A stretch of DNA of 64,000 bases from Granulicoccus phenolivorans DSM 17626 = NBRC 107789 = JCM 15570 (GTDB taxonomy: Bacteria > Actinomycetota > Actinomycetes > Propionibacteriales > Propionibacteriaceae), in assembly GCF_000423085.1 (NCBI RefSeq), contig NZ_AUHH01000024.1, positions 1 to 64,000 on the forward strand, written 5' to 3'. The notes below the pieces were generated by a model. That model did not search any database, was not told the origin of the DNA, and was given only the letters and a program-made list of their open reading frames with translations. Below are positions 1-64,000 of this stretch, piece after piece; the first letter of the stretch is position 1, and every line of letters begins with the position of its first letter. The position numbers and the translations under genes were made by a program.

Positions 1-51
1 CAGGTCTTCGTGCGGTTCGCAGGGCGCGGTGCGGTGCGCGGGTCCTGCAGG

Positions 52-113
52 GCCAGCGAACTCCATGGCGGCCGGCGAATCCCCATGACGGCCCGCGAAA
101 CCTTATGAGGGCC
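52..113. repeat. Short cluster of 20-bp tandem units
   Basis: Three degenerate units of about 20 bp, each starting GCC-N-GCGAA, begin at 52, 71 and 91. The flank 36-69 is almost identical to 493-526 at the head of the larger array, so the two clusters look like copies of one repeat tract. No gene is seen in the surrounding stretch. Confidence 0.8.
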
Positions 114-200
114 GCGGTCACGCGCTTGGTCTCGCCAGTGCGCAGGGTGAATCCGACCGCGTGAAGCTGACCCGCTGTGCCGGCGCGGTGGTCGTGGCCC

Positions 201-317
201 GGTGGGTTGGCCCGGTGGTGGTGACTGGGTGGGCCGGCCTTGTGGTGGTGACCGGTGGGTTGGCCCGGTGGTGGTGACTGGGTGGGCCGGCCTTGTGGTG
301 GTGCCTGGGTGGGCCGG
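201..317. repeat. 53-bp tandem repeat, GT-rich
   Basis: A 50-bp sequence at 201-250 is repeated exactly at 254-303 after a 3-base spacer, and a third partial copy follows at 304-317. The strand is rich in GGTGG and GGGTGGGCC. Frames through it give His- or Gly/Trp-rich low-complexity peptides on either strand, which is a by-product of the repeat rather than a gene. Confidence 0.85.
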
Positions 318-334
318 CGGGGTTGCGCTGATCC

Positions 335-416
335 GGTGGTCCGATCCTGCCGCCAGTCGGGTCGTTTCGGCCGATTTCGGGGTTCGAACGCACAGTAGTG
401 GCAGGATCCGCCCACG
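335..416. repeat. 82-bp palindromic element, copy A
   Basis: Inverted arms of 22 bp (335-356 and 395-416) built on the core CCGATCCTGCCRCCAG surround a 38-bp interior. Length and arm spacing are identical to the four other copies in the window. It lies between two tandem-repeat tracts in non-coding DNA. Confidence 0.8.
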
Positions 417-508
417 TGGCCGCTGTGCCTCCGGTCCGCGGGTCGACGTGCGGGTCACGGGTCGAAATGCGGGTCGCGGGTCGGCGTGGTGTGCGCGGGT
501 CCTGCAGG

Positions 509-727
509 GCCAGCGAACTCCATGGTGGCCTGCGAAACCCTGCGAGGGCCTGCGAAACCCTACGAGGGCCAGCGAACTCGGATGGCGGCCCGCGACACCC
601 GATGAGGGCCTGCGAAACCCCACGAGGGCCCGCGAATCCCGATCAGGGCCCGCGAAACCCCACGAAACCCCACGACCGCCCGCGAAACCCCACGAAACCC
701 CACGACCGCCCGCGAAACCCGAGCGCC
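509..727. repeat. Tandem array of 20-bp units expanding to 30-bp units
   Basis: Units starting GCC begin at 509, 528, 548, 568, 588, 608, 628 and 648, with consensus near GCCYGCGAAACCCNACGAGG. The units at 648 and 678 are 30 bp because CCCACGAAA is inserted, and a last unit starts at 708. The stretch 1-742 holds these repeats and element copy A; I see no gene in it. The array ends just past the stop codon of the minus-strand racemase-like gene. Confidence 0.85.
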
Positions 728-742
728 CGCAATGGGCCGGGA

Positions 743-1783
743 TCAGTCGTCGATGGTCTCGTCGAAGGTGGCAATGGTGTTGCGGACGTCGACCGGTACC
801 TCGTCACCCACCGTGGGCGGGGTCAGCTTGGCCGGCAGGAAGACCAGCGACGACTGCATGTGCGGCGGTTCCACGAACCACCGCTTCCCGCCGGCGATGG
901 TGTAGGGCGACAGGGCGAACCCGGCCGCCTCCAGCCCGCCGGTTGCCAGCGAGATTGCCCGCGAGCGCACCGATCGACCCGAGCTCGGCGCCTCCAGGCC
1001 GATCCCGTTGGCGGTACCGCCGGAGACCACCACGACGAACCCGTCCTGCAGAGCCGCGCGCTGCCAGTAGCCCAGGCGCTCGCCGCGCTTGATCGGGTGC
1101 ACATCCAGCACGGTCGCGGTCGTGGTCAGCGCGCCCGGGTCACCGAGCCAGAGCTGGGTACCGACCCGCAACCGGGTCCGGCCCTCGCCGAGCGACTTGG
1201 CGATCCGGACGTAGTCCAGCAGCGGTACATGGGAGTACCAAAGCGGCACATCCAGCGCCTGCTGGGCCAGCTTTCCGAGGCGCTCGGCCTCATCGGCGGT
1301 CGAGGACTGGATCGGCAGGTGAATGGTCCACCCCTCGATCTGCAGGAATTCCTGCCAGGCCTGGACTGCGGGCAGGTCCTCCACGGGGATGCCGTGCCGA
1401 CGCATCGAGGTGAGCACCTCCACCAGGACCCGTGGCTTCCGCCCGCCGAGATTGGCCAGGATCTCCAGGTCGGTCAGCTGGGAAACGGTGACGATCATCC
1501 GCGGATCCCGGGCCAGCTCGACCGCATTGGGGTCGTTGGCATCCCACGGCAGCAGCATCACGATGTCGCCGGCGAAGTGATCCCGGATCGAGTGCGCCTC
1601 GGCCGGGGTGCCGACGGCGATGGTGTCCACGCCCAGCCGGGTCGCCTCATCGGCCAGCCGGCTGTTGCCGAACCCGTAGCCATTGCCCTTGGCCACCGGC
1701 ACCATGCCCGGAACCCGCTCGGCCACCTGCTGGAGGTGCTTTCGCCATCGAGCGGTGTCGATTCGCAGTGTCACGCCAGTCAT
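743..1783 (-). CDS. Alanine racemase-like PLP enzyme
   Basis: A 346-residue protein of the alanine racemase fold (fold type III, PLP-dependent). The N-terminal barrel carries the PLP-lysine signature as VAKGNGYGFG, with Lys32 as the expected Schiff-base residue. The C-terminal part has GERLGYWQ, which matches the region of the second catalytic base, and a late VGDEVPVDV segment typical of the beta-domain. It is slightly shorter than classical Alr. The gene lies 110 bp downstream of the FemABX-type gene on the same strand, so the pair may form a cell-wall operon. It could be a true alanine racemase or a racemase for another amino acid; the substrate cannot be read from sequence. The start ATG at 1783 is followed at once by the conserved N-terminus. 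Confidence 0.75.
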   Translation of the reverse strand: MTGVTLRIDTARWRKHLQQVAERVPGMVPVAKGNGYGFGNSRLADEATRLGVDTIAVGTPAEAHSIRDHFAGDIVMLLPWDANDPNAVELARDPRMIVTVSQLTDLEILANLGGRKPRVLVEVLTSMRRHGIPVEDLPAVQAWQEFLQIEGWTIHLPIQSSTADEAERLGKLAQQALDVPLWYSHVPLLDYVRIAKSLGEGRTRLRVGTQLWLGDPGALTTTATVLDVHPIKRGERLGYWQRAALQDGFVVVVSGGTANGIGLEAPSSGRSVRSRAISLATGGLEAAGFALSPYTIAGGKRWFVEPPHMQSSLVFLPAKLTPPTVGDEVPVDVRNTIATFDETIDD

Positions 1784-1830
1784 GGTGCCGACTCTAGCGG
1801 GGGACCGCAGACCCGGCGCGCGAACCTCGG

Positions 1831-1899
1831 CGTACGCCGATCCGGGTCAGCCGCGTACGCCGAACCCCTTCAGCCGCGTACGCCGCACCGGGTCAGCGG
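1831..1899. repeat. Three 23-bp direct repeats in the femX/racemase gap
   Basis: Units begin at 1831, 1854 and 1877, each starting CGTACGCCG and ending in a TCAGCCG-like segment. The third unit runs over the stop codon of the minus-strand FemABX gene at 1893-1895. No hairpin typical of a terminator is evident. Confidence 0.75.
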
Positions 1900-3101
1900 C
1901 GTACCGCGGCCCGGGCGCGACCGAGCAGGCGGGTCGCCCGGCCCTTGATCGCCGCCCGATTCATGTACGCGTCGAAGGCGGCGTACAGCGGGCGATTGAT
2001 CGGCAGGTCCCATTCGCCGAGGTATTCCACGGCCCGCCCACCGGTGCCGACCTTGAACTGGATCAGCCCGATGTGCGGATCGTCGGCCTCCAGACCCTCG
2101 GTGATGCCGCGCATGTCGTAGACCAGACACCCGGCGGCCAGCGCGTCCTGCATCATCTGCCACTGGACGGCGTTCGACCCGCGCACCTCCCGCTTCTCGG
2201 TGGTGGAGGCGCCGTAGGAGTACCAGGCATGATGACCGACCCGGACCATCGTCGTCGCGGCGACCAGATCGCCCTCGTGGTGGGCCAGGTAGAGCCGCAT
2301 CCGGTCGGGATCCTCGCCGTTCAGCGCGTCCCACATCTGCTCGAAGTAGGCCAGCGGCCGACCGGTGAACCCGTCCCGCTCGGCGGTCTCCAGGTACACC
2401 TCGTGGAACTGCGCCAGCTCGTCACGCCCGCCCCGGGTCACCTCGACCCCGGCCTTGGCGGCCTTCTTGATGTTGCGCCGCCACAGCTGATTCATCCCCT
2501 TGAGCACCTCGTCGGGGGACTTCGGCGTACCGTCGGGCTGGGCCAGCGGTACCCAGAAGTTGAACTTCGGCTGCCCCGCGGCGAACCCGTCGGGGCCCTC
2601 GGGGCGCGGCGGGATCCAGCCCCGCTGCCGCAGCAGATTGTGTACGCGGGCCCCGGCCCGGCCGGTCTCGTCGGGCGTGGCCTCCGACAGCCGGTGGATG
2701 TTCTCATCGGCGATCGCGTCCTTGATGGTGTCCGCGCTCCAGGCGTGCTCGATCACCGGCGGACCGATCCGGATCCCGAAGGCGCCCTGATCCTTGAGAT
2801 GCTTGACCATCGGATCCAGGAAGTCGCCGATGTCGTCGCGGGTCCAGTCCAGCACCGGGCCCTCCGGGAGGTACGCCAGGTAGCGCTTCACCTTCGGCAA
2901 CTGGCGGTAGAGCACCAGGCCCACCCCCACCAGTTCACCGTCGTCGAACCAGCCCAGCGACTCCGAGCCCCATTCGGACTTGACCGTGGCCCAGGCCGGA
3001 GTCTGCAGGAAACTGGTCCACCCGTACTCCCCGGCCGGGGCCGTCAGGCCGCGCAGGAAGTCCAGGTGTCGCTTGGTCTGGATACGACGAACGGTGATCA
3101 C
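1893..3101 (-). CDS. FemABX-family peptidoglycan bridge aminoacyltransferase
   Basis: A 402-residue protein of the FemA/FemX/MurM family, which uses aminoacyl-tRNA to add amino acids to the lipid II stem peptide. It has the expected two GNAT-like lobes: an early segment with PEGPVLDW around residues 80-90, and a second lobe with the HHEGDLVAATTMV and WYSYGAS motifs around residues 265-295. Cytosolic, acting at the inner membrane face. The alanine racemase-like gene follows on the same strand. Propionibacteria and relatives often have an LL-diaminopimelate-glycine bridge, so glycine is the plausible donor residue, but this is inferred from taxonomy rather than seen. The start at 3101 is an ATG with only weak upstream purine content. 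Confidence 0.85.
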   Translation of the reverse strand: MITVRRIQTKRHLDFLRGLTAPAGEYGWTSFLQTPAWATVKSEWGSESLGWFDDGELVGVGLVLYRQLPKVKRYLAYLPEGPVLDWTRDDIGDFLDPMVKHLKDQGAFGIRIGPPVIEHAWSADTIKDAIADENIHRLSEATPDETGRAGARVHNLLRQRGWIPPRPEGPDGFAAGQPKFNFWVPLAQPDGTPKSPDEVLKGMNQLWRRNIKKAAKAGVEVTRGGRDELAQFHEVYLETAERDGFTGRPLAYFEQMWDALNGEDPDRMRLYLAHHEGDLVAATTMVRVGHHAWYSYGASTTEKREVRGSNAVQWQMMQDALAAGCLVYDMRGITEGLEADDPHIGLIQFKVGTGGRAVEYLGEWDLPINRPLYAAFDAYMNRAAIKGRATRLLGRARAAVRR

Positions 3102-3140
3102 GGCGAAGAATCTACATGAGCCGCGCGCCGCGGCCGGGAT

Positions 3141-4541
3141 TCACCGACCGGGAGGGGGATAGCCCGCACCCGGCGGCGGGTAGCCACCCGGGGCCTGCGG
3201 CGGCGGGTAGCCACCCACGGCGTACCGCGGACCGGGCTGTCCCGCGATCGCCGGCCAGCCGCCGGCCCCCGCTCCGGCGCCGGCCAGGGTCTGGGTCACC
3301 CAGTCCTTGGACTGCAGAATCCGGTCGACATACTCTTGGTGCTGGTCGAGCAGGTGCGGGTCCGGATTGCCCTGCTGGTGGTCCAGCCGCTCCCGCACGT
3401 ACGCCAGTTCGGTGACGGCCTCGACCCAGTCCCGCAGCCGCTGGCGGTCCCCGCCGGGGGTGCGCTTCATGATCTTTGCGCGGGATTTGCGGCCCGCGGT
3501 GCTACCCAGCCAGCCGGCGTCGGAGGCATGGATCCAGCCGTGGTCGACCATGGCCGGCAACTGGCGCGCGACCACCTTGCCCTCGCGGATGCTCGACCAG
3601 ATTGCCGCGATCACCAGCGCGACGAACACCAGAAAGTCGAAGCCGAGAACGAGGAAGTAGAGCGCGCCCACCGCGGTTGCCGCATTGTGCAGGCCGTGCA
3701 GCAGCATCCCGACGAGCCAGCCGGCCAGGATCCAGGCCACCTTGGCCAGGACGCCTCTACTGCGCATGGCCAGCCAGAACCCGACCGCGACGCAGCCGGT
3801 GTAGAGCATGTGCCCGAAGCCGCCCAACACCACCCGGATCACCGAGAGCTGGATGGCATCGCCCACGTTGGCCGTGCCGGAGATGTAGAGGATGTCCTCG
3901 GTAAAGGAGAACCCGGCGCCGATCAGGCCGGCGTACACCAGGGCGTCGGTGAGGGAGTTGAACTCCGCCCGCCCCCGGCGGGTCGACATGAGCACGACCA
4001 GGAAGAACAGCCCCTTGGCCGTTTCCTCGGTCAACGGCGCGCGGACGGCGGTACTGAGGAACAGATCTCCGCTGAACATCGGAAGCGCCGCAGTGAACAG
4101 CAGCGCCAGCAGGGGCGCGATCGCCGCACCCCAGCCGAAGGCGGCGATCAGCAGCAGCGGCGGCTCTGGCTCCCACCGATCGATCCAGAACAGGATCAGC
4201 ACGGTGACCACGGCGGAGATCGTCGTGAAGCTCAGCGCGACCCAGCCCTGCGGCGAGGAGAGCCCGAGCACCAGGATCAATGCGGTCACCAGGGCCGCGA
4301 TCACGATCACCACGATCGGCAGCACCAGCAGCCGCTTCTTGCGTGCCAGCGTCCGCTGGCCGCCCGGCTGCGGCCCGGGCGGGGCGGGGGTGAACTGCGG
4401 CGGGCCGCCCGGGTACTGGGACCCGGCCGGATACTGCGGTTGGCCGTACGCCTGCTGCGGCGGTGGCCAGGACCCCGGCTGCTGCGGCGGGCCGGCGGGG
4501 TGATCCGGGGGAGGTCCGAAGGGGGGCTGGGGCGCGGTCAT
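3141..4541 (-). CDS. PrsW-family intramembrane metalloprotease
   Basis: A 466-residue membrane protein. A cytoplasmic N-terminus rich in Pro/Gly/Gln (about 65 residues) precedes seven or eight hydrophobic helices. The catalytic motifs of the PrsW family are present: EETAKG near residue 172, FSFTED, FGHMLYTG and LLHGLHNA, supplying the Glu and His metal ligands. The C-terminal tail ends in repeats of GGYPPP. PrsW proteins cleave membrane-bound anti-sigma factors or other membrane substrates; the target here is unknown. I chose the internal ATG at 4541 because the sequence from there (MTAPQPPFGPPP) begins the low-complexity tail seen in relatives; an upstream ATG at 4592 is possible. Confidence 0.85.
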   Translation of the reverse strand: MTAPQPPFGPPPDHPAGPPQQPGSWPPPQQAYGQPQYPAGSQYPGGPPQFTPAPPGPQPGGQRTLARKKRLLVLPIVVIVIAALVTALILVLGLSSPQGWVALSFTTISAVVTVLILFWIDRWEPEPPLLLIAAFGWGAAIAPLLALLFTAALPMFSGDLFLSTAVRAPLTEETAKGLFFLVVLMSTRRGRAEFNSLTDALVYAGLIGAGFSFTEDILYISGTANVGDAIQLSVIRVVLGGFGHMLYTGCVAVGFWLAMRSRGVLAKVAWILAGWLVGMLLHGLHNAATAVGALYFLVLGFDFLVFVALVIAAIWSSIREGKVVARQLPAMVDHGWIHASDAGWLGSTAGRKSRAKIMKRTPGGDRQRLRDWVEAVTELAYVRERLDHQQGNPDPHLLDQHQEYVDRILQSKDWVTQTLAGAGAGAGGWPAIAGQPGPRYAVGGYPPPQAPGGYPPPGAGYPPPGR

Positions 4542-4656
4542 GGGTATCACGATACGGGCGCCGGTGTCCGAATCCGGCCGGCCCGGGGTCATCGAAGCGG
4601 AGGACCGGCTCGGTCACGACTGGGGTCGGCGGGGTCGGGTGTCGTAGATTGGCGGC

Positions 4657-5187
4657 GTGTCCGAGACGTCCCCGCCCGCGCCAGAGCTGCCCGATCCGGC
4701 CACCACGGCGGCGGACCCGCCCGGTTTCGAGGTCTACGTCAGCTCGGCCGACGCGCGTCGGCGCCGGCAGTTCTGGGCGTCACGGACCGGACTGCTGGTG
4801 CTGGTCGGCCCGCCGCTGTTGATCACCGTGATGGGCATCATCCTGATCGCCGCGGTGCCCGGCTCCGGGGGTCTGGCCGCCGGCATCCTGGTGATCGCCT
4901 GCGGGCTGGCCGGGGCGTACCTCGGGTACGCGAACTGGCGGCGGGCGCGGGCCCGGGCGCAGACGGCCCCGCTGGCGTTCGCGCTGACCGAGCGGGGGGT
5001 GTGGTTCGCGGGCAAACCGGTGCCCTGGGAGCGCGCCCAGTTCTTCCTCACCGACGATGCCGAGCCGCAGTTGATCTGCGGCCCGGTCGCGATGGCCTTC
5101 CGGGTCAGTGACCTGAGCCAGCCGGTGGATCGGATTGCCGCCGAGATCGCCGAGCGCTCCGGCGGCCGGCAACACCTCGTCGCTTGA
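4657..5187 (+). CDS. Small membrane protein of unknown function
   Basis: A 176-residue protein with a GTG start, divergent from the PrsW gene. A Pro-rich cytoplasmic N-terminus of about 45 residues is followed by two adjacent transmembrane helices (about residues 48-68 and 71-91, the second ending in GAYLGYANWRRARAR) and a soluble C-terminal domain. The C-terminal part reads like a PH-like domain: it contains ALTERGVWFAGKPVPWERAQ, where a residue is typically converted to a local field value. No catalytic motif is visible. I cannot assign a function. Confidence 0.7.
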   Translation: MSETSPPAPELPDPATTAADPPGFEVYVSSADARRRRQFWASRTGLLVLVGPPLLITVMGIILIAAVPGSGGLAAGILVIACGLAGAYLGYANWRRARARAQTAPLAFALTERGVWFAGKPVPWERAQFFLTDDAEPQLICGPVAMAFRVSDLSQPVDRIAAEIAERSGGRQHLVA

Positions 5188-5211
5188 AACATCCCCCCGA
5201 CTGAGGGTCGC

Positions 5212-6003
5212 TCAGGGCACCCGGGCCACCGCGGCGCGGGCCGGGGCGGGGAGCGGGAATCGCCCCGTCGGGGAGCCGAGTCGGGCGTACAACTCCTCCC
5301 GGACCGCGGCCTGCTGCTGCGGCGAGCGGCCATTCAGATAGGTCCCGGCCGGTCCGACCCCCAACTCGAAGTTCCCCCACAACTCCTCGAAGTCGGCGTA
5401 CTCCCGGGGTGCCTCCAGCAGGTGTTCGGTCACGTCGGCCAGTCCGGCCCCGGTCAGCAGGCCGGCGATCTCGCCGGGGTTACCGAAGCGCAGCGATTCC
5501 ACATCCCGGTGTGCGGTGGGGTCCACCGCCAGGGCCGCCTGCCAGAACTGGTTGAGCAGCGCCATGTCGTCGGCCCAGACACAGATCGCGATCCGGCCAC
5601 CGGGCGCGACCACTCGACGCAGTTCGGCAGCCGCGGCGTCCGGGTCGGCGACAAAGTGGAACACCAACTGGGAGTACGCCAGATCGAACGCTCCATCGTC
5701 GAAGGGGAGCGACTCCGCCCGGCCCTCCCGCAGATCGACCCCGGGATAGCGCTCCCGGCAGGCGGTGAGGAAACCCGGCGTCGGATCGCAGGCCGCCACG
5801 TGATCGGCGCCCAGGCGCCGGACCAGTTCGCCGGTGAGGGCCCCGGGGCCGCAGCCGACATCAAGAGCGCGCTGGCCGGTACGCGGCTCGGCCAGATCGG
5901 CGAACAACGGCGCGAGGGTGCGGGAGTAGACCCCCATGAACCGGTCGTACGCCTCGGCCCCGGCCCGGAAGGTCCGCGACCCCGCTGCTGGTGGTTGTGC
6001 CAT
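5212..6003 (-). CDS. Class I SAM-dependent methyltransferase
   Basis: A 263-residue Methyltransf_11/25-type enzyme. Motif I reads ALDVGCGPGALTGELV (about residues 45-60), followed by the acidic motif II segment VAACDPTP, LPFDDGAFDLAYSQLV as motif IV, and the RVVAPGGRIAICVW post-motif. A strong ribosome binding site (GGAGGAGAC) directly precedes the ATG at 6003. Substrate unknown; small molecules or quinones are typical for this group. Confidence 0.85.
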   Translation of the reverse strand: MAQPPAAGSRTFRAGAEAYDRFMGVYSRTLAPLFADLAEPRTGQRALDVGCGPGALTGELVRRLGADHVAACDPTPGFLTACRERYPGVDLREGRAESLPFDDGAFDLAYSQLVFHFVADPDAAAAELRRVVAPGGRIAICVWADDMALLNQFWQAALAVDPTAHRDVESLRFGNPGEIAGLLTGAGLADVTEHLLEAPREYADFEELWGNFELGVGPAGTYLNGRSPQQQAAVREELYARLGSPTGRFPLPAPARAAVARVP

Positions 6004-6135
6004 GTCTCCTCCTCGGCACAGGATCCGCGGATGCGGCGCCGGCGTCGTTGTCGGGATGCGCCGCCTCGAACGGGGGTCGGCAATTCAGCCTAGACACCCC
6101 GCTCGGCGCCCCGCCAGAGACCGTGGTCCGATGTA

Positions 6136-6426
6136 TCAGCCCTCGGTCACCGCCGACGGATCGGGCCCGCTCTTCTTCCGCGCGTCGAGCCCACGCTTGG
6201 CGAAACGCTGCTGGGCGCCCTGCTTGGTCAGCCCGTACTTGGCACCGATCTTCGACCAGGAGGCACCGTCGGCGCGGGCGGAGCGGATCGCGTCCTCCTC
6301 CAGCGCCTCGGCGGCCTCGCGGACCCGGCGGGCGGCATCCACCACCGCGAGCGCGTCGTCGGCCGCGCGGAGCGCCGCGATCGCCTCGGTGACGTCCTGG
6401 ACGCGGGTGTCGTGCTGCACGAGCAC
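6136..6426 (-). CDS. Small HTH-type DNA-binding protein
   Basis: A 96-residue protein. The first half is an Ala/Glu-rich helical segment, followed by a helix-turn-helix with the sequence SWSKIGAKYGLTKQGAQQRF, a form common in small actinobacterial regulators. The gene is divergent from the lysine-rich micro-ORF at 6541, and the 114-bp gap between them holds a long inverted repeat with repeated TTGAC motifs. It is therefore a plausible regulator of that micro-ORF and of itself. This regulatory link is inference. Confidence 0.7.
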   Translation of the reverse strand: MLVQHDTRVQDVTEAIAALRAADDALAVVDAARRVREAAEALEEDAIRSARADGASWSKIGAKYGLTKQGAQQRFAKRGLDARKKSGPDPSAVTEG

Positions 6427-6464
6427 ATCCTAATGCGCTGCCGTCGCAGCAATGTGGCAACGAA

Positions 6465-6505
6465 GAGTTGACGGACGGGTCAACTCATGGTTGACTTCAC
6501 GTCAA
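6465..6505. promoter_or_regulatory. Inverted repeats, probable operator
   Basis: GAGTTGAC-N6-GTCAACTC at 6465-6486 is a perfect inverted repeat with 8-bp arms. TTGAC-N5-GTCAA follows at 6491-6505 and a further GTTGACG lies at 6512. Three TTGAC motifs within 50 bp between divergent genes look like clustered binding sites for the small HTH protein or another regulator. Confidence 0.65.
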
Positions 6506-6540
6506 GCAAGCGTTGACGAAGAGAACTGAGGAGGTGCTTC

Positions 6541-6600
6541 ATGGCTAAGAAGAAGGACAAGAAGAAGGACAAGAAGTCCAAGAAGAACAAGAAGAAGTGA
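6541..6600 (+). CDS. 19-residue lysine-rich micro-protein
   Basis: The reading frame encodes MAKKKDKKKDKKSKKNKKK and a TGA stop. Thirteen of 19 residues are lysine. A near-perfect ribosome binding site (GAGGAGGTG at about 6528-6536) sits at ideal spacing before the ATG, operator-like repeats lie upstream, and a strong terminator hairpin begins 23 bp after the stop, so the unit has every part of an independent gene. A peptide this basic would bind nucleic acid, ribosomes or acidic surfaces; no function is known to me. It could also be a leader peptide, but no gene follows on the same strand before the terminator. Confidence 0.65.
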   Translation: MAKKKDKKKDKKSKKNKKK

Positions 6601-6622
6601 CTTGGGCCCCACTGAGGGGGTT

Positions 6623-6660
6623 GCAGCACGCGCAGGCCAAGGACGGCCTGCGCGTGCTGC
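6623..6660. terminator. Strong terminator hairpin
   Basis: Sixteen-bp perfect stem (6623-6638 with 6645-6660) and a 6-base loop. It ends the micro-ORF transcript and could also stop transcription running leftward from the minus-strand DUF2231 gene. No T tract follows on the plus strand. Confidence 0.85.
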
Positions 6661-6683
6661 TGTCTGTGCCCGATCGGCCGGCC

Positions 6684-7124
6684 TCACCCCCAGACCGCGG
6701 TCGCGCCGGCGTGCCCGGTGAGGCCGACCAGGACCAGGGCCGCCACCGCCGCCAGGCCGGTCACGATCCCGGTGATCAGTACCGCCGGGGTGCGCGCGGA
6801 GGTACGCCCGGTCAGGTAGCGGAACCCCGCCAGGGCGAGGGTCAGCACCAGCACCGGCCAGGGGGTCAGTTGCCCGAGAAACTGGTGCCCGGCCACCCGG
6901 GGTGACCCGGTCAGCCCGAGCTCGGCGGCCAGCAACGGCCCGGTCAGCGCCGCCGCGCCGGCCGCCAGGGTCGCCCCCACCGCCACCAGGACGGTCAGCC
7001 AGCCGTAGCGCTCCCGCAGCCTGGTCGAGAACACCATCAGCAGCGCCCCGACCGCAGCCAGCGGGATCAGGATCACCGCCGCGTGCACGATCAGCGGATG
7101 CAGTGGCAGCCCGAGAATGTGCAT
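6684..7124 (-). CDS. DUF2231 membrane protein
   Basis: A 146-residue protein with four hydrophobic helices. The N-terminus LGLPLHPLIVHAAVILIP is the signature of DUF2231, a family of small membrane proteins sometimes adjacent to haem- or copper-related genes. The conserved His residues near the N-terminus may bind a cofactor. It follows the lipoprotein gene at 7131-7688 with only 6 bp between them, so the two are very probably co-transcribed. Confidence 0.8.
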   Translation of the reverse strand: MHILGLPLHPLIVHAAVILIPLAAVGALLMVFSTRLRERYGWLTVLVAVGATLAAGAAALTGPLLAAELGLTGSPRVAGHQFLGQLTPWPVLVLTLALAGFRYLTGRTSARTPAVLITGIVTGLAAVAALVLVGLTGHAGATAVWG

Positions 7125-7130
7125 GGCCGG

Positions 7131-7688
7131 CTACTTGATCGGGTCGCCCGCGGCGTTCAGCACGTACCAGACCTGCTGGACGTTCTGCCCGGTGGTGTCG
7201 CCGGCCTTGTGGTCACCCACCCAGTAGTACAGCGGCCACCCGTGGTAGGTCGCCTGGACGGTTCCGTCGGACCGGGTGATGGTGCCCAGCAAGGTGGCGT
7301 CCACGCCGTCGCCGGCGGTCGGCGTACCGACCAGCGCCGGCCAGTTCGCCAGGCACTGGCCCTCGCAGTTGCTCTTGTTGGGCTGATCCTTGGTGTAGAG
7401 ATACAGCGTCATGCCGCGGCCGTCGACCAGGATCATCCCCAGGCTGGACTGGGCCAGATGCACCGCGGTCGCCGGTTGGCCGGTCACTGCGGTGGGCGGG
7501 GCGGCGGTGGGGGTGGTCGGCGCGGTGACCGGCGGATTTCCGGTCGGTGCGGCCCCGTAGCCCGAGGAGGTTCCGCCGCCCGCGCAGCCGGCCAGCAGGC
7601 CGGCGACCAGGGCGGCGGCGGCAATGCTTCCGACCCGCCGTCGGACGCGGGAGACTTGACGCACCGATGCTCGTTGGCTGGTAATCAT
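7131..7688 (-). CDS. Secreted-repeat lipoprotein (COG4315 type)
   Basis: A 185-residue lipoprotein. A basic N-terminus and hydrophobic stretch end in the lipobox LLAGC near residue 34, followed by a Pro/Thr linker. Two copies of the 'secreted repeat of unknown function' motif follow: one with LYLYTKDQPNKSNCEGQCLANWPAL and a second with YHGWPLYYWVGD. The paired cysteines in the first repeat fit a disulfide. Start chosen at 7688 because AGGAG precedes it and the signal peptide begins there; longer frames upstream have no such features. Divergent from an ECF sigma/anti-sigma pair, the arrangement often seen for this lipoprotein. Confidence 0.85.
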   Translation of the reverse strand: MITSQRASVRQVSRVRRRVGSIAAAALVAGLLAGCAGGGTSSGYGAAPTGNPPVTAPTTPTAAPPTAVTGQPATAVHLAQSSLGMILVDGRGMTLYLYTKDQPNKSNCEGQCLANWPALVGTPTAGDGVDATLLGTITRSDGTVQATYHGWPLYYWVGDHKAGDTTGQNVQQVWYVLNAAGDPIK

Positions 7689-7860
7689 GTTCAACTCCTG
7701 CTCGACTTGCCGGTGCCGGACGGCCCCGACCGGATGGGGGATACAGGTGATACGCACCCGGGGTGGCGAAAGATTGCCCCGGCGCGCCCGAAAGTCGGCA
7801 ACGCAATACCGGCGGGGCGCAATCCCTGGCGGGCGTACCGACGTATCTGCTGATGTGACG

Positions 7861-8427
7861 ATGTTCTCGCTCACCGACCGGGCCCCCGATGCCGCCCTGG
7901 TCGCCGGGCTCGCCGTCAACGACGAGGCCGCGACCGTGGCCTTCGTACGCCGGTTCGAGGGCCCGGTCTTCGGCCTGGCCCTCTCCCTGACCCGGGACCG
8001 CGGCCTCGCCGAGGACATCAGTCAGGACGTCTTCCTGCGCGCGTGGAAGGCGGCCGGGACCTACGACCAGCGCCGCGGCTCGGTGTTGACCTGGCTGCTC
8101 ACGATCACCCGGAATCGGACGATCGACCTGCTGCGGACCCGCCGGCCGACCCCGATCGACACCGAGATCCTGGAACAGTTGGTCGCCACCACCCTGCGTA
8201 CCGCCGGCCGGGAGGATCCCGGCGTACCCGCCGCGGCGGAAGAGGCCGCGAGCCGGTTGGCCCAACTGCCCCGCGACCAGGCCCGCGCGGTGATCCTCGC
8301 GGTGATCGGCGGGAACACCGCCCAGCAGGTCGCCGACCACGAGGGTATTCCGCTGGGTACCGCCAAGACCCGCATCCGGACCGGACTGCGGCGGCTGCGC
8401 GCAGCGATGGAGGTGAATCATGACTGA
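7861..8427 (+). CDS. ECF RNA polymerase sigma factor
   Basis: A 188-residue sigma-70 family protein. Region 2 is visible as LAEDISQDVFLRAWKAA and WLLTITRNRTIDLLR, and region 4 as QQVADHEGIPLGTAKTRIRTGLRRLR. The stop codon overlaps the anti-sigma gene start by 8 bp, so the two are translationally coupled. The start at 7861 (ATG) gives the family's usual length; a GTG two codons upstream is an alternative. It probably controls its own operon and the divergent lipoprotein/DUF2231 unit, as similar loci do. Confidence 0.9.
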   Translation: MFSLTDRAPDAALVAGLAVNDEAATVAFVRRFEGPVFGLALSLTRDRGLAEDISQDVFLRAWKAAGTYDQRRGSVLTWLLTITRNRTIDLLRTRRPTPIDTEILEQLVATTLRTAGREDPGVPAAAEEAASRLAQLPRDQARAVILAVIGGNTAQQVADHEGIPLGTAKTRIRTGLRRLRAAMEVNHD

Positions 8428-9139
8428 CCTGCCCCGCACCCATCCCGAGCCCGACGACCTGGTCGCGCTCGCGCTGGCCGACCTCGGGCCCGAGCGCCGG
8501 GCCGAACTGAGCGCGCACCTGGCCGGCTGTGCCCGCTGTCGCGCCGAGTACGCCGGGCTCGAGGAGGCCGTGCAACTCACCCTTCCCGCCGCGCCCGCGG
8601 TGGCGCCGCCGGCGGGCTTTTCCGGTCGGGTGCTGGCCCGGTTGGGGCTGCCCGAGGCAGCCGAGGCCGCACCCGCGCCGGTGATTCCGCTGCGCCGCCG
8701 GCGGCTGTGGGTCGGGGTCGCGGCCGCGGTCGCGGCCCTGGTGGTCGGGCTGGGGTTGGGCATCGGCGGGACCCTGATCGTTGCGCGACCGGGACCGGCC
8801 CCGGCGCCGACCGTGGCCCCCGCGGCGGCCTCGGCCAGTTCCGCGGTGGCCCTGCTCGATCACAGCGGCACGATCATCGGTACCGCCGGGCGGGTCCGGG
8901 TGGCCGGGACCGACCAGCTGCTGGTCACCGTGCTCCGCGCCCGGCCGGGAGTGGCGTACGACTGCGTGCTGGTGACCCCCGACGGCGTCCGGCACAGTGG
9001 TGGCAGTTGGGCGCTGCAGGCGTCCGCCGGGCAGGAGACTGCCTCGGGCACCTGGCTGGTCGACCTGCCGGCCGGCGGGGTACGCCGGGTCGAACTGCTC
9101 ACCGGGTCCGGGACGCTGTGGGCCCACGGGGAGTTCTGA
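8420..9139 (+). CDS. Anti-sigma factor, zinc-finger (RskA-like)
   Basis: A 239-residue membrane anti-sigma factor. The N-terminal cytosolic domain has the zf-HC2 pattern HLAGCARCR (His/Cys/Cys zinc ligands, about residues 33-41), followed by a linker, one transmembrane helix (about residues 97-118, VAAAVAALVVGLGLGIGG) and an extracytoplasmic domain resembling the RskA C-terminal domain. It would hold the preceding ECF sigma factor inactive until a signal releases it. The PrsW-type protease at 3141 is a conceivable processing enzyme, but nothing in the sequence links them. Confidence 0.88.
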   Translation: MTDLPRTHPEPDDLVALALADLGPERRAELSAHLAGCARCRAEYAGLEEAVQLTLPAAPAVAPPAGFSGRVLARLGLPEAAEAAPAPVIPLRRRRLWVGVAAAVAALVVGLGLGIGGTLIVARPGPAPAPTVAPAAASASSAVALLDHSGTIIGTAGRVRVAGTDQLLVTVLRARPGVAYDCVLVTPDGVRHSGGSWALQASAGQETASGTWLVDLPAGGVRRVELLTGSGTLWAHGEF

Positions 9140-9183
9140 ACCCCCTCGGTTATCTGCGAACAAGCTGACCCTTGACCGGGTGG

Positions 9184-9197
9184 TTCCCGAGCGGGAA
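9184..9197. promoter_or_regulatory. Short inverted repeat before the aromatic operon
   Basis: TTCCC-GAGC-GGGAA lies 30 bp upstream of the first gene of the aromatic operon, just after a TTGACC hexamer at about 9173 that could act as a -35 box. It may be an operator. Confidence is low because the arms are only 5 bp. Confidence 0.35.
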
Positions 9198-9226
9198 GAC
9201 TCGAGCCATTCACAAGGAGGTGAGGC

Positions 9227-9526
9227 GTGTCCACGTACGGAATGCAGCGTGCGATCTTCGATCATCTGCGCCGGCTCGAGGCGCCGGACCAGGAGGTCCC
9301 GGCCGATCAGATCCGCACCGAGGGCTATGAACTGACCGAGGCCGAACTGGCGGCCCTGAGCAAACCCGATGTCGGCCAGCTCTATCTGCTCGGCACCCAT
9401 CCGGTGCTGATCAACGCCTTCTGCCGGGCCAACGGTTGGAAGAAGGCCGACTACGCCGTCCTGTTTCCCGAGGGACTGGCGGACAGCATGCGATCGGAAA
9501 GGAAGGCGCGATGGCTGACATCGTGA
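9227..9526 (+). CDS. LigA-type small subunit of extradiol dioxygenase
   Basis: A 99-residue helical protein of the LigA family (small subunit of class III extradiol ring-cleavage dioxygenases such as protocatechuate 4,5-dioxygenase). The family pattern GTHPVLINAFCRANGW is clear. The GTG start at 9227 follows a strong ribosome binding site, AAGGAGGTG. The LigB gene starts inside its last codons (16-bp overlap), so the two subunits are co-translated. Confidence 0.88.
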   Translation: MSTYGMQRAIFDHLRRLEAPDQEVPADQIRTEGYELTEAELAALSKPDVGQLYLLGTHPVLINAFCRANGWKKADYAVLFPEGLADSMRSERKARWLTS

Positions 9527-10422
9527 TGGCGTACAGCACGGCCCATGCCCCGATGATGTCGGCGAACCCGGCTTCGGCCCCCGACGACATGGCGGCGCGG
9601 TTCTTCGGGGCCCTCGACGTCGCCTCCGCGAAGGCCGCGGCCCTCGACCCGCAGGCCGTGGTGATGGTCTCCGGCGAGCACTTCAGCAACTTCTTCATCG
9701 ACAACCTGCCGCAGGTCAGCGTCGGTGTCGGCGAGACCCACCTGGGGCCGGTGGAGAAGTGGCTCGGCATCGACCGGGTGATCGTCCCCGGTTCCCCCGA
9801 CCTCGGCCAGGCGATCCTGGGCGGGCTGATCGAGCGGCAGCACATGCCCGGGCTGTCCTTCAAGCTGACCGTCGACCACGGCTTCATGACCGTCTACAAC
9901 CGGCTCAGCCCGCAGTCGACACTGCCGCTGATCCCGATGATCATGAACTGCACGTTCCCACCGCTGATGACGCTGCGGCACTGCTGGAACTTCGGGGTCT
10001 CCCTGGGGCAGGCGATCCGCGCGTTCACCGGACTGGAGCGGGTGCTACTGGTCGGCGCCGGCGGGCCCTCGCACTTCGTCGGCGAGCCCCGGGTCGGAGA
10101 CATCGACATCGACTTCGACCTGTGGTTCCTGCGGATGATGGAGGCCGATTGTCCCGACGAGCTCCTCGACATCCCCAATGACGAGCTGATGCTGGCCGGG
10201 AACGGGACCGGGGAGATCCGCGCCTGGGTGACCGTCGCCGGTGCGATGTCGCCGGCCGCGGGAGGGCCGCCGACGAAGACCACCGCCCTGGCGTACGAGC
10301 CGATCTATGAGTGGATCAACGGGATGGGCGTCGCGCTGCACGAGGTGGTCGGCTCGGCCGGGCCGGCGACCCCGGCGTCGATCTTCGCCCCCGGTGGCCA
10401 GTACGCCGCGGGGCCCGCATGA
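9511..10422 (+). CDS. LigB-type extradiol ring-cleavage dioxygenase
   Basis: A 303-residue catalytic subunit. Class III extradiol dioxygenases use non-haem Fe(II) held by two His and one Glu. Candidate ligands are His12 (STAHAPM) and His57 (SGEHFSNFF); His123 (VDHGF) and the His of GGPSHFV lie in the usual active-site motifs. The ATG at 9511 is preceded by GGAAAGGA. The substrate is a catechol-type compound, probably protocatechuate or a close relative, judging from the upstream LigA and nearby hydroxylases. The stop overlaps the next start in ATGA form. Confidence 0.85.
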   Translation: MADIVMAYSTAHAPMMSANPASAPDDMAARFFGALDVASAKAAALDPQAVVMVSGEHFSNFFIDNLPQVSVGVGETHLGPVEKWLGIDRVIVPGSPDLGQAILGGLIERQHMPGLSFKLTVDHGFMTVYNRLSPQSTLPLIPMIMNCTFPPLMTLRHCWNFGVSLGQAIRAFTGLERVLLVGAGGPSHFVGEPRVGDIDIDFDLWFLRMMEADCPDELLDIPNDELMLAGNGTGEIRAWVTVAGAMSPAAGGPPTKTTALAYEPIYEWINGMGVALHEVVGSAGPATPASIFAPGGQYAAGPA

Positions 10423-11444
10423 GCGGCGAGGCCGGTCGGGTCGTCGACGTCCACGCCCATGCCATGCCGCTGCCGATCCTGGAGTGGCTGGTCGAGCAGG
10501 GGCTGGCCGACCTGTCGGGTCTGTCGGACGGGATCGTCCGGCTCGATCCGCGGGTCAGCGGGGTCGGCCCCGGCGCGCCGCTGCCGCTGCCGCCGGCGAT
10601 GCATGATGTCTCGGTCCGACTGGGGCAGATGGATCAGGCCGGGGTGGACGTCCATGCGGTCTCGCTGCCGCCGTTCCTGATGGCGACGACGTTTCCGATC
10701 GCTTCCGAGGCGGACTCCGCGCTGGTCAGCGAGGTGATCCGGCGCGGCAACGACGCCCTGGCCGAGTACGTGGCCCAGGCGCCGGATCGGCTGGTCGCGC
10801 TCGGCGGCGTACCGCTGGGCACCGGTGAGGCGGCCACCGAGGCCGCGCGCTGCCTCGACGAACTCGGCATGGCCGGGATCGCGATCTGCTCCCAGGGCGC
10901 GGGCCAGGATCTCGACGCGGAGGTCAATGAGCCGCTGTGGGCGCTGCTGTCGCAGCGCTCGGTGTTCACCTTCCTGCATCCCAGTGCCTCCCCGGCGCCG
11001 GCGCGGACGAAGGATTTCTGGTTCCCGCAACTGGTCGGCTACCCGATGGAGACCGCCCTGGCCGTGGCCCGGTTGATCTTCGCCGGGGTCACCACCCGGC
11101 ATCCCTTCCCGTTGTGTCTGGCCCACGGCGGCGGCTGTCTGCCCTCGCTGCGCGGCCGGCTGTCGATGGGTTGGGACCGCAAACCGCAGGCCCACACCAT
11201 TGACACCGATCCGCGCGAGCATCTGGATCGGCTCTACTACGACACCGCGGTGTTCGACGAGGAACTGCTGCGCGGACTGGTCGCCATGGTCGGTCCGGAA
11301 CAGGTCCTCGCCGGCACCGACTTCCCGTTCGACCTGGCCGAATGGGATCCGGTCGGCTTCGTGACCCGGGCTCTCGGCAAGGACGCCGCAGAACTCGTCC
11401 TGGGTCGCACCGCCGCCGGCCTGCTCGGCCTCCAGGACAGCTGA
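10419..11444 (+). CDS. ACMSD-like amidohydrolase (probable decarboxylase)
   Basis: A 341-residue amidohydrolase-2 family protein. The metal-binding HxH is His12/His14 in DVHAHAMP; later motifs are FLHPSAS, AHGGGCLPSLRGRLSMGW and GTDFPFDLAEWDP. This order and the FWFPQLVGYPMET segment closely follow 2-amino-3-carboxymuconate 6-semialdehyde decarboxylase (ACMSD). Related enzymes also decarboxylate carboxy-hydroxymuconate semialdehydes or, as LigJ, hydrate oxalomesaconate. Start overlaps the LigB stop (ATGA), so it belongs to the operon. The likely role is to remove CO2 from the ring-cleavage product. Confidence 0.8.
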   Translation: MSGEAGRVVDVHAHAMPLPILEWLVEQGLADLSGLSDGIVRLDPRVSGVGPGAPLPLPPAMHDVSVRLGQMDQAGVDVHAVSLPPFLMATTFPIASEADSALVSEVIRRGNDALAEYVAQAPDRLVALGGVPLGTGEAATEAARCLDELGMAGIAICSQGAGQDLDAEVNEPLWALLSQRSVFTFLHPSASPAPARTKDFWFPQLVGYPMETALAVARLIFAGVTTRHPFPLCLAHGGGCLPSLRGRLSMGWDRKPQAHTIDTDPREHLDRLYYDTAVFDEELLRGLVAMVGPEQVLAGTDFPFDLAEWDPVGFVTRALGKDAAELVLGRTAAGLLGLQDS

Positions 11445-11477
11445 ACCCCCTGACCACACCTCAACGAAGGAGTTGTT

Positions 11478-13406
11478 GTGCAGTTCTACCTCGACGGATA
11501 TCGCCCCGGTAACCCCAAGATTCAGCAAGCCGCCCCGAACGCCATGGCTCCCGGGGAAGACCTCCCCGACGAGGTCGATGTGCTCATCGTCGGCACCGGC
11601 CCCGCGGGGCTGATCATGTCGGCGCAGTTGGCGCAGTTCCCCGAGATCACCACCCGCATCGTCGAGCGTCGCCACGGCCCGCTGCAGCTGGGCCAGGCCG
11701 ATGGGGTGGCCTGTCGCACCGTGGAGATGTTCAACGCCTTCGGCCTGGCCGAGAACCTGGTCAAGGAGGCGTACTGGGTCAACGAGACCACCTTCTGGGG
11801 CCCGAGCGCGGAGGATTCGAGCCGGATCACCCGCACCGGGCACATCCAGGACGTCGCCGACGGCCTCTCGGAGTACCCGCACGTGATCGTCAACCAGGCC
11901 CGGATGCAGCAGTTCCTGCTCGATCACATGCTCGACTCGCCCACCCGGCTGGAGCCGAACTACGGCCTGTACGCGACCGGGGTCGAGGTGGCCGACTCCG
12001 GTGAGTACCCGGCGACGGTGACCCTGCAGCCGGTGGGCCCGGACATGGAATACCTCGGCGAGCCGCGTACGGTGCGGGCGAAGTACGTCGTCGGCGCCGA
12101 CGGTGCTCGCTCCCCGATCCGGCAGTCGCTGGGCATCCCGATGATCGGCGACGCGCGCAACCACGCCTGGGGCGTGATGGACATGCTCGCGGTCACCGAC
12201 TTCCCCGACATCCGGTTCAAGGCGGCCATCCAGTCCGGCAGCGGCGGCAGCATCCTGCTGATCCCGCGGGAGGGCGGCTACCTGGTCCGGCTCTATGTGG
12301 ACATGGGCGACATCGACCCGGATCCGACCAAGCGGACGATGTTCAACTCCGACGACATCATCGCCGCCGCGCAGAAGATCCTGCACCCCTACAGCCTCGA
12401 CGTCCGCGACATCGCCTGGTGGTCGGTCTACGAGGTCGGCCAGCGGATCGCCGAGCGCTTCGACAACGTGCCGAACGACGAACGCGGCGGGGACCGGATT
12501 CCGCGGGTGTTCATCGCCGGCGACGCCTGCCACACCCACAGCGCCAAGGCGGGCCAGGGGATGAACGTGTCGATGCAGGACACCTTCAATCTCGGCTGGA
12601 AGCTCGCCGCGGTCCTGACCGGGCGCGCCAAGCCCGAACTGCTGCAGACCTACCACGACGAACGTCGCGACATCGCCCAGGCCCTGATCGACTTCGATCT
12701 GAAGTGGTCCACCGCGATGGCGGCCAAGCCGAAGGATCCGAGCGATCCGAACTCCACCGGCATGGACCCCGCCGAGCGCCAGAGTGTCTTCACCCAGGGC
12801 GGCACATTCACCGCGGGTTTTGCGACCGACTACGAGCCGAGTCTGATCGTCGGGCACGACACCCACGAGCACCTGGCCACCGGGTTCCCGATCGGGGAAC
12901 GGTTCCACTCCGCTCCGGTGGTGCGGTTGGCCGATGGGAAGCCCGTGGAGATCGGCCATGAGGCCGTCGCCGACGGGCGCTGGCGGATCTACCTGTTCGC
13001 CGACGGGGCCGACCCGGCCGAGTCGGATTCGCGGCTGGCCGCGGCGTGCCGATTCCTCGCCGAGGACGACGCGTCCCCGGTGCGCCGGTTCACCCCGACG
13101 GGGGCCGATCCGGACGCCGTCTTCGATGTGAAGGCGATCTTCCAGCAGGGGCATCGGGTACTGCGCAGTGAGCACGTGCCGGACTTCCTGCTCCCGCGGA
13201 AGGGGCCGTTCGGGCTCAAGGACTACGAAAAGGTCTTCTGCACCGATGTGAAGCGCGGCCCGGACATCTTCGATGCCCGCGGCATCGACCGGGTCTACGG
13301 CGCGATGGTGGTGGTGCGCCCCGATCAGTACGTGGCGCACGTGTTGCCGCTGGACGGGGGCGCCGAACTCGGGGAGTTCTTCGCCGGGTTCCTGCTGCCG
13401 GGCTGA
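11478..13406 (+). CDS. FAD-dependent aromatic hydroxylase, phenol 2-monooxygenase / 3-hydroxybenzoate 4-monooxygenase type
   Basis: A 642-residue flavoprotein monooxygenase. The N-terminal FAD site reads VLIVGTGPAGLIMSAQ (about residues 35-50), the DG motif VVGADGARS lies near 208, and the second FAD motif FIAGDACHTHSAKAGQGMNVSMQDTFN near 350. The C-terminal thioredoxin-like domain (about residues 450-640) is typical of phenol hydroxylase and MobA; length agrees with both. The GTG start follows GAAGGAG. Last gene of the operon, 33 bp after the decarboxylase. It would form the dihydroxylated ring that LigAB opens. Confidence 0.85.
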   Translation: MQFYLDGYRPGNPKIQQAAPNAMAPGEDLPDEVDVLIVGTGPAGLIMSAQLAQFPEITTRIVERRHGPLQLGQADGVACRTVEMFNAFGLAENLVKEAYWVNETTFWGPSAEDSSRITRTGHIQDVADGLSEYPHVIVNQARMQQFLLDHMLDSPTRLEPNYGLYATGVEVADSGEYPATVTLQPVGPDMEYLGEPRTVRAKYVVGADGARSPIRQSLGIPMIGDARNHAWGVMDMLAVTDFPDIRFKAAIQSGSGGSILLIPREGGYLVRLYVDMGDIDPDPTKRTMFNSDDIIAAAQKILHPYSLDVRDIAWWSVYEVGQRIAERFDNVPNDERGGDRIPRVFIAGDACHTHSAKAGQGMNVSMQDTFNLGWKLAAVLTGRAKPELLQTYHDERRDIAQALIDFDLKWSTAMAAKPKDPSDPNSTGMDPAERQSVFTQGGTFTAGFATDYEPSLIVGHDTHEHLATGFPIGERFHSAPVVRLADGKPVEIGHEAVADGRWRIYLFADGADPAESDSRLAAACRFLAEDDASPVRRFTPTGADPDAVFDVKAIFQQGHRVLRSEHVPDFLLPRKGPFGLKDYEKVFCTDVKRGPDIFDARGIDRVYGAMVVVRPDQYVAHVLPLDGGAELGEFFAGFLLPG

Positions 13407-13438
13407 CCGGCGTGCCGATGGGCTGACTGCCTGCCGGA

Positions 13439-13475
13439 CTGACCTGCCTGCCGGACTGACCGGGGGGCAGGTCAG
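13439..13475. terminator. Terminator with short 17-bp tandem repeats
   Basis: CTGACCTGCC (13439-13448) pairs perfectly with GGCAGGTCAG (13466-13475). The gap also holds a 17-bp near-repeat (CTGCCTGCCGGACTGAC-like, twice). It lies between the converging hydroxylase and DUF2236 genes and probably ends the aromatic operon. Confidence 0.65.
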
Positions 13476-13492
13476 CCCGCGGTAGGGGCGGG

Positions 13493-14380
13493 TCAGCCCG
13501 CAGCGGAGAGTGGGCGGGGGCGGCTGCGCGAGGTCGGTGACATCGCCCACCGCACCGTCGCGGTGGCGCCGCGCCCCAGCGGCCGGGCCAGCAGGTGTCC
13601 GGCCGGGTGGTCCAGGCCGAGCAGGTGCCGGGCCCAGTCCGGCAGGACGCCGACGCCCCCGGCCGCCAGCGCCCAGTACCCGGGGCGGGCCGGCCACGGC
13701 AGCGGGGGATCGTGCAGCAGGAACGCCGCGGCGTCGGCGGCGGCCGGGGTGAGCTCCAACTCGGGACGATAGGACTCGAGCACGGTGCGGAGTTCGGTCA
13801 CGCTCTGCGGGGGTGCCGGCACCCCGAGCCGACCCGCGGCGACGCCGGCCTGGGCGACATAGGTGTCGGCCTCGGCCGGGGTGAGCGGGCGCCGGGCGTA
13901 GGCCTGGAACGCCGCCAGGAACGAGTGGATCTCGGCGACATGCACCCAGGTGAGCAGGTGCGGATCGTCGGCCCCGTAGGGGCGCCCGTGCGCGTCCTTG
14001 CCACGGACCCGCCGGTGGATCGCGGCCACGTGGGCGATGGTGGCCTCGGCATGCTCGATCGTGCCGTAGGTGGTGGAAGCCAGGTAGTTGCTGGTGCGTT
14101 GCAGCCGGCCCCACGGATCACTGCGGTACCCGGAGTGTCCGGCGACCCCGGCCATCGCCATCGGATGCAGCATCTGCAGCAGCAGCGCCGCGATCCCACC
14201 GGAAAACATCGCGGAGTCCTCGTGCACCCGCCAGATCGGATCCGCCCGGGTGAACCAGCGCGGTCCGGCGCTGCCCCAGATCACCTGAGCCCGCGCATCG
14301 GCATCTGCCCCGGCCACCCGGGAACGCAGCGTGCGCCCCAGGGCCCGCCGAGCCCGGGACACCGGATTGAGCCCCTTCAT
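13493..14380 (-). CDS. MpaB-like oxygenase (DUF2236)
   Basis: A 295-residue protein of the DUF2236/MpaB family, haem- or metal-associated oxygenases related to latex-clearing protein. Family landmarks are LLQMLHPMAMAGVAGHSGY (near residue 70), the conserved helix FLAAFQAYARRPLT, and HLLTWVHVAEIHS, which carry the conserved His residues. Substrate unknown. Its start lies 40 bp from element copy B, so its promoter must lie in or beside that repeat. Confidence 0.8.
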   Translation of the reverse strand: MKGLNPVSRARRALGRTLRSRVAGADADARAQVIWGSAGPRWFTRADPIWRVHEDSAMFSGGIAALLLQMLHPMAMAGVAGHSGYRSDPWGRLQRTSNYLASTTYGTIEHAEATIAHVAAIHRRVRGKDAHGRPYGADDPHLLTWVHVAEIHSFLAAFQAYARRPLTPAEADTYVAQAGVAAGRLGVPAPPQSVTELRTVLESYRPELELTPAAADAAAFLLHDPPLPWPARPGYWALAAGGVGVLPDWARHLLGLDHPAGHLLARPLGRGATATVRWAMSPTSRSRPRPLSAAG

Positions 14381-14420
14381 CGTTCCAGCCTAGGTCGCCG
14401 AGCCGACGGCTCGAGCGGGC

Positions 14421-14502
14421 AGTGGGCCGATCCTGCCACCAGATGCCTTCGAAGGCCCCAAACCGGCCCGTTTTCCTCGTCTGGTGGCAGGATCGGCCCA
14501 CT
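14421..14502. repeat. 82-bp palindromic element, copy B (perfect arms)
   Basis: The 22-bp arms at 14421-14442 and 14481-14502 are perfect inverted repeats carrying CCGATCCTGCCACCAG. The 38-bp interior, read on the minus strand, has the central GGGCCGGTTTGGGG motif shared with the other copies. It sits between the start of the DUF2236 gene and the terminator of the 5'-nucleotidase gene. Confidence 0.92.
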
Positions 14503-14542
14503 CGTCTCCGCCAACGACCGGCGCGGCCCGGAAACGCCGAAC

Positions 14543-14567
14543 GGGGCGCCCCCAAAGGGGGCGCCCC
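14543..14567. terminator. Terminator of the 5'-nucleotidase gene
   Basis: GGGGCGCCCCC (14543-14553) and GGGGGCGCCCC (14557-14567) form an 11-bp perfect stem with an AAA loop, 49 bp past the stop of the minus-strand gene. A close relative occurs at 28452-28479 after the nuclease gene. Confidence 0.85.
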
Positions 14568-14615
14568 GCCTGGTTGGGTCCGGATCAGCAATCGATCCGG
14601 ATCAGTTCCGTGCGA

Positions 14616-17384
14616 TCAGAAGATCCCGATGCGGGCATTCCAGGAGATCGAACCCTTCTGGAAGTACTGCACGCACTGCGCGACACCGTTGGCATCCCCG
14701 CACATCTCGCTCGTGGTCGGGTAGCCGTAGACGCTGGTCTCGGCGCCGCGGGCCTTCCAGTAGTCACCGATGCCGCCCCAGACGGTGTGGCCACCGGTGG
14801 CGGGGGACCAGTAGATGCTCCCGCCCTGGTAGTCCTGCTTGAAGCCGCCGTTGGCCAGGGCGATCTCATCGGTGGTCGGGTAGCCGAGACGGCCGTTCTC
14901 CACACCGTTGTCGGCCCACACCTGGCGGATCCCGCCCCACGAAACGTGGGTGCCGGTGGCCGGGCTCCAGACCAGGTAGCCACCCTGGAAGGTCTGGTAG
15001 CAGCCGCCGTCCTTCAGGCCGCAGATCTCATCGGTGGTCGGGTAGCCCAGCCGGCTGTTCTCCCCACCCATCGACATCCACTTGTCGCGCATGGCGTTCT
15101 TGGTGATCGAGGCCGGGACACCCGGAGCCCAGGTCACCACGCCGCCCTCGAAGATCTGGTACCAACCACCGTTGACCAGACCGTCGTGCTCGTTGTCCAG
15201 CGGCTGCCCCAGCGGGCCCTTCAGACCGCCGGTGGCGTAGAACTTCGCCCCGATCGCGCCGTTGACCGGGAAGTTGAGCGTCGGTTCCTGGGTCTGATCC
15301 CCGACGGTGACGGCGAAGGCCGCGACGGTGTTGGTCGGGGAGGCGACCAGCATGACGGTGCCGGTCTTCGCGGTGTAGTCGGCCGGCGCGGTCAGGCCGA
15401 TGGTGGCCTGGCCGTTGGTGACGGTCGCGGTGCCGATCTGGGGGCCGTTGGCGGCGCAGGTGCTCTCGGTGCCCGGCGCACACAGGCGGGCCACCAGCTG
15501 GGTGTTCGGGGTGCCCTGGTAGACGTCCAGCTTGGTGTTGGTCGCGGCGGGGGCGCCGGTGACCGGGACCCCGACCTTGACCTCGGTGGCGGTGCCCGGG
15601 GTCAGCGCGGTGGTCTGCGGCGAGACCGAGACGCCGCGCCGGACCTCATCGGGCTGGATCGCGGTCGGGCTGGAGTTGGTCCGGATCCAGTCGACCCAGG
15701 CCTCCAGGTCCACGCGGCCGGAGTCCTTGCGGTTGGTGCCCTGACCGACCACGGTGAAGTTGTCGCCACCGGCGATCAGGAACGAGCCCGAACCCACGGT
15801 GTACTTCACCGCCGGGTCGATCGGCTTGCCGGCCACGTAGATCGCGGTGATCCGGTCACCGGCGGCGCGGGACTCGTCGTAGGTGTAGGTCACGTTGTTC
15901 GACAGACCCAGCGACAGGAAGGGGCGGGAGGTCCCGGCCGGCTGCCACTGCTGCTCGAGCATCTGCTTGACCTGGGCACCGGTCAGTTCGGTGGTCATCA
16001 GGGAGTTGGCGAACGGCAGCACCAGCGCCGCTTCCTTGTAGGTGATGTCCCCGGCGTCGATGTTGGTTCGCGTACCACCCGGGTTCTGCACCCCGATGAA
16101 GTTGGCGTTGTTCTGGCCCAGCTGGTCCTTGAACATCTGCGCGACCATGTTGTTCAGCGCCGACTCCTCGTTGCGGCCGCCGGTGGTGTGGGTCAGCGCG
16201 CGTCCGGCGCTGCCGATGACCTGGCTGCCGACCACATCGGCCTGGCGCACCGCGGCGTCGATGGCGTCATTGATCGGGGCGCTCGGGGCCACGGCCCGCG
16301 GGGTGAGGATCTCCGCGGAGTAGCAGCTGACGTCCTTGGTGTCCTTGTCGACGCTGAGCTGTACCTTGCCGATCTTCTCGGCGTACGAAGCGGCCTGGAT
16401 CACCGGACGGGTGCCGTTGCCGTTGGGCATCGCGCCGTTGTGGACGTAGGTCTGGTGGGTGTGCGCGGTGAAGATCGCGGCGACGTGCGAGTCGGTCTGC
16501 TCGACGATCTTCTTGTACGCCGCACTCGCCGCGGTCTCGGTGGCGAGCGTTCCGGAGCCGGCGGCACCGTTGTGGTACTCGGCCACGATCACATCGGCCT
16601 CGCCGTTGGCCGGATCACCATCGGTGAGCTGCTTGGCCACGCGGTTGACCGCGTCCACCGGATCGCCGAAATCGAGGCCGGAGATGCCGTCGGGGGAGAC
16701 CAGGCTGGTGGTCTCCTGGGTCACCGCGCCGATCACGGCGACCTTGACGCCGGCCTTTTCGAAGATCTCGTATTCCTTCAGGGCCGGGGTCTGGGTGCCC
16801 TTCTGGTACACGTTCGCACCCAGGTAGGGGAACTGCGCCTGCACCCGGGAGGCGTCGCCGCCGTCGATCCGCTTGCGCAGGTCGGCGTACCCCTGGTCGA
16901 ACTCGTGGTTGCCGACCGCCGAGGCGTTCAGGCCGAGCTTGTTCATGATGTCGATCGTCGGGTTGTCGGCCTGCGAGCCGGACTCGAAGGTCGAGCCACC
17001 GATGTTGTCGCCGGCCGACAGCACGAGGGAGTTGGCGTCCCCGGCCGCAGTGCGCTCGGCCTCCAGGGTGCCGAAGAAGTTCTTCACGGGGATGCGGCCG
17101 TGGAAGTCATTGAAGTTCAGCAGCGTGAGGGTGTTCGGAGAGCACTGCGCGGCCTTCGGGTCCACGGTGGGCACCGCGGTCGCCCCGGGCTGGGCGGACC
17201 GGGTCGCGGTCGCGCTCGCGGTCGGCGTGCTGGTCGGGGTGGCCGACGGAGTCGCCGAAGCATCGGCCGACGGGGTCACGGTGGGAGTTGCGGTCGGGGC
17301 AGCATGGGCCACTCCGAGCGGGCCGGCAAACAGGCCGAGTACGCTCGCGGCGGCGATGCCACTGACCCAGCGGGGGACGTGCAT
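14616..17384 (-). CDS. Secreted 5'-nucleotidase/UDP-sugar hydrolase with LGFP repeats
   Basis: A 922-residue exported protein: signal peptide (cleavage near VAHAAP), a Thr/Pro/Ala-rich linker with TPT-type repeats (about residues 30-75), then a calcineurin-like phosphoesterase domain with FNDFHGR, LSAGDNIGGS, GNHEFDQG and TAHTHQT motifs. A C-terminal 5'-nucleotidase domain (about 370-560) and an Ig/CHU-like linker follow. The last 220 residues are LGFP-type repeats, each with a LGYPTTDE-like core, thought to bind the cell wall. It would release nucleosides and phosphate from external nucleotides. The LGFP module is nearly the same as in the nuclease at 28514. Confidence 0.9.
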   Translation of the reverse strand: MHVPRWVSGIAAASVLGLFAGPLGVAHAAPTATPTVTPSADASATPSATPTSTPTASATATRSAQPGATAVPTVDPKAAQCSPNTLTLLNFNDFHGRIPVKNFFGTLEAERTAAGDANSLVLSAGDNIGGSTFESGSQADNPTIDIMNKLGLNASAVGNHEFDQGYADLRKRIDGGDASRVQAQFPYLGANVYQKGTQTPALKEYEIFEKAGVKVAVIGAVTQETTSLVSPDGISGLDFGDPVDAVNRVAKQLTDGDPANGEADVIVAEYHNGAAGSGTLATETAASAAYKKIVEQTDSHVAAIFTAHTHQTYVHNGAMPNGNGTRPVIQAASYAEKIGKVQLSVDKDTKDVSCYSAEILTPRAVAPSAPINDAIDAAVRQADVVGSQVIGSAGRALTHTTGGRNEESALNNMVAQMFKDQLGQNNANFIGVQNPGGTRTNIDAGDITYKEAALVLPFANSLMTTELTGAQVKQMLEQQWQPAGTSRPFLSLGLSNNVTYTYDESRAAGDRITAIYVAGKPIDPAVKYTVGSGSFLIAGGDNFTVVGQGTNRKDSGRVDLEAWVDWIRTNSSPTAIQPDEVRRGVSVSPQTTALTPGTATEVKVGVPVTGAPAATNTKLDVYQGTPNTQLVARLCAPGTESTCAANGPQIGTATVTNGQATIGLTAPADYTAKTGTVMLVASPTNTVAAFAVTVGDQTQEPTLNFPVNGAIGAKFYATGGLKGPLGQPLDNEHDGLVNGGWYQIFEGGVVTWAPGVPASITKNAMRDKWMSMGGENSRLGYPTTDEICGLKDGGCYQTFQGGYLVWSPATGTHVSWGGIRQVWADNGVENGRLGYPTTDEIALANGGFKQDYQGGSIYWSPATGGHTVWGGIGDYWKARGAETSVYGYPTTSEMCGDANGVAQCVQYFQKGSISWNARIGIF

Positions 17385-17592
17385 GGCTCTCCTTCAGGAA
17401 AATGACAGACGTGTACCGAGGGTGACCCTGTCGGTTTCCGGAAGGGACGCGCAAGGGATGTTGCCTGAAGTTCGCTTTCTGTTCGCCTCATAAGGGCCGG
17501 GATCGCCGTTGGCAAGGCCGGATGCCGGAACGGAGCGCGCGGGGAGGCCCGGGGGAGGGCCGACCGACACCCCGTCCGGCCCCGAACGCGAA

Positions 17593-17624
17593 CGCCCGGC
17601 GACTGCGGGTGCAATCGCCGGGCG
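17593..17624. terminator. Terminator of the acyl-CoA dehydrogenase gene
   Basis: CGCCCGGCGA (17593-17602) pairs with TCGCCGGGCG (17615-17624), about 35 bp past the stop of the minus-strand acyl-CoA dehydrogenase gene. Confidence 0.8.
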
Positions 17625-17657
17625 TCCCGGGAAACCGTGCTCCGGTTCAGGCCGGAC

Positions 17658-19517
17658 TCAGAAAGCCGACTCCGGCAGTTCCATCACGTCCAGGTTGACC
17701 GCTTCGGCCTTCTTCTTCTCCGCGGTCACCCCCGGCAGGTACTGCTGGGCGAACCACTTGGCCGCCGCCACCTTGCCGCGGTAGAAGTCCGCCGACTCCG
17801 CCCCGGTCCGGGTGCCGTCCAGGGTCGCCTGCGCGACCTCACCGGCCCGCAGCATCAGCCAGGCACACACCACGTCACCCAGCACCATCAGCAGCCGGGT
17901 GCTGTTCAGCCCGACCAGGTAGGACTTCTTCGGGTCACCCATCGAGCCCATCGCGTGCCCGGTCATCAGCTGGATGATCGCCCCGGCGTCGGCCAGCGCC
18001 TTGCCCAGCAGGGCGCGCTCGTTCTCGAAGCCGGGCGCGGCCGGAGCGCTGGTGAGCCAGGCCTGGATGTCGCCGGACACCTTGCCGATCGCCACCCCCT
18101 GGTCCTTGATGATCTTGCGGAAGAACAGGTCCTGCGCCTGGATGGCGGTGGTGCCCTCGTAGAGGGTGTCGATCTTGGCGTCGCGGACGTACTGCTCCAG
18201 CGGGTAGTCCTGCAGGAAGCCCGAGCCGCCGAAGGTCTGCAGCGACTCCGAACCCAGCTGGACCCAGGCCCGCTCGGAGGCGTAGCCCTTGACCACCGGC
18301 AGCAGCAGATCGTTGATCCGCTCGGCCAGCTGGTCGTGCTCGCCGCGGTTGCGCGCCTCCCAGACGGCGTCCTGGAAGGAGGCGCAGTAGGTGATCAGCA
18401 TCCGCAGCGCCTCGGCGTTCGCCTTCTGGGTGAGCAGCGAGCGACGGACATCGGGGTGATGGGTGATGGTGACCCGCGGGGCGTCCTTGGCCGGATTGGT
18501 CATGTCGGCGCCCTGGACGCGGGTCTTGGCGTACTCGAGGGCGTTGAGGTAGCCGGTGGACAGGGTCGCCATCGCCTTGGTGCCGACCATCATCCGGGCG
18601 TGCTCGATCACCTGGAACATCTGCGCGATGCCGTCGTGGACCTCGCCCAGCAGCCAACCGACGGCCGGCTCGCCGTCACCGAAGGTCAGCTCGCAGGTCG
18701 CGGAGACCTTCAGGCCCATCTTCTTCTCGACATTGGTTGCGTAGACGCCGTTGCGCCGGCCGGTCAGCTCACCGGTCTCGGGGTCGAAGTCGAACTTCGG
18801 CACGATGAACAGGCTCAGCCCCTTGGTGCCGGGGCCACCGACTCCCTCGACGCCGACCGGGCGGGCCAGCACGTAGTGCAGGATGTTGTCGGTCATGTCC
18901 TGGTCGCCGGAGGTGATGAAGCGCTTGACGCCCTCGATGTGCCAGGTGCCGTCCGGCTGGGGGTACGCCTTGGTCCGGCCGGCCCCGACATCCGACCCCG
19001 CGTCCGGCTCGGTCAGCACCATCGTGGCGCCCCACTGCCGCTCGACGGCGATCTTGGCGATCTTCTTGTCCCGCTCGGTGCCGTTGTAGTACATCACCTG
19101 GGAGAACTTCGGCCCGGCGGCGTACATGTAGAGGGCGGGGTTGGCGGCCAGCACCAGTTCCATCGCGGCCCAGCGGACCGTGGGCGGGGTCGGCTGGCCG
19201 TCGAGTTCGGCCGGCAGTTCCAGGCGCCACCAGTCGGAATCCTGGTACGCCTTGAACGCCGCCTTGGTGCTCTCGGGGATGGTCACCGAGTGATTCTTCG
19301 GATCGTAGATCGGCGGATTGCGGTCGCCATCGGCGAACGGCGCGGAGATCTTCTCCCGACACAGGTGGTCGATCTCCTGCAGTGCGGCGAGCGCGGTCTC
19401 GGTGTCCATGTCCTCGGCGGCACCGGTACCCAGCAAGGCTCCGCGGTCGAAGACCTCGAAGAGATTGAAGCGGATGTCGGCAAGATTCGAGTGGTAATGC
19501 GAGCCGGTGGCAGCCAT
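17658..19517 (-). CDS. Acyl-CoA dehydrogenase, FadE5-like
   Basis: A 619-residue enzyme of the long acyl-CoA dehydrogenase branch, close in size and order to mycobacterial FadE5, which oxidises acyl-CoAs of wide chain length. It has an N-terminal extension (about 70 residues), the flavin/substrate motif [11 protein letters not shown], the C-terminal segment with the catalytic Glu in [12 protein letters not shown], and an extra C-terminal helical domain. FAD is the expected cofactor, with electrons passing to ETF. The minus-strand ATG follows AAGGAGGCG. Divergent from a TetR-family regulator 115 bp away, which probably controls it. Confidence 0.9.
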
Positions 19518-19557
19518 GACACGCCTCCTTGGATGATTGTGGCCTCGGTCACAACAA

Positions 19558-19605
19558 GAGTAAGCTACTCATCGGTAACAGGTCAAGGGCATACGACTGT
19601 GTATG
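19558..19605. promoter_or_regulatory. Two inverted repeats between fadE5-like gene and TetR gene
   Basis: GAGTA-AGC-TACTC at 19558-19570 and CATAC-GACTGT-GTATG at 19590-19605. Both lie in the divergent promoter region and are candidate TetR operators. Confidence 0.55.
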
Positions 19606-19632
19606 GATATGAAAGTGGCTTAAGGTGAGGCC

Positions 19633-20241
19633 GTGACAGATTCCGAGGGGCTGGAACGAGCCCGGAGTGACCGGCGTGATCAGATGGTTCAGGCCGCTGT
19701 CCGCGCCTTCAGCTTGCGGGGCTACAGCGGCGCGACCCTGGCCGATATCGCCGCAGAGGCCCATGTGACGCAGCCTCGGATCAGTCAGGTGTTCGGTACC
19801 AAGGAGAATGCCTTCATCGAGGCGCACCGGTACGCCGCCCAGGTCGTGAAGGACTATCTGGCGCCGCGGGCGCATCCGCCCTATGACGCCAGCCGGATCG
19901 GGCGGGGTTACCTGGAGCTGATGGGGACCCATCGCGCCGAACTGATGATCATCTTCCAAGCTTTCGCCGGGGCCTATTGCGAGCCGATCGGGGTCGAGGC
20001 GCGGACGCAGATGGACGAGATCATCTCGCTGCTGCGGCAGACCGGCGCCGGCTACCCGGAGATCCGCGATTTCCTGGCGCGCGGCTTCCTGATGAAGATC
20101 GTGCTCTCCGCCGATATCGGTCATCACCTGGAGCAGTCCGAGCACTTCGCGCCGCTGCTCGACTCGCTGCACCTGCCGATCCCGCCCAGCGTGGATCCGG
20201 GGGCGGCGGCCGTGCGGCAGGGGCCGCCCCCGGCACCCTGA
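19633..20241 (+). CDS. TetR-family transcriptional regulator
   Basis: A 202-residue regulator. The N-terminal HTH is plain: VQAAVRAFSLRGYSGATLADIAAEAHVTQPRISQVFGTKENAF, where the recognition helix is TQPRISQVF. The C-terminal ligand-binding part is all helical. GTG start at 19633. It is divergent from the acyl-CoA dehydrogenase gene, so an acyl-CoA or fatty acid is the likely ligand, as for other regulators in this position. Confidence 0.88.
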   Translation: MTDSEGLERARSDRRDQMVQAAVRAFSLRGYSGATLADIAAEAHVTQPRISQVFGTKENAFIEAHRYAAQVVKDYLAPRAHPPYDASRIGRGYLELMGTHRAELMIIFQAFAGAYCEPIGVEARTQMDEIISLLRQTGAGYPEIRDFLARGFLMKIVLSADIGHHLEQSEHFAPLLDSLHLPIPPSVDPGAAAVRQGPPPAP

Positions 20242-20254
20242 ACCGGCGGTGGTT

Positions 20255-20280
20255 CCGGGGCGGCTGCGGGGCCGCCCCGG
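20255..20280. terminator. Terminator after the TetR gene
   Basis: CCGGGGCGGC (20255-20264) and GCCGCCCCGG (20271-20280) form a perfect 10-bp stem with a 6-base loop, between the converging TetR and SnoaL-like genes. Confidence 0.8.
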
Positions 20281-20300
20281 GTCATGCCGCGCCGCCGGCC

Positions 20301-20648
20301 TCAGGCCCAGATGTACTCCTCGGCGATGGCCCCATCCACCCAGCGCGCGACGGTGACCATGCGGCCGCCGCCCTCGAACTCCCCGACCACGCAGGTCCAT
20401 TCGCCGGACCCGAACTTGATCGGATGCGCGGTGATCTGCGGCGGAGTGCCACCGGCGCTCTCGACGAAGGCCTTCATCGCGTCGATGTGATCCTGGACGC
20501 CGTGGGTGACCGGCTGCCCCTTCCAATCGACCAGCACGTCGTCGGTGTGATGGTGGGCGAAGACACCGGTCCAGTCCGCCTTGTTCCACCCGTCGAAATC
20601 CAGATCGTCCATGCCCTGCAGGTTGCTCGAAACCATGTCGTCACTCAT
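20301..20648 (-). CDS. SnoaL/NTF2-like protein
   Basis: A 115-residue single-domain protein of the NTF2 fold, with the usual features: an early helix containing DLDFDGWNKADW, the strand HHTDDVLVDWKGQ, and MVTVARWVDGAIAEEYIW at the end. The fold serves cyclases, isomerases and ligand-binding proteins; here no catalytic residue decides the function. GGAAGGG lies upstream of the ATG. Confidence 0.7.
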   Translation of the reverse strand: MSDDMVSSNLQGMDDLDFDGWNKADWTGVFAHHHTDDVLVDWKGQPVTHGVQDHIDAMKAFVESAGGTPPQITAHPIKFGSGEWTCVVGEFEGGGRMVTVARWVDGAIAEEYIWA

Positions 20649-20918
20649 CTGAGGGAACCCTTCCTTGGGTGGCGCCTGATCGCGCCAACACTGAGGTGCG
20701 CGGAGTGCGCACCATGAATCCTTCCGCTACCGGCGGGGCTGGACAAGGTTCCGGGAGCCCTGTTTTTGAAATTTCAAGTTAGTGGCTCGGTGGGCCGGGG
20801 CTCGACCCTCAACTGACAGGGAGCCGGCGCCAGTGCGTGAAAAGTGTCATTTTTGGGCGTTTTCGGGCAACGAGAGTCGCGTCCCTGTCAATCTTCGACT
20901 CGGCCCCGGGGTGAGATG

Positions 20919-21389
20919 TCAGGACCGGGGCTCGGCGCCTTCCTCCAACTCGACCACGGCGTCCAGAATCCGTGGGCCGGGCCCCTGGGCGGCCAGCCGA
21001 TCCTCCGGATTCCACAGCGGGCACTTGGTCTGGGAGAGGCAGCCGCAGCCGATACAGCCGGTCAACCCGTCCCGCAGCTGGGTCAGGGCCCGGATCCGCA
21101 ACTCCAGCTGGGCGCGCCAGGAGGCCGAGAGTTCCTCCCACTCCTGCCGGGATACCGGCCGGTCCAGCGGCACATGGGCAAGCGCGGCCGCGATCTCGCC
21201 GAGCGACAGGCCCACCGCCTGGGCCGCCCGGATCACCGCCAGGCGACGCAACGTGTGGCGCCCGTAGGTCCGCCGGTTCGTCGGTGAGCGGTGGGCGGCG
21301 ATCAGGCCGCGCTCCTCGTAGAAGCGCAGCGCCGAGGCGCTGACGCCGGAGCGGGCGACGATCTCGGACATGGTCCATTCCTCGGCCAT
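20919..21389 (-). CDS. SoxR-type [2Fe-2S] redox regulator
   Basis: A 156-residue MerR-family protein. The N-terminal winged HTH carries SGVSASALRFYEERGLI, and the C-terminal part has the SoxR iron-sulfur pattern C-x2-C-x-C-x5-C at Cys112, Cys115, Cys117 and Cys123. It should sense redox-active compounds or superoxide through the cluster. A SoxR-box-like palindrome lies directly upstream, between this gene and the divergent SDR/QueA-like operon, so autoregulation and control of that operon are likely. Confidence 0.93.
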   Translation of the reverse strand: MAEEWTMSEIVARSGVSASALRFYEERGLIAAHRSPTNRRTYGRHTLRRLAVIRAAQAVGLSLGEIAAALAHVPLDRPVSRQEWEELSASWRAQLELRIRALTQLRDGLTGCIGCGCLSQTKCPLWNPEDRLAAQGPGPRILDAVVELEEGAEPRS

Positions 21390-21416
21390 GTTCCGAGTGT
21401 GCCCCGTGAAGCTCTT

Positions 21417-21438
21417 GACTTCAACTTAACTTGAAGTC
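21417..21438. promoter_or_regulatory. SoxR box
   Basis: GACTTCAA-N6-TTGAAGTC is a perfect inverted repeat centred on CTTAAC and closely resembles the known SoxR box. It lies between soxR (minus) and the SDR gene (plus), about 55 bp from the SDR start. The site is notably AT-rich compared with its surroundings. Confidence 0.85.
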
Positions 21439-21492
21439 CGATCGTGGGGGTATCGCCGCACCCGGCGATGCCACTCCCGAGGAGGACTTCCG

Positions 21493-22176
21493 ATGACCCG
21501 CACCCTGATCACCGGCGCGAGCGCCGGGCTCGGCCGCGCGCTGGGCCGGGCCCTGGCCACGCGCCGGCACGAGCTGATCCTGACCGGCCGCGACCCGGCC
21601 CGACTCGCCGCCCTGCACGCCGAACTGCCCGAGGCCACCCTGATCGCCGGGGACGTGGCCGACCCTGCCCACCGGGCCGCTCTGGCCACCGCGGTCGGGC
21701 CCGAACTCGACCTGTTGATCCACAACGCCAGCCTGCTCGGACCCAGCCCGTTGGTCCCGCTGGAGCGACTCGGCAGCGAGCAGCTCCGGCAGATCCTCGA
21801 GGTCAACGTGGTCGCCCCCGCGGCGTTGACCGCGCTGCTGCTGCCCGCCCTGCACCGGGCCGCCGGAACGATCGTCACGATCTCCTCCGACGCCGCGATC
21901 GAGCACTACGCGGGCTGGGGCGGATACGGCGCCAGCAAGGCCGCCCTCGACCACCTCGCCGGCACCTGGGCCGCGGAGAACCCCGGTGTGCGGGCGTACG
22001 CCATCGACCCGGGGGACATGCGTACCGCCATGCACCAGGCGGCCTTCCCCGGCGAGGACATCTCCGACCGGCCGCTGCCCGAGGAGATCGCCGTCCCCGG
22101 AATTCTCGCCCTGCTCGACAACGCCCCACCCAGCGGCCGCTACCGCGCCGCCGACTTCACCGAGGAAACCCGATGA
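21493..22176 (+). CDS. Short-chain dehydrogenase/reductase
   Basis: A 227-residue SDR. The NAD(P) motif is TGASAGLG (residues 7-14), NAS lies at 78-80, the catalytic Ser is in TISSD (131-132), and Tyr145/Lys149 form YGASK. Arg17-type basic residues and TGRDP after beta-2 favour NADPH. The start is set by GAGGAGGAC upstream. It is the first gene after the SoxR box and overlaps the QueA-like gene by 4 bp, so SoxR-dependent expression is likely. Substrate unknown; a quinone or other redox-cycling compound is plausible. Confidence 0.88.
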   Translation: MTRTLITGASAGLGRALGRALATRRHELILTGRDPARLAALHAELPEATLIAGDVADPAHRAALATAVGPELDLLIHNASLLGPSPLVPLERLGSEQLRQILEVNVVAPAALTALLLPALHRAAGTIVTISSDAAIEHYAGWGGYGASKAALDHLAGTWAAENPGVRAYAIDPGDMRTAMHQAAFPGEDISDRPLPEEIAVPGILALLDNAPPSGRYRAADFTEETR

Positions 22177-23249
22177 CCACCACCCTGCCGCGCCCGCACA
22201 CCCGCTTCGGCACCGAGCAGCCCCACTTCGCCGCCCACCCCGTCGAGGCCGACACCGGCAGCCGCGCCGACGTCCGCCTGCTCGTGGCCGGTGACGATAC
22301 GCTGCGGCACGCCGCCTTCCCCGACCTCGTCGATGCCCTCGACCCCGGCGACGTCCTGGTCGTCAACACCTCCGCCACCGTGCCCGGCGAGGCCGACGCG
22401 ATCTGGTACGGCTCCGGCGGCGGACGCCCGGTCGTGGCACACCTGGCGGCCGCGCCCGGTCCCCGGGAGTGGATCGTGGAACTGCGTACCGTCCCGAACG
22501 CGGCCCACCCGATCCTGGACGCTGCCCCCGGCGACCTGATCGAACTCCCCGAACTCCCCGCAGCCGTACGCCTTACCGCCCCCTATCCCGAGCTCGCCTC
22601 ACCGACCGGCACCGGCAACCGGATCTGGTCGGCCAGCATCGGGGATGATCTGCGGCGCGGCCTGGATACCCGCGGGCGACCGATCGCGTACGGCTATCTC
22701 GACCGGCGCTGGCCCCTGGCGGCGTACCAGACCGTGTTCGGCCGGGTCCCGGGCAGCGCGGAGATGGCCTCGGCGGGTCGCCCGTTCACCGCCGAGATCG
22801 TGCTGTCGCTGCTGGCCCGGGGCATCCAGTTCGCCCCGGTCGTGCTGCACACGGCCTTCTCCTCCCAGGAGGCCGGGGAGCCGCCGCTGCCCGAGTGGTT
22901 CGAACTGCCGGCCCACAGCGCCCGGGTGATCAACCAGGCCCGGGCCGCCGGGCGGCGAATCATCGCCGTCGGCACCACCGCCACCCGGGCCACCGAGTCG
23001 GCAGTGACCGGCGACACCGTGCAGCCCCGCTCGGGCTGGACCACCCGGGTGATCACCCCGCAGGACCCGCCCCGGGTGATCGACGGCCTGCTCACCGGCT
23101 GGCACAACGCCGATGCGTCGCACCTGCTGCTGGTCGAGGCCGTGGCCGGGCCGGACCTGACCCAGCGGGCGTACGACGCGGCGCTCGCGGCCGGGTACGC
23201 CTGGCACGAATTCGGCGATTCCTGCCTGCTGCTGCCGCCCCGGCGGTGA
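22173..23249 (+). CDS. QueA-like protein (divergent paralogue)
   Basis: A 358-residue member of the QueA family (SAM:tRNA ribosyltransferase-isomerase, last-but-one step of queuosine synthesis). Recognisable segments: DALDPGDVLVVNTSATVPGE, AYQTVFG, and the strongly conserved IIAVGTTATRATESA. However, canonical AGLHF reads AGRPF, and the LHVGAGTF segment reads LHTAFSS, so two active-site motifs are changed. No other queuosine genes are present nearby and it is co-translated with an SDR under a SoxR box. It may therefore be a neofunctionalised enzyme rather than true QueA. Confidence 0.8.
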   Translation: MTTTLPRPHTRFGTEQPHFAAHPVEADTGSRADVRLLVAGDDTLRHAAFPDLVDALDPGDVLVVNTSATVPGEADAIWYGSGGGRPVVAHLAAAPGPREWIVELRTVPNAAHPILDAAPGDLIELPELPAAVRLTAPYPELASPTGTGNRIWSASIGDDLRRGLDTRGRPIAYGYLDRRWPLAAYQTVFGRVPGSAEMASAGRPFTAEIVLSLLARGIQFAPVVLHTAFSSQEAGEPPLPEWFELPAHSARVINQARAAGRRIIAVGTTATRATESAVTGDTVQPRSGWTTRVITPQDPPRVIDGLLTGWHNADASHLLLVEAVAGPDLTQRAYDAALAAGYAWHEFGDSCLLLPPRR

Positions 23250-23310
23250 GGTTCGGGCCGCAGCGGGCCCGGGTGGGGCCAAACCCGAAGTGACCGCGTA
23301 GGGTGCGACG

Positions 23311-24234
23311 GTGACCAGCACCCCGACCGCCGATGAAGCCGCCCGGCGCCGCTCCGGATCCCTGTACGCGATCGGTGCCTACGGCATCTGGGCCCTGCTC
23401 CCGCTGGTGTTCATCCCGTTGTCCGGGCTCGGTGCGGTGGAGATCCTGGCCCTGCGGGTGATCGTCTCGGTCCTGTTCTGCATTCTGCTGCTGACGCTGG
23501 TCCGGCAATGGAGCGATCTCTTCCGGATCGTGCGGAGTCGGCGGACGACCGCCTGGCTGGCCCTGGCCGCGGTGCTGGTCTCGGTGAACTGGCTGCTGTT
23601 CATCTTCGCCACGGTGACCGGCCGGGTCCTGGAGACCTCCCTGGCGTACTTCATCAACCCGCTGATGAGCATCCTGATCGGGGTCATCTTTCTGCGGGAG
23701 CGGTTGCGGCCGCTGCAGTGGGTGGCGCTCGGCTTCGGGGCCGTGGCCGTCCTCGTGATCACCATCGCCTACGGCAGCCCGCCGGTGATGTCCCTGGCGA
23801 TGGCCACCTCCTTCGCGCTGTACGGGCTGGTGAAGCGACACATCACCAACTCGCCCGGGTTCGAGCCGGTGCCGGGCCTGCCCGGCCTGACCGTCGAGAC
23901 CGGGATCCTGGCGCCGGTGGCGATCATCGCGCTGATCGTCATCGGGGTCCGCGGGGAACTGATGTTCACCCACGGCGGCTGGGTGGTGCCGGTGATGATC
24001 GCGGTCAGTGGCATTGCCACCGCGATCCCGCTGGTGCTGTTCGCTGAGGCGGCCGCCCGCCTGCCGCTGTCGTGGATCGGCATGTTCCAGTACATCGCGC
24101 CGGTCGGACAGTTCCTGATCGGCTGGGCCCTGCTCGGGGAGCCGATGCCGGCCGCCCGTTGGGCCGGTTTCGCCCTGGTCTGGGTGGCGGTGCTCCTGTT
24201 CATCGTGGACGCGATCAGCCGCCGTCGACGCTAG
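23311..24234 (+). CDS. RarD-type EamA transporter
   Basis: A 307-residue membrane protein with about ten hydrophobic helices in two EamA repeats. It opens with YAIGAYGIWALLPLVF, which matches the start of RarD-type drug/metabolite transporters, and has LETSLAYFINPLMSILIGV in the fourth helix region. GTG start at 23311, 61 bp after the QueA-like gene. Substrate unknown. Co-transcription with the SDR/QueA-like pair is possible, so it may share SoxR control. Confidence 0.85.
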   Translation: MTSTPTADEAARRRSGSLYAIGAYGIWALLPLVFIPLSGLGAVEILALRVIVSVLFCILLLTLVRQWSDLFRIVRSRRTTAWLALAAVLVSVNWLLFIFATVTGRVLETSLAYFINPLMSILIGVIFLRERLRPLQWVALGFGAVAVLVITIAYGSPPVMSLAMATSFALYGLVKRHITNSPGFEPVPGLPGLTVETGILAPVAIIALIVIGVRGELMFTHGGWVVPVMIAVSGIATAIPLVLFAEAAARLPLSWIGMFQYIAPVGQFLIGWALLGEPMPAARWAGFALVWVAVLLFIVDAISRRRR

Positions 24235-24301
24235 CTGAGCCCGTGGTTAGACTGCGTCAACTGCACACTCAACGACGAGTACGACAGCAAGGGGACGCAC
24301 C

Positions 24302-25495
24302 ATGTCAGAGACCACCCGTACCCAAGTTCTGATCATCGGCGCCGGCCCGGCGGGTCTGATGATCTCCCAGATGCTGCACAACCGCGGAGTGGAGTCGGTC
24401 GCGATCGACATTCGCACCCGCGAAGAGATCGAGAACACCCATCGCGCCGGCATCCTCGAGGCCAAGGCCGTCCGGATGCTGGAGGACGAGAACGTCTCCC
24501 AGCGCTTCCGGACCGACGGCTACGAGCACGACGGCACCGACATCCGCGTCCGCGGGATCAGCAACCGGATCAGCTTCAAGGACCTGGTCGGCGCCTCGGT
24601 CTGGCTCTACCCGCAGACCGACGTGTTCATCGACCTGGCCAACGCGCGGGAGCGGGACGGGGGCGATGTCCGCTTCGGGGTCAGCGATGTCGAACTGCTC
24701 GACGGTGATTCCGACAATCCCGGCGTACGCTTCACCGACGCCGCCGGCACCACCCAGGAGGTCCGGGCCGATTTCGTGGTCGGCAGCGACGGTTCCCGGT
24801 CGATCTGCCGGGCACTGATCCCCGGGGCCACGCAGTACTTCCGGGAGTACCCGTTCGCCTGGTTCGGGATCATGGCCGAGGCGCCGATGAGCTACGACGA
24901 ACTCATCTACGCCAGCTCCGATCGGGGATTCGCGCTGATCAGCCAGCGCACCCCGACCGTGCAGCGGATGTACCTGCAGTGCAACCCGTCCGACGACATG
25001 CACAACTGGTCGGAGGATCAACTGTGGGACGAGTTCCAGGCCCGGGTGGCCGGGCCCGATGGGTTCGAGCTCAAGACCGGGCCGATCTTCGAGCGCACCC
25101 TGCTGCCGTTCCGCAGCTTCGTCCAGCAGCCGATGCAGCACGGTCGGGTGAGCCTGGCCGGCGATGCCGCGCACACCGTCCCGCCGACCGGTGCTCGCGG
25201 GCTGAACCTGGCGTTGTCCGACGCACGGGTCCTGGCGCCCCGGCTGGCCGAGGCGGCCAAGGCCAATGACCCCGCGAAGCTGGCCGACTACGAGGAGATC
25301 GCGGTCAAGCGGGTCTGGCGGGCGCAGAACTTCTCGTACTGGATGACCACGATGCTGCACAGCCTTCCCGATGAGAATCCCTTCGACCGGATGCGCCGAC
25401 TCGGGGAACTCGAGATGGTGCTCGGCCATGAGTCCGGTCGTCGTCACCTCGCCGAGGCGTACGCGGGCTGGCCGAACGAGGTCGATGGACTGTAA
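24302..25495 (+). CDS. pobA: 4-hydroxybenzoate 3-monooxygenase
   Basis: A 397-residue group A flavoprotein hydroxylase. FAD motif VLIIGAGPAGLMISQML at residues 9-25, the middle DG motif VVGSDGSRS near 160, and the second FAD motif LAGDAAHTVPPTGARGLNLALSD near 285. Length and motif spacing agree with PobA, which converts 4-hydroxybenzoate to protocatechuate with NAD(P)H and O2. Preceded by AAGGGGA. It stands alone, 11 kb from the ring-cleavage operon that could use its product. Confidence 0.9.
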   Translation: MSETTRTQVLIIGAGPAGLMISQMLHNRGVESVAIDIRTREEIENTHRAGILEAKAVRMLEDENVSQRFRTDGYEHDGTDIRVRGISNRISFKDLVGASVWLYPQTDVFIDLANARERDGGDVRFGVSDVELLDGDSDNPGVRFTDAAGTTQEVRADFVVGSDGSRSICRALIPGATQYFREYPFAWFGIMAEAPMSYDELIYASSDRGFALISQRTPTVQRMYLQCNPSDDMHNWSEDQLWDEFQARVAGPDGFELKTGPIFERTLLPFRSFVQQPMQHGRVSLAGDAAHTVPPTGARGLNLALSDARVLAPRLAEAAKANDPAKLADYEEIAVKRVWRAQNFSYWMTTMLHSLPDENPFDRMRRLGELEMVLGHESGRRHLAEAYAGWPNEVDGL

Positions 25496-25509
25496 CCCGG
25501 ACACCGGGA

Positions 25510-25534
25510 GCCGGCGAGGAACACCCCCGCCGGC
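25510..25534. terminator. Bidirectional terminator between pobA and zinc-ribbon gene
   Basis: GCCGGCG (25510-25516) pairs with CGCCGGC (25528-25534) in the 45-bp gap between the converging genes. Confidence 0.55.
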
Positions 25535-25540
25535 CACCGG

Positions 25541-26986
25541 TCACCGACTCCGCGCGATGAAGTAGACGATCACCGCGATCACGATCAGCGCCCCCAGGAT
25601 CGCCAGGGCGATCTTGATCTTGCTCCACGGCCGGTGGCCCTGGACCTCGCCGGTCACCCCGTTGATGAAGACCTGGTACGGCTGGTTGCTGTAGGTGACG
25701 GTCAGCAGCCACACCGGCATCAGGAACTGGGCGAAATCCAGCCGGTTGTAGGTGACGTTCATGCTGTTCACCTGCTGGGTGTCACCGCCGATGTCCCGCT
25801 CGACGGTCTGCCGAATGCCCGATTCGATGGTCTTCTTCGCCGAGGTCTGAAACGCTTCCTCGGCGTCGACATCGTAGGTGCGGCTCAGGTGTCCGGCGAC
25901 GAACGCCGGGGTGTAGCGCACCGACTGCTCCATCGGCCACGGCTCCAGCGCCGAGATCTTGCCGACGTCCATCCCGGTGCTGGCCAGCGAGGGGACATCG
26001 GCGAACCGGTTCCACACCGTCCCCGCCGCCGGGTACCAGCGGGTGCGCTGTTCCTGGCGCTCGTTGTCGCCGTCGCGAACGGTCACGTAGTAGTACTCGC
26101 CGCGCTGCCCGGTGTAGTTGGTGGTGCAGTCGGCGTCATAGGCGTACCAGGGCAGGTAGATGCTGCTGAACGAGCCGAGCTCGCGGTACTTCTTGAACGC
26201 GTTGGGCGCGAAGCGGCGTGAGTTGATCCATTTCCCGATCAGTTCGTGCGCCTCGGGTTCCCCGACCCGGAAGGGCAGTACGCCGTCCAGCGGCAACCGG
26301 GCCGGCGCAGCCTGCAGGTCGTCGCGCTGGATCGGACTGTTGCAGTACGGGCACCGGATCGCGGTCAGCGTGCCGCCGAAGGTGGAGTGGCCGCCGCAGG
26401 CCTGGCAGACGATTTCCTTCTCCCAGGTCGGTTGGGCGGTCTCCGGCAGGGCGGTCAGGGCGCGGAGTTGGTGCATCGCCTCGCCCAGACCGCGCTTGGG
26501 CACCGGCCCCGGGTCGACCGCGATCGGCGCGGTGGTTCCGCAGTTCGGGCACCGCAGGGAGTCTTGCCCGGGCGGATAGACGAGCTGGCCGCCGCAGTTG
26601 GGGCAGGGGTAGTTACGGGTCGACTCGGTCACGTACAGCGCCGCCGGGTCCGGCAGTGCGCCCGGATCGGGCAACGGGTCCGGACTCGGCATGGGGGCGG
26701 GAGCCGGCATGTGGTTCTGCTCCGGCATCGGATTCTGCGCGGGCATCCGATCCTGCACGGGCAGGGGTGGCGGCGCGCCCGGGCCGGGCTGCTGGGGCAG
26801 GGGTGGCGGCGCGGCGTACCCCTGGTCCCGCGGCAGGGGTGGGGGCGCCCCGTTCCCGGCCGGCGGGCCGGCATAGTCCGGCGCGGGTGCGGGGCTCGGG
26901 TACTGATTCGGCAGCGGCGGAGGTGCCGCCTCGGGCTGCCGGCCCGGCAATGGTGGCGGACCGGCCTGTTGCGGTTGCTGGGTCAT
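25541..26986 (-). CDS. Zinc-ribbon membrane protein (YdjG-like)
   Basis: A 481-residue protein. The first 120 residues are a disordered tail with many PPPLP repeats. Two zinc ribbons follow: CPNCGGQ...CPNCGTT (about residues 128-150) and CQACGG...CPYCNS (about 194-217). The core (220-445) is the domain seen in proteins next to SPFH proteins, and one transmembrane helix lies at the C-terminus (about 455-475). It is 37 bp downstream of the SPFH gene in one operon. In Bacillus subtilis the ydjG-ydjH-ydjI genes form a similar set with pspA, tied to membrane stress. Function is inferred from that context. Confidence 0.75.
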   Translation of the reverse strand: MTQQPQQAGPPPLPGRQPEAAPPPLPNQYPSPAPAPDYAGPPAGNGAPPPLPRDQGYAAPPPLPQQPGPGAPPPLPVQDRMPAQNPMPEQNHMPAPAPMPSPDPLPDPGALPDPAALYVTESTRNYPCPNCGGQLVYPPGQDSLRCPNCGTTAPIAVDPGPVPKRGLGEAMHQLRALTALPETAQPTWEKEIVCQACGGHSTFGGTLTAIRCPYCNSPIQRDDLQAAPARLPLDGVLPFRVGEPEAHELIGKWINSRRFAPNAFKKYRELGSFSSIYLPWYAYDADCTTNYTGQRGEYYYVTVRDGDNERQEQRTRWYPAAGTVWNRFADVPSLASTGMDVGKISALEPWPMEQSVRYTPAFVAGHLSRTYDVDAEEAFQTSAKKTIESGIRQTVERDIGGDTQQVNSMNVTYNRLDFAQFLMPVWLLTVTYSNQPYQVFINGVTGEVQGHRPWSKIKIALAILGALIVIAVIVYFIARSR

Positions 26987-27023
26987 CGTGTGCTCGCTGG
27001 CGTCGGTTGTTCGAATCGGCCGA

Positions 27024-28232
27024 TCAGGGCTGCTGCTGGGGCGGCTGCTGATTCGGCAGCGGCGGCACCGGGTTCGGCAGCGGCGGGGGTTCGTTGAACA
27101 GGCTGGCCAGGGCCGGTACCTGGCCCGCGGCAGTCCAACCGGCCATCCCGTTCGACCAGACCAGGGTGGCGGCGGTCACCTGACCGGCGCGGACCGCGTC
27201 GGCGACCTGCTGCATATTCCACGGTCCCTGGGCGGCACCGTTCACCTCGACATGGAACAACTGCGCGCCGGGCAGCGGCGGCGGGGGGCCACCGGCCGGG
27301 CCCTGCGGGTACTGCTGGTACTGGCCCTGGGGCTGTTGGGGCTGCTGCTGGTTGAACATCTGGCCCATCTGCTGCGCCATCGCCAGCCCCATCCCGGCGC
27401 CCATCATGTCGCCCATCGCCCCGGACCCGCCCGGATTGTTCGCCGCGGCGGTCATCGCGTCGGCGGCCTTGGCCTGCTGGTAGCGGTTCAGGTCGCCCAG
27501 GTTGTTCACCCAGCCGCCCTCCTCGACACCCCGCGCCACGCCCCGGGTCATCGCCTGGGTGATTTCCTCGGGCAGCGAGATGTTCATCGTGATCGAGTCG
27601 ATCTTCAGCCCGAACTCATCGTCGACCCGCTCCTGGACGAAGTCCCGCAGGCGATCGGAGAGTTCGACCTGGCGACCCTGCAGATCGATCACGCCCAACC
27701 CGGTCTGCAGGATCATGTCGGAGAACGCCAGCGTGATCACCCGGCGCAGCAGTTCGGCGATCTCCTCCGAATCCACCGAGGAGTCGGTGCCGATCACCTC
27801 GCGCAGGAAGATCTCCGGGTCGGCGACCCGCACGACGCACAGACCGTTGGCGCGCACCTGGACCATCTTGAAGTCGGGGTCGCGCACGGTGACCGGGTTG
27901 GCGGTGCCCCAGCGCAGGTCGGTGATCGGGCGGGTGTTGATGAAGTAGACCTCGGAGCGGAAGGGGCTGTTGAAGCCGTGCTTCCAGCCCTGGATGGTCG
28001 ACATGATCGGCATGTTCTCGGTGGTCAGGGTGTAGGCCCCCGGACCGAACCGGTCGGCCAACTGACCCCGGTAGACGAAGACGGCCTGCTGCCCCTCGCG
28101 CACGATCAGCTGGGCGCCGTTCTTGATCTCGTTCTGATACCTCGGGAATCGCCAGGCGAGCTTCGAGCGGTCGTCCTCGAGCCACTCGATGATGTCGACG
28201 ATTTCGCCACGCAGTTTGTCCATCAGGCCCAT
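27024..28232 (-). CDS. SPFH-domain protein with C-terminal GYF_2 domain (YdjI-like)
   Basis: A 402-residue protein. The SPFH/band-7 core spans about residues 30-235 and resembles the YdjI subgroup: it begins MGLMDKLRGEIVDIIEWLED and lacks a clear N-terminal membrane helix. Glu/Leu-rich helices follow, then a Gly/Gln-rich linker (about 265-320). A GYF_2 domain (FHVEVNGAAQGPWNMQQ, about 325-375) lies near the C-terminus, followed by a PPLPNP tail. It would recruit the Zn-ribbon partner to the membrane; the GYF_2 domain could bind the Pro-rich tail of that partner. Element copy C ends 86 bp upstream. Confidence 0.85.
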   Translation of the reverse strand: MGLMDKLRGEIVDIIEWLEDDRSKLAWRFPRYQNEIKNGAQLIVREGQQAVFVYRGQLADRFGPGAYTLTTENMPIMSTIQGWKHGFNSPFRSEVYFINTRPITDLRWGTANPVTVRDPDFKMVQVRANGLCVVRVADPEIFLREVIGTDSSVDSEEIAELLRRVITLAFSDMILQTGLGVIDLQGRQVELSDRLRDFVQERVDDEFGLKIDSITMNISLPEEITQAMTRGVARGVEEGGWVNNLGDLNRYQQAKAADAMTAAANNPGGSGAMGDMMGAGMGLAMAQQMGQMFNQQQPQQPQGQYQQYPQGPAGGPPPPLPGAQLFHVEVNGAAQGPWNMQQVADAVRAGQVTAATLVWSNGMAGWTAAGQVPALASLFNEPPPLPNPVPPLPNQQPPQQQP

Positions 28233-28317
28233 GGGTTCTCCAATCCGCGATCTTGTTCCTCAAGCATCCCCGATCGCGGGGCCCGATGGGCCGATGGGGC
28301 TGTCATGCCTTCACCGG

Positions 28318-28399
28318 ACTGTCCCGATCCTGACTCCAGTCGGCCTTCGGGCGCCGATTTGGGCCGGAATTCACCATCTGGTGGCAGGATCGGCCCACT
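28318..28399. repeat. 82-bp palindromic element, copy C
   Basis: Arms at 28318-28339 and 28378-28399; the left arm is diverged (TGTCCCGATCCTGACTCCAG), the right arm is identical to copy B. The interior has the central GCCGATTTGGGCC motif. It lies between the SPFH gene start and the terminator of the nuclease gene. Confidence 0.9.
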
Positions 28400-28451
28400 T
28401 CCTTCCGGTAACGACCGCCGCCGGCCGGCCGGGCGCTCCCGGCCGCGACTG

Positions 28452-28479
28452 GAAACGCCGAACGGGGCGCCCCCAAGGG
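28452..28479. terminator. Terminator of the secreted nuclease gene
   Basis: ACGGGGCGCCCCC pairs with GGGGACGCCCCGT around an AA loop with one mismatch, 35 bp past the stop. It is homologous to the hairpin at 14543-14567. Confidence 0.85.
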
Positions 28480-28513
28480 GACGCCCCGTCGGATGGATCA
28501 TCGCCGGTCGGGA

Positions 28514-31500
28514 TCAGAAGATTCCGATGCGGGCGTTCCAGGAGATCGAACCCTTCTGGAAGTACTGCACGCACTGCAGTGCGCCGCCCACCTGGCCGCA
28601 CAGTTCGCTCGAGGTCGGGTAGCCGTAGGCGCTGGTTTCCGCGCCGCGGGCCTTCCAGTAATCCCCGATGCCGCCCCAGACGGTGTTACCACCGGAAGCG
28701 GGGGACCAGTAGATGCTGCCGCCCTGGTAGTCCTGCTTGAAGCCGCCGTTGATCAGCGCGATCTCATCGGTGGTCGGGTAGCCGAGGCGGCCGTTCTCCA
28801 CACCGTTGTTCGCCCACACCTGGCGGATCCCGCCCCACGAAACGTGGGTGCCGGTGGCCGGGCTCCAGACCAGGTAGCCGCCCTGGAAGGTCTGGTAGCA
28901 GCCGCCGTCCTTCAGCCCGCAGATCTCATCGGTGGTCGGGTAACCGAGACGGCTGTTCTCCGCACCCATGGACATCCACTTGTCGCGCATGGCGTTCTTG
29001 GTGATCGAGGCCGGGACCCCCGGAGCCCAGGTCACCACGCCACCTTCGAACACCTGGTACCAGCCACCGTTGACCAGACCGTCGTGCTCGTTGTCCAGCG
29101 GCTGCCCCAGCGGACCCTCAAGCCCACCGGTCGCGGTCCACTTCGCCCCGATCGCGCCCTTGACCGGGAAGTTCGGCTTCGGCTCGCCCGGGTCGGTGCC
29201 GCCGGCGGTCTTCAGCCCGATCAGGGTCGGGTCGTGGTCGGAGGAGGCGTACTGGTCGTTGGCGTGGAAGTCGGTCACGTTGTAGTTGCGACGCGAATAC
29301 TGGAAGGCGATCGACTCGTCCCCGTTGATGTCGTAGACGGTCGCGCCGGTGACCAGCTCGCGGGCCTTGGCGTTACCGAACACGTGGTCCAGCGAGCCGA
29401 GGCGTCCGCTGAACTGGTAGGTCGCCGCGTCGGGCTCCTGCGCGTGCACCAGTTCGGTGAAGCCGCCGGCCTCGATCTTCTGGATCGGGGTCTCCTTGGA
29501 GTAGGCGTTGAAGTCGCCCAGCAGGAAGACCGCATCCTGGCTGAAGCGCTCGTTGACCCAGCTCACCAGCGCGTCGGCCTGGGCCTCGCGGGAGGGGTTG
29601 GCGTTGCCCTGGCCGGTGCCGTCATCGACGCCGGAGCCCTTGGACTTGAAGTGATTCGCGATCGCCACGAACTCCTTGTCGGTGCCCTTGGCCCGGAACT
29701 TCTGCGCCAGCGGCTGGCGGGCGTCGGCGAAGGCGGTGACCTGCAGGATCTCCGAGGAGCCGTTCAGCTCGACCTTTTCGGTGTTGTAGATGAACGCGGT
29801 GCGGATCACGTCCTCGGTCTGCGGGACCACGGCACCGGTCGGGACCGCCGCCCAGGTGCCGTGCTTGTTCGGATCGGCGTTGAGCGCGGCGACCAGGGTG
29901 TTCAGCGCCTTGTCACGGTTCTGGCCCTGCCGGTAGGGAATCTGCGAGGAGGTCTCGATCTCCTGCAGGCCGACCACGTCGGCGCCCAGGGTATTGATCG
30001 CCCGGACGATCTTGGCCTCCTGATCGGCGAAGGCCTGCGTGGTGTAGGCACCGCGCACGATGCAGCCGTTGCTCGCCACCGGGGTCCCGGCGCGGTCGGT
30101 GTAGGCCTTGCAGTTGGCCTCGTCCTTGCCCAGGTCGTCGAAGTAGTTCAGCACGTTGAACACGCCGAGCTTCAGGTCCCCGCCGACATTCTTCGGCGCG
30201 GTCGGCCGGTCGTTCTCCGACTGGACCGGATCGTTCTCACTGGTCGCGCCGACCACCTGGCCGGTGGGCTGGTAGTTCCACTGGAAGCGGTAGTCGAGGA
30301 TCACCGGCTTGGTGAAGGTGACGTGCGAGGCGGTCCGCATGGGCTCCTGGGCCGACAGGTACGGCAGCGGGGAGCTCTTCGCGGTGTTGTTGTTCATGTA
30401 GTTCCAGGAGGAGCCGTCATCGAGGGTGATCAGCTTCTTCAGGTTCTCCGCCTCGTACGCCTGGGCGTCGGCACCGGGGGCGACCTTCTCGGTGGCCTGG
30501 TACAGCGGCTTGTCCCCGACCGCCAGACCCAGCTGGCCGAACTGGTTCAGCTGGTAGTTGTTGGTGATCGTGTAGGTGCCCTTGGGCAGCACCAGCATGC
30601 CCTCGTAGGGCTCCTTGTCGGCGTCGGTCTCCGGGAGCGTGGCCAGCTCGGTGGGGATCACCTTGGCGCAGTCGGCGGCCGGGGTGACCTGCGGGCCGGT
30701 CAGCTGGGTGAGGCCGTTGTACTCCCCGGCGGTGCCGGTGACGGTGATGCACTCACCGACCTGCGGCAGGGTAGCGCTGGCGAAGTACACGAAGATGCCG
30801 TCGGAGGCCTGCCCGGCGGACTTCGGCGTACCGCCGGTGCCCGGGGTCTGCAGGTAGATGCCGTTGAAGCCGCCGGTGGGGTACGCCGCGGTGACCACGC
30901 CCCGGGTGGTGACCTGCTGGCCGGCCTTCGGGGTGGTGTCCCCGGTGCCCTGGATCTCCGCGATCGGGGTCACGTCCGCGGGCCCGGTCGGCGTGGCCGT
31001 CGGCGTCGCGGTGGGGGTTGCGGTCGGGGTGGCCGTGGGGGTGGCCGTCGGCGTCGGGGTGGGCTCGGCGCCACCGCCGGAGTTCTGCGGGGTCGGCGTA
31101 CCGACGGCGAAGTCGACGCTGTTGTTGTCGGTGTCGACGATCGGGGTCTTGCGGGCCGCGGAGGTGGTGCTGCTCATCACCGGGGCCGCGGCGGTCTCGA
31201 CATTGTCGGTCCCACTGGCGGTGCCGGTGCCGAGGATGTCGACGTACGCCCCGGCGGGGTCCTTCAGCCGGGCGACCGCGTTGGTGGCGCTGAAGCCCAG
31301 GTTGGCGCAGTCCGCGTCGGGGGTCGGCAGGGCCTGGGTGCCGGCGTTGCCCTTGGCTCCCTGGACCAGGAAGTAGCCGTTCGGCTGAATGGTCCCGCTC
31401 AGCGTGCAATTGTTGGTGCCGCCGCCGGTGTTCGACCGCTGTTCGAGGACCCAGCCGGTGAGGTCGACGGCGGTGCCGGAGGTGTTGTACAGCTCCACGA

Positions 31501-31675
31501 AGTCATGGGTCAGGGTCGCGCCGGCGTTGCCGCCACCGCCGTACAGCTCGCTGATGACGACATTGTTCGAGATGGCCTGGGCCGGTGGGGCGGCCAGCCC
31601 GGCTGCCACCACGGCAGCGGTCGCGGCGAGCCCGACCAGGGTCAGGCCGCGACGCACGGAGGGAGTGCGGGTCAT
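28514..31675 (-). CDS. Secreted ExeM/NucH-type endonuclease with LGFP repeats
   Basis: A 1053-residue exported protein: signal peptide ending near AQAIS, lamin-tail domain (about 38-190), a TPT-repeat linker (about 205-235), OB-fold regions like YhcR/NucH (about 240-500), then an endonuclease/exonuclease/phosphatase domain with GVFNVLNYF, VVGLQEIE, NHFKSKG, LLGDFNAY, GSLDHVF and SSDHDPT. The last 220 residues are LGFP repeats. It would degrade extracellular DNA or RNA at the cell surface. By eye the LGFP part differs from that of the 5'-nucleotidase at about 18 of 218 residues. Confidence 0.9.
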   Translation of the reverse strand: MTRTPSVRRGLTLVGLAATAAVVAAGLAAPPAQAISNNVVISELYGGGGNAGATLTHDFVELYNTSGTAVDLTGWVLEQRSNTGGGTNNCTLSGTIQPNGYFLVQGAKGNAGTQALPTPDADCANLGFSATNAVARLKDPAGAYVDILGTGTASGTDNVETAAAPVMSSTTSAARKTPIVDTDNNSVDFAVGTPTPQNSGGGAEPTPTPTATPTATPTATPTATPTATPTGPADVTPIAEIQGTGDTTPKAGQQVTTRGVVTAAYPTGGFNGIYLQTPGTGGTPKSAGQASDGIFVYFASATLPQVGECITVTGTAGEYNGLTQLTGPQVTPAADCAKVIPTELATLPETDADKEPYEGMLVLPKGTYTITNNYQLNQFGQLGLAVGDKPLYQATEKVAPGADAQAYEAENLKKLITLDDGSSWNYMNNNTAKSSPLPYLSAQEPMRTASHVTFTKPVILDYRFQWNYQPTGQVVGATSENDPVQSENDRPTAPKNVGGDLKLGVFNVLNYFDDLGKDEANCKAYTDRAGTPVASNGCIVRGAYTTQAFADQEAKIVRAINTLGADVVGLQEIETSSQIPYRQGQNRDKALNTLVAALNADPNKHGTWAAVPTGAVVPQTEDVIRTAFIYNTEKVELNGSSEILQVTAFADARQPLAQKFRAKGTDKEFVAIANHFKSKGSGVDDGTGQGNANPSREAQADALVSWVNERFSQDAVFLLGDFNAYSKETPIQKIEAGGFTELVHAQEPDAATYQFSGRLGSLDHVFGNAKARELVTGATVYDINGDESIAFQYSRRNYNVTDFHANDQYASSDHDPTLIGLKTAGGTDPGEPKPNFPVKGAIGAKWTATGGLEGPLGQPLDNEHDGLVNGGWYQVFEGGVVTWAPGVPASITKNAMRDKWMSMGAENSRLGYPTTDEICGLKDGGCYQTFQGGYLVWSPATGTHVSWGGIRQVWANNGVENGRLGYPTTDEIALINGGFKQDYQGGSIYWSPASGGNTVWGGIGDYWKARGAETSAYGYPTSSELCGQVGGALQCVQYFQKGSISWNARIGIF

Positions 31676-32033
31676 TGCATTCCAATCTGAGGGTCCGATG
31701 ACGGGGTCATGGCACTTTCTCAGTGCTCAGCCAGGGGGAATCGGGGTTGTGGCGTACTCCGGGTGACAGATTGATGAACTTCCGGGAATGGAACAACGAT
31801 TGTGGCGTTCGTCACACAGCGCGGTGCCAGCGCGCGGACAGCGTGGTCGGGGCCGGATCTGCCGATACCGTTGCGGCGCAACGGATACAGCGCCGAATGC
31901 GGGTGAACGACCGGGCACGACCCCGGGGTAAGCCTTAGAAATCCCTTAGAGAATCGGTTTGGTTTCTTGGGATCACTGTGTCAGTGTGATCTCGGAACGA
32001 TAACGAAACGGTCTCGATTGAACAGGATTTATT
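31676..32033. other. Intergenic region with several hairpins
   Basis: No gene is seen. It holds the divergent promoters of the nuclease and the SH3 protein. Visible structure: CCGTTGC-GGC-GCAACGG (31868-31884), a repeat of CCTTAGA (31934 and 31945), and ATCACTG-TGT-CAGTGTGAT (31972-31990). The AT-rich stretch 31930-32033 is a probable promoter/leader. A cyclic di-AMP riboswitch was considered and not supported. Confidence 0.5.
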
Positions 32034-33164
32034 GTGAGCGAACTTGATCACCTGGCTCCGGCGCCCAAGAAGCGCGGCCCGAAGCGGGCTGCCCTGACGC
32101 GTCGTCAGCTTGTTGCCAAGTACGCCGGCCGCATCGGACTGCCGAGCCTGGCAGTTCTGGCGGCGACCGCCGGAGTGGCGTTTGCCATCGGCGGCCCCGG
32201 TACCAGCAACCTGGAAGCCCAGCCCGCCGCGGTGCAGAGTGTATCGCGTGATTTCGCCAGTCGCCCTGATCGCGGTGGTGAGCGTACCCCGAGTGAGTCG
32301 GCCGCGCCGACCGCGGATCCCACCGCGGACCAGACTACCGATCAGGAAGCCGCTGCCGAGGACCAGAAGGCCAAGGAGCAGCAGGGCCCGGTGGAGATGA
32401 GCGCCCAGCCCGCCGAGACCACCGCGTCCAAGTCGGCCGCCCCGAGCCCGTCGAAGACCTCGGCCTCCGCGCAGACTCAGCAGGCCGCCTCCGGCACCAC
32501 CTGGTACGCCACCGAGACCGTCAACGTACGCTCCGGCGCCTCCGCCAGCAGCGACCAGCTCGGCAGCCTGAACAAGGGCGACGCGGTCAAGGGCACCGGC
32601 AAGACCTCCAACGGGTTCACCGAAGTCACCTACAACGGCAAGTCCGGCTGGGTGAGCTCGGAGTTCCTGAGCAAGGACAAGCCCGCCGCCGACACGTCGA
32701 GCAGCGCGAAGGCCGATACCTCCAAGGCCGCCCCGGCTCCCCAGACCAACTCCGGTTCCTCGAACTCCTCCCAGTCCGCCGGCTCCAGCAGCAGCGGCGG
32801 CGGTTCGGTGCCGCAGTCCACGAGCTGCGGCTCGCTGCCCGGCCTGCAGCCGAATGCGGTGAAGGTGCACCAGGCGCTGTGTGCCCAGTTCCCGGCGATC
32901 TCCTCCTACGGCGGTGTCCGGGAGGCCGACGGCGGTTACCACTCCTCCGGTCGCGCGATCGATGCGATGGTCTCCAACCAGGCCCTGGGCCAGGCCGTGG
33001 CCAACTATGTCCGGGCCAACGCCGGCTCGCTGGGGGTCACCGAGGTGATCTGGAACCAGCAGATCTGGACCACCCAGCGCTCCTCCGAGGGCTGGCGCGC
33101 CATGGCTGACCGTGGGTCGGCCACCGCCAACCACATGGACCACGTGCACGTGTCCGTGAGCTGA
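32034..33164 (+). CDS. Membrane-anchored SH3 protein with peptidase-like C-terminus
   Basis: A 376-residue protein with a GTG start. A basic N-terminus with KKRGPKRAALTRRQL is followed by one hydrophobic helix (about residues 35-52), a long Ala/Thr/Asp-rich linker, a bacterial SH3 domain (YATETVNVRSGASASSDQL, about 158-222), a Ser-rich linker and a C-terminal domain (about 265-376) of the ARB_07466 type. The latter has YHSSGRAIDAM and ANHMDHVHVSV, with His/Asp residues that may bind a metal. Proteins of this form are found with Rpf-like cell-wall remodelling factors. Probably acts on peptidoglycan outside the membrane. Confidence 0.75.
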   Translation: MSELDHLAPAPKKRGPKRAALTRRQLVAKYAGRIGLPSLAVLAATAGVAFAIGGPGTSNLEAQPAAVQSVSRDFASRPDRGGERTPSESAAPTADPTADQTTDQEAAAEDQKAKEQQGPVEMSAQPAETTASKSAAPSPSKTSASAQTQQAASGTTWYATETVNVRSGASASSDQLGSLNKGDAVKGTGKTSNGFTEVTYNGKSGWVSSEFLSKDKPAADTSSSAKADTSKAAPAPQTNSGSSNSSQSAGSSSSGGGSVPQSTSCGSLPGLQPNAVKVHQALCAQFPAISSYGGVREADGGYHSSGRAIDAMVSNQALGQAVANYVRANAGSLGVTEVIWNQQIWTTQRSSEGWRAMADRGSATANHMDHVHVSVS

Positions 33165-33207
33165 GCCCCGCTGGACCGGGCCGATCGATTTCCGGTCCGA
33201 CCAGGAA

Positions 33208-33245
33208 GAAGACCCCGACGTGAAGTCCCTCACGTCGGGGTCTTC
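33208..33245. terminator. Terminator of the SH3 gene
   Basis: GAAGACCCCGACGTGA (33208-33223) pairs perfectly with TCACGTCGGGGTCTTC (33230-33245) across a 6-base loop, 43 bp after the stop. Confidence 0.92.
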
Positions 33246-33277
33246 GGCGTTGATCAAGCTTTCAACAACACCTATTA

Positions 33278-33293
33278 TTGAGTGAGTACTCAA
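33278..33293. promoter_or_regulatory. Inverted repeat before the 47-residue protein gene
   Basis: TTGAGT-GAGT-ACTCAA within an AT-rich promoter-like stretch, 58 bp upstream of the small ORF start. A candidate operator. Confidence 0.5.
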
Positions 33294-33350
33294 AAGTACG
33301 TACCCTACTCTCAGCTCCCAGACGGAGCCACTCGAGGAGAAGCACTCACC

Positions 33351-33494
33351 ATGTCGCTCGTCCAGACTCTCCGGACCCGCCACCATGCCGCCCGCACCAC
33401 CCGCGCGATCAACCGCGTGATCCGCGCCGCCGCGACGTCGACCATGCGCGACGAACTGATCGCGGTCTCGCAGCGCCAGTACCCGCGGCACTGA
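33351..33494 (+). CDS. Small basic protein (47 residues)
   Basis: A short ORF starting ATG at 33351 with GAGGAG 12 bp upstream. The product is Arg-rich and helical: MSLVQTLRTRHHAARTTR then INRVIRAAATSTMRDELIAV. It has its own promoter-like region with an inverted repeat and follows a strong terminator, so it is a separate transcription unit. Two upstream GTG/ATG-type starts in frame lack a ribosome binding site. Not a recognised family to me; the amphipathic pattern could fit a nucleoid- or membrane-associated peptide. Confidence 0.6.
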   Translation: MSLVQTLRTRHHAARTTRAINRVIRAAATSTMRDELIAVSQRQYPRH

Positions 33495-33585
33495 GCCGCA
33501 CCGGGCGGGAACTTCCGGCGGATAGTTCCGCGCCCGAACCCTTTCCTCTGTAGCCGGGAAGACGGTGTCATCGACGGTGACCCGT

Positions 33586-33600
33586 GAGCCACCGTGGCTC
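33586..33600. promoter_or_regulatory. Short palindrome before the amidase gene
   Basis: GAGCCAC-C-GTGGCTC, an inverted repeat 27 bp before the amidase start. It could be an operator or a 5' leader hairpin. Confidence 0.4.
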
Positions 33601-33627
33601 ATTCTCCCCGCCCCCAGAGGAGTTCCC

Positions 33628-34791
33628 ATGTGCTCGGACTGCGTCCGATCCGCCCCCGCCACCCCCGCCCCGACCCTCCCCGCCGCCCGCTCCGGATTCC
33701 CCGGCCGGCTCAGCCGCCGCGGCGTACTGGGCCTGGGGGCGGCGGCAGCCGCCGGACTCACCGTCGGCGGCAGCCTGCTGGTGACCGAGGTCGCCAACGC
33801 CGCGGTCAAACCGCCGACGATCATCCCGACCGCGGAGTGGGGCGCCAAGCCCGCCACCACCAGGATCGACCTCAGCGAGTACCGGCCCACCTACCTGGTG
33901 ATCCACCACATGGCGACCCCGAACAATGTCGCCACCACCAAGGCCGCCGCGTACCAGATCGCCCGGGACTGCCAGAGTTGGCACCTGGGCAACGGCTGGG
34001 GCGACACCGGCCAGCACTTCAGCGTCAGCCGTGGTGGGTACGCCCTGGAGGGCCGGCACGGCTCGCTGAACGCACTGCGCGGCGGCAAGAATTTCCCGAT
34101 CGGCATTCACGCCCGCGGCGGCAATGACCGCTCGATCGGGATCGAGACCCAGGGCACGTTCACCAGCGAACTGCCCCCGGCCGCCCAATGGAAGACGCTG
34201 GTCCAGCTCGCCGCCTACATCTGCCAGCAGTACCGGATCCCGACCAGCCGGATCATCGGTCACCGCGATGTCAACGGCTCCTCCACCGCCTGCCCCGGAA
34301 ACACCCTGTACGCCGCCCTGCCCCGGTTCCGCCAGGAGGTCGCCAAGCTGCTGAGCAGCGATCCCGGGCCCGCACCCGAGCCCGCGCCGGAGTTCGTCTG
34401 GGCCGTCGTCGGGCTCGGTGACCGGGGTTTCCGGACCAAGGTCGTCCAACACCTGCTGCGCCAGTCCGGGCGCAGTGTCGAGGTCGACGGCAGCTTCGGC
34501 CCGAAGACCGAGGCGGCGGTGAAGAGCTTCCAGAAGGCCGCTCAGCTCGACGCCGACGGGGTGGTCGGCAAGGTCACCTGGCCACGGCTGGCGGTGACCG
34601 TACGCAACGGGTCGACCGGCGAGGCCGTCAAGGGTGCGCAGGTGGCGCTGAACGCCCGCGGCGCCGGGCTGCAGATCGACGGCAGCTTCGGTCCGGCGAC
34701 CACCGCGGCTGCGCGGAGTTTCCAGCAGAGCGCCAAGCTGGTCGTCGACGCGGTGATCGGCCCGAAGACCTGGAACGCGCTGACCAAGTAG
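33628..34791 (+). CDS. Secreted N-acetylmuramoyl-L-alanine amidase
   Basis: A 387-residue exported hydrolase. The N-terminus has a Tat-type signal, LSRRGVLGLGAAAAAG. The PGRP/amidase_2 domain (about 65-225) shows YLVIHHMA, HFSVSRGGYALEGR, SIGIETQG and GHRDVNGSSTACPGN, with two His and one Cys expected to bind Zn2+. Two peptidoglycan-binding repeats follow (about 255-310 and 320-387), each with VDGSFGP or IDGSFGP. The ATG at 33628 follows AGAGGAG. It cleaves the bond between MurNAc and the stem peptide. Confidence 0.9.
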   Translation: MCSDCVRSAPATPAPTLPAARSGFPGRLSRRGVLGLGAAAAAGLTVGGSLLVTEVANAAVKPPTIIPTAEWGAKPATTRIDLSEYRPTYLVIHHMATPNNVATTKAAAYQIARDCQSWHLGNGWGDTGQHFSVSRGGYALEGRHGSLNALRGGKNFPIGIHARGGNDRSIGIETQGTFTSELPPAAQWKTLVQLAAYICQQYRIPTSRIIGHRDVNGSSTACPGNTLYAALPRFRQEVAKLLSSDPGPAPEPAPEFVWAVVGLGDRGFRTKVVQHLLRQSGRSVEVDGSFGPKTEAAVKSFQKAAQLDADGVVGKVTWPRLAVTVRNGSTGEAVKGAQVALNARGAGLQIDGSFGPATTAAARSFQQSAKLVVDAVIGPKTWNALTK

Positions 34792-34814
34792 CGCTCGGTC
34801 CACCGGGGTCGGGC

Positions 34815-36395
34815 TCAGAGTGCGCCGGAAGCCCAGAGCATCCCGGTGGTCGGGCCGAGCCGGTTCGCGTACGCCAGGGCCTGCCCGTCGGTGAGCCCGG
34901 CGACGAAATCGACGATCCCGCGCCCGCGCCACATCCGGGCCAGCTCGGTGTCGGAGGTCCGTCCACCCAGCCACTCCGGATGGGTATCGCGGACCTCCAC
35001 ATACTGCGCCTCGGCCAGCTCGACCAGATCGATCAGCCGGTGGGGGGCCTTCACCGCATCCATCCGGTCGGCCAGCCACTCGTCGAAGACCCGGACCAAC
35101 TGGCTGATCGTGTGCGCCTGCCCGCGCTGCAGCATCGCCAGGTCCGGGCGGTGCAGCACGAAGTACTGGTGGATGAACTTCAGCACCTGCATCTCGTGCC
35201 ACTGCGCCGGGCGTACGGTCACCAGCGGGGCCCGCATCGGCGGCGTCCGACCGAGCAACTGCCCGGTCAGCACCACCGCCGAGGAGAACCGATCGATCCA
35301 GGACCCGGTGAACCGCGAGATCGACCGGTGCGCGGCCATCGACCCGTCATAGGGCACCGTGAGCACCCCGGAGACGAATTCCTCCCCGATCGCGCGGACC
35401 GCGGCGGCGAAGTCGTCGTCGTTGTAGATCCAGCCGTCCTTGGCCGCCATCCGCCGGCGCAGCGTCTCCAGGCCGATCCCGGGGGTGCGGCTCAGGACGG
35501 CGATCTCGCGTTCGGACAGGCTCTCCAGCCAACTGCGCTGGTCCTCCCAGGCGCGCAGTTCCCCGGCGATCGGGGAGAACTGCAGCACCCCCGAGCGGTG
35601 GAAATCCTCCAGGTCGTGCAGGGAGTAGGCGACGTCGTCGGCCAGATCCATCACCGAACATTCCAGGCTCTGCCGACCCGGTTCCAGCTGCATGATGTCG
35701 AGCACCTCGATCATCTCGGCCAGGTCGGGGACGTAGGCGTTGAACTTTCCCGAGCCCGGCCCGTCCGGCCCGTGCCCGGCGCCGCGCGGCTGCTCCTGCC
35801 AGGTCCGCGGATGCGGGGAGGGGACGCTCAGGCGCCCCCAGGGGTATTTCAGCACTGCCGCGCGGACCGCCGCGGTGAGGTTCAACCCGTCCTGACCGGT
35901 GCCGTACACCTCCAACTTGGTCAGGATCCGGAAGGTCTGCGCATTGCCCTCGAACCCGTCGTTCAGCCCGAAATGATCCCGGGCCAGCCGGTCCAGGGTC
36001 CGTTCGCCCAGGTGCCCGAACGGTGGGTGCCCGAGGTCGTGGGAGACCGCGCCGGCCTGTGCGACCACTGGATCCAGCCCGCCGAGCCGGTCGAGTTCGT
36101 CGGGATCCTCGGTGTCGGCCAGCCCGACGGCCAGCGAGCGGGCGACCGTGGTCACCTTGATCGTGTGGGTGAGCCGGTTGTGCACCACTTCGCCGGTCGC
36201 GCCGGCCGAGACCACCTGGGTGACCTCGGAGAGGCGGGCGAAGGCCGGGGCGAACCGGATGCGTTCCAGGTCGATCCGGAAATCGGAGTCCGAGCCGAGC
36301 GAGTGCGGGGTCCAACTGGCGTCCTCGATCATGGCGCGCGCGATTCGGCGCTCCATCAGTTCGACCAGATCACGTTCCGCGGGGGATTCGCCCAT
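34815..36395 (-). CDS. dgt: dGTP triphosphohydrolase
   Basis: A 526-residue HD-domain hydrolase that splits dNTPs into deoxynucleoside and triphosphate. Metal ligands are visible in NRLTHTIKV and [16 protein letters not shown], with a later [16 protein letters not shown]. The C-terminal domain is typical of bacterial Dgt. Length fits the family. I chose the ATG at 36395 ([10 protein letters not shown]) because relatives start here; the upstream ATG at 36434 adds low-complexity residues and lacks support. Confidence 0.9.
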
Positions 36396-36472
36396 ACCCC
36401 CGAACCTACCCGCCCCGGCGGCGCGGCGACCCACGGCCTCGGCGTACCGGCGCCTTGTTTAGGCTGGCCACC

Positions 36473-38146
<1,674 letters not shown>

Positions 38147-38155
38147 GGCCGCGGC

Positions 38156-38884
38156 TCAGCTCGCGGCGAGAGCCTCGTCCACAGAGGTCTCCCGCGGGCC
38201 GAGCGTCGGCCGGCGCTGGGTGAGGACATCGATCGCCATCTTGATGTTCGCCCCGACCTCGCGGAACTCGCCCCACTGCCAGGTGCGCGAATCGGGCCGG
38301 ACGGAGGTGTCGCCGACCCCGATCGCGTCGATCCCGACCGCGCGGCAGGTGGCCAGCGCACGCGGCACGTGGTACTGCTGCGACACCACCGTCAGCGCGT
38401 TCACCCCGAAGATCTCCTTGGCCCGGACACAGGAGGCGTACGTGTCGAACCCGGCGTAGTCGGCGACGACCTTGCTGGCGGGTACCCCGCGGCGGATGAG
38501 CCAATTCCGCATCCCGTCGGGCTCGTTGTACGACTGGGTGCTGTTGTCCCCGGAGACCAGGATCACCCGCACCTTGCCGGCCTGATAGAGCTCCAGCGCG
38601 GTCTGCAGCCGGCCCTCCAGGAAGGGGGAGGGGCGGCCGCTGGGGTAGATCTCGGCCCCCAGTACCAGGGCCACCGGGCGGGTCGGCGCGGAGGCGACGG
38701 TGTACTGCTTGTCGGCGGTGGTCCCCTGCACGAAGGCGGTGGGTCCGCCGATCACCAGGGCGGAGATCCCGAGCAGCGCCGCGGCCGCGACGGCCAGCCG
38801 GCGTCCGGTGCGGCGCCGGCGGGTCGCTCGGTCGCCGGGGGATCGGGTCGGGCTCGGTCCGGTGGTGCGCTGGGTGAGAGTCAC
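38156..38884 (-). CDS. SanA/YdcF-like DUF218 membrane protein
   Basis: A 242-residue protein with a basic N-terminus, one membrane helix (about residues 32-52) and an extracytoplasmic DUF218 domain: VALVLGAEIYPSGRPSPFLEGRL, VILVSGDNST, and VVSQQYHVPRAL. SanA homologues affect envelope permeability and vancomycin resistance in Gram-negatives. The GTG start at 38884 gives the family's usual N-terminus. Confidence 0.8.
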   Translation of the reverse strand: MTLTQRTTGPSPTRSPGDRATRRRRTGRRLAVAAAALLGISALVIGGPTAFVQGTTADKQYTVASAPTRPVALVLGAEIYPSGRPSPFLEGRLQTALELYQAGKVRVILVSGDNSTQSYNEPDGMRNWLIRRGVPASKVVADYAGFDTYASCVRAKEIFGVNALTVVSQQYHVPRALATCRAVGIDAIGVGDTSVRPDSRTWQWGEFREVGANIKMAIDVLTQRRPTLGPRETSVDEALAAS

Positions 38885-39065
38885 GTTCCCAAGGATACGG
38901 AGGGGGAGTACCTCGCCCGATCGGCCGCAGGTCGTCGGGCGGGGGTACTGCGGTGTGATCGGCCCCGGAGGAACCCCGGGCTCGGGGCGACACCTGCTGT
39001 TCATGATCAGGAAAGCTGCCCCGAATACGGTCCTCGACGCCCAACCCCTGCAGAAAGCTGGACCC

Positions 39066-41585
39066 ATGTCTCTCCTCCGAAAGAGCGTCGCGGTGCTGGC
39101 AACCGCGTTGCTCGGCACCGGACTCCTCACCATCCCGGCCCACGCCGTCGACGCCCTGCCGCGGATCCCCGGCCGCGCCACGGACGCCGAAACCCTCACC
39201 CTCGCGGTCATCGGCGACTACGGCGGCTGTGGGGTGGACCGAACCTGCGACCAGGAATACAAGGTGGCCGACCTGGTGCACTCGTGGAACCCCGATGCCA
39301 TCCTCACCACCGGCGACAACACCTACCAGCAGGGTCTCCCGGAGGAAGTCGTCAAGGCCCAGGCGCCGTACAAGGCCGACATCGACGCCGGGCGGTTCTT
39401 CCCGATCATGGGCAATCACGACTACGGCAACGGCTGCAACGCCGCCTCGGTCCAGCCGAGCGTGGACTACTTCAAGGTGCCGGTGGCGTTCGTCGCCGGG
39501 TTCGGGAAGAACCTCGTCGACTTCCTCAATCCCGACGTGAACTGCCAAAGCGGTGCTGCGCCGGCCATTCTGGGTGCCTATCAGGACGCGGTGAGTTCCT
39601 CGACCGCGGCGTGGCAACTCACTGGCGCGCACCAGCCGGTGTTCTCCTCCGGCAAGGCCGGCAACAACCCCGACCGGGCCTGGGTCATGCAGTCCGGAGT
39701 CGACCTCGTCCTGTCCGGACATGACCACCACGCCGAGCACATCACCACCGCCGAGGGCTACAATATCGCGATCACCGGCAATGGCGGGGCCGGCACCACC
39801 CCGTTGTTCGGGGCGACCACCGGCAGCCAGTTCCGCGATGCCGACCATTTCGGTGCCATGCGGCTGAGCATCACCGCCGACACCCTCAAGGCCGATTTCG
39901 TCGACACCGCCGGTGCGGTCCGCTACTCCTTCACTCTGAAGAAGGACGCCGCCGGCAAGGCCTATGTCGCCGAGCGGACGCCGTGGACCGACCCGGGGCA
40001 GGGGGCGGGAAATCAGAATCCGGTGCCGGGCACCTCGCGCGTCGGGTTCGACGCTGCCGCCGGCACCTCCACCGGACTCCGCGCGGTCAGCTATGAGGAC
40101 GGTCCCTTCGAGCAGACCACGGTGGCCGGACGTCCGGCCCTGCAGTTGCTGACCAACCCCCGGGGCGGCGGCAACTACCTGTACCTGCAGGCCGACGATG
40201 CCCTGCTGAACGGTGGTCCCTACAACGCGACTGCGACGATCCAGTACCGCTCGGAGGTCGCGGGCAGCTTCACCCTGCAGTACGACAATCAGGCCACCGG
40301 CGCGGCGTACAGCTCGGCGGCCAGTGTGAATATTGCCCCCGATCAGGTCGGCCAGTGGCGTACGGCCACGATTGCACTGCCGAACATCAAGTTCAACAAC
40401 CGGCAGAACAATGGCTCGGACCTGCGGCTGCTCGCTCCGGCGAATCTGCCGTTGGCGGTCTCCGGGATCACGATCGACGTCGAGCAGATTCCCGCGACCC
40501 CGAGCGGGCCCAAGGTCGACGCGGTGGAGATGGTCATCGGGAGTGAGCCGAGCGGACTGACCTGGATCCCCTACGAGTCGGGTCCGGCCCACGAGATCAC
40601 GATCGACGGGGAGCGTGCGCTGCAGGTGGATCGGAACACCTTCAACACCGGCAACAATCTCTACCTGAGCGTCGATGATCGCTACGTCACCGGCGGTCCC
40701 TACTCCGCGATGGCGACGTTCCGGTTCCGCTCGCCGGTGGCCGGCTCGTTCGTGCTGCAGTACGAGAACAAGGAGCGGGGCAGTGCGTACTTCTCCGCGG
40801 AACGGGTGTACGTCCGCGCCGATCAGGTCGATCAGTGGCTCACCGCCTCGGTGAACCTCGACAGCGCGATGTTCCAGAACCGACAGAACGGGAATGCGGA
40901 CATGCGGATCGTGGGGGCGAACAACCTGCCCTTCATCATCGGGTCGATCCGGGTCGACCTGCTGAGCACTCCGGAGCAGATCGCAGCCCGGGACGCGGTC
41001 AGCGCTGCCGAGAAGGCCGCCAAGCCGACGGGGGGACTCGATACCCGAGCCAAGGTCGACGCCGCGTCGGCCGCCCTGGTCGCGGCCCGCGGCAAGGTCG
41101 CGGCGCTCACCGAGGGTCAGTTCCGGTCGATCCTGACCGAGCGTCTGGATGCGGTCGACGCAACTGTCAGGGCGGCCGCCGAGGAACTCCGCATTCGCGA
41201 GGCGATCGACCGTGCGAACTCGCTGTTGGCGGGCATCAAGGCCGCCGACCTGACCTCGTCGGCGGCGATCGATACCGCGATCGCCGACCTGGCGCGGGCG
41301 CGTGAGGTCATTGCCACGATTCCCGCCGAGCGTCGCGGCTCCCTCGCGGCGGATACCGAGGCCGCGGTGGTCCGGATCGGGGACGCAATCGCGGCAAACC
41401 TGCGGGCGGACAAGGGCGGGGCGCCGTCCCCAATCAGCGACGCGTGGCTGACCGCGGTGATCGACGCCGAGTACACCGCCCGGGGCGAAGCCGGCCTCAA
41501 GGATCGGGTACAGGGCATCGTGAACCGAACGGCGACCGGCAAGCGCGTGAACGAGGCGATCACGAAGTACCTCGCCGCACGCTGA
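39066..41585 (+). CDS. Secreted metallophosphatase with duplicated beta-sandwich domain
   Basis: An 839-residue exported protein. A signal peptide (ends near AHAVDA) precedes a calcineurin-like phosphoesterase domain (about 40-300) with VIGDYGGC, LTTGDNTY, IMGNHDYG and LSGHDHHAEH. Next come two tandem copies of a domain of about 135 residues (about 325-465 and 480-625); both begin YEDGPFEQT/YESGPAHEI and share LYL, GGPY, FVLQY/FTLQY and FxNRQN segments. They resemble carbohydrate-binding beta-sandwiches. A helical tail with spectrin-like repeats ends the protein. It probably releases phosphate outside the cell. Start chosen at 39066 because the signal peptide begins there. Confidence 0.85.
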   Translation: MSLLRKSVAVLATALLGTGLLTIPAHAVDALPRIPGRATDAETLTLAVIGDYGGCGVDRTCDQEYKVADLVHSWNPDAILTTGDNTYQQGLPEEVVKAQAPYKADIDAGRFFPIMGNHDYGNGCNAASVQPSVDYFKVPVAFVAGFGKNLVDFLNPDVNCQSGAAPAILGAYQDAVSSSTAAWQLTGAHQPVFSSGKAGNNPDRAWVMQSGVDLVLSGHDHHAEHITTAEGYNIAITGNGGAGTTPLFGATTGSQFRDADHFGAMRLSITADTLKADFVDTAGAVRYSFTLKKDAAGKAYVAERTPWTDPGQGAGNQNPVPGTSRVGFDAAAGTSTGLRAVSYEDGPFEQTTVAGRPALQLLTNPRGGGNYLYLQADDALLNGGPYNATATIQYRSEVAGSFTLQYDNQATGAAYSSAASVNIAPDQVGQWRTATIALPNIKFNNRQNNGSDLRLLAPANLPLAVSGITIDVEQIPATPSGPKVDAVEMVIGSEPSGLTWIPYESGPAHEITIDGERALQVDRNTFNTGNNLYLSVDDRYVTGGPYSAMATFRFRSPVAGSFVLQYENKERGSAYFSAERVYVRADQVDQWLTASVNLDSAMFQNRQNGNADMRIVGANNLPFIIGSIRVDLLSTPEQIAARDAVSAAEKAAKPTGGLDTRAKVDAASAALVAARGKVAALTEGQFRSILTERLDAVDATVRAAAEELRIREAIDRANSLLAGIKAADLTSSAAIDTAIADLARAREVIATIPAERRGSLAADTEAAVVRIGDAIAANLRADKGGAPSPISDAWLTAVIDAEYTARGEAGLKDRVQGIVNRTATGKRVNEAITKYLAAR

Positions 41586-41597
41586 GCCGAACCTGAG

Positions 41598-41627
41598 CGG
41601 GCGGGCACACATCCGTGTGCCCGCCCG
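41598..41627. terminator. Terminator after the metallophosphatase gene
   Basis: CGGGCGGGCACAC (41598-41610) pairs perfectly with GTGTGCCCGCCCG (41615-41627). It lies between converging genes and may act in both directions. Confidence 0.9.
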
Positions 41628-41644
41628 TTCACGCTCCTCCCGGA

Positions 41645-42457
41645 TCAGGCCGGAGGGTTCTCGGGGTCGCCCCCGACCCGGTTGTCCCGGTTCAGCCCGT
41701 CGATCGCTTCCTTCTGCTCGGTGGTCAGCTCGAAGTCGAACAGGGCGATGTTCTCCCGGATCCGGCTCGGGGTGACCGAGCGGGGGAAGACGATGAGGTC
41801 GTTCTGCAGGTGCCAGCGCAGGATCACCTGGGCCGGCGTACGCCCGACCTCCTCGGCGATGTGGGTGATCAGCGGGTTGCCGATGTCGTGATTGCGGCCC
41901 AGCGGGCTCCAGGACTGGGTGAGGATGCCGTGCTCGTCGTTGAAGGCGCGCAGGTGCGGGCGGGTGTGGCTGGGATGCACCTCGATCTGGTTCACCGCCG
42001 GAACCACCGACCCGGCCTCGAGCACGTCGGTCAGGTGATGTTCGAGGAAGTTCGACACCCCGATCGAGCGGGTCAGGCCCTGCCGCTGCAGGTCCTCCAG
42101 CGCCAGCCAGGCCTGGACGTAGGTGCCCGGGACGGCCCAGTGGATCAGGTAGAGGTCGACCTGGTCCAGGCCCAGCTTCTCCAGGCTCTCGGCCAGGGCG
42201 GCCGGGGCGTCGGTGTGTCGGTCGTTCCACAGCTTGGTGGTGATGAACAGTTCCTCGCGCGGGATCCCGGACTCCCGGATCGCCTGCCCGACCCCCTCCT
42301 CGTTGCCGTAGATGGCGGCGGTATCGATGTGGCGGTAGCCGGTCTCGAGCGCGGTACGCAGCGCCGGCACGATGTCGTCGGAAGAGATCTGCCACACGCC
42401 GAAACCGAGCTGCGGAATGGTGTGCCCGTCGTTGAGCACCAGGTCAGGAACAGTCAT
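41645..42457 (-). CDS. Aldo/keto reductase
   Basis: A 270-residue AKR of the bacterial 2,5-diketo-gluconate reductase type. It has GYRHIDTAAIYGNEEGVG with the catalytic Asp and Tyr, ITTKLWNDRH (catalytic Lys), DLYLIHWAVPG (His), IGVSNF, and the NADPH segment VFPRSVTPSRIREN. The minus-strand ATG at 42457 gives the standard N-terminus. Substrate not clear. Confidence 0.9.
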   Translation of the reverse strand: MTVPDLVLNDGHTIPQLGFGVWQISSDDIVPALRTALETGYRHIDTAAIYGNEEGVGQAIRESGIPREELFITTKLWNDRHTDAPAALAESLEKLGLDQVDLYLIHWAVPGTYVQAWLALEDLQRQGLTRSIGVSNFLEHHLTDVLEAGSVVPAVNQIEVHPSHTRPHLRAFNDEHGILTQSWSPLGRNHDIGNPLITHIAEEVGRTPAQVILRWHLQNDLIVFPRSVTPSRIRENIALFDFELTTEQKEAIDGLNRDNRVGGDPENPPA

Positions 42458-42526
42458 GGCCCCCATCCCATCACGCCGGTCAAGCTCGAATGGTTCGGCG
42501 CGCGACGGACGAGTAACCTGCCGCCC

Positions 42527-43744
42527 GTGACTAAACCTCGGTGGTCCGCATGGCAGGTCGTCTTCGGGTTCGGGCTGGTCAGTCTCTTCGCCGACATGGT
42601 CTATGAGGGGGCCCGGTCGCTGTACGGACCGGCCCTGCTCGCGCTGGGCGCCAGTGCCGCGGTGGTGGGTCTGGTCACCGGTGCCGGGGAGGCGATGGCG
42701 CTGGTGCTGCGGCTGTTCGCCGGGCCGATCGCCGATCGCCGCGGCGCGCACTGGTCGTTCACCATCGTCGGCTACGGGCTGACCGCGGTGTGTGTCCCGC
42801 TGCTCGCGGTGACCCCGCGGCTGGGCGCGGCCGGGCTGCTGGTCGGCTCGCTGCTGATCCTGGCCGAACGGGCGGGCAAGGCGGTGCGGTCGCCGTCGAA
42901 GTCGGCGCTGCTGGCCCAGGCGGCCCGCTCGGTCGGGCGGGGGAAGGGCTTCGGGGTCCACAAGGCGCTGGACCAGCTCGGCGCCTTCTCCGGGCCGCTG
43001 CTGGTGGCCGCGATCGTCGCGTTCACCGGGTCGATCTGGACCGGCCTGGCCTGGCTGGCGGTGCCGGGGGCGATCGCGCTGGTCATCCTGCTGGTGATCC
43101 GGCGCGCGGTCCCGGACCCGACCGTCTACGACCCGAAACCGTCCGCGGCGGCGAAGCCGGCACCGCAGAGCTGGTGGCGCGCCGCCCTGGGGGCCAACCT
43201 GCCGGGGGCCTTCTTCGGCTATGCCATCGCGATGGCGCTGACCACCGGGGGACTGGTGACCTTCGCGGTGCTGTCGGTCCACCTCAGCCGGCAGGGCGTC
43301 CCGACGGCCGCGATCCCGGTGGTGTACGCCGGGGCGATGCTGGTCGAGGCGATCGCGGCGCTGCTGACCGGCTGGGCGTTCGACCGGCTCGGCTCCCGGG
43401 TGCTGCTCGTGGTGCCGATCCTGGTGGCACTGGTGCCGGCGCTGGCGTTCGGGCCGGTCCTCGGGGTGACCCTGGTCGGGGTGGCGGTGTGGGCGCTGGC
43501 CTATGGCATCCAGGACTCCACGATCAAGGCGCTGGTGGCTGACCTGGTTCCGGCGCACACGCTGGCCAGCGCCTACGGGATCTTCGCCGCGATCCAGGGG
43601 GTTTTCGCGATCGGTGGCGGCTTCCTGGCCGGCTACCTGCTGGACCGGTCGGTGCCGGCGCTGATCGTGGTGATCGCGGTGGCCCAGGCGGTGGCCCTGG
43701 TCCTGCTGATCATCACGCTGCGCCGGGTGCATCGGGCCGGCTGA
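42527..43744 (+). CDS. MFS transporter
   Basis: A 405-residue membrane protein with about 12 helices in two halves. The first loop shows DMVYEGARSL, characteristic of an MFS subgroup found in actinobacteria, and the A-motif is in FAGPIADRRGAHW. It starts at a GTG, 69 bp after the divergent aldo/keto reductase start. Substrate unknown. Confidence 0.85.
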   Translation: MTKPRWSAWQVVFGFGLVSLFADMVYEGARSLYGPALLALGASAAVVGLVTGAGEAMALVLRLFAGPIADRRGAHWSFTIVGYGLTAVCVPLLAVTPRLGAAGLLVGSLLILAERAGKAVRSPSKSALLAQAARSVGRGKGFGVHKALDQLGAFSGPLLVAAIVAFTGSIWTGLAWLAVPGAIALVILLVIRRAVPDPTVYDPKPSAAAKPAPQSWWRAALGANLPGAFFGYAIAMALTTGGLVTFAVLSVHLSRQGVPTAAIPVVYAGAMLVEAIAALLTGWAFDRLGSRVLLVVPILVALVPALAFGPVLGVTLVGVAVWALAYGIQDSTIKALVADLVPAHTLASAYGIFAAIQGVFAIGGGFLAGYLLDRSVPALIVVIAVAQAVALVLLIITLRRVHRAG

Positions 43745-43760
43745 CCGGTCGGGCGCGGTT

Positions 43761-43842
43761 CCTGGTCCGATCCTGCCGCCAGAAGGCGAATTCATGCGAC
43801 TTTGCCCTCTGCGGCGAGGTCTGGAGGCAGGATCGGGACACC
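43761..43842. repeat. 82-bp palindromic element, copy D
   Basis: Arms at 43761-43782 and 43821-43842, partly diverged. The interior contains the stop codon of the DUF559 gene at 43792-43794. The right arm encodes part of that gene's C-terminus. Confidence 0.85.
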
Positions 43843-44712
43843 GCGGCGCAGTGCCAGCGCGTGCCGGATCCAGGGCAGGGCCCGATCTTCGAGGTGTTCC
43901 CAGGCCAGCCGGATGACCATCCACCCCTCGGTCTGCAGATCGTTGGATTTGGTCCGGTCGTCGATGAAGGCCCGGTGGCTGCGATGGAACTCCCATCCGT
44001 CGAACTCGATCGCGATCCGATGCTGCGGAAAGATCAGGTCGACCACCCAGCCGGCCTTCGAGACCCGCACGTTGGTGCGCCAGCCGGTGATTCCGGCCCG
44101 GCGCAGCATCTGGTGCAGCATCCGCTCGGCCTCCGACCACGGCCGGTCCCGGGAGTCCCGCAGAATCTGCCGCCGCTCCGGGTTGCCGGTGCGCCCCGGC
44201 ATGGCGGCAAGGGCGGTCCACATCTGGGCCAGCGCCTGCTCGGCCCGGTGCTCGCCACTGTGCAGCAGCACCTCGTCGACGACCGCACCCCCGAGCGCGG
44301 GGATCAGATCCACCGCGGTGTAGGCCGGCGTGGTGAACCGCAGCGTCGCCTCAGCGGTGAAATCCAGCGGGATGACCCGGCGCACCGCGGTGATGTGGTC
44401 GCTGCCGAAGCGGTGGCGGCTGGCGACGGTGAGCCGGATCGGTGGCTCCTGCTCCCGCCAGCCGAGCCAGCGGGCTCCGAGGCCGAGCACGATCGCGTCC
44501 GGATCCTTCAGAGCGGTCGCCCGGATCAGGGCCCGGGCGGAGAGCTCGTCGGAGTAGATGCCGGGGAGCAGCCGGATCAGGCCGCCCTTGCGCTGGAGCG
44601 CTCGGATGCGCGCTCGGTCCTGGGTGAGTCGAAGTACCTCCACACCGGGAAGGCTGGAAATTTGGGGCTGAATCGTGCGGTGCTGCTCGGGATCGTGTCC
44701 CGATCGTGACAC
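43792..44712 (-). CDS. DUF559 (Vsr-like fold) nuclease-like protein
   Basis: About 306 residues. The N-terminal part resembles the AbiEi-type winged-helix region (IRALQRKGGLIRLLPGIYSD), and the C-terminal half is a DUF559 domain related to very-short-patch-repair and restriction endonucleases: VVDLIFPQHRIAIEFDGWE, the DRTKSNDLQTEGWMVIRL segment and a closing helix. Asp, Glu and Lys of the presumed nuclease site are present. Start is uncertain: GTG at 44712 lies inside element E, GTG at 44643 is shorter. The stop and last 16 codons lie in element D. Such genes are common in actinobacteria; their role is unknown. Confidence 0.75.
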   Translation of the reverse strand: MSRSGHDPEQHRTIQPQISSLPGVEVLRLTQDRARIRALQRKGGLIRLLPGIYSDELSARALIRATALKDPDAIVLGLGARWLGWREQEPPIRLTVASRHRFGSDHITAVRRVIPLDFTAEATLRFTTPAYTAVDLIPALGGAVVDEVLLHSGEHRAEQALAQMWTALAAMPGRTGNPERRQILRDSRDRPWSEAERMLHQMLRRAGITGWRTNVRVSKAGWVVDLIFPQHRIAIEFDGWEFHRSHRAFIDDRTKSNDLQTEGWMVIRLAWEHLEDRALPWIRHALALRRGVPILPPDLAAEGKVA

Positions 44713-44775
44713 CAGATGCCCGATTCGGCCCGAATCCGGCCCATTTCGGGCATCTGGTGGCAGGATCGGCCCACT
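44694..44775. repeat. 82-bp palindromic element, copy E
   Basis: Arms at 44694-44715 and 44754-44775; the right arm is identical to those of copies B and C. The interior ends are also complementary (ATGCCCGA and TCGGGCAT), lengthening the stem to about 30 bp with mismatches. It lies between the DUF559 gene start and argS. Confidence 0.9.
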
Positions 44776-44841
44776 GCGGGCCCCTGACCTGCCCGCAAAC
44801 ACGGGCCGGGGCGGATGGTTGACCGTGAAAGAATGTGCGGC

Positions 44842-46479
44842 ATGTCGTCTTTGCCTTCCCAGCTCGCTGCGCGGATCGAGGCCGTTGCCGGAATCGATCC
44901 CGAGTTGCGCGCGGCCACCAAGCCGCAGTTCGGTCACTACCAGTCGAACGTGGCGCTGCGCCTGGCCAAGAGCGAGGGCAAGCCGCCGCGCGAGATCGCG
45001 CAGCGGATCGTCGCCGAGGTCGACCTGTCCGATCTGTGCGAGACCCCCGAGGTGGCCGGGCCGGGCTTCATCAACTTCCGGTTGCGCAATGACGTGCTGG
45101 CCGGCACCGCGACGCAGATCCTCGAGGATCCGCGGTCCGGGGTCACCTCCACCGAGCACCCGCAGACGGTGGTGATCGACTACTCCTCCCCGAATGTGGC
45201 CAAGCAGATGCATGTCGGCCACCTGCGGACCACGATCATCGGCGACTGCTTCAACCGGGTGCTGAGCGCGGTCGGGAACATGGTGATCCCGCAGAACCAC
45301 ATCGGTGACTGGGGCACCCAGTTCGGCATGCTGATCGAGGAGATCCTCGACGAGGGGATCGACGCCAGCACCCTCACCCTGGATGAGTCCGACGCGCTCT
45401 ACAAGCGGGCCGCGGCCCGGTTCCGGGAGGATCCCGAGTTCGCCACCCGCGCCCGGGCCCGGGTGGTGGTCTTCCAGGGCGGGGACGAGGAGTCCCTGGA
45501 GATCTGGCGCCAGTTGATCGACACCTCCAAGGCCGGCTTCAACGAGGCCTACGACCGGTTGAACGTGCTGCTCACCGACGCCGACCTGGCCGGCGAATCG
45601 ACCTACAACGACGACCTGCCGGTGGTGGTCCGCGAACTCGAGGAATCCGGCGTCGCGGTGATCGACAACGGCGCCCTGTGCGTGTTCGTCGAGGGTTTCT
45701 CCGCCCCGTTGATCATCCGCAAATCCGACGGCGGTTACGGGTACGCCACCACCGATCTCGCCGCGATCCGGCGCCGGGTCCGCGACCTGCACGCCGACCG
45801 GATCATCTACGTCACCGACGCGCGGCAGGCCGGCCACTTCGCGCAGGTCTTCGCCGTGGCCCGCAAGGCCGGCTACCTGCCCGACAACGTGCAGGCCGAA
45901 CACGTCGGCTACGGCATGGTGCTGGGCACCGACGGCAAACCGTTCAAGACCCGCGACGGCTCCGCGGCGTCGCTGTCCAGCCTGCTCGATGCCGCCGAGG
46001 AGGAGGCGAGCCCGGCGGTCGCCCTGGCGGCGATCAAGTACGCCGACCTGTCCAACGGGCTGCAGAAGGACTACGTCTTCGACGCCAACCGGATGGTGCA
46101 GACCACCGGCGACACCGGCCCCTACCTGCAGTACGCCCACGCCCGCTGCTGTCAGGTGCTGCGCAACGCCGAGGCGATCGACGACGCCCACGTGGGCCCG
46201 ATCACGGTGTTGGCGGAGCCGGCCGAACAGACCCTGGCGCTGACCCTGTCCCGGTTCGGGGAAGTGGTGGCCAACCTGGCCGCCGATCTGCAGCCGCACA
46301 AGCTGTGCACCTACCTGTTCGAGCTGGCCACGGCGTACTCGACGTTCTACGAGCAGTGCCCGGTGCTGAAGTCCGAGGGCGCGGTCCGGGACTCCCGGCT
46401 CGGGCTGTGCGCGGCGACCCGTAATGTGTTGCGCACCGGGCTCAACCTGCTCGGTATCGAAGCTCCCGAACGGATGTGA
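44842..46479 (+). CDS. argS: Arginyl-tRNA synthetase
   Basis: A 545-residue class I synthetase that charges tRNA-Arg. The N-terminal additional domain is followed by DYSSPNVAKQMHVGHLRTTIIGD with the HIGH-type motif, the VLGTDGKPFKTRDGSAASL region in place of KMSKS, and the anticodon-binding DALR domain at the C-terminus. Normal length. The ATG at 44842 is 67 bp after element E; an upstream ATG at 44815 is less likely. Confidence 0.96.
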   Translation: MSSLPSQLAARIEAVAGIDPELRAATKPQFGHYQSNVALRLAKSEGKPPREIAQRIVAEVDLSDLCETPEVAGPGFINFRLRNDVLAGTATQILEDPRSGVTSTEHPQTVVIDYSSPNVAKQMHVGHLRTTIIGDCFNRVLSAVGNMVIPQNHIGDWGTQFGMLIEEILDEGIDASTLTLDESDALYKRAAARFREDPEFATRARARVVVFQGGDEESLEIWRQLIDTSKAGFNEAYDRLNVLLTDADLAGESTYNDDLPVVVRELEESGVAVIDNGALCVFVEGFSAPLIIRKSDGGYGYATTDLAAIRRRVRDLHADRIIYVTDARQAGHFAQVFAVARKAGYLPDNVQAEHVGYGMVLGTDGKPFKTRDGSAASLSSLLDAAEEEASPAVALAAIKYADLSNGLQKDYVFDANRMVQTTGDTGPYLQYAHARCCQVLRNAEAIDDAHVGPITVLAEPAEQTLALTLSRFGEVVANLAADLQPHKLCTYLFELATAYSTFYEQCPVLKSEGAVRDSRLGLCAATRNVLRTGLNLLGIEAPERM

Positions 46480-46484
46480 TCCCG

Positions 46485-46970
46485 ATGGCTCGCACGATTG
46501 CCACGAACAAGAAGGTCGATCTCGATTCCCTGCTCGAGTTCATCCGGCCCCGCCACCGGATGACCCTGGTGACGATGCGCAAATCCGGGCTGCCCCAGCT
46601 GTCCCTGGTGACCGGCGGGGTCGACGAACAGGGGCGGATCGTCATCTCGACCTACCCCGGCCGGGCCAAGACCAACAACGCCGAGCGCCACCCGCAGGTA
46701 TCGGTGCTGGTCCAGTCCGATGAGTGGAACGGGCCGTGGGTCCAGGTCGACGGCACCTGCGAGGTGCTGCACCAGCCGGAGTCCACCGACGGGCTGGTGG
46801 AGTACTTCCGCTGCATCTCCGGGGAGCACCCGAACTGGGACGAGTACCGCGAGGCGATGGCCCTGCAGAACAAGTCGCTGCTGCGGATCACCCCGACCGG
46901 GTGGGGCCCGATCGCGACCGGCGGGTTCCCGGCCGACATCGCCGCCAAGCTGGACGCCCAGGACGCCTGA
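46485..46970 (+). CDS. PPOX-class flavin/F420-dependent protein
   Basis: A 161-residue split-barrel protein of the pyridoxamine 5'-phosphate oxidase-like superfamily. The pattern FIRPRHRMTLVTMRKSG, then VISTYPGRAKTNNAERHPQVSVLV, fits the F420- or FMN-binding group common in actinobacteria. It follows argS by 5 bp and is probably co-transcribed. A GTG at 46476 is possible but the ATG at 46485 begins the conserved part. Substrate unknown. Confidence 0.82.
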   Translation: MARTIATNKKVDLDSLLEFIRPRHRMTLVTMRKSGLPQLSLVTGGVDEQGRIVISTYPGRAKTNNAERHPQVSVLVQSDEWNGPWVQVDGTCEVLHQPESTDGLVEYFRCISGEHPNWDEYREAMALQNKSLLRITPTGWGPIATGGFPADIAAKLDAQDA

Positions 46971-46982
46971 GCCCCCGGGACG

Positions 46983-47013
46983 CGGGCGGGATCGGCGCCG
47001 ACCGGCCCGCCCG
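46983..47013. terminator. Bidirectional terminator
   Basis: CGGGCGGG (46983-46990) pairs with CCCGCCCG (47006-47013), with an inner TCGGC/GCCGA stem. It lies between the converging PPOX and ppgK genes. Confidence 0.75.
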
Positions 47014-47035
47014 GCTGACCTACCGACCGGGGAAA

Positions 47036-47794
47036 CTAGGCCGTCTGCGCAGCGAGCCAGGCGGCCCCGATGATGCCGGCGTTGTTGCGATGCTTGGCCG
47101 GCACGATCGGCGTACGCAGGTCGAGGCGGGGCAGGAACTTGTCCGAATCCCGGGAGACCCCGCCGCCGACCACGAACAGCTCGGGCCAGAACAGCGCCTC
47201 GATGGTGGAGTAGTACTTCTGCAGCCGGGGCGCCCATTCCTTGTACGACAGGCCCTTCTTGTCCCGTACGCCGGAGCTGGCGACGGTCTCGGCGTCCTTG
47301 CCGTCGATCTCGATGTGCCCGAACTCGGAGTTGGGGATCAGGACGCCGTTGTGCAGCAGGGCGGTCCCGATGCCGGTGCCGAGGGTGGTCACGATGACCA
47401 GGCCGGACTGGTTCTGGGCGGCGCCGAATTGGGCCTCGCAGACTCCGGCCGCGTCGGCGTCGTTGAGCAGGTGGACCGGGCGGCCGAGCTTGTCGGCCAG
47501 CAGCTTTTCGGCTTCGCAGTCGAGCCACTCGGGGTCGATGTTCGCCGCGGTCCGCGTGACGCCGTGGGTGACCACCGCCGGGACGGTGATCCCGATCGGG
47601 GCGTCGGCGTCGACCTGGTCGGTGAAGTGGTCGACGACCTCGGCGACCACCTTGGCGACGTTCTTCGGCGTGGATTTCGACGGCGTCAGCAACTTGAACC
47701 GGTCGGTGGCGAGCTCGCCCGCCGTCAGATCCACCGGGGCACCCTTGATGCCGGAGCCGCCGATGTCGATACCGAGAATGGGCCGCGTCTTCAT
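47036..47794 (-). CDS. ppgK: Polyphosphate glucokinase
   Basis: A 252-residue ROK-family kinase that phosphorylates glucose with polyphosphate (or ATP) as donor. [16 protein letters not shown] is the phosphate-binding motif; [18 protein letters not shown] and [15 protein letters not shown] hold the catalytic and sugar-binding residues, and [15 protein letters not shown] is the second phosphate motif. The size and the segment KGLSYKEW match PpgK of actinobacteria. ATG at 47794 chosen as the conserved N-terminus begins there. Confidence 0.93.
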
Positions 47795-47826
47795 AAGGGT
47801 CACAGTAGCGCCGCGGCCCGGTTCCG

Positions 47827-48477
47827 TCACGAAGTCTTGCGGCCCTTGTCCTTCTTCTTCCGCGGGCCCTTCACCTCGTTACCGCCGAGGATCGAGAAGC
47901 CGCGCAGGATGATCCGGGGGCCGCCGGGGACCGGATCGACCTTGACGTCGGTGCCGCCCAGAAACGCGGCGCTCTCATCGCGGACGTCGACGCCCTCGGG
48001 CACCCGGATCTCGTTGCCGCCGAACAGGTTGAAGGAGTTGATGATGATCTCGTCGGATTCCCAGATCGCCTCGGTGAAGTCGAGGTCGGAGCCGCCGAAG
48101 ATCGCGGTGATGTTGATCCGCTTGCGGGCGGTCCACTGGCCCTTGCGGGTGGTGCCGCTGAAGATCGAGACGATGTTGTCGTCCTCGCCCGAGTCGCCGG
48201 TCGACCGGGTGATCACCGGGCCGGCCGTCTCGCGCCGGGCGGGGGAGGGGTACGCCGGGGGCATCGGCACCAGGTCCCGGGTCAGCGGGGTGAGGTCATC
48301 GAAGGTGATCGCCCGCAGGGCCGCCTCGGTGCGCATCTCGTGTTCGTCCTTGGTGAGGCGACCTTCCTGGAAGGCGGTGTCGATCACCCCGAGGACCAGG
48401 TCGCGGTCCTGGTCGCTGGCACGCAGGTCGCCGCCCACGGCGGGCCCGACATCATTGGGTTCATAGGCGCTGCTCAT
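47827..48477 (-). CDS. DUF1707 and LiaF-like cell-wall stress protein
   Basis: A 216-residue protein. DUF1707 spans about residues 17-70 ([24 protein letters not shown]), followed by a LiaF/DUF2154-like beta-domain (about 105-205) with [24 protein letters not shown] and GGTDVKVD repeats. The C-terminus is a KKK-rich tail. No membrane helix is apparent. Related proteins sense or respond to antibiotics that act on the cell wall. Its stop is 32 bp upstream of the ppgK start on the same strand. Confidence 0.8.
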
Positions 48478-48552
48478 GTATTTCACGCTACGCGTCGGGT
48501 GCCGGCCGGGCATCGGGGAAGGCCCCCAGTTCACACGGGGAACCCCGAGAGT

Positions 48553-48626
48553 TGGAGCGGGCGGCCGGAATCGAACCAACGTCATTCCTCAGGAAGAGGA
48601 TCGTGCTGCCACTGCACCACGCCCGC
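48553..48626 (-). tRNA. tRNA-Gly(UCC) with atypical anticodon loop
   Basis: A complete cloverleaf: acceptor GCGGGCG/CGCCCGC, D stem GTGC/GCAC, T loop TTCGATT, encoded CCA. The anticodon loop is CTTCCTG (anticodon UCC), so position 37 is U rather than the usual purine and position 38 is G. The anticodon stem has an A-A mismatch at 27-43, and the T stem has two G-U pairs. The other tRNA-Gly at 50362 is regular. It may be a degraded copy or a non-decoding glycine tRNA. Confidence 0.8.
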
Positions 48627-48689
48627 AGAGAGATCAACCTTGCCACAGCCGCCGGGGGCGCGCCAAATCGGGCCCCCGGCGTACGCGGG

Positions 48690-50207
48690 TCAGCTCGGCT
48701 GCATCGTTCCGGTCTCGGCCAGGCGCAGGTGCCAGGAGAACGCCTGGGCGAGGTCGTGCGGGGTGTGCATCCGGCCGGCGTTGATCGCCTCGGCGTGCTT
48801 GACGTACTCGCGCAGCGGTTCCTTGTAGTCGGGGTGGGCGCACTTGTCGATGATCACCGCGGCCCGCTTGCGGGGGCTCAGGCCGCGGATGTCGGCCAGG
48901 CCCTGTTCGGTGATGATCATCGCGGTGTCGTGCTCGGTGTGATCGATGTGCGAGGCGAACGGGACGATGCAGGAGATCGCGCCGTTCTTGGCGGTGGACG
49001 GGGTGACGAAGGCGGAGACGAACGCGTTGCGGGCGAAGTCGCCGGAGCCGCCGATGCCGTTCATCACCCGGGTACCAGAGACGTGGGTGGAGTTCACGTT
49101 GCCGTAGATGTCGGCCTCGATCATGCCGTTGCAGGCGACCAGGCCGAGGCGACGGATCACCTCGGGGTGGTTCGAGATCTCCTGCGGGCGCAGCATGATC
49201 TTCTCCCGGAAGTACGCCGCGCGGCGGTTCATCTCCTCGGCCATCTTGGGGGACAGGGAGAACGCCGTGGCCGAGGCGAAGTCGAGTTTGCCGGATTCGA
49301 TCAGGTCGACCATGCCGTCCTGGATCACCTCGGTGTAGGAGGTGAGGTGTTCGAAGGGGGAGTCGACCAGGCCGATCAGGACCGCGTTGGCGACGTTCCC
49401 GACGCCGGACTGCAGCGGCAGCAGGGACTTGGGCAGCCGGCCGCGCTCGACCTGGTGGACCAGGAAGTCGAGCAGATGGTTCGCGATCGCGATGGAGGCT
49501 TCGTCGGGTGCCTTGAACTCGGAGTTCCGGTCCGGTGCGTCGGTCTCCACGACCGCGATCACCTTGGCCGGGTCGACGTTGTAGGTCGTCTGCCCGATCC
49601 GGTCCTGCGGGCGGTTGATCATCACCGGGCGGCGGTTGGGCGGCAACGCGGTGCCGTAGTAGATGTCGTGCATGCCGAGCAGTTCCTGGGACTGCCAGGC
49701 GTTGACCTCGAGGATCACCTTGTCGGCCAGATCGAGCCAGGACTTGTTGTTGCCGACCGAGGACGCCGGGACGACCTGTCCGTCGGGGAGGACCTCGGTG
49801 ACCTCGACCACGGCGACGTCGAGGGTGTCGAACACCCCCTCCCAGACCCGCTGGGCCAGGTGGGACAGGTGGATGTCGCTGTAGTCGATCGTGCCCTCGT
49901 TGATCTTGGCGCGCATGATCGGATCGGACTGGTAGGGCGTACGGAAGCCGATGCCGTCGACCGCGGCCAGATCGCCGTCCAGTTCGGGGGCGGTGGAGGC
50001 GCCGGTGAACAGGTCGATGGTGAACTCCTGGCCGGCGTCGTGGGCGGCTTTGATCCGCTTGGCGAGCGCGCCCGGCACGACCTTCGGATAGCCGGCGCCG
50101 GTGAAGCCGCTCATCCCGACCCGGTCCCCCGGCCGGATCTGGGCGGCCGCGTCCTCGGCGGACATGATCTTGCTGGCGAAGGCGGCGTTCCTGACGCGCT
50201 CGGACAT
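48690..50207 (-). CDS. Succinate/acetate-type CoA-transferase (acetyl-CoA hydrolase family)
   Basis: A 505-residue class I CoA-transferase. It has VGMSGFTGAGYPKVVP near residue 30, LFTGASTAPELDG, LLPLQSGVGNVANAVL and GLVACNGMIEADIYGNVN; this last segment and the preceding region carry the catalytic Glu of the family. Members use succinyl-CoA or propionyl-CoA with acetate or succinate. In propionibacteria the related enzyme moves CoA from propionyl-CoA to succinate in the Wood-Werkman cycle. That role is inferred from taxonomy. Confidence 0.85.
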   Translation of the reverse strand: MSERVRNAAFASKIMSAEDAAAQIRPGDRVGMSGFTGAGYPKVVPGALAKRIKAAHDAGQEFTIDLFTGASTAPELDGDLAAVDGIGFRTPYQSDPIMRAKINEGTIDYSDIHLSHLAQRVWEGVFDTLDVAVVEVTEVLPDGQVVPASSVGNNKSWLDLADKVILEVNAWQSQELLGMHDIYYGTALPPNRRPVMINRPQDRIGQTTYNVDPAKVIAVVETDAPDRNSEFKAPDEASIAIANHLLDFLVHQVERGRLPKSLLPLQSGVGNVANAVLIGLVDSPFEHLTSYTEVIQDGMVDLIESGKLDFASATAFSLSPKMAEEMNRRAAYFREKIMLRPQEISNHPEVIRRLGLVACNGMIEADIYGNVNSTHVSGTRVMNGIGGSGDFARNAFVSAFVTPSTAKNGAISCIVPFASHIDHTEHDTAMIITEQGLADIRGLSPRKRAAVIIDKCAHPDYKEPLREYVKHAEAINAGRMHTPHDLAQAFSWHLRLAETGTMQPS

Positions 50208-50361
50208 CCTGTCTCCCCTCGAAGGCGGCCCCGGTCGTGGGCGGGCCGGCTAGGAAGACCCTATCGGGGGAGGTGCCGCGCGGGGGCTGCGGGGGACCCG
50301 ATTTTGTTCGTGGATTCGGTGGGTCTCGGGCGGTCTGCTAAGCTGGCGCAGCCACGCGCTT

Positions 50362-50435
50362 GCGAATGTAGTTCAATGGCAGAACATCAGCTTCCCAAGC
50401 TGAGAATGCGGGTTCGATTCCCGTCATTCGCTCCA
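50362..50435 (+). tRNA. tRNA-Gly(CCC)
   Basis: Acceptor GCGAATG/CATTCGC, D stem GTTC/GAAC, anticodon stem TCAGC/GCTGA with loop TTCCCAA (anticodon CCC, A37), T stem GCGGG/CCCGT, loop TTCGATT, and CCA encoded at the 3' end. A regular tRNA of 74 nt. Confidence 0.95.
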
Positions 50436-50679
50436 CATATTCCCCCCTTGTCAGGCCGGGTTTCACCGGCCGCCGGTGGATCCTTCGAATACGCTCCGGT
50501 ACGGATTTGCGTACGATCTGAGTCGAGCGGGGGACTGCGGTCGGGCTTTGCTGGACTGGTGGTTGATCACCCACCAGCGACCCCTGTGTACGATGATCAG
50601 CACCCCGCGGCCGCCACGCCCGGCGTACGCGGAGGTCCCGGGCCGAGGCCGGCCCGCCCGAATCGGCAAGGAGCCAGCC

Positions 50680-52071
50680 ATGAATCCCAGGTCCGACGCG
50701 GTCGTTATGTTCGGCGCCACCGGCGACCTGGCCAAGAAAAAGCTCTTCCCGGCGCTCTACCATCTGGCCGACCACGGCGGCCTGGATTGCCCCGTGATCG
50801 GGGTCGCCCGCTCCGCCTGGGACGACACCACCCTCCGGGAGTACGCCGCCGCGGCGATCCAGCAGTCCGTCGGCGCCGACACCGACGACGCGGTCCTGCA
50901 GGACCTGCTCGGCCGCCTGCAGTACCTCTCCGGCGAGTACGGCGATCCGGAGACGTACACCCGGCTGGCCGGCATGCTCACCGGCGCCCAGATACCGGTG
51001 ATCTACCTCGCGATCCCGCCGTCGATCTTCCCGTCGGTGATCGACGGGCTGCGCGAGTCCGGCCTGGCCGAACGCAGCCGTCTGGTGGTGGAGAAGCCGT
51101 TCGGCCGCGACCGCGCCTCCGCCCGGGAACTCAACCAAACCCTCTCCGGCGCCTTCGACCAGGACCGCATCTTCCGCATCGATCACTACCTCGGCAAGGA
51201 ATCGGTGGAGGGGCTGCTCGCCTTCCGCTTCGCGAACACCCTGCTCGAACCGCTGTGGTCGCGCCAGTACGTCAAGAGCGTCCAGGTCACCTTCGCCGAA
51301 GGGTTCGGCACCGAGGGCCGGGCGGGCTTCTTCGACAACGTCGGGACCGTCCGCGACGTCCTGCAGAACCACCTCCTGCAAACCGTCACCCTGCTGGCGA
51401 TGGAACCGCCGATCTCCGAGGACGCCGACTCCTACCGCGACGAGGAGGTCCGGGTCCTGAAACAGTGCGCCCCGTTGCGTCCCGAGGACACCGTGCTGGG
51501 TCAGTACGTCGGCTACCTCGACGAGGACGGGGTCGCCGACCAGTCCCGGACCGAGACCTTCGTGGCGACCAAGCTGACCATCGACTCCTGGCGCTGGGCC
51601 GGGGTGCCATTCTACCTGCGCGCCGGCAAATACCTGCCCGGCGCCGCCACCGAAGCCATCCTCGAGTTCCACCGCCCACCGCGGATGCTGTTCGCCGGGG
51701 AGGGTGCCACCGTACCCAAGGCCAACCGGATCCATCTGCGGCTGGGCCACAGCGACGGGGTCACGCTGGCGATGCAGGCCAAATCTCCGGGCAAACAGAC
51801 TGTGACCCGGGAGGTCGGCCTCGATGTGGACTTCGCCTCCGCGCTCGGACAACGCCGCGAAGCGTACGAACGGCTGCTCGATGACGCGATGAGCGGCGCC
51901 CGCCACCGGTTCGCCCGGGAGGACACGATCAGTGAGGAATGGCGGATCGTCGACGAGATCCTGGACCAGGAGACCCGCCCGCTGCCCTACTACAAGCACA
52001 CCTGGGGCCCGATCGAGGCCGACCGGCTCCCCGGCCCGGACGGCTGGCACGAGGTCTCCCTCAAGGTCTGA
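50680..52071 (+). CDS. zwf: Glucose-6-phosphate dehydrogenase
   Basis: A 463-residue enzyme, first step of the oxidative pentose phosphate pathway, with NADP+ or NAD+. [19 protein letters not shown] is the dinucleotide site (residues 9-27), and [14 protein letters not shown] contains the catalytic His and the substrate-binding Lys. Slightly shorter than enteric Zwf (about 490). The ATG at 50680 follows AAGGAG; longer frames upstream have no such signal and run through the region after tRNA-Gly. No opcA or tal/tkt genes follow, unlike many actinobacteria. Confidence 0.93.
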
Positions 52072-52080
52072 GGGCTCTGC

Positions 52081-52103
52081 CGCGTCCCTGTCTCAGGAAC
52101 GCG
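52081..52103. terminator. Terminator after zwf
   Basis: CGCGTCCCTG (52081-52090) pairs with CAGGAACGCG (52094-52103) with one mismatch, 10 bp after the zwf stop. Confidence 0.65.
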
Positions 52104-52221
52104 ACTTGGGTGTACGCCGAGTCCGGCGCACTATGGAATATGCCGCTCCCCATGGGCGGCCGGACAACGATGACCGTCAACCCACACCCGCGCAGCACCT
52201 GCTGCCAACCAGGAGGTCATC

Positions 52222-52545
52222 ATGCCCACTGATTTCGCGACCGACAACGACAACGTCACCCCGATCGCCAGCGCGTTCGTCACCGACAACGGCATCGACA
52301 CCGTCGTGGACCTGTTCGACGCCCCCGCCTTCAAGGTTGACGATTTCGTCGTCCGCCCGCACTGGGCCCGGGTCACCGCCAGCCAGGACCGGCGCGGCCG
52401 GGTCACCACCGACGTCCAGATCTCCGGTCTGGCCGGGGGCGAGACCGTCACCCTGAACTACCGGATCGGCAAGTCCCTGCGGACGCCGGTGCTGGTCCGC
52501 CAGATCGCCGCCGACGTGGTCGAGCACCACGGCATGGCCGCCTGA
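52222..52545 (+). CDS. Uncharacterised 107-residue protein
   Basis: A short protein with a clear AGGAGG upstream of the ATG at 52222. The N-terminus is acidic (DFATDNDNVTP), followed by a probable beta-rich core with VVRPHWARVTAS and VTTDVQISGLAGGETVTLNYRIGK, and an end with VLVRQIAADVVEHH. No membrane segment or signal peptide. I do not recognise a family. It lies alone between zwf and a GNAT gene. Confidence 0.65.
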   Translation: MPTDFATDNDNVTPIASAFVTDNGIDTVVDLFDAPAFKVDDFVVRPHWARVTASQDRRGRVTTDVQISGLAGGETVTLNYRIGKSLRTPVLVRQIAADVVEHHGMAA

Positions 52546-52605
52546 GCGCCGAAGATCCGGAAAACTCCGGCCGCCCGCCGCGGCCGGAAAACCTAGACTG
52601 AGTCG

Positions 52606-53193
52606 ATGACCGTCACTGCGACGACCCCGGGCCCGGCGGAGATCCTGGCCCGGGCCTTCCACCACGACCCCTGGATGCAGTTCGTCGAACCCAGCCCGAG
52701 CAGACGTCCGGCGCTCGCCGCGGGGGTGTACGCCGGAATGCTCAACACCGGCACCGCCCACGGCACCAACGACATCACCGACGGCATCGGCTCGGCCACC
52801 TGGCTGCCCCGCACCAGGGCGACCACCGACCTCCTCGATGCCTTCCGCACCGGGCTCGGCCAGGCCGCCCTGCGCCTGGGCCCGGCCGCGCTGTACCGCC
52901 TGCTGAACACCGAACGCTTCGTCGAATCCACCGCCAACTCGGTGATGGCCGGCCGCGAGCACATCTACCTCGCCCTGCTCGGCGTCGACCCGGACCACGC
53001 CCATCAGGGATTCGGCAGCCGGTTGGTCCGCACCGGCCTGGCCCGCGCCGACGCCGCGGGCCTGCCGGTCTACCTGGAGACGTTCAACCCGCACAATCCG
53101 GGCTTCTACGAGCGGTTCGGCTTCCGGGTCCACCGCTTCGTCGACCGGCGCGGAATTCCGCCGTTCTGGGCGATGGTCCGCGAACCGGCCTGA
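52606..53193 (+). CDS. GNAT acetyltransferase
   Basis: A 195-residue GCN5-related N-acetyltransferase. The acetyl-CoA motif A reads IYLALLGVDPDHAHQGFGSRLVRTGLARA, with the loop HQGFGS contacting pyrophosphate; LPVYLETFNPHNPGFYERFGF completes motif B. Substrate unknown. It is 60 bp after the unknown 107-residue gene and may share its transcript. Confidence 0.85.
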   Translation: MTVTATTPGPAEILARAFHHDPWMQFVEPSPSRRPALAAGVYAGMLNTGTAHGTNDITDGIGSATWLPRTRATTDLLDAFRTGLGQAALRLGPAALYRLLNTERFVESTANSVMAGREHIYLALLGVDPDHAHQGFGSRLVRTGLARADAAGLPVYLETFNPHNPGFYERFGFRVHRFVDRRGIPPFWAMVREPA

Positions 53194-53203
53194 CCGTACG
53201 CGC

Positions 53204-54145
53204 CTACCCGCCGGTCAGCACCCGGGCCAGCGCCACCACGCCCATCAGACACGGGACCGAGGCCACCGACGTCACGGTCACCACATCCCGGGCCAGGCGT
53301 ACCGACTGCTCATAGCGCATCGCGAAGATGAACACGTTCTGCGCGGTCGGCAGCCCCGCCATCACCGTCACCGCCAGGGTCACCACCGGATCCAGCCGGA
53401 ACACGAAGTGCGCCAACAGCAACGCGCTGATCGGCATCACCAGCAGCTTCAACACCGAAATCACCCCGACCTCGGCCAGGTCCACCAGCTTCGGCAGCGG
53501 CGACAGCCGCAGCGCGATCCCGAAGGCCAGCAGCATCGACGGCACCGCCATCCCCGCGATCAGCTCGATCGGATCCATCAGCAGCTGCGGCACCTTCCAG
53601 CCGGCCAGGTTCACGATCAGCCCGAGCAGGCTCGCCACCGTCAGCGGATTCCGCAACGGCAGGGTCAGATTCCGCGCCCAGGAGACCGGTTTCCCGTCCC
53701 GCTTGGCCTTGCGCGCATCCAGCACGGTCAGCCCGAGCGGCTGCAGGATCAGCAACTGCAGCAGCAACAGCGGCGCCACCCACGAGGTATCGCCCAGCAC
53801 GTACGCCGCGATCGGCACACCCATGTTGTTGGCGTTCTGGTAGCTCGCCCCGTACATTCCGATGATCCGCGCCGACAGCGTCCGCTTCCAGCGCAGCGAA
53901 ATCAGAAAGTACAGCCCGGCCGAGATCACCACCGCCAGCACCGAGACCAGGATGTTGGTGTGGAACAGCCGGTTGATGTCGGTACGCGAGACCAGCCCGA
54001 ACATCAGACACGGCATCGCCAGCAGGAACGCGATCCGGCTCAACCCGCGCTGCGCCTGCTCGCCGAGAATCCCGAAATGGGCGGTCAGCAGGCCGGTCAG
54101 AATGACCACCCAGATGACGAAGAACCCCTGCAGAACGTCGATCAT
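53204..54145 (-). CDS. AEC-family transporter
   Basis: A 313-residue membrane protein with about ten hydrophobic helices and a central hydrophilic loop (DARKAKRDGKPVSW), typical of the auxin efflux carrier family. Characteristic segments are MYGASYQNANNMGVPIAAYVLG and VMAGLPTAQNVFIFAMRY. Such carriers export organic acids (malonate, malate) in bacteria. Start at 54145; frames further upstream add low-complexity residues. Confidence 0.87.
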   Translation of the reverse strand: MIDVLQGFFVIWVVILTGLLTAHFGILGEQAQRGLSRIAFLLAMPCLMFGLVSRTDINRLFHTNILVSVLAVVISAGLYFLISLRWKRTLSARIIGMYGASYQNANNMGVPIAAYVLGDTSWVAPLLLLQLLILQPLGLTVLDARKAKRDGKPVSWARNLTLPLRNPLTVASLLGLIVNLAGWKVPQLLMDPIELIAGMAVPSMLLAFGIALRLSPLPKLVDLAEVGVISVLKLLVMPISALLLAHFVFRLDPVVTLAVTVMAGLPTAQNVFIFAMRYEQSVRLARDVVTVTSVASVPCLMGVVALARVLTGG

Positions 54146-54335
54146 CGGCGGACGCCGGGGGAACGGGGGCCGGCGGGCGCCGGCGTACGGATGAAGGCCA
54201 TAGCAGCACCGTAGGAGGTTGCCGATCAGCGCGAAAGTACATCCCACCCGAGGCCATGTCGAAAGCGGTCCGCCCGCTCCGAGGTACCGGTAACCGCCGC
54301 CGCACCGACGGCGCATCCCGAGTCAGGAGATCGCC

Positions 54336-54998
54336 ATGACCACCACCGCCCGTACCGCCGCCCGCACCTCCACGCCGCGCACCGACCGCGCCCGCCCGCG
54401 CACCCGAACGCTGCTCACCGCCGCCGCCCTGGCCGGCCCCTTCTTCTTCGTCTCCTCGACGGTCCAGGCGCTGGCCCGTCCCGGCTTCGACCTCCGCATC
54501 CATCCGCTCAGCCAACTCGCGACCGGTGGTCCCGGCTGGATCCAGCAACTCACCTTCGTCCTCGCTGGACTGGGCTTCCTCGCCCTGGCGGTCGCGTACC
54601 GCCGGATGCGGCCCACCGGCATCGGCCGGCGCCTGGTGCCGGTGTTCCTGAGCATCTTCGGGGCCGGGATCGCCGCCGCCGGAATCTTCCCGATGGATCC
54701 GCAACTCGGTTTCCCGATCGGCGCCCCGGCCGGCCCGGTCGACCTGTCATGGCACTCGATCGTGCACAGCACCGCCGCCGCGGTGGCCTTCACCGCCCTG
54801 GCCGGCGCCTGCATCACCGCGCTGGTCCGCCACATCCGGGCCCGCAACGTCGCCGCCTCGATCGCCGACGGCCTGGTCGCGCTCGTCCTGCTGCTGCCGG
54901 TCTCGCCGACCGGGGCGAGCATCCAGGTCGCCGCCACCGGTCTGATCGCCTACACCTGGGTCACCGGGTACGCCCTGGCGCTGCGCCGAGCGGCGTAG
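54336..54998 (+). CDS. DUF998 membrane protein
   Basis: A 220-residue protein with six hydrophobic helices. An Arg/Thr-rich N-terminus (about 22 residues) precedes GPFFFVSSTVQALARPGFDLRIHPLSQLATGGPGWIQ, the DUF998 signature; FPMDPQLGFPIGAP lies near residue 112. No known activity. It is 32 bp upstream of the DGPF gene and may be in the same operon. Confidence 0.8.
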   Translation: MTTTARTAARTSTPRTDRARPRTRTLLTAAALAGPFFFVSSTVQALARPGFDLRIHPLSQLATGGPGWIQQLTFVLAGLGFLALAVAYRRMRPTGIGRRLVPVFLSIFGAGIAAAGIFPMDPQLGFPIGAPAGPVDLSWHSIVHSTAAAVAFTALAGACITALVRHIRARNVAASIADGLVALVLLLPVSPTGASIQVAATGLIAYTWVTGYALALRRAA

Positions 54999-55030
54999 CG
55001 TGGATCCGGACCGCCACCGAGGAGACCGAG

Positions 55031-55402
55031 ATGAAGTATCTACTGTTGGCGTACACCCCCGCTGCGGCCTGGGATGCCGCGACCGCCGACGCCCCGAACG
55101 AAGAAGCCCTGGCCGCGTACGCCGTCTATCAGCAGTTCGAGGCCGAACTGGTGGCGAGCGGTGAGTTCGTGCTCAGCGAGGGACTCGGCCATCCGGCCGT
55201 CACCACCACCGTCCGCCGCACCGACGCCGGGGTGGTCGCCACCGACGGCCCCTTCGCCGAACTGAAAGAGGTACTCGCCAGCTTCGCGATCATCGATGTC
55301 GCCAACCAGGAACGCGCCCGCGACATCGTCGCCCGCGTCGTCGAGATCCTCGGCGAGCCGATCGAGATCCGGCCGATCATGGGCGACGACTACGCCGGAT
55401 GA
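55031..55402 (+). CDS. DGPF/YCII-domain protein
   Basis: A 123-residue YCII-like protein with the DGPF motif (VVATDGPFAELKEVLASFAIIDV). Such proteins are co-encoded with ECF42-type sigma factors, as here: the next gene starts in its stop codon (ATGA). Their biochemical role is not settled. The ATG at 55031 follows GGAGACCGAG. Confidence 0.88.
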   Translation: MKYLLLAYTPAAAWDAATADAPNEEALAAYAVYQQFEAELVASGEFVLSEGLGHPAVTTTVRRTDAGVVATDGPFAELKEVLASFAIIDVANQERARDIVARVVEILGEPIEIRPIMGDDYAG

Positions 55403-56685
55403 CTCCGGTGCCGACCCCGGCGGACGCCGAATCCCTCGAGCACGTGCTGCGTACCGAAACACCGCACGTGCTCGGGGCTCTGGTCCGCCGGTTCGGCCGC
55501 TTCGCGCTCGCCGAGGACGCGGTCCAGGAGGCGCTGATCACCGCCGCGACCCAATGGGCCGCCGACGGGCTGCCCGAGCAGCCGCGCAGTTGGCTGATCC
55601 GGGTCGCCTATCGCCGGATGATCGACCTGCTGCGCTCCGAACAGGCGACCCACCGCCGCGAGCTGGAACTGGCCCACGGCGACCCGGACCTGCTCGATCC
55701 CAGGCCACCCGGCCCCGCCCCGACCGATCGGGACGACAGCCTGCACCTACTGCTGCTGTGCTGCCACCCCGCACTCAGCGAGGTCTCCCGGGTCGCCCTC
55801 ACCCTCCGCGCGGTCGGGGGACTCACCACCGCCGAGATCGCCCACGCGTACGGCACCACCGAGGCGACGATGGGCACCCGGATCAGCCGGGCCAAGCAGA
55901 CCCTGCACCGGGCCGGTGCCCGCTTCGCGATCCGCGACGAGGCGGACCTGCGCACCCGCGTGGCGGCGGTGCTGCGCGTGCTCTACCTGATCTTCAACGA
56001 GGGCTACACCGCCACCACCGGCGACCGACTCACCCGCACCGACCTCACCGCCGAGGCCATCCGGCTCACCCGCCTGCTGTACGCCCTGCTGCCCGACGAC
56101 GCCGAGGCGGCCGGCCTGCTGGCGCTGATGCTGCTCACCGACGCCCGGCGGGCCGCGCGCACCGACCCGGCGCACGAACTGGTCACCCTGCCCGACCAGG
56201 ACCGGGCCGCCTGGGACCGGGCACTGATCGCCGAGGGCCGCGCCCTGATCGACGGGGTGTGGCGGCCCGAGCACGTCGGCCCCTACCAACTCCAGGCCGC
56301 CATCGCCGCCACCCACGCCCGGGCCGCGACCGCCGCCGACACCGACTGGCCGCAGATCGCCGCGCTCTACCTGTGGTTGGAGCAGCTCCAGCCGACAGCT
56401 CCGGTACGCCTGGCCCGGGTGGTCGCCGTCGCCCACGCCTTCGGCCCGGGCCGCGGGCTGGCCCTGCTCGGGCAACTCGAACGCGACCACGGGCTTGGGG
56501 CCGAGCCGTTGATCGCCGGGCGCACCCATGCGGTCCGCGCCCACTTGCTCGACCGGCTCGGGGACCACGACCGCGCCGCCCAGGAGTACCGCGCTGCCGC
56601 CGAACTGACCGGCAACGACACCGAACGTCGCTACCTGCTCCGGCGGGCCGAGCAGGCTGCGGAACAGTCCGCCGAAGGGGGTTGA
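55399..56685 (+). CDS. ECF42-like sigma factor with C-terminal TPR-like region
   Basis: A 428-residue sigma factor of the ECF group associated with DGPF proteins. The sigma core occupies about residues 1-170: region 2 with FGRFALAEDAVQEALITAA and WLIRVAYRRMIDLLR, region 4 with GGLTTAEIAHAYGTTEATMGTRISRAKQTL. The long C-terminal extension (about 180-428) is helical with TPR-like segments and replaces an anti-sigma factor in regulation. FNEGYTAT is a fixed mark of the group. Overlaps the DGPF gene by 4 bp. Confidence 0.9.
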   Translation: MTPVPTPADAESLEHVLRTETPHVLGALVRRFGRFALAEDAVQEALITAATQWAADGLPEQPRSWLIRVAYRRMIDLLRSEQATHRRELELAHGDPDLLDPRPPGPAPTDRDDSLHLLLLCCHPALSEVSRVALTLRAVGGLTTAEIAHAYGTTEATMGTRISRAKQTLHRAGARFAIRDEADLRTRVAAVLRVLYLIFNEGYTATTGDRLTRTDLTAEAIRLTRLLYALLPDDAEAAGLLALMLLTDARRAARTDPAHELVTLPDQDRAAWDRALIAEGRALIDGVWRPEHVGPYQLQAAIAATHARAATAADTDWPQIAALYLWLEQLQPTAPVRLARVVAVAHAFGPGRGLALLGQLERDHGLGAEPLIAGRTHAVRAHLLDRLGDHDRAAQEYRAAAELTGNDTERRYLLRRAEQAAEQSAEGG

Positions 56686-56719
56686 CTTCCGGGCCCGACC
56701 GGCGTACTAATGAAGTATC

Positions 56720-56733
56720 TCCTTTATTAAGGA
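56720..56733. promoter_or_regulatory. AT-rich inverted repeat before the ArsR gene
   Basis: TCCTT-TATT-AAGGA, 10 bp upstream of the ArsR-type gene in an AT-rich patch; probable autoregulatory operator and promoter -10 region. Confidence 0.55.
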
Positions 56734-56742
56734 ATCGGTGAA

Positions 56743-57105
56743 ATGGTTGCTACGGATTCCCTGAGCCTCGTCTTCGGGGCACTGGCCGATCCCACCCGGC
56801 GCGAGATCCTGACCAGACTCGCCCAGGGGCCCGCAACCGTCGGCGAAGTGGCCGAACCGTTCGCGATGAGTGCCCCGGCGATCTCCCAGCACCTCAAGGT
56901 GCTGGAACGCGCGGGACTGGTCACCCGAACCGCCCACGCCCAGTGGCGCACCCTCACGCTGCAGGCCGAGCCCCTGGATGCGGCCTCGGCCTGGGTGGAG
57001 CGGCAGCGCCGCGAGTGGAATCTGCGGCTGGACGCGCTCGAGGCCCACCTGGAAACCCTGCAGACCCCACCGACCCACCACCCAGCCCCGGAGGCAGAGC
57101 AATGA
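56743..57105 (+). CDS. ArsR-family transcriptional regulator
   Basis: A 120-residue winged-helix repressor. The HTH shows FGALADPTRREILTRLAQGPATVGEVAEPFAMSAPAISQHLKVLERAGLV. No obvious metal-binding Cys motif, so it belongs to the group linked to SRPBCC/AHSA1 partners. It overlaps the next gene by 4 bp. Confidence 0.92.
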   Translation: MVATDSLSLVFGALADPTRREILTRLAQGPATVGEVAEPFAMSAPAISQHLKVLERAGLVTRTAHAQWRTLTLQAEPLDAASAWVERQRREWNLRLDALEAHLETLQTPPTHHPAPEAEQ

Positions 57106-57572
57106 CCAGCACAGACACCACCCTCGACACCGACGCCGAGTTCACGATCACCCGCACCCTCGCCGCACCGCCCGAACTGGTCTGGCGGGCCTGGACCGAC
57201 GCGGCCGAACTCGCGCACTGGCTGCACCCGGCGGGGGTGTCCTCGGCCGGCGTCTCCTGTGACGTCCGGGTCGGCGGCCGGTACCGCTACACCATGACCA
57301 ACGACGAAACCGGCGAGCAGTATCCGACCGGCGGGGAGTACCTCGAGATCGACCCGTACCGACGCCTGGTGTTCACCTGGGGCGATCCCGATGCCCCGGT
57401 CGCCGGGACCCCGGTGATCACCCTCACCTTCACCGAGCACGGGTCGGGCACCGACCTGGTGTTCCACCTGCGCGGCTTCGCCGGCACCCCCGGCGACGGC
57501 TTCGTCTTCGACGGCTGGGCCGAGGCGCTGACCAACCTCGGCCGCCACCTCACCGGCGACGCGGTGGGCTGA
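57102..57572 (+). CDS. SRPBCC/AHSA1-domain protein
   Basis: A 156-residue START-like protein: FTITRTLAAPPELVWRAWTD at the start, a central GGRYRYTM and LVFTWGDPDAP, and FVFDGWAEALTNLGRHL in the last helix. Such domains bind hydrophobic ligands and are commonly paired with ArsR regulators, with which it overlaps (ATGA). Function otherwise unknown. Confidence 0.88.
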   Translation: MTSTDTTLDTDAEFTITRTLAAPPELVWRAWTDAAELAHWLHPAGVSSAGVSCDVRVGGRYRYTMTNDETGEQYPTGGEYLEIDPYRRLVFTWGDPDAPVAGTPVITLTFTEHGSGTDLVFHLRGFAGTPGDGFVFDGWAEALTNLGRHLTGDAVG

Positions 57573-57575
57573 GCG

Positions 57576-58010
57576 ATGGCGATCCGAATGGACAACGTCG
57601 GCATCGTCGTCGCCGATCTCACCGCGGCCATCGACTTCTTCACCGACCTCGGCCTCGAACTCGAGAACCGGATGACGATCGAAGGGGAGTGGTCCGGGCG
57701 GGTCACCGGGGTCGCCGGTCAGCGTGTCGAGATCGCCATGCTGCGTACGCCCGACGGCCACGGCAAACTCGAACTCTCCCGCTACCTCGAACCGGACGTG
57801 ATCGCCGACCACCGGCAGGCCCCGGTGAACGCCCTGGGCTACCTCCGGGTGATGTTCGAACTCGACGACCTCGACGCCACCCTGGTCCGGCTCGCCGACC
57901 GGGGCGCGACCCTGGTCGGCGAGGTCGTCAACTACGAGAACGTCTACCGGCTGTGCTACGTCCGCGGCCCGGAGGGGATTCTGCTCGGCCTGGCCCAGTA
58001 CATCGGCTGA
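57576..58010 (+). CDS. VOC-family (glyoxalase-like) protein
   Basis: A 144-residue VOC-fold protein with two beta-alpha-beta-beta-beta repeats: VGIVVADLTAAIDFFTDLGL at the N-terminus and YLRVMFELDDLDATLVRLADRG in the middle. It ends with VRGPEGILLGLAQ. It begins 3 bp after the AHSA1 gene and completes the ArsR-AHSA1-VOC operon. A lyase, dioxygenase or binding role cannot be decided. Confidence 0.85.
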   Translation: MAIRMDNVGIVVADLTAAIDFFTDLGLELENRMTIEGEWSGRVTGVAGQRVEIAMLRTPDGHGKLELSRYLEPDVIADHRQAPVNALGYLRVMFELDDLDATLVRLADRGATLVGEVVNYENVYRLCYVRGPEGILLGLAQYIG

Positions 58011-58049
58011 CCCCGACAGGCTCGCCCCATTCCCAGCCCCGGCCCCGCC

Positions 58050-59612
58050 TCAGTCCCGGTGCCGCTTGCGGGCGAGCACCAGCAGGGTGGACGCGATCAT
58101 CCCGGCCGACACCACCATCCCGGTGACCAACCGGGTGGTGAGGCGGTCCAGTCGATCCAGAGAGGCATTGAGGACGTCGTCGCGGACATTGACCTCCACC
58201 TCGCCGGACTCGACCCGCTCCAGGATCCGGCGCAGTTGGGCCGGTAGGTCATGGCTGAACACCACCTGCTCACCGAGCTGCTGCTCGACCCACTCGGTCA
58301 GCCGCTGCGGCTCCAGCCGGCGCTGGAGATACCGCCGGGCGTGATCGTTGGCGATCTCCATCATCGACAGGTTCGGGTCGAGGATCCGGGTCAGCCCGTC
58401 GCTGACGGTGAGCATCCGCAGCAGCAGGGAGAGGTCGGGGGAGAAGTTGAGCCCGTGCTCCCGCGAAATGGTCGTGAGATCCTCGGCGAGTTCGACTATC
58501 GAGATGTCCTGCAGCTTGTTGGCGCGCAGCTTGTCGACCAGGTCGCTCACATCGTTGCGCAGCTTGTCCTTGTCCAGGTGATGCCGCGGCGGGGCCAGAT
58601 TGAGCAGCGCCGACAGCAGGAGGGTGTCGTTGCGGGCGGCGAACGCGCCGACCACGCCCATCAGCCGCTCCTGGTCCCGGTCGCTCAGTTCGCCGACCAT
58701 GCCCCAGTCGATGAACGTCACGGTGTTGTCCGGTTGGACGAACACGTTTCCCGCGTGCGGGTCGGCGTGGAACTGGCCGAACTCGAACACCATCCGCATC
58801 AGGGCGTCCACATAGGTCCGGGCCACCACGGTCGGGTCGACCCCGGCCGCGGTGAGCGCCGCCGGATCGTCGGGGCGCAGCCCGCCCACCTTCTCCTGGG
58901 TCACCACCCGCGAGGTGGTCAGCGACGCGTCGATCCAGGGCACGTGGATCGTCGGATCGTCGGCGAACCGGTCGGCCATGTCGGTGCAGACCCGCGCCTC
59001 GGTGGTCAGGTCGACCTCGGCGCGCAGGTTGGTGGCGAACTCCTCGAAAATCGCGACCAGGCCTATCTCCTTCATCTCCGCGTTGTGGCGTTCGAGGGTC
59101 CGGACCAGGTCGCCGAGCAGGGCCAGATCATCCTCGACGGTCTCGGTCACCCCGGGTTTGCGTACCTTCACCACCGCGGCCTGCCCGCTCGGCAGGACCG
59201 CGGCGTGGACCTGGCCGACCGAGGCCGAGCCGAGCGGTTCGTCGTTGAAGGTGGGGAACAGGGTCTCCGGATCGGCGTCGAACTCATCGGCGATGATCTG
59301 CTTGATCTCGGCGACCGGGACCGCCGGGGTCGAATCGGTCAGACTCGCCAGGGCATCACAGTATTCCGGCGGCAGCAGATCGCGCCGCATCGACAGCACC
59401 TGACCCAGCTTGACGTACACGGTGCCCAGCTCGGTCAGGATCGTCACCAGCAGTTCCGGCCGGATGTTGCCACTCTGCGCGGCCTGATCGTCGTCGTTGT
59501 CGGGGCCGAACGGCAGCCACGTGCTCAGCCCGGACTCGATCGCCAGGGCGCGCAGGCCGTTCCGGCTCAGCACCTCCGCGATCTGCCGGGAGCGGGCGAT
59601 CCGGTGCTTCAT
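58050..59612 (-). CDS. ABC1/UbiB-family atypical kinase
   Basis: A 520-residue ABC1 kinase. KLGQVLSMRRDLLPPEYCD has the family KxGQ motif, GSASVGQVHAAVLPSGQAAVVKVRKPG the Ala-rich loop and ATP-site Lys, FGQFHADPHAGNVFV the catalytic loop and FIDWGMVGEL the metal-binding Asp. Two hydrophobic segments near the C-terminus (about 495-515) anchor it. Related proteins support quinone synthesis or lipid transport. ATG at 59612. Confidence 0.88.
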   Translation of the reverse strand: MKHRIARSRQIAEVLSRNGLRALAIESGLSTWLPFGPDNDDDQAAQSGNIRPELLVTILTELGTVYVKLGQVLSMRRDLLPPEYCDALASLTDSTPAVPVAEIKQIIADEFDADPETLFPTFNDEPLGSASVGQVHAAVLPSGQAAVVKVRKPGVTETVEDDLALLGDLVRTLERHNAEMKEIGLVAIFEEFATNLRAEVDLTTEARVCTDMADRFADDPTIHVPWIDASLTTSRVVTQEKVGGLRPDDPAALTAAGVDPTVVARTYVDALMRMVFEFGQFHADPHAGNVFVQPDNTVTFIDWGMVGELSDRDQERLMGVVGAFAARNDTLLLSALLNLAPPRHHLDKDKLRNDVSDLVDKLRANKLQDISIVELAEDLTTISREHGLNFSPDLSLLLRMLTVSDGLTRILDPNLSMMEIANDHARRYLQRRLEPQRLTEWVEQQLGEQVVFSHDLPAQLRRILERVESGEVEVNVRDDVLNASLDRLDRLTTRLVTGMVVSAGMIASTLLVLARKRHRD

Positions 59613-59698
59613 CGCGTACGCCCCGCTCCGGCTCGCCGACGGACAGTGATCTCGGACACATCGTGGTAGGCCATGGGCCCATCATGCCCAATGCACCC

Positions 59699-62131
59699 TC
59701 ACCCGCCGGTGGCCAGGGTCCGACCCTTCGGGAACCGGGCCTCGATCAGCCAGGTCAGTTCCACCACCACGATCCCGATCGCCGCGAGCCCGAGCGCCAG
59801 CCAGGTGTGCGGCCAGTTGGTCGGGTCGAGCTGGAACACCTGCCGGGTGAGCGGCAGCGCGAACATCGCGAACGAGCCGGCCATCATCAGCACCACCAGC
59901 AGCGCCTTCCACCACGCGTATGGACGGGCCACCATCGCCAGCACCCACAACGCGATGGTGATCAGGGTGATCAGCGCCGACGTACTCGCTTGCACCTGGG
60001 TGGTGGTGCCGGCGACCACCGAGGGGTGCACCAGCAGGTAGCAGACGAAGCAGGCGACCGCGATCACCACCCCGGACGGGATCGACATCCGCATCACCCG
60101 GCCGACGAACCCGGGCCGGGCGCGCTCGTGGTTGGGGGCCAGCGACAGGATGAAGCTGGGCAGCCCGATGGTGAACCAGGCGGTGATCGTCACATGGCGC
60201 GGCAGGAACGGGTACGGCAGCGCGCCCAGCCCGATCAGCCCCGGGATGCCCACCAGGAAGGCGAGCAGCACCGAGTACACCGTCTTGGTCAGGAACAGCA
60301 CCGCCACCCGCTCGATGTTCCCGATCACCCGGCGGCCCTCGTTGACCACGTGCGGGAGGGTGGCGAACTTGTTGTCCAGCAGCACGATCTGCGCCACCGC
60401 CCGCGCGGCCGGGCTGCCGGCGCCCATCGCGACGCCGATGTCGGCGTCCTTGAGGGCGAGCACGTCGTTGACCCCGTCGCCGGTCATCGCGACGGTGTGC
60501 CCGCGGGACTGCAGCCCGCGTACGATGCTGCGCTTCTGCGCCGGGCTGACCCGGCCGAACACGGTGCGGTCGGCAATGGCGTCGGCCAGTTCCTCGGTGT
60601 CGGTGGGCAGGGTGCGCGCATCGACCGGATGGTCCGCCCCGGGCAGGGCGAGGTGCCGGGCGACCGCGCCGACCGAGGTCGCGTTGTCGCCGGAGATCAC
60701 GTTGACCCGGACATCCTGTTCGGCGAAGAAGTCGAGGGTGGTGCGCGCGTCGGGGCGTACCTTCTGATCGAGGACGACCAGCGCGACCGGACGCAGCGGC
60801 GGCAGGTCCGCCCCGGGCGCACTGTTCGGGAGACTGTCGGCCCGGGCCAGCAGCAGGACCCGCAAACCGCTGGCGCCGAGCTCCTCGGCCTCGGCCCGGA
60901 CCGCGTCCCCGGTGGGCAGCAACACATCCGGGGCGCCCAGCAGCCAGACCCCGTGCTCGGCGAAGTCGATCCCGCCGTACTTGCGCGCCGAGGAGAACGG
61001 CAGCGTCGCGACAGCGGTCCAGCCGGGGGAGTCGGGGTACGCCGCGGCGATGGCCAGCATGCTCGCATTCGGGCGCGGGTCGTCGGCGGCCAGCGCGGCC
61101 AGCGCCACGGCGGGGTCCTCGCTCGGGTCGGCGGGGGCGACCTCGCGCAGCTCGCTGAGCACCATGGCGTTCTCGGTGAGGGTGCCGGTCTTGTCCGCGC
61201 AGACCACGTCCACCCGCGCCAGGGTCTCGATGGCCGGCAGCTCGTTGATCAGACAGTTGCGTCGACCCAGTCGGATCACCCCGACCGCGAACGCGACGGT
61301 GGTGAGCAGGATCAGGCCCTCGGGCACCATCGGGACCAGGGCGCCGACCATCCCGCGCAGGGCGTCCGACAGCGGCTGCCCGTCGGTGAGCTGGTTGTAG
61401 ATCGACAGCGCGCCGGCCGGGATGAGCAGCCAGGTGATCACCTTCAGGATCTGGTTGATGCCGGTGCGCAGTTCGGAGTTCACCAGGGTGAACTTGGCCG
61501 CTTCAGCCTCGAGCCGGGCCGCGTACGCCTCCCGCCCGACGGTCGTGGCCCGGTACAGGCCCCAGCCGGCGGTCACGAAGGCCCCGGACAGGACCGAGGC
61601 CCCCGGCGCGGCGGGGACCGGATCGGCTTCGCCGGTCAGCAGCGACTCGTCCAGTTCCAGGCCCTCGGCGGCCAGCACCTCCCCGTCGACCACCGCCTGG
61701 TCCCCGGGGCCGAGCTCGATCACGTCGCCCAGCACGATCTCGTGCGGCGGGAGTTCGCTCACCCGGCCGTCCCTGCGTACCCGCGGATGGGCCTCCCCGG
61801 TGATCGCCAGCCGGTCCAGGGTCCGTTTGGCGCGGACCTCCTGGATGATGCCGACCAACGAGTTGGCAACGATGATGATCGCGAACAGGGCGTCCAGCAG
61901 GTAGCCGGTGGAGATCACGATCGCGGCCAGGATGGCAAAGATCGCGTTGAACCGGGTGAACACGTTGCCGCGCACGATCTCCCCGACCGTGCGACTGGCC
62001 CGGTCGGGAATGTCGTTGACCTGGCCGGCGGCAACGCGGTCGGCGACCTCCGCGGCGCTCAGGCCGGGAATCGAGTCCAGGTCGGCCGCGGCCGGACCCT
62101 CGTTGCCCGCTGTGCGGTGCGGCACGTTCAT
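59699..62131 (-). CDS. P-type cation-transporting ATPase (CtpE-like)
   Basis: An 810-residue P-type ATPase. [10 protein letters not shown] is the actuator motif, [16 protein letters not shown] holds the phosphorylated Asp, and [22 protein letters not shown] the hinge. About ten membrane helices. Length and lack of N-terminal metal-binding domains fit CtpE, a calcium importer of mycobacteria. The ATG at 62131 follows AGCAGGTATG-like sequence. The AAA gene is divergent, 145 bp away. Confidence 0.88.
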
Positions 62132-62276
62132 ACCTGCTGACGTTACGCGCGCACCGAAGCCCGCCGCAGCGCGTCCAGTAGATATGGTCAGGGTCTTCCG
62201 GCCGCAGATCCGGCGGGGGCCCGGCGGCGCAGCCGGAACCGGCCGATCCGGCCCCCGGCCGATTAGCATGTGCGGC

Positions 62277-63611
62277 ATGGCCAATCCCCTGATCGAGTCG
62301 CTGCTGTACGCCGTGGACGCGCGGCCCGCCGATGTGCCGCTGCGGCTGCACCTCGCCGAGCTGCTTCTCGCCGACGGTCGCGGGCCGGAGGCCGTCCAAC
62401 AGTGTGCGGTCGCCCTGCAGCACGATCCGAGCAGCGTCCAGGCCCACGAAGTGATGGGCCGGGCCTTCGCGCAGCAGCACCCGACGCCCGAGCCGCCCGC
62501 AGCTGCGCCACCGCACCCCGGCCCCACCGCGCCCGCGCCCCAGGCGCCCACCGGGCCGGCGGCCCAGGCGCCCGGCGGGTCCGCCGCCGGTGACGGGACC
62601 GATCCGACGTTCAGTTGGTCGGCCGCCGAGGAACAATTCCGCGACGGTCCCGGACAGATGTTCGTGACCGACGACCCGACCCGGACCGAGTCGCTGGCCG
62701 ACGGGGCGCCCGCGCACGTTCCGCCGGAGGACGTGTGGGAGGTGGAGCGGGCCGGGGTCACCCTCGCGGATGTGGGCGGGATGCAGCAGGTGAAGGAACG
62801 CCTGGAGATCTCCTTCCTGGCGCCGATGCGCAATCCCGAACTGCGTCAGCTGTACGGCAAGAGCCTGCGCGGCGGGTTGCTGCTGTACGGCCCGCCCGGC
62901 TGTGGCAAGACCTTCCTCGCCCGCGCGGTCGCCGGTGAGATGGGGGCCGGCTTCATCAACGTGACCCTGGCGGACGTGCTGGACATGTACCTCGGGCAGT
63001 CCGAGGGCAACCTGCACGAACTGTTCCAACTGGCCCGCCGCTCCGCGCCCGCGGTGCTGTTCCTCGACGAGATCGATGCGATCGGGCACAAACGCACCCA
63101 GAGCGTGTCCGGCGGCCTGCGCAATGTGGTCAACCAACTGCTCCAGGAACTCGACGGCGTCGGCTCGGAGAACGAGGGGGTCTTCGTGCTGGCGGCGACC
63201 AATACGCCCTGGGATGTGGATCCGGCGCTGCGCCGACCCGGGCGACTGGACCGGACCGTCCTCGTGCTGCCGCCCGACGAGCCGGCCCGCGCCGCGATCC
63301 TGCAGCACAACCTCTCCCGGCGCCCGGTCGAGGGCATCAACCTGGCCCGGCTGGCCCGCGACACCGACGGCTTCACCGGTGCCGACCTCACCCACCTGTG
63401 CGAGAGCGCCGCCGAACTGGCCATGATCGATTCGGTACGCTCCGGCCGCCCGCGGATGATCGGGATGAAGGATCTCACCACCGCGCTCAAGCAGATCCGC
63501 CCGTCGGCGCGGCCCTGGTTCGACACGGCCCGCAACGTGGTGACCTACGCCGACCCGAGCGGGGAGTACGCCGAACTCGCGGCGTACATGAAGCAGAACA
63601 AGCTGCTGTGA
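62277..63611 (+). CDS. AAA+ ATPase with N-terminal TPR-like region
   Basis: A 444-residue protein. The first 65 residues are TPR-like ([20 protein letters not shown]), a Pro/Ala linker follows (about 70-110), and then the AAA+ domain (about 165-440): Walker [10 protein letters not shown], Walker [12 protein letters not shown], an Arg-finger-like [10 protein letters not shown], and the sensor segment [11 protein letters not shown]. It resembles Cdc48/SpoVK/FtsH-type ATPases but has no protease domain. It is co-translated with a TPR protein (GTGA overlap). Probable role in remodelling protein complexes. Confidence 0.85.
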
Positions 63612-64000
63612 GCACAGATCTCGGACAGCAACTCCAGCGGGCCAACGAACTGGTCGGGCTGGGCCGCGACCGGCAGGCCATGGACCTGCTGCTGCACCTG
63701 CTGCGGGCCCACCCCGATGCGGCCGGGCCGATCGAGATCTGCCTGGCGCGCGCCCACCTCGTCGCGGGTCGCCCCGACGAGGGCCGGCAGCATGCGCTGC
63801 AGGCGATCGCCCTGGCGCCGGAGGTCTACGGCGGGTACCTGTTCCTGGGGATGGCGCTGCATCAACTGGGCCGCCCGCAGGACGCCGTCGAGCCGCTGCG
63901 GACCGCGACCCAACTGGACCGCGAGGACGCCGACCCGCCGCAGCGGCTGGCCCAGGTGCTCTCCGACCTGGGCCGCGCCGACGAGGCGTACGCCGCCGCC
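63608..64000 (+). CDS. TPR protein, truncated by window end
   Basis: At least 131 residues. The GTG start overlaps the AAA+ stop (GTGA). It shows at least three TPR-like helices pairs: ANELVGLGRDRQAMDLLLHLL, ARAHLVAGRPDEGRQHALQAI, LFLGMALHQLGRPQDAVEPL and LAQVLSDLGRADEAYAAA. It probably binds the AAA+ partner or its substrates. The end is outside the window. Confidence 0.82.
   Translation, partial: MSTDLGQQLQRANELVGLGRDRQAMDLLLHLLRAHPDAAGPIEICLARAHLVAGRPDEGRQHALQAIALAPEVYGGYLFLGMALHQLGRPQDAVEPLRTATQLDREDADPPQRLAQVLSDLGRADEAYAAA

Follow-up and report, generated by a model that had tools for sequence, protein, structure and literature searches.

A DUF559 nuclease gene bracketed by two palindromes in Granulicoccus phenolivorans, a candidate selfish mobile unit

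The stretch of DNA analysed here, hereafter the window, comprises 64,000 nucleotides of the genome of Granulicoccus phenolivorans DSM 17626 (4.1 Mb in 74 contigs). At positions 43,761 to 44,775, a gene encoding a DUF559 nuclease lies between an MFS_1 transporter gene and argS and is bracketed by two palindromic elements, D and E; three related elements, A to C, stand alone elsewhere in the window. The closest named relatives of the nuclease gene are found in Microlunatus endophyticus and in a Propionibacteriaceae MAG. The features are as follows:

Element A, 336-415: solo palindrome, with spacer and flank common to copies near C5:123-202 and 644-723
Element B, 14422-14501: solo palindrome with fully complementary arms
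Element C, 28319-28398: solo palindrome
Element D, 43762-43841, strand not applicable: 80-bp palindrome, CTGGTCCGATCCTGCCGCCAGA-36-TCTGGAGGCAGGATCGGGACAC, reaching into the nuclease gene over its stop codon and final 16 codons
DUF559 nuclease gene, 43792-44643, minus strand: codes for 283 aa from a GTG at 44643, with an AbiEi-like N-terminal half and an EDxHD/Vsr-like DUF559 domain
DUF559 nuclease domain (residues 168-268), 43840-44142, minus strand: I-Bth0305I is the nearest fold of known structure (Z 12.4, rmsd 2.1)
AbiEi-antitoxin-like region (residues 1-165), 44149-44643, minus strand: matches 6y8q with Z 11.1 and rmsd 5.7; candidate for binding the arms
Element E, 44695-44774, strand not applicable: 80-bp palindrome, GTGTCCCGATCGTGACACCAGA-36-TCTGGTGGCAGGATCGGCCCAC, 51 bp 5' of the nuclease start, toward argS

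D and E each consist of a 22-bp arm, a 36-nt spacer and an inverted 22-bp arm, the arm being GTGGGCCGATCCTGnCnCCAGA. An earlier, sequence-only reading of the segment had described a DUF559 gene between two 82-bp elements; the bracket is indeed observed, but the conserved length is 80 bp on re-measurement. The same reading rightly placed the stop codon and last 16 codons of the gene inside D. It also proposed a GTG start within E: this GTG is in frame but is probably not the start codon, as a 71%-identical paralogue supports the GTG at 44643, which lies outside E at a distance of 51 bp. The gene-facing arms of D and E are both GTGTCCCGATC, while the outer arms are CTGGTCCGATC and GTGGGCCGATC. 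This common inner subtype, to which attention had been drawn, turns out to be weak and uninformative evidence, since the two arms of one element (82% alike) are hardly closer to each other than arms taken across all elements (81%). The spacers of D and E are just 25-31% identical, indicating that the two are not recent sister copies. As a separate observation, contigs C22 and C5 open in one common repeated region, element A and its flank being near-identical to the C5 copies.

The AlphaFold2 model of the protein is confident, with a pLDDT of 92.9. Its nuclease domain aligns with the catalytic domain of I-Bth0305I over 94 residues, the next structural matches being the endonuclease-like 3hrl and then Vsr (1cw0, Z 10.2), and its N-terminal region aligns with AbiEi 6y8q over 155 residues, with an rmsd of 5.7 indicating that the domain orientation differs from that of AbiEi. 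Foldseek E-values are weak (about 0.002-0.004), and the assignment rests on structural alignment together with a Pfam DUF559 match; with the NCBIfam Vsr model TIGR00632, the protein scores 16.6 bits, below the cut-off of 97.85. Residues E173, D202, E213, D215 and D229 are invariant among 53 homologues, and comparison with the paralogue on contig C13 gives dN 0.25 and dS 0.64 (dN/dS about 0.39), from which the nuclease appears to have been kept functional. There is no DUF1814 toxin gene next to the nuclease gene. Both AbiEi and Rv2827c recognise 23-bp inverted repeats that come in pairs, through which AbiEi represses its own expression (PMC7319586), and the site on which I-Bth0305I dimerises spans nearly 60 bp (PMC3943268). 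Given the similar size of these repeats and of the 22-bp arms, and the dimeric site of I-Bth0305I, a dimer bound to the two arms is predicted.

An arm-pattern search combined with retrieved stretches of the genome yielded 47 elements, 44 with a 36-nt spacer and three with a 35-nt spacer. Chance is excluded by the number of arm matches, 12 versus 1.45 expected in the window and, over both strands of the genome, 83 versus 5 for the reversed pattern; in this genome search, arms practically always occurred as part of a paired 80-bp element. Dispersed solo copies make up 45 of the 47, and the window gene is the only DUF559 gene near any element. The elements are nearly all intergenic, about 87% of the genome being coding (gene-caller estimate), and the scattered copies lie between convergent (12), tandem (25) and divergent (6) genes. 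Median identity across copies is 81% for arms versus 42% for spacers, showing that the arms and the distance between them are conserved and that the spacer sequence is drifting; arm conservation is in part a selection effect, as the elements were searched by their arms.

The sequence-only reading had envisaged that the nuclease could nick a hairpin, which was not borne out: arm variants often break pairing, and pairing reaches 85.5% versus 83.8% in column-shuffled sequences, so that double-stranded half-sites fit better than a hairpin. The sequences thus suggest that the two half-sites would be read as double-stranded DNA. A role as RNA hairpin or terminator was likewise rejected, because an Rfam search of the elements gave nothing at the gathering cut-off (weak matches with E 0.007 to 0.5 fell far under gathering scores), pairing barely exceeds that of shuffles, and gene orientations are mixed.

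Copies are locally clustered, with 12 pairs within 5.5 kb versus 2.8 expected. Two sister pairs, L058 (spacers 92% identical, flanks 30%) and L050 (spacers 86% identical, flanks unrelated), have the pattern that copying of the 80-bp piece without its surroundings would leave, and some other sister pairs have flanks that are also alike, i.e., segmental duplication. No sign of target site duplication was obtained in the form of an excess of matching flanks for k=4 to 9, and k=3 gave at most 3 versus 1.1 expected. Two further observations concern the surroundings of the copies. An AMP-binding (acyl-CoA-synthetase-like) gene lies between the L050 sister elements (L050:6546-8479, i.e., C7:68545-70478 of this genome), and such a pair may perhaps be able to carry other cargo. 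Other elements sit inside long gene-free stretches with degenerate GC-rich repeats (CCGCGAACC..., CACCCGGTCACCACC...; L043:100-800, L048:6820-7300, L042:6840-7450), where they are duplicated together with the repeats every 320-520 bp.

The window's genome contains four DUF559 genes. According to the sequence-only reading, DUF559 genes without flanking elements would have refuted a partnership of gene and element. The exact element is indeed absent at the other three genes, but two of them have palindromes of their own alongside; the absence holds only for the dialect of the window gene and was not retained as a refutation. The C13 gene, whose protein is 71% identical, has an 82-bp palindrome of a related dialect directly upstream, and the C18 gene is flanked on either side by palindromes sharing their centre. 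Related palindromes are also present on both flanks of the Microlunatus gene, all of these having been detected by a sequence-independent palindrome search.

The same association was observed across the bacterial family, in a survey of 110 DUF559 loci where a palindrome was defined by at least 17 of 22 arm pairs. Forty-two palindromes lie no more than 100 bp 3' of the stop codon and 43 in the pair of 100-bp bins that surround the expected start, whereas the rate in the rest of these loci is about 2% per 100 bp; 28 of the 110 loci have no palindrome, even by a loose criterion. Palindromes are present on both flanks of 18/67 DUF559 genes versus 5/145 neighbouring genes (p=1.4e-6), and upstream and downstream flanks are similar for 23/67 versus 3/145 (p=1.8e-10). 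This neighbour-gene control is the one to rely on and is conservative, because neighbours share the palindromes of the unit, while a control with argS is small and noisy (a palindrome 3' of the stop in 3/17 loci). Flank similarity exceeds the 99th percentile of different-locus pairs in 30 of the 110 loci. At L231, L239, L281 and L287, near-identical direct copies lie on either side of the gene, their similarity being concentrated in the palindrome and stopping at its ends; L239 has GCGAGATTGCGTCCGATTCG arms, and L281 CAGATCCCAATCCGCTCCCC arms, on both sides.

These palindromes differ in sequence from gene to gene. In the window's genome, arms mostly start with GTGG or GTGT, and in other dialects with GCGA, CTGA, CGAA and others. 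Each gene has its dialect, the upstream and downstream copies often having equal arms, and the more similar two proteins are, the more similar are their arms (Mantel, 0/1000), such that genes and arms co-diverge. The proposed partnership of gene and element is thereby supported in a generalised form, in which each gene has its own palindrome dialect. Among class-level DUF559 loci, the strict palindrome signal is weak, which limits the claim mainly to the bacterial family of the window. At the phylum level, using a subfamily profile, flanks are more alike than 99% of mismatched pairs in 6/24 loci, and several of the pieces that these flanks share fold as hairpins (L391, L389, L382). The association is thus strongest in the window's family and probably present more widely.

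Solo copies are also found in relatives. In genome G063, the dialect of the DUF559 unit, GAGATTRCGTCCGATTC, has 19 arm matches versus 0 for the reversed pattern, four of them belonging to the unit itself, and about 10 other palindromes, each some 75 bp long, lie more than 1.5 kb from any DUF559 gene. Genome G110 has a bracketed unit and several solo copies of its own dialect, and in G073 (genus g9) the dialect GATTTGCGCnCCAGA occurs beside a DUF559 gene and alone elsewhere in the genome.

An empty site was observed in genus g17, in the space between a yccF-like and an EF-G-like gene (named by sequence reading). In G016, the gene is present there between palindromes of 86 and 88 bp; G063 has at the same spot a unit of another dialect, in the opposite orientation and with 75-bp palindromes; and G096 has only about 20 bp, with neither gene nor palindrome. 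The joint absence of the gene and both palindromes argues that the palindromes are part of the inserted segment, i.e., its ends. This evidence comes from one place only, where the species are about 83% identical, so that exact junctions and any target duplication are unresolved; for the argS region of the window, a clean empty site is not available from any close relative. Together with the family-wide survey, this syntenic site supports the earlier suggestion that gene and elements form one unit, of which A to C are solo copies.

In our judgement, the segment is probably, with appreciable room for doubt, a copy of a selfish, REPtron-like mobile unit built around a homing-type nuclease, whose palindrome would be at once its recognition site, its ends and its offspring. 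The two 22-bp arms of a palindrome would serve as inverted double-stranded half-sites at a distance of 53 bp, or about five helical turns, each occupied by one protein monomer, and the arm-bound protein would then cut the DNA. Host repair of the break would copy the unit, or the palindrome alone, to a new intergenic place, and solo palindromes would be either non-autonomous offspring or leftovers of units whose gene has disappeared from between the repeats. Arm binding by the protein, cleavage at the arms and spread driven by that cleavage are all inferred, as no binding, cutting or movement has been observed, and mobilisation of the elements by the nuclease, already raised by the sequence-only reading, likewise remains an inference. 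Moreover, a nuclease without strand-transfer activity does not alone account for insertion at new sites.

The AbiEi fold of the N-terminal half, the autoregulation of AbiEi via paired 23-bp inverted repeats (PMC7319586) and the position of the upstream palindrome near the start codon would also agree with the palindromes being operators, through which the AbiEi-like half represses its own gene; the scattered copies would then be a regulon or decoys, and the nuclease would serve host defence or repair. However, palindromes are as frequent 3' of the stop as 5' of the start, the scattered copies occupy convergent, tandem and divergent spaces alike, gene and both palindromes are jointly missing from the empty site, and some sister copies combine near-identical spacers with unrelated flanks. 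We consider this reading unlikely, though not to be dismissed; autoregulation could in any case be an added role of the AbiEi-like half.

It is also conceivable that the gene is a free-standing homing endonuclease gene with a conserved intergenic target, its palindromes being by-products of repair at the cleavage site rather than ends or substrates. A homing endonuclease is the closest fold, and units of two dialects do occupy one intergenic site in two species. Many solo palindromes at unrelated places, which hold a fixed length and arm sequence, and the co-divergence of palindromes with the protein nevertheless make this doubtful. Least credible, and by now quite improbable, is an ordinary host gene beside REP- or MITE-like repeats moved by an unrelated, perhaps lost, transposase, with the bracket due to coincidence and a preference for gene ends. 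DUF559 genes are common, other genes such as that of the L050 AMP-binding enzyme also lie between two copies, and copies cluster locally, all of which would fit; but a bracket with gene-specific dialects recurs family-wide against strong controls, which largely contradicts this reading, no Y1 (RAYT-type) transposase gene was found in the window's genome, and arms are essentially absent outside the paired element.

The selfish palindrome-nuclease unit that we favour resembles several known systems and differs from each of them in some features. To our knowledge, REP-like palindromes have so far been linked to RAYT transposases or have no known enzyme. As in REPtrons and REPINs, the gene of a DNA-acting enzyme is bracketed by palindromes that also occur solo between genes, with paired inverted arms, a variable spacer, a lineage-specific arm sequence and no target duplication seen. 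However, RAYTs are HUH tyrosine transposases, whereas the window unit encodes an AbiEi-EDxHD nuclease; its arms were not seen as singlets, and no constant GTAG/CGTC tag is found across dialects. A RAYT as partner was considered and rejected, since the Y1_Tnp profile PF01797 has no match in the window's genome and, although it matches in 5/29 genomes, all of genus g9, no DUF559-type palindrome lies within about 1.5 kb of these genes. In g9, a Y1 transposase gene (L127:2300-2395) is accompanied by REP-like repeats of its own, CCGCCAnAATnnGGCGG, which bear no relation to the DUF559 palindromes.

With EDxHD homing endonucleases such as I-Bth0305I, the unit has in common the catalytic fold, the acidic residues, a likely dimer on a long target and an intergenic mobile gene; unlike them, it lies outside any intron or intein, has an AbiEi-like half and is flanked by full palindromes that are also found alone. 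Like MITEs, the elements are short, non-coding, intergenically dispersed and have terminal inverted repeats, but they show no target duplication and their spacer is fixed in length and divergent in sequence; among larger units bearing such arms, only the one with the nuclease gene was recovered, from an assembly of 74 contigs. Vsr shares the catalytic fold, and a DUF559 domain is present in Caulobacter VsrA (PMC12907096), whereas the window protein has the extra AbiEi-like half and bracketing palindromes and falls far short of the Vsr cut-off. AbiEi and Rv2827c share the N-terminal fold and are known to bind paired 23-bp inverted repeats; the window protein differs in being fused to a nuclease and in having no adjacent DUF1814 toxin gene.

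Literature searches, which mostly did not cover subscription journals, returned no earlier description of such a palindrome-nuclease system; the DUF559 literature, as far as its titles and abstracts go, contained nothing on palindromes, and the word palindrome is absent from the text of PMC12907096. This kind of selfish mobile unit is therefore provisionally regarded as previously undescribed. More tentatively, and as a possibility on which we remain undecided, it may represent a class of mobile elements, widespread among Propionibacteriaceae-like Actinomycetota and probably among others of that phylum, whose AbiEi-EDxHD nuclease, without a transposase partner, would spread the palindrome that it recognises, as the ends of the unit, its recognition site and its non-autonomous offspring, the two co-diversifying into species-specific dialects. 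Here, another class of enzyme, a homing-type nuclease that includes a DNA-binding half, accompanies lineage-specific palindromes across a bacterial family. If true, the selfish unit would explain why DUF559 genes are both common and patchy, would assign a role to a domain so far classed as of unknown function and would provide dozens of natural enzyme-site pairs, with targets of about 80 bp, for studying the co-evolution of nucleases and their sites.

A minor feature of the elements lies beyond their ends. Absent by eye in the first relatives inspected, an (A/C)CC trinucleotide was noticed genome-wide 13-15 bp beyond both element ends in the window's genome, with A in 46/80 and C in 57/80 flanks, and possibly reflects a target preference or an extra protein contact.
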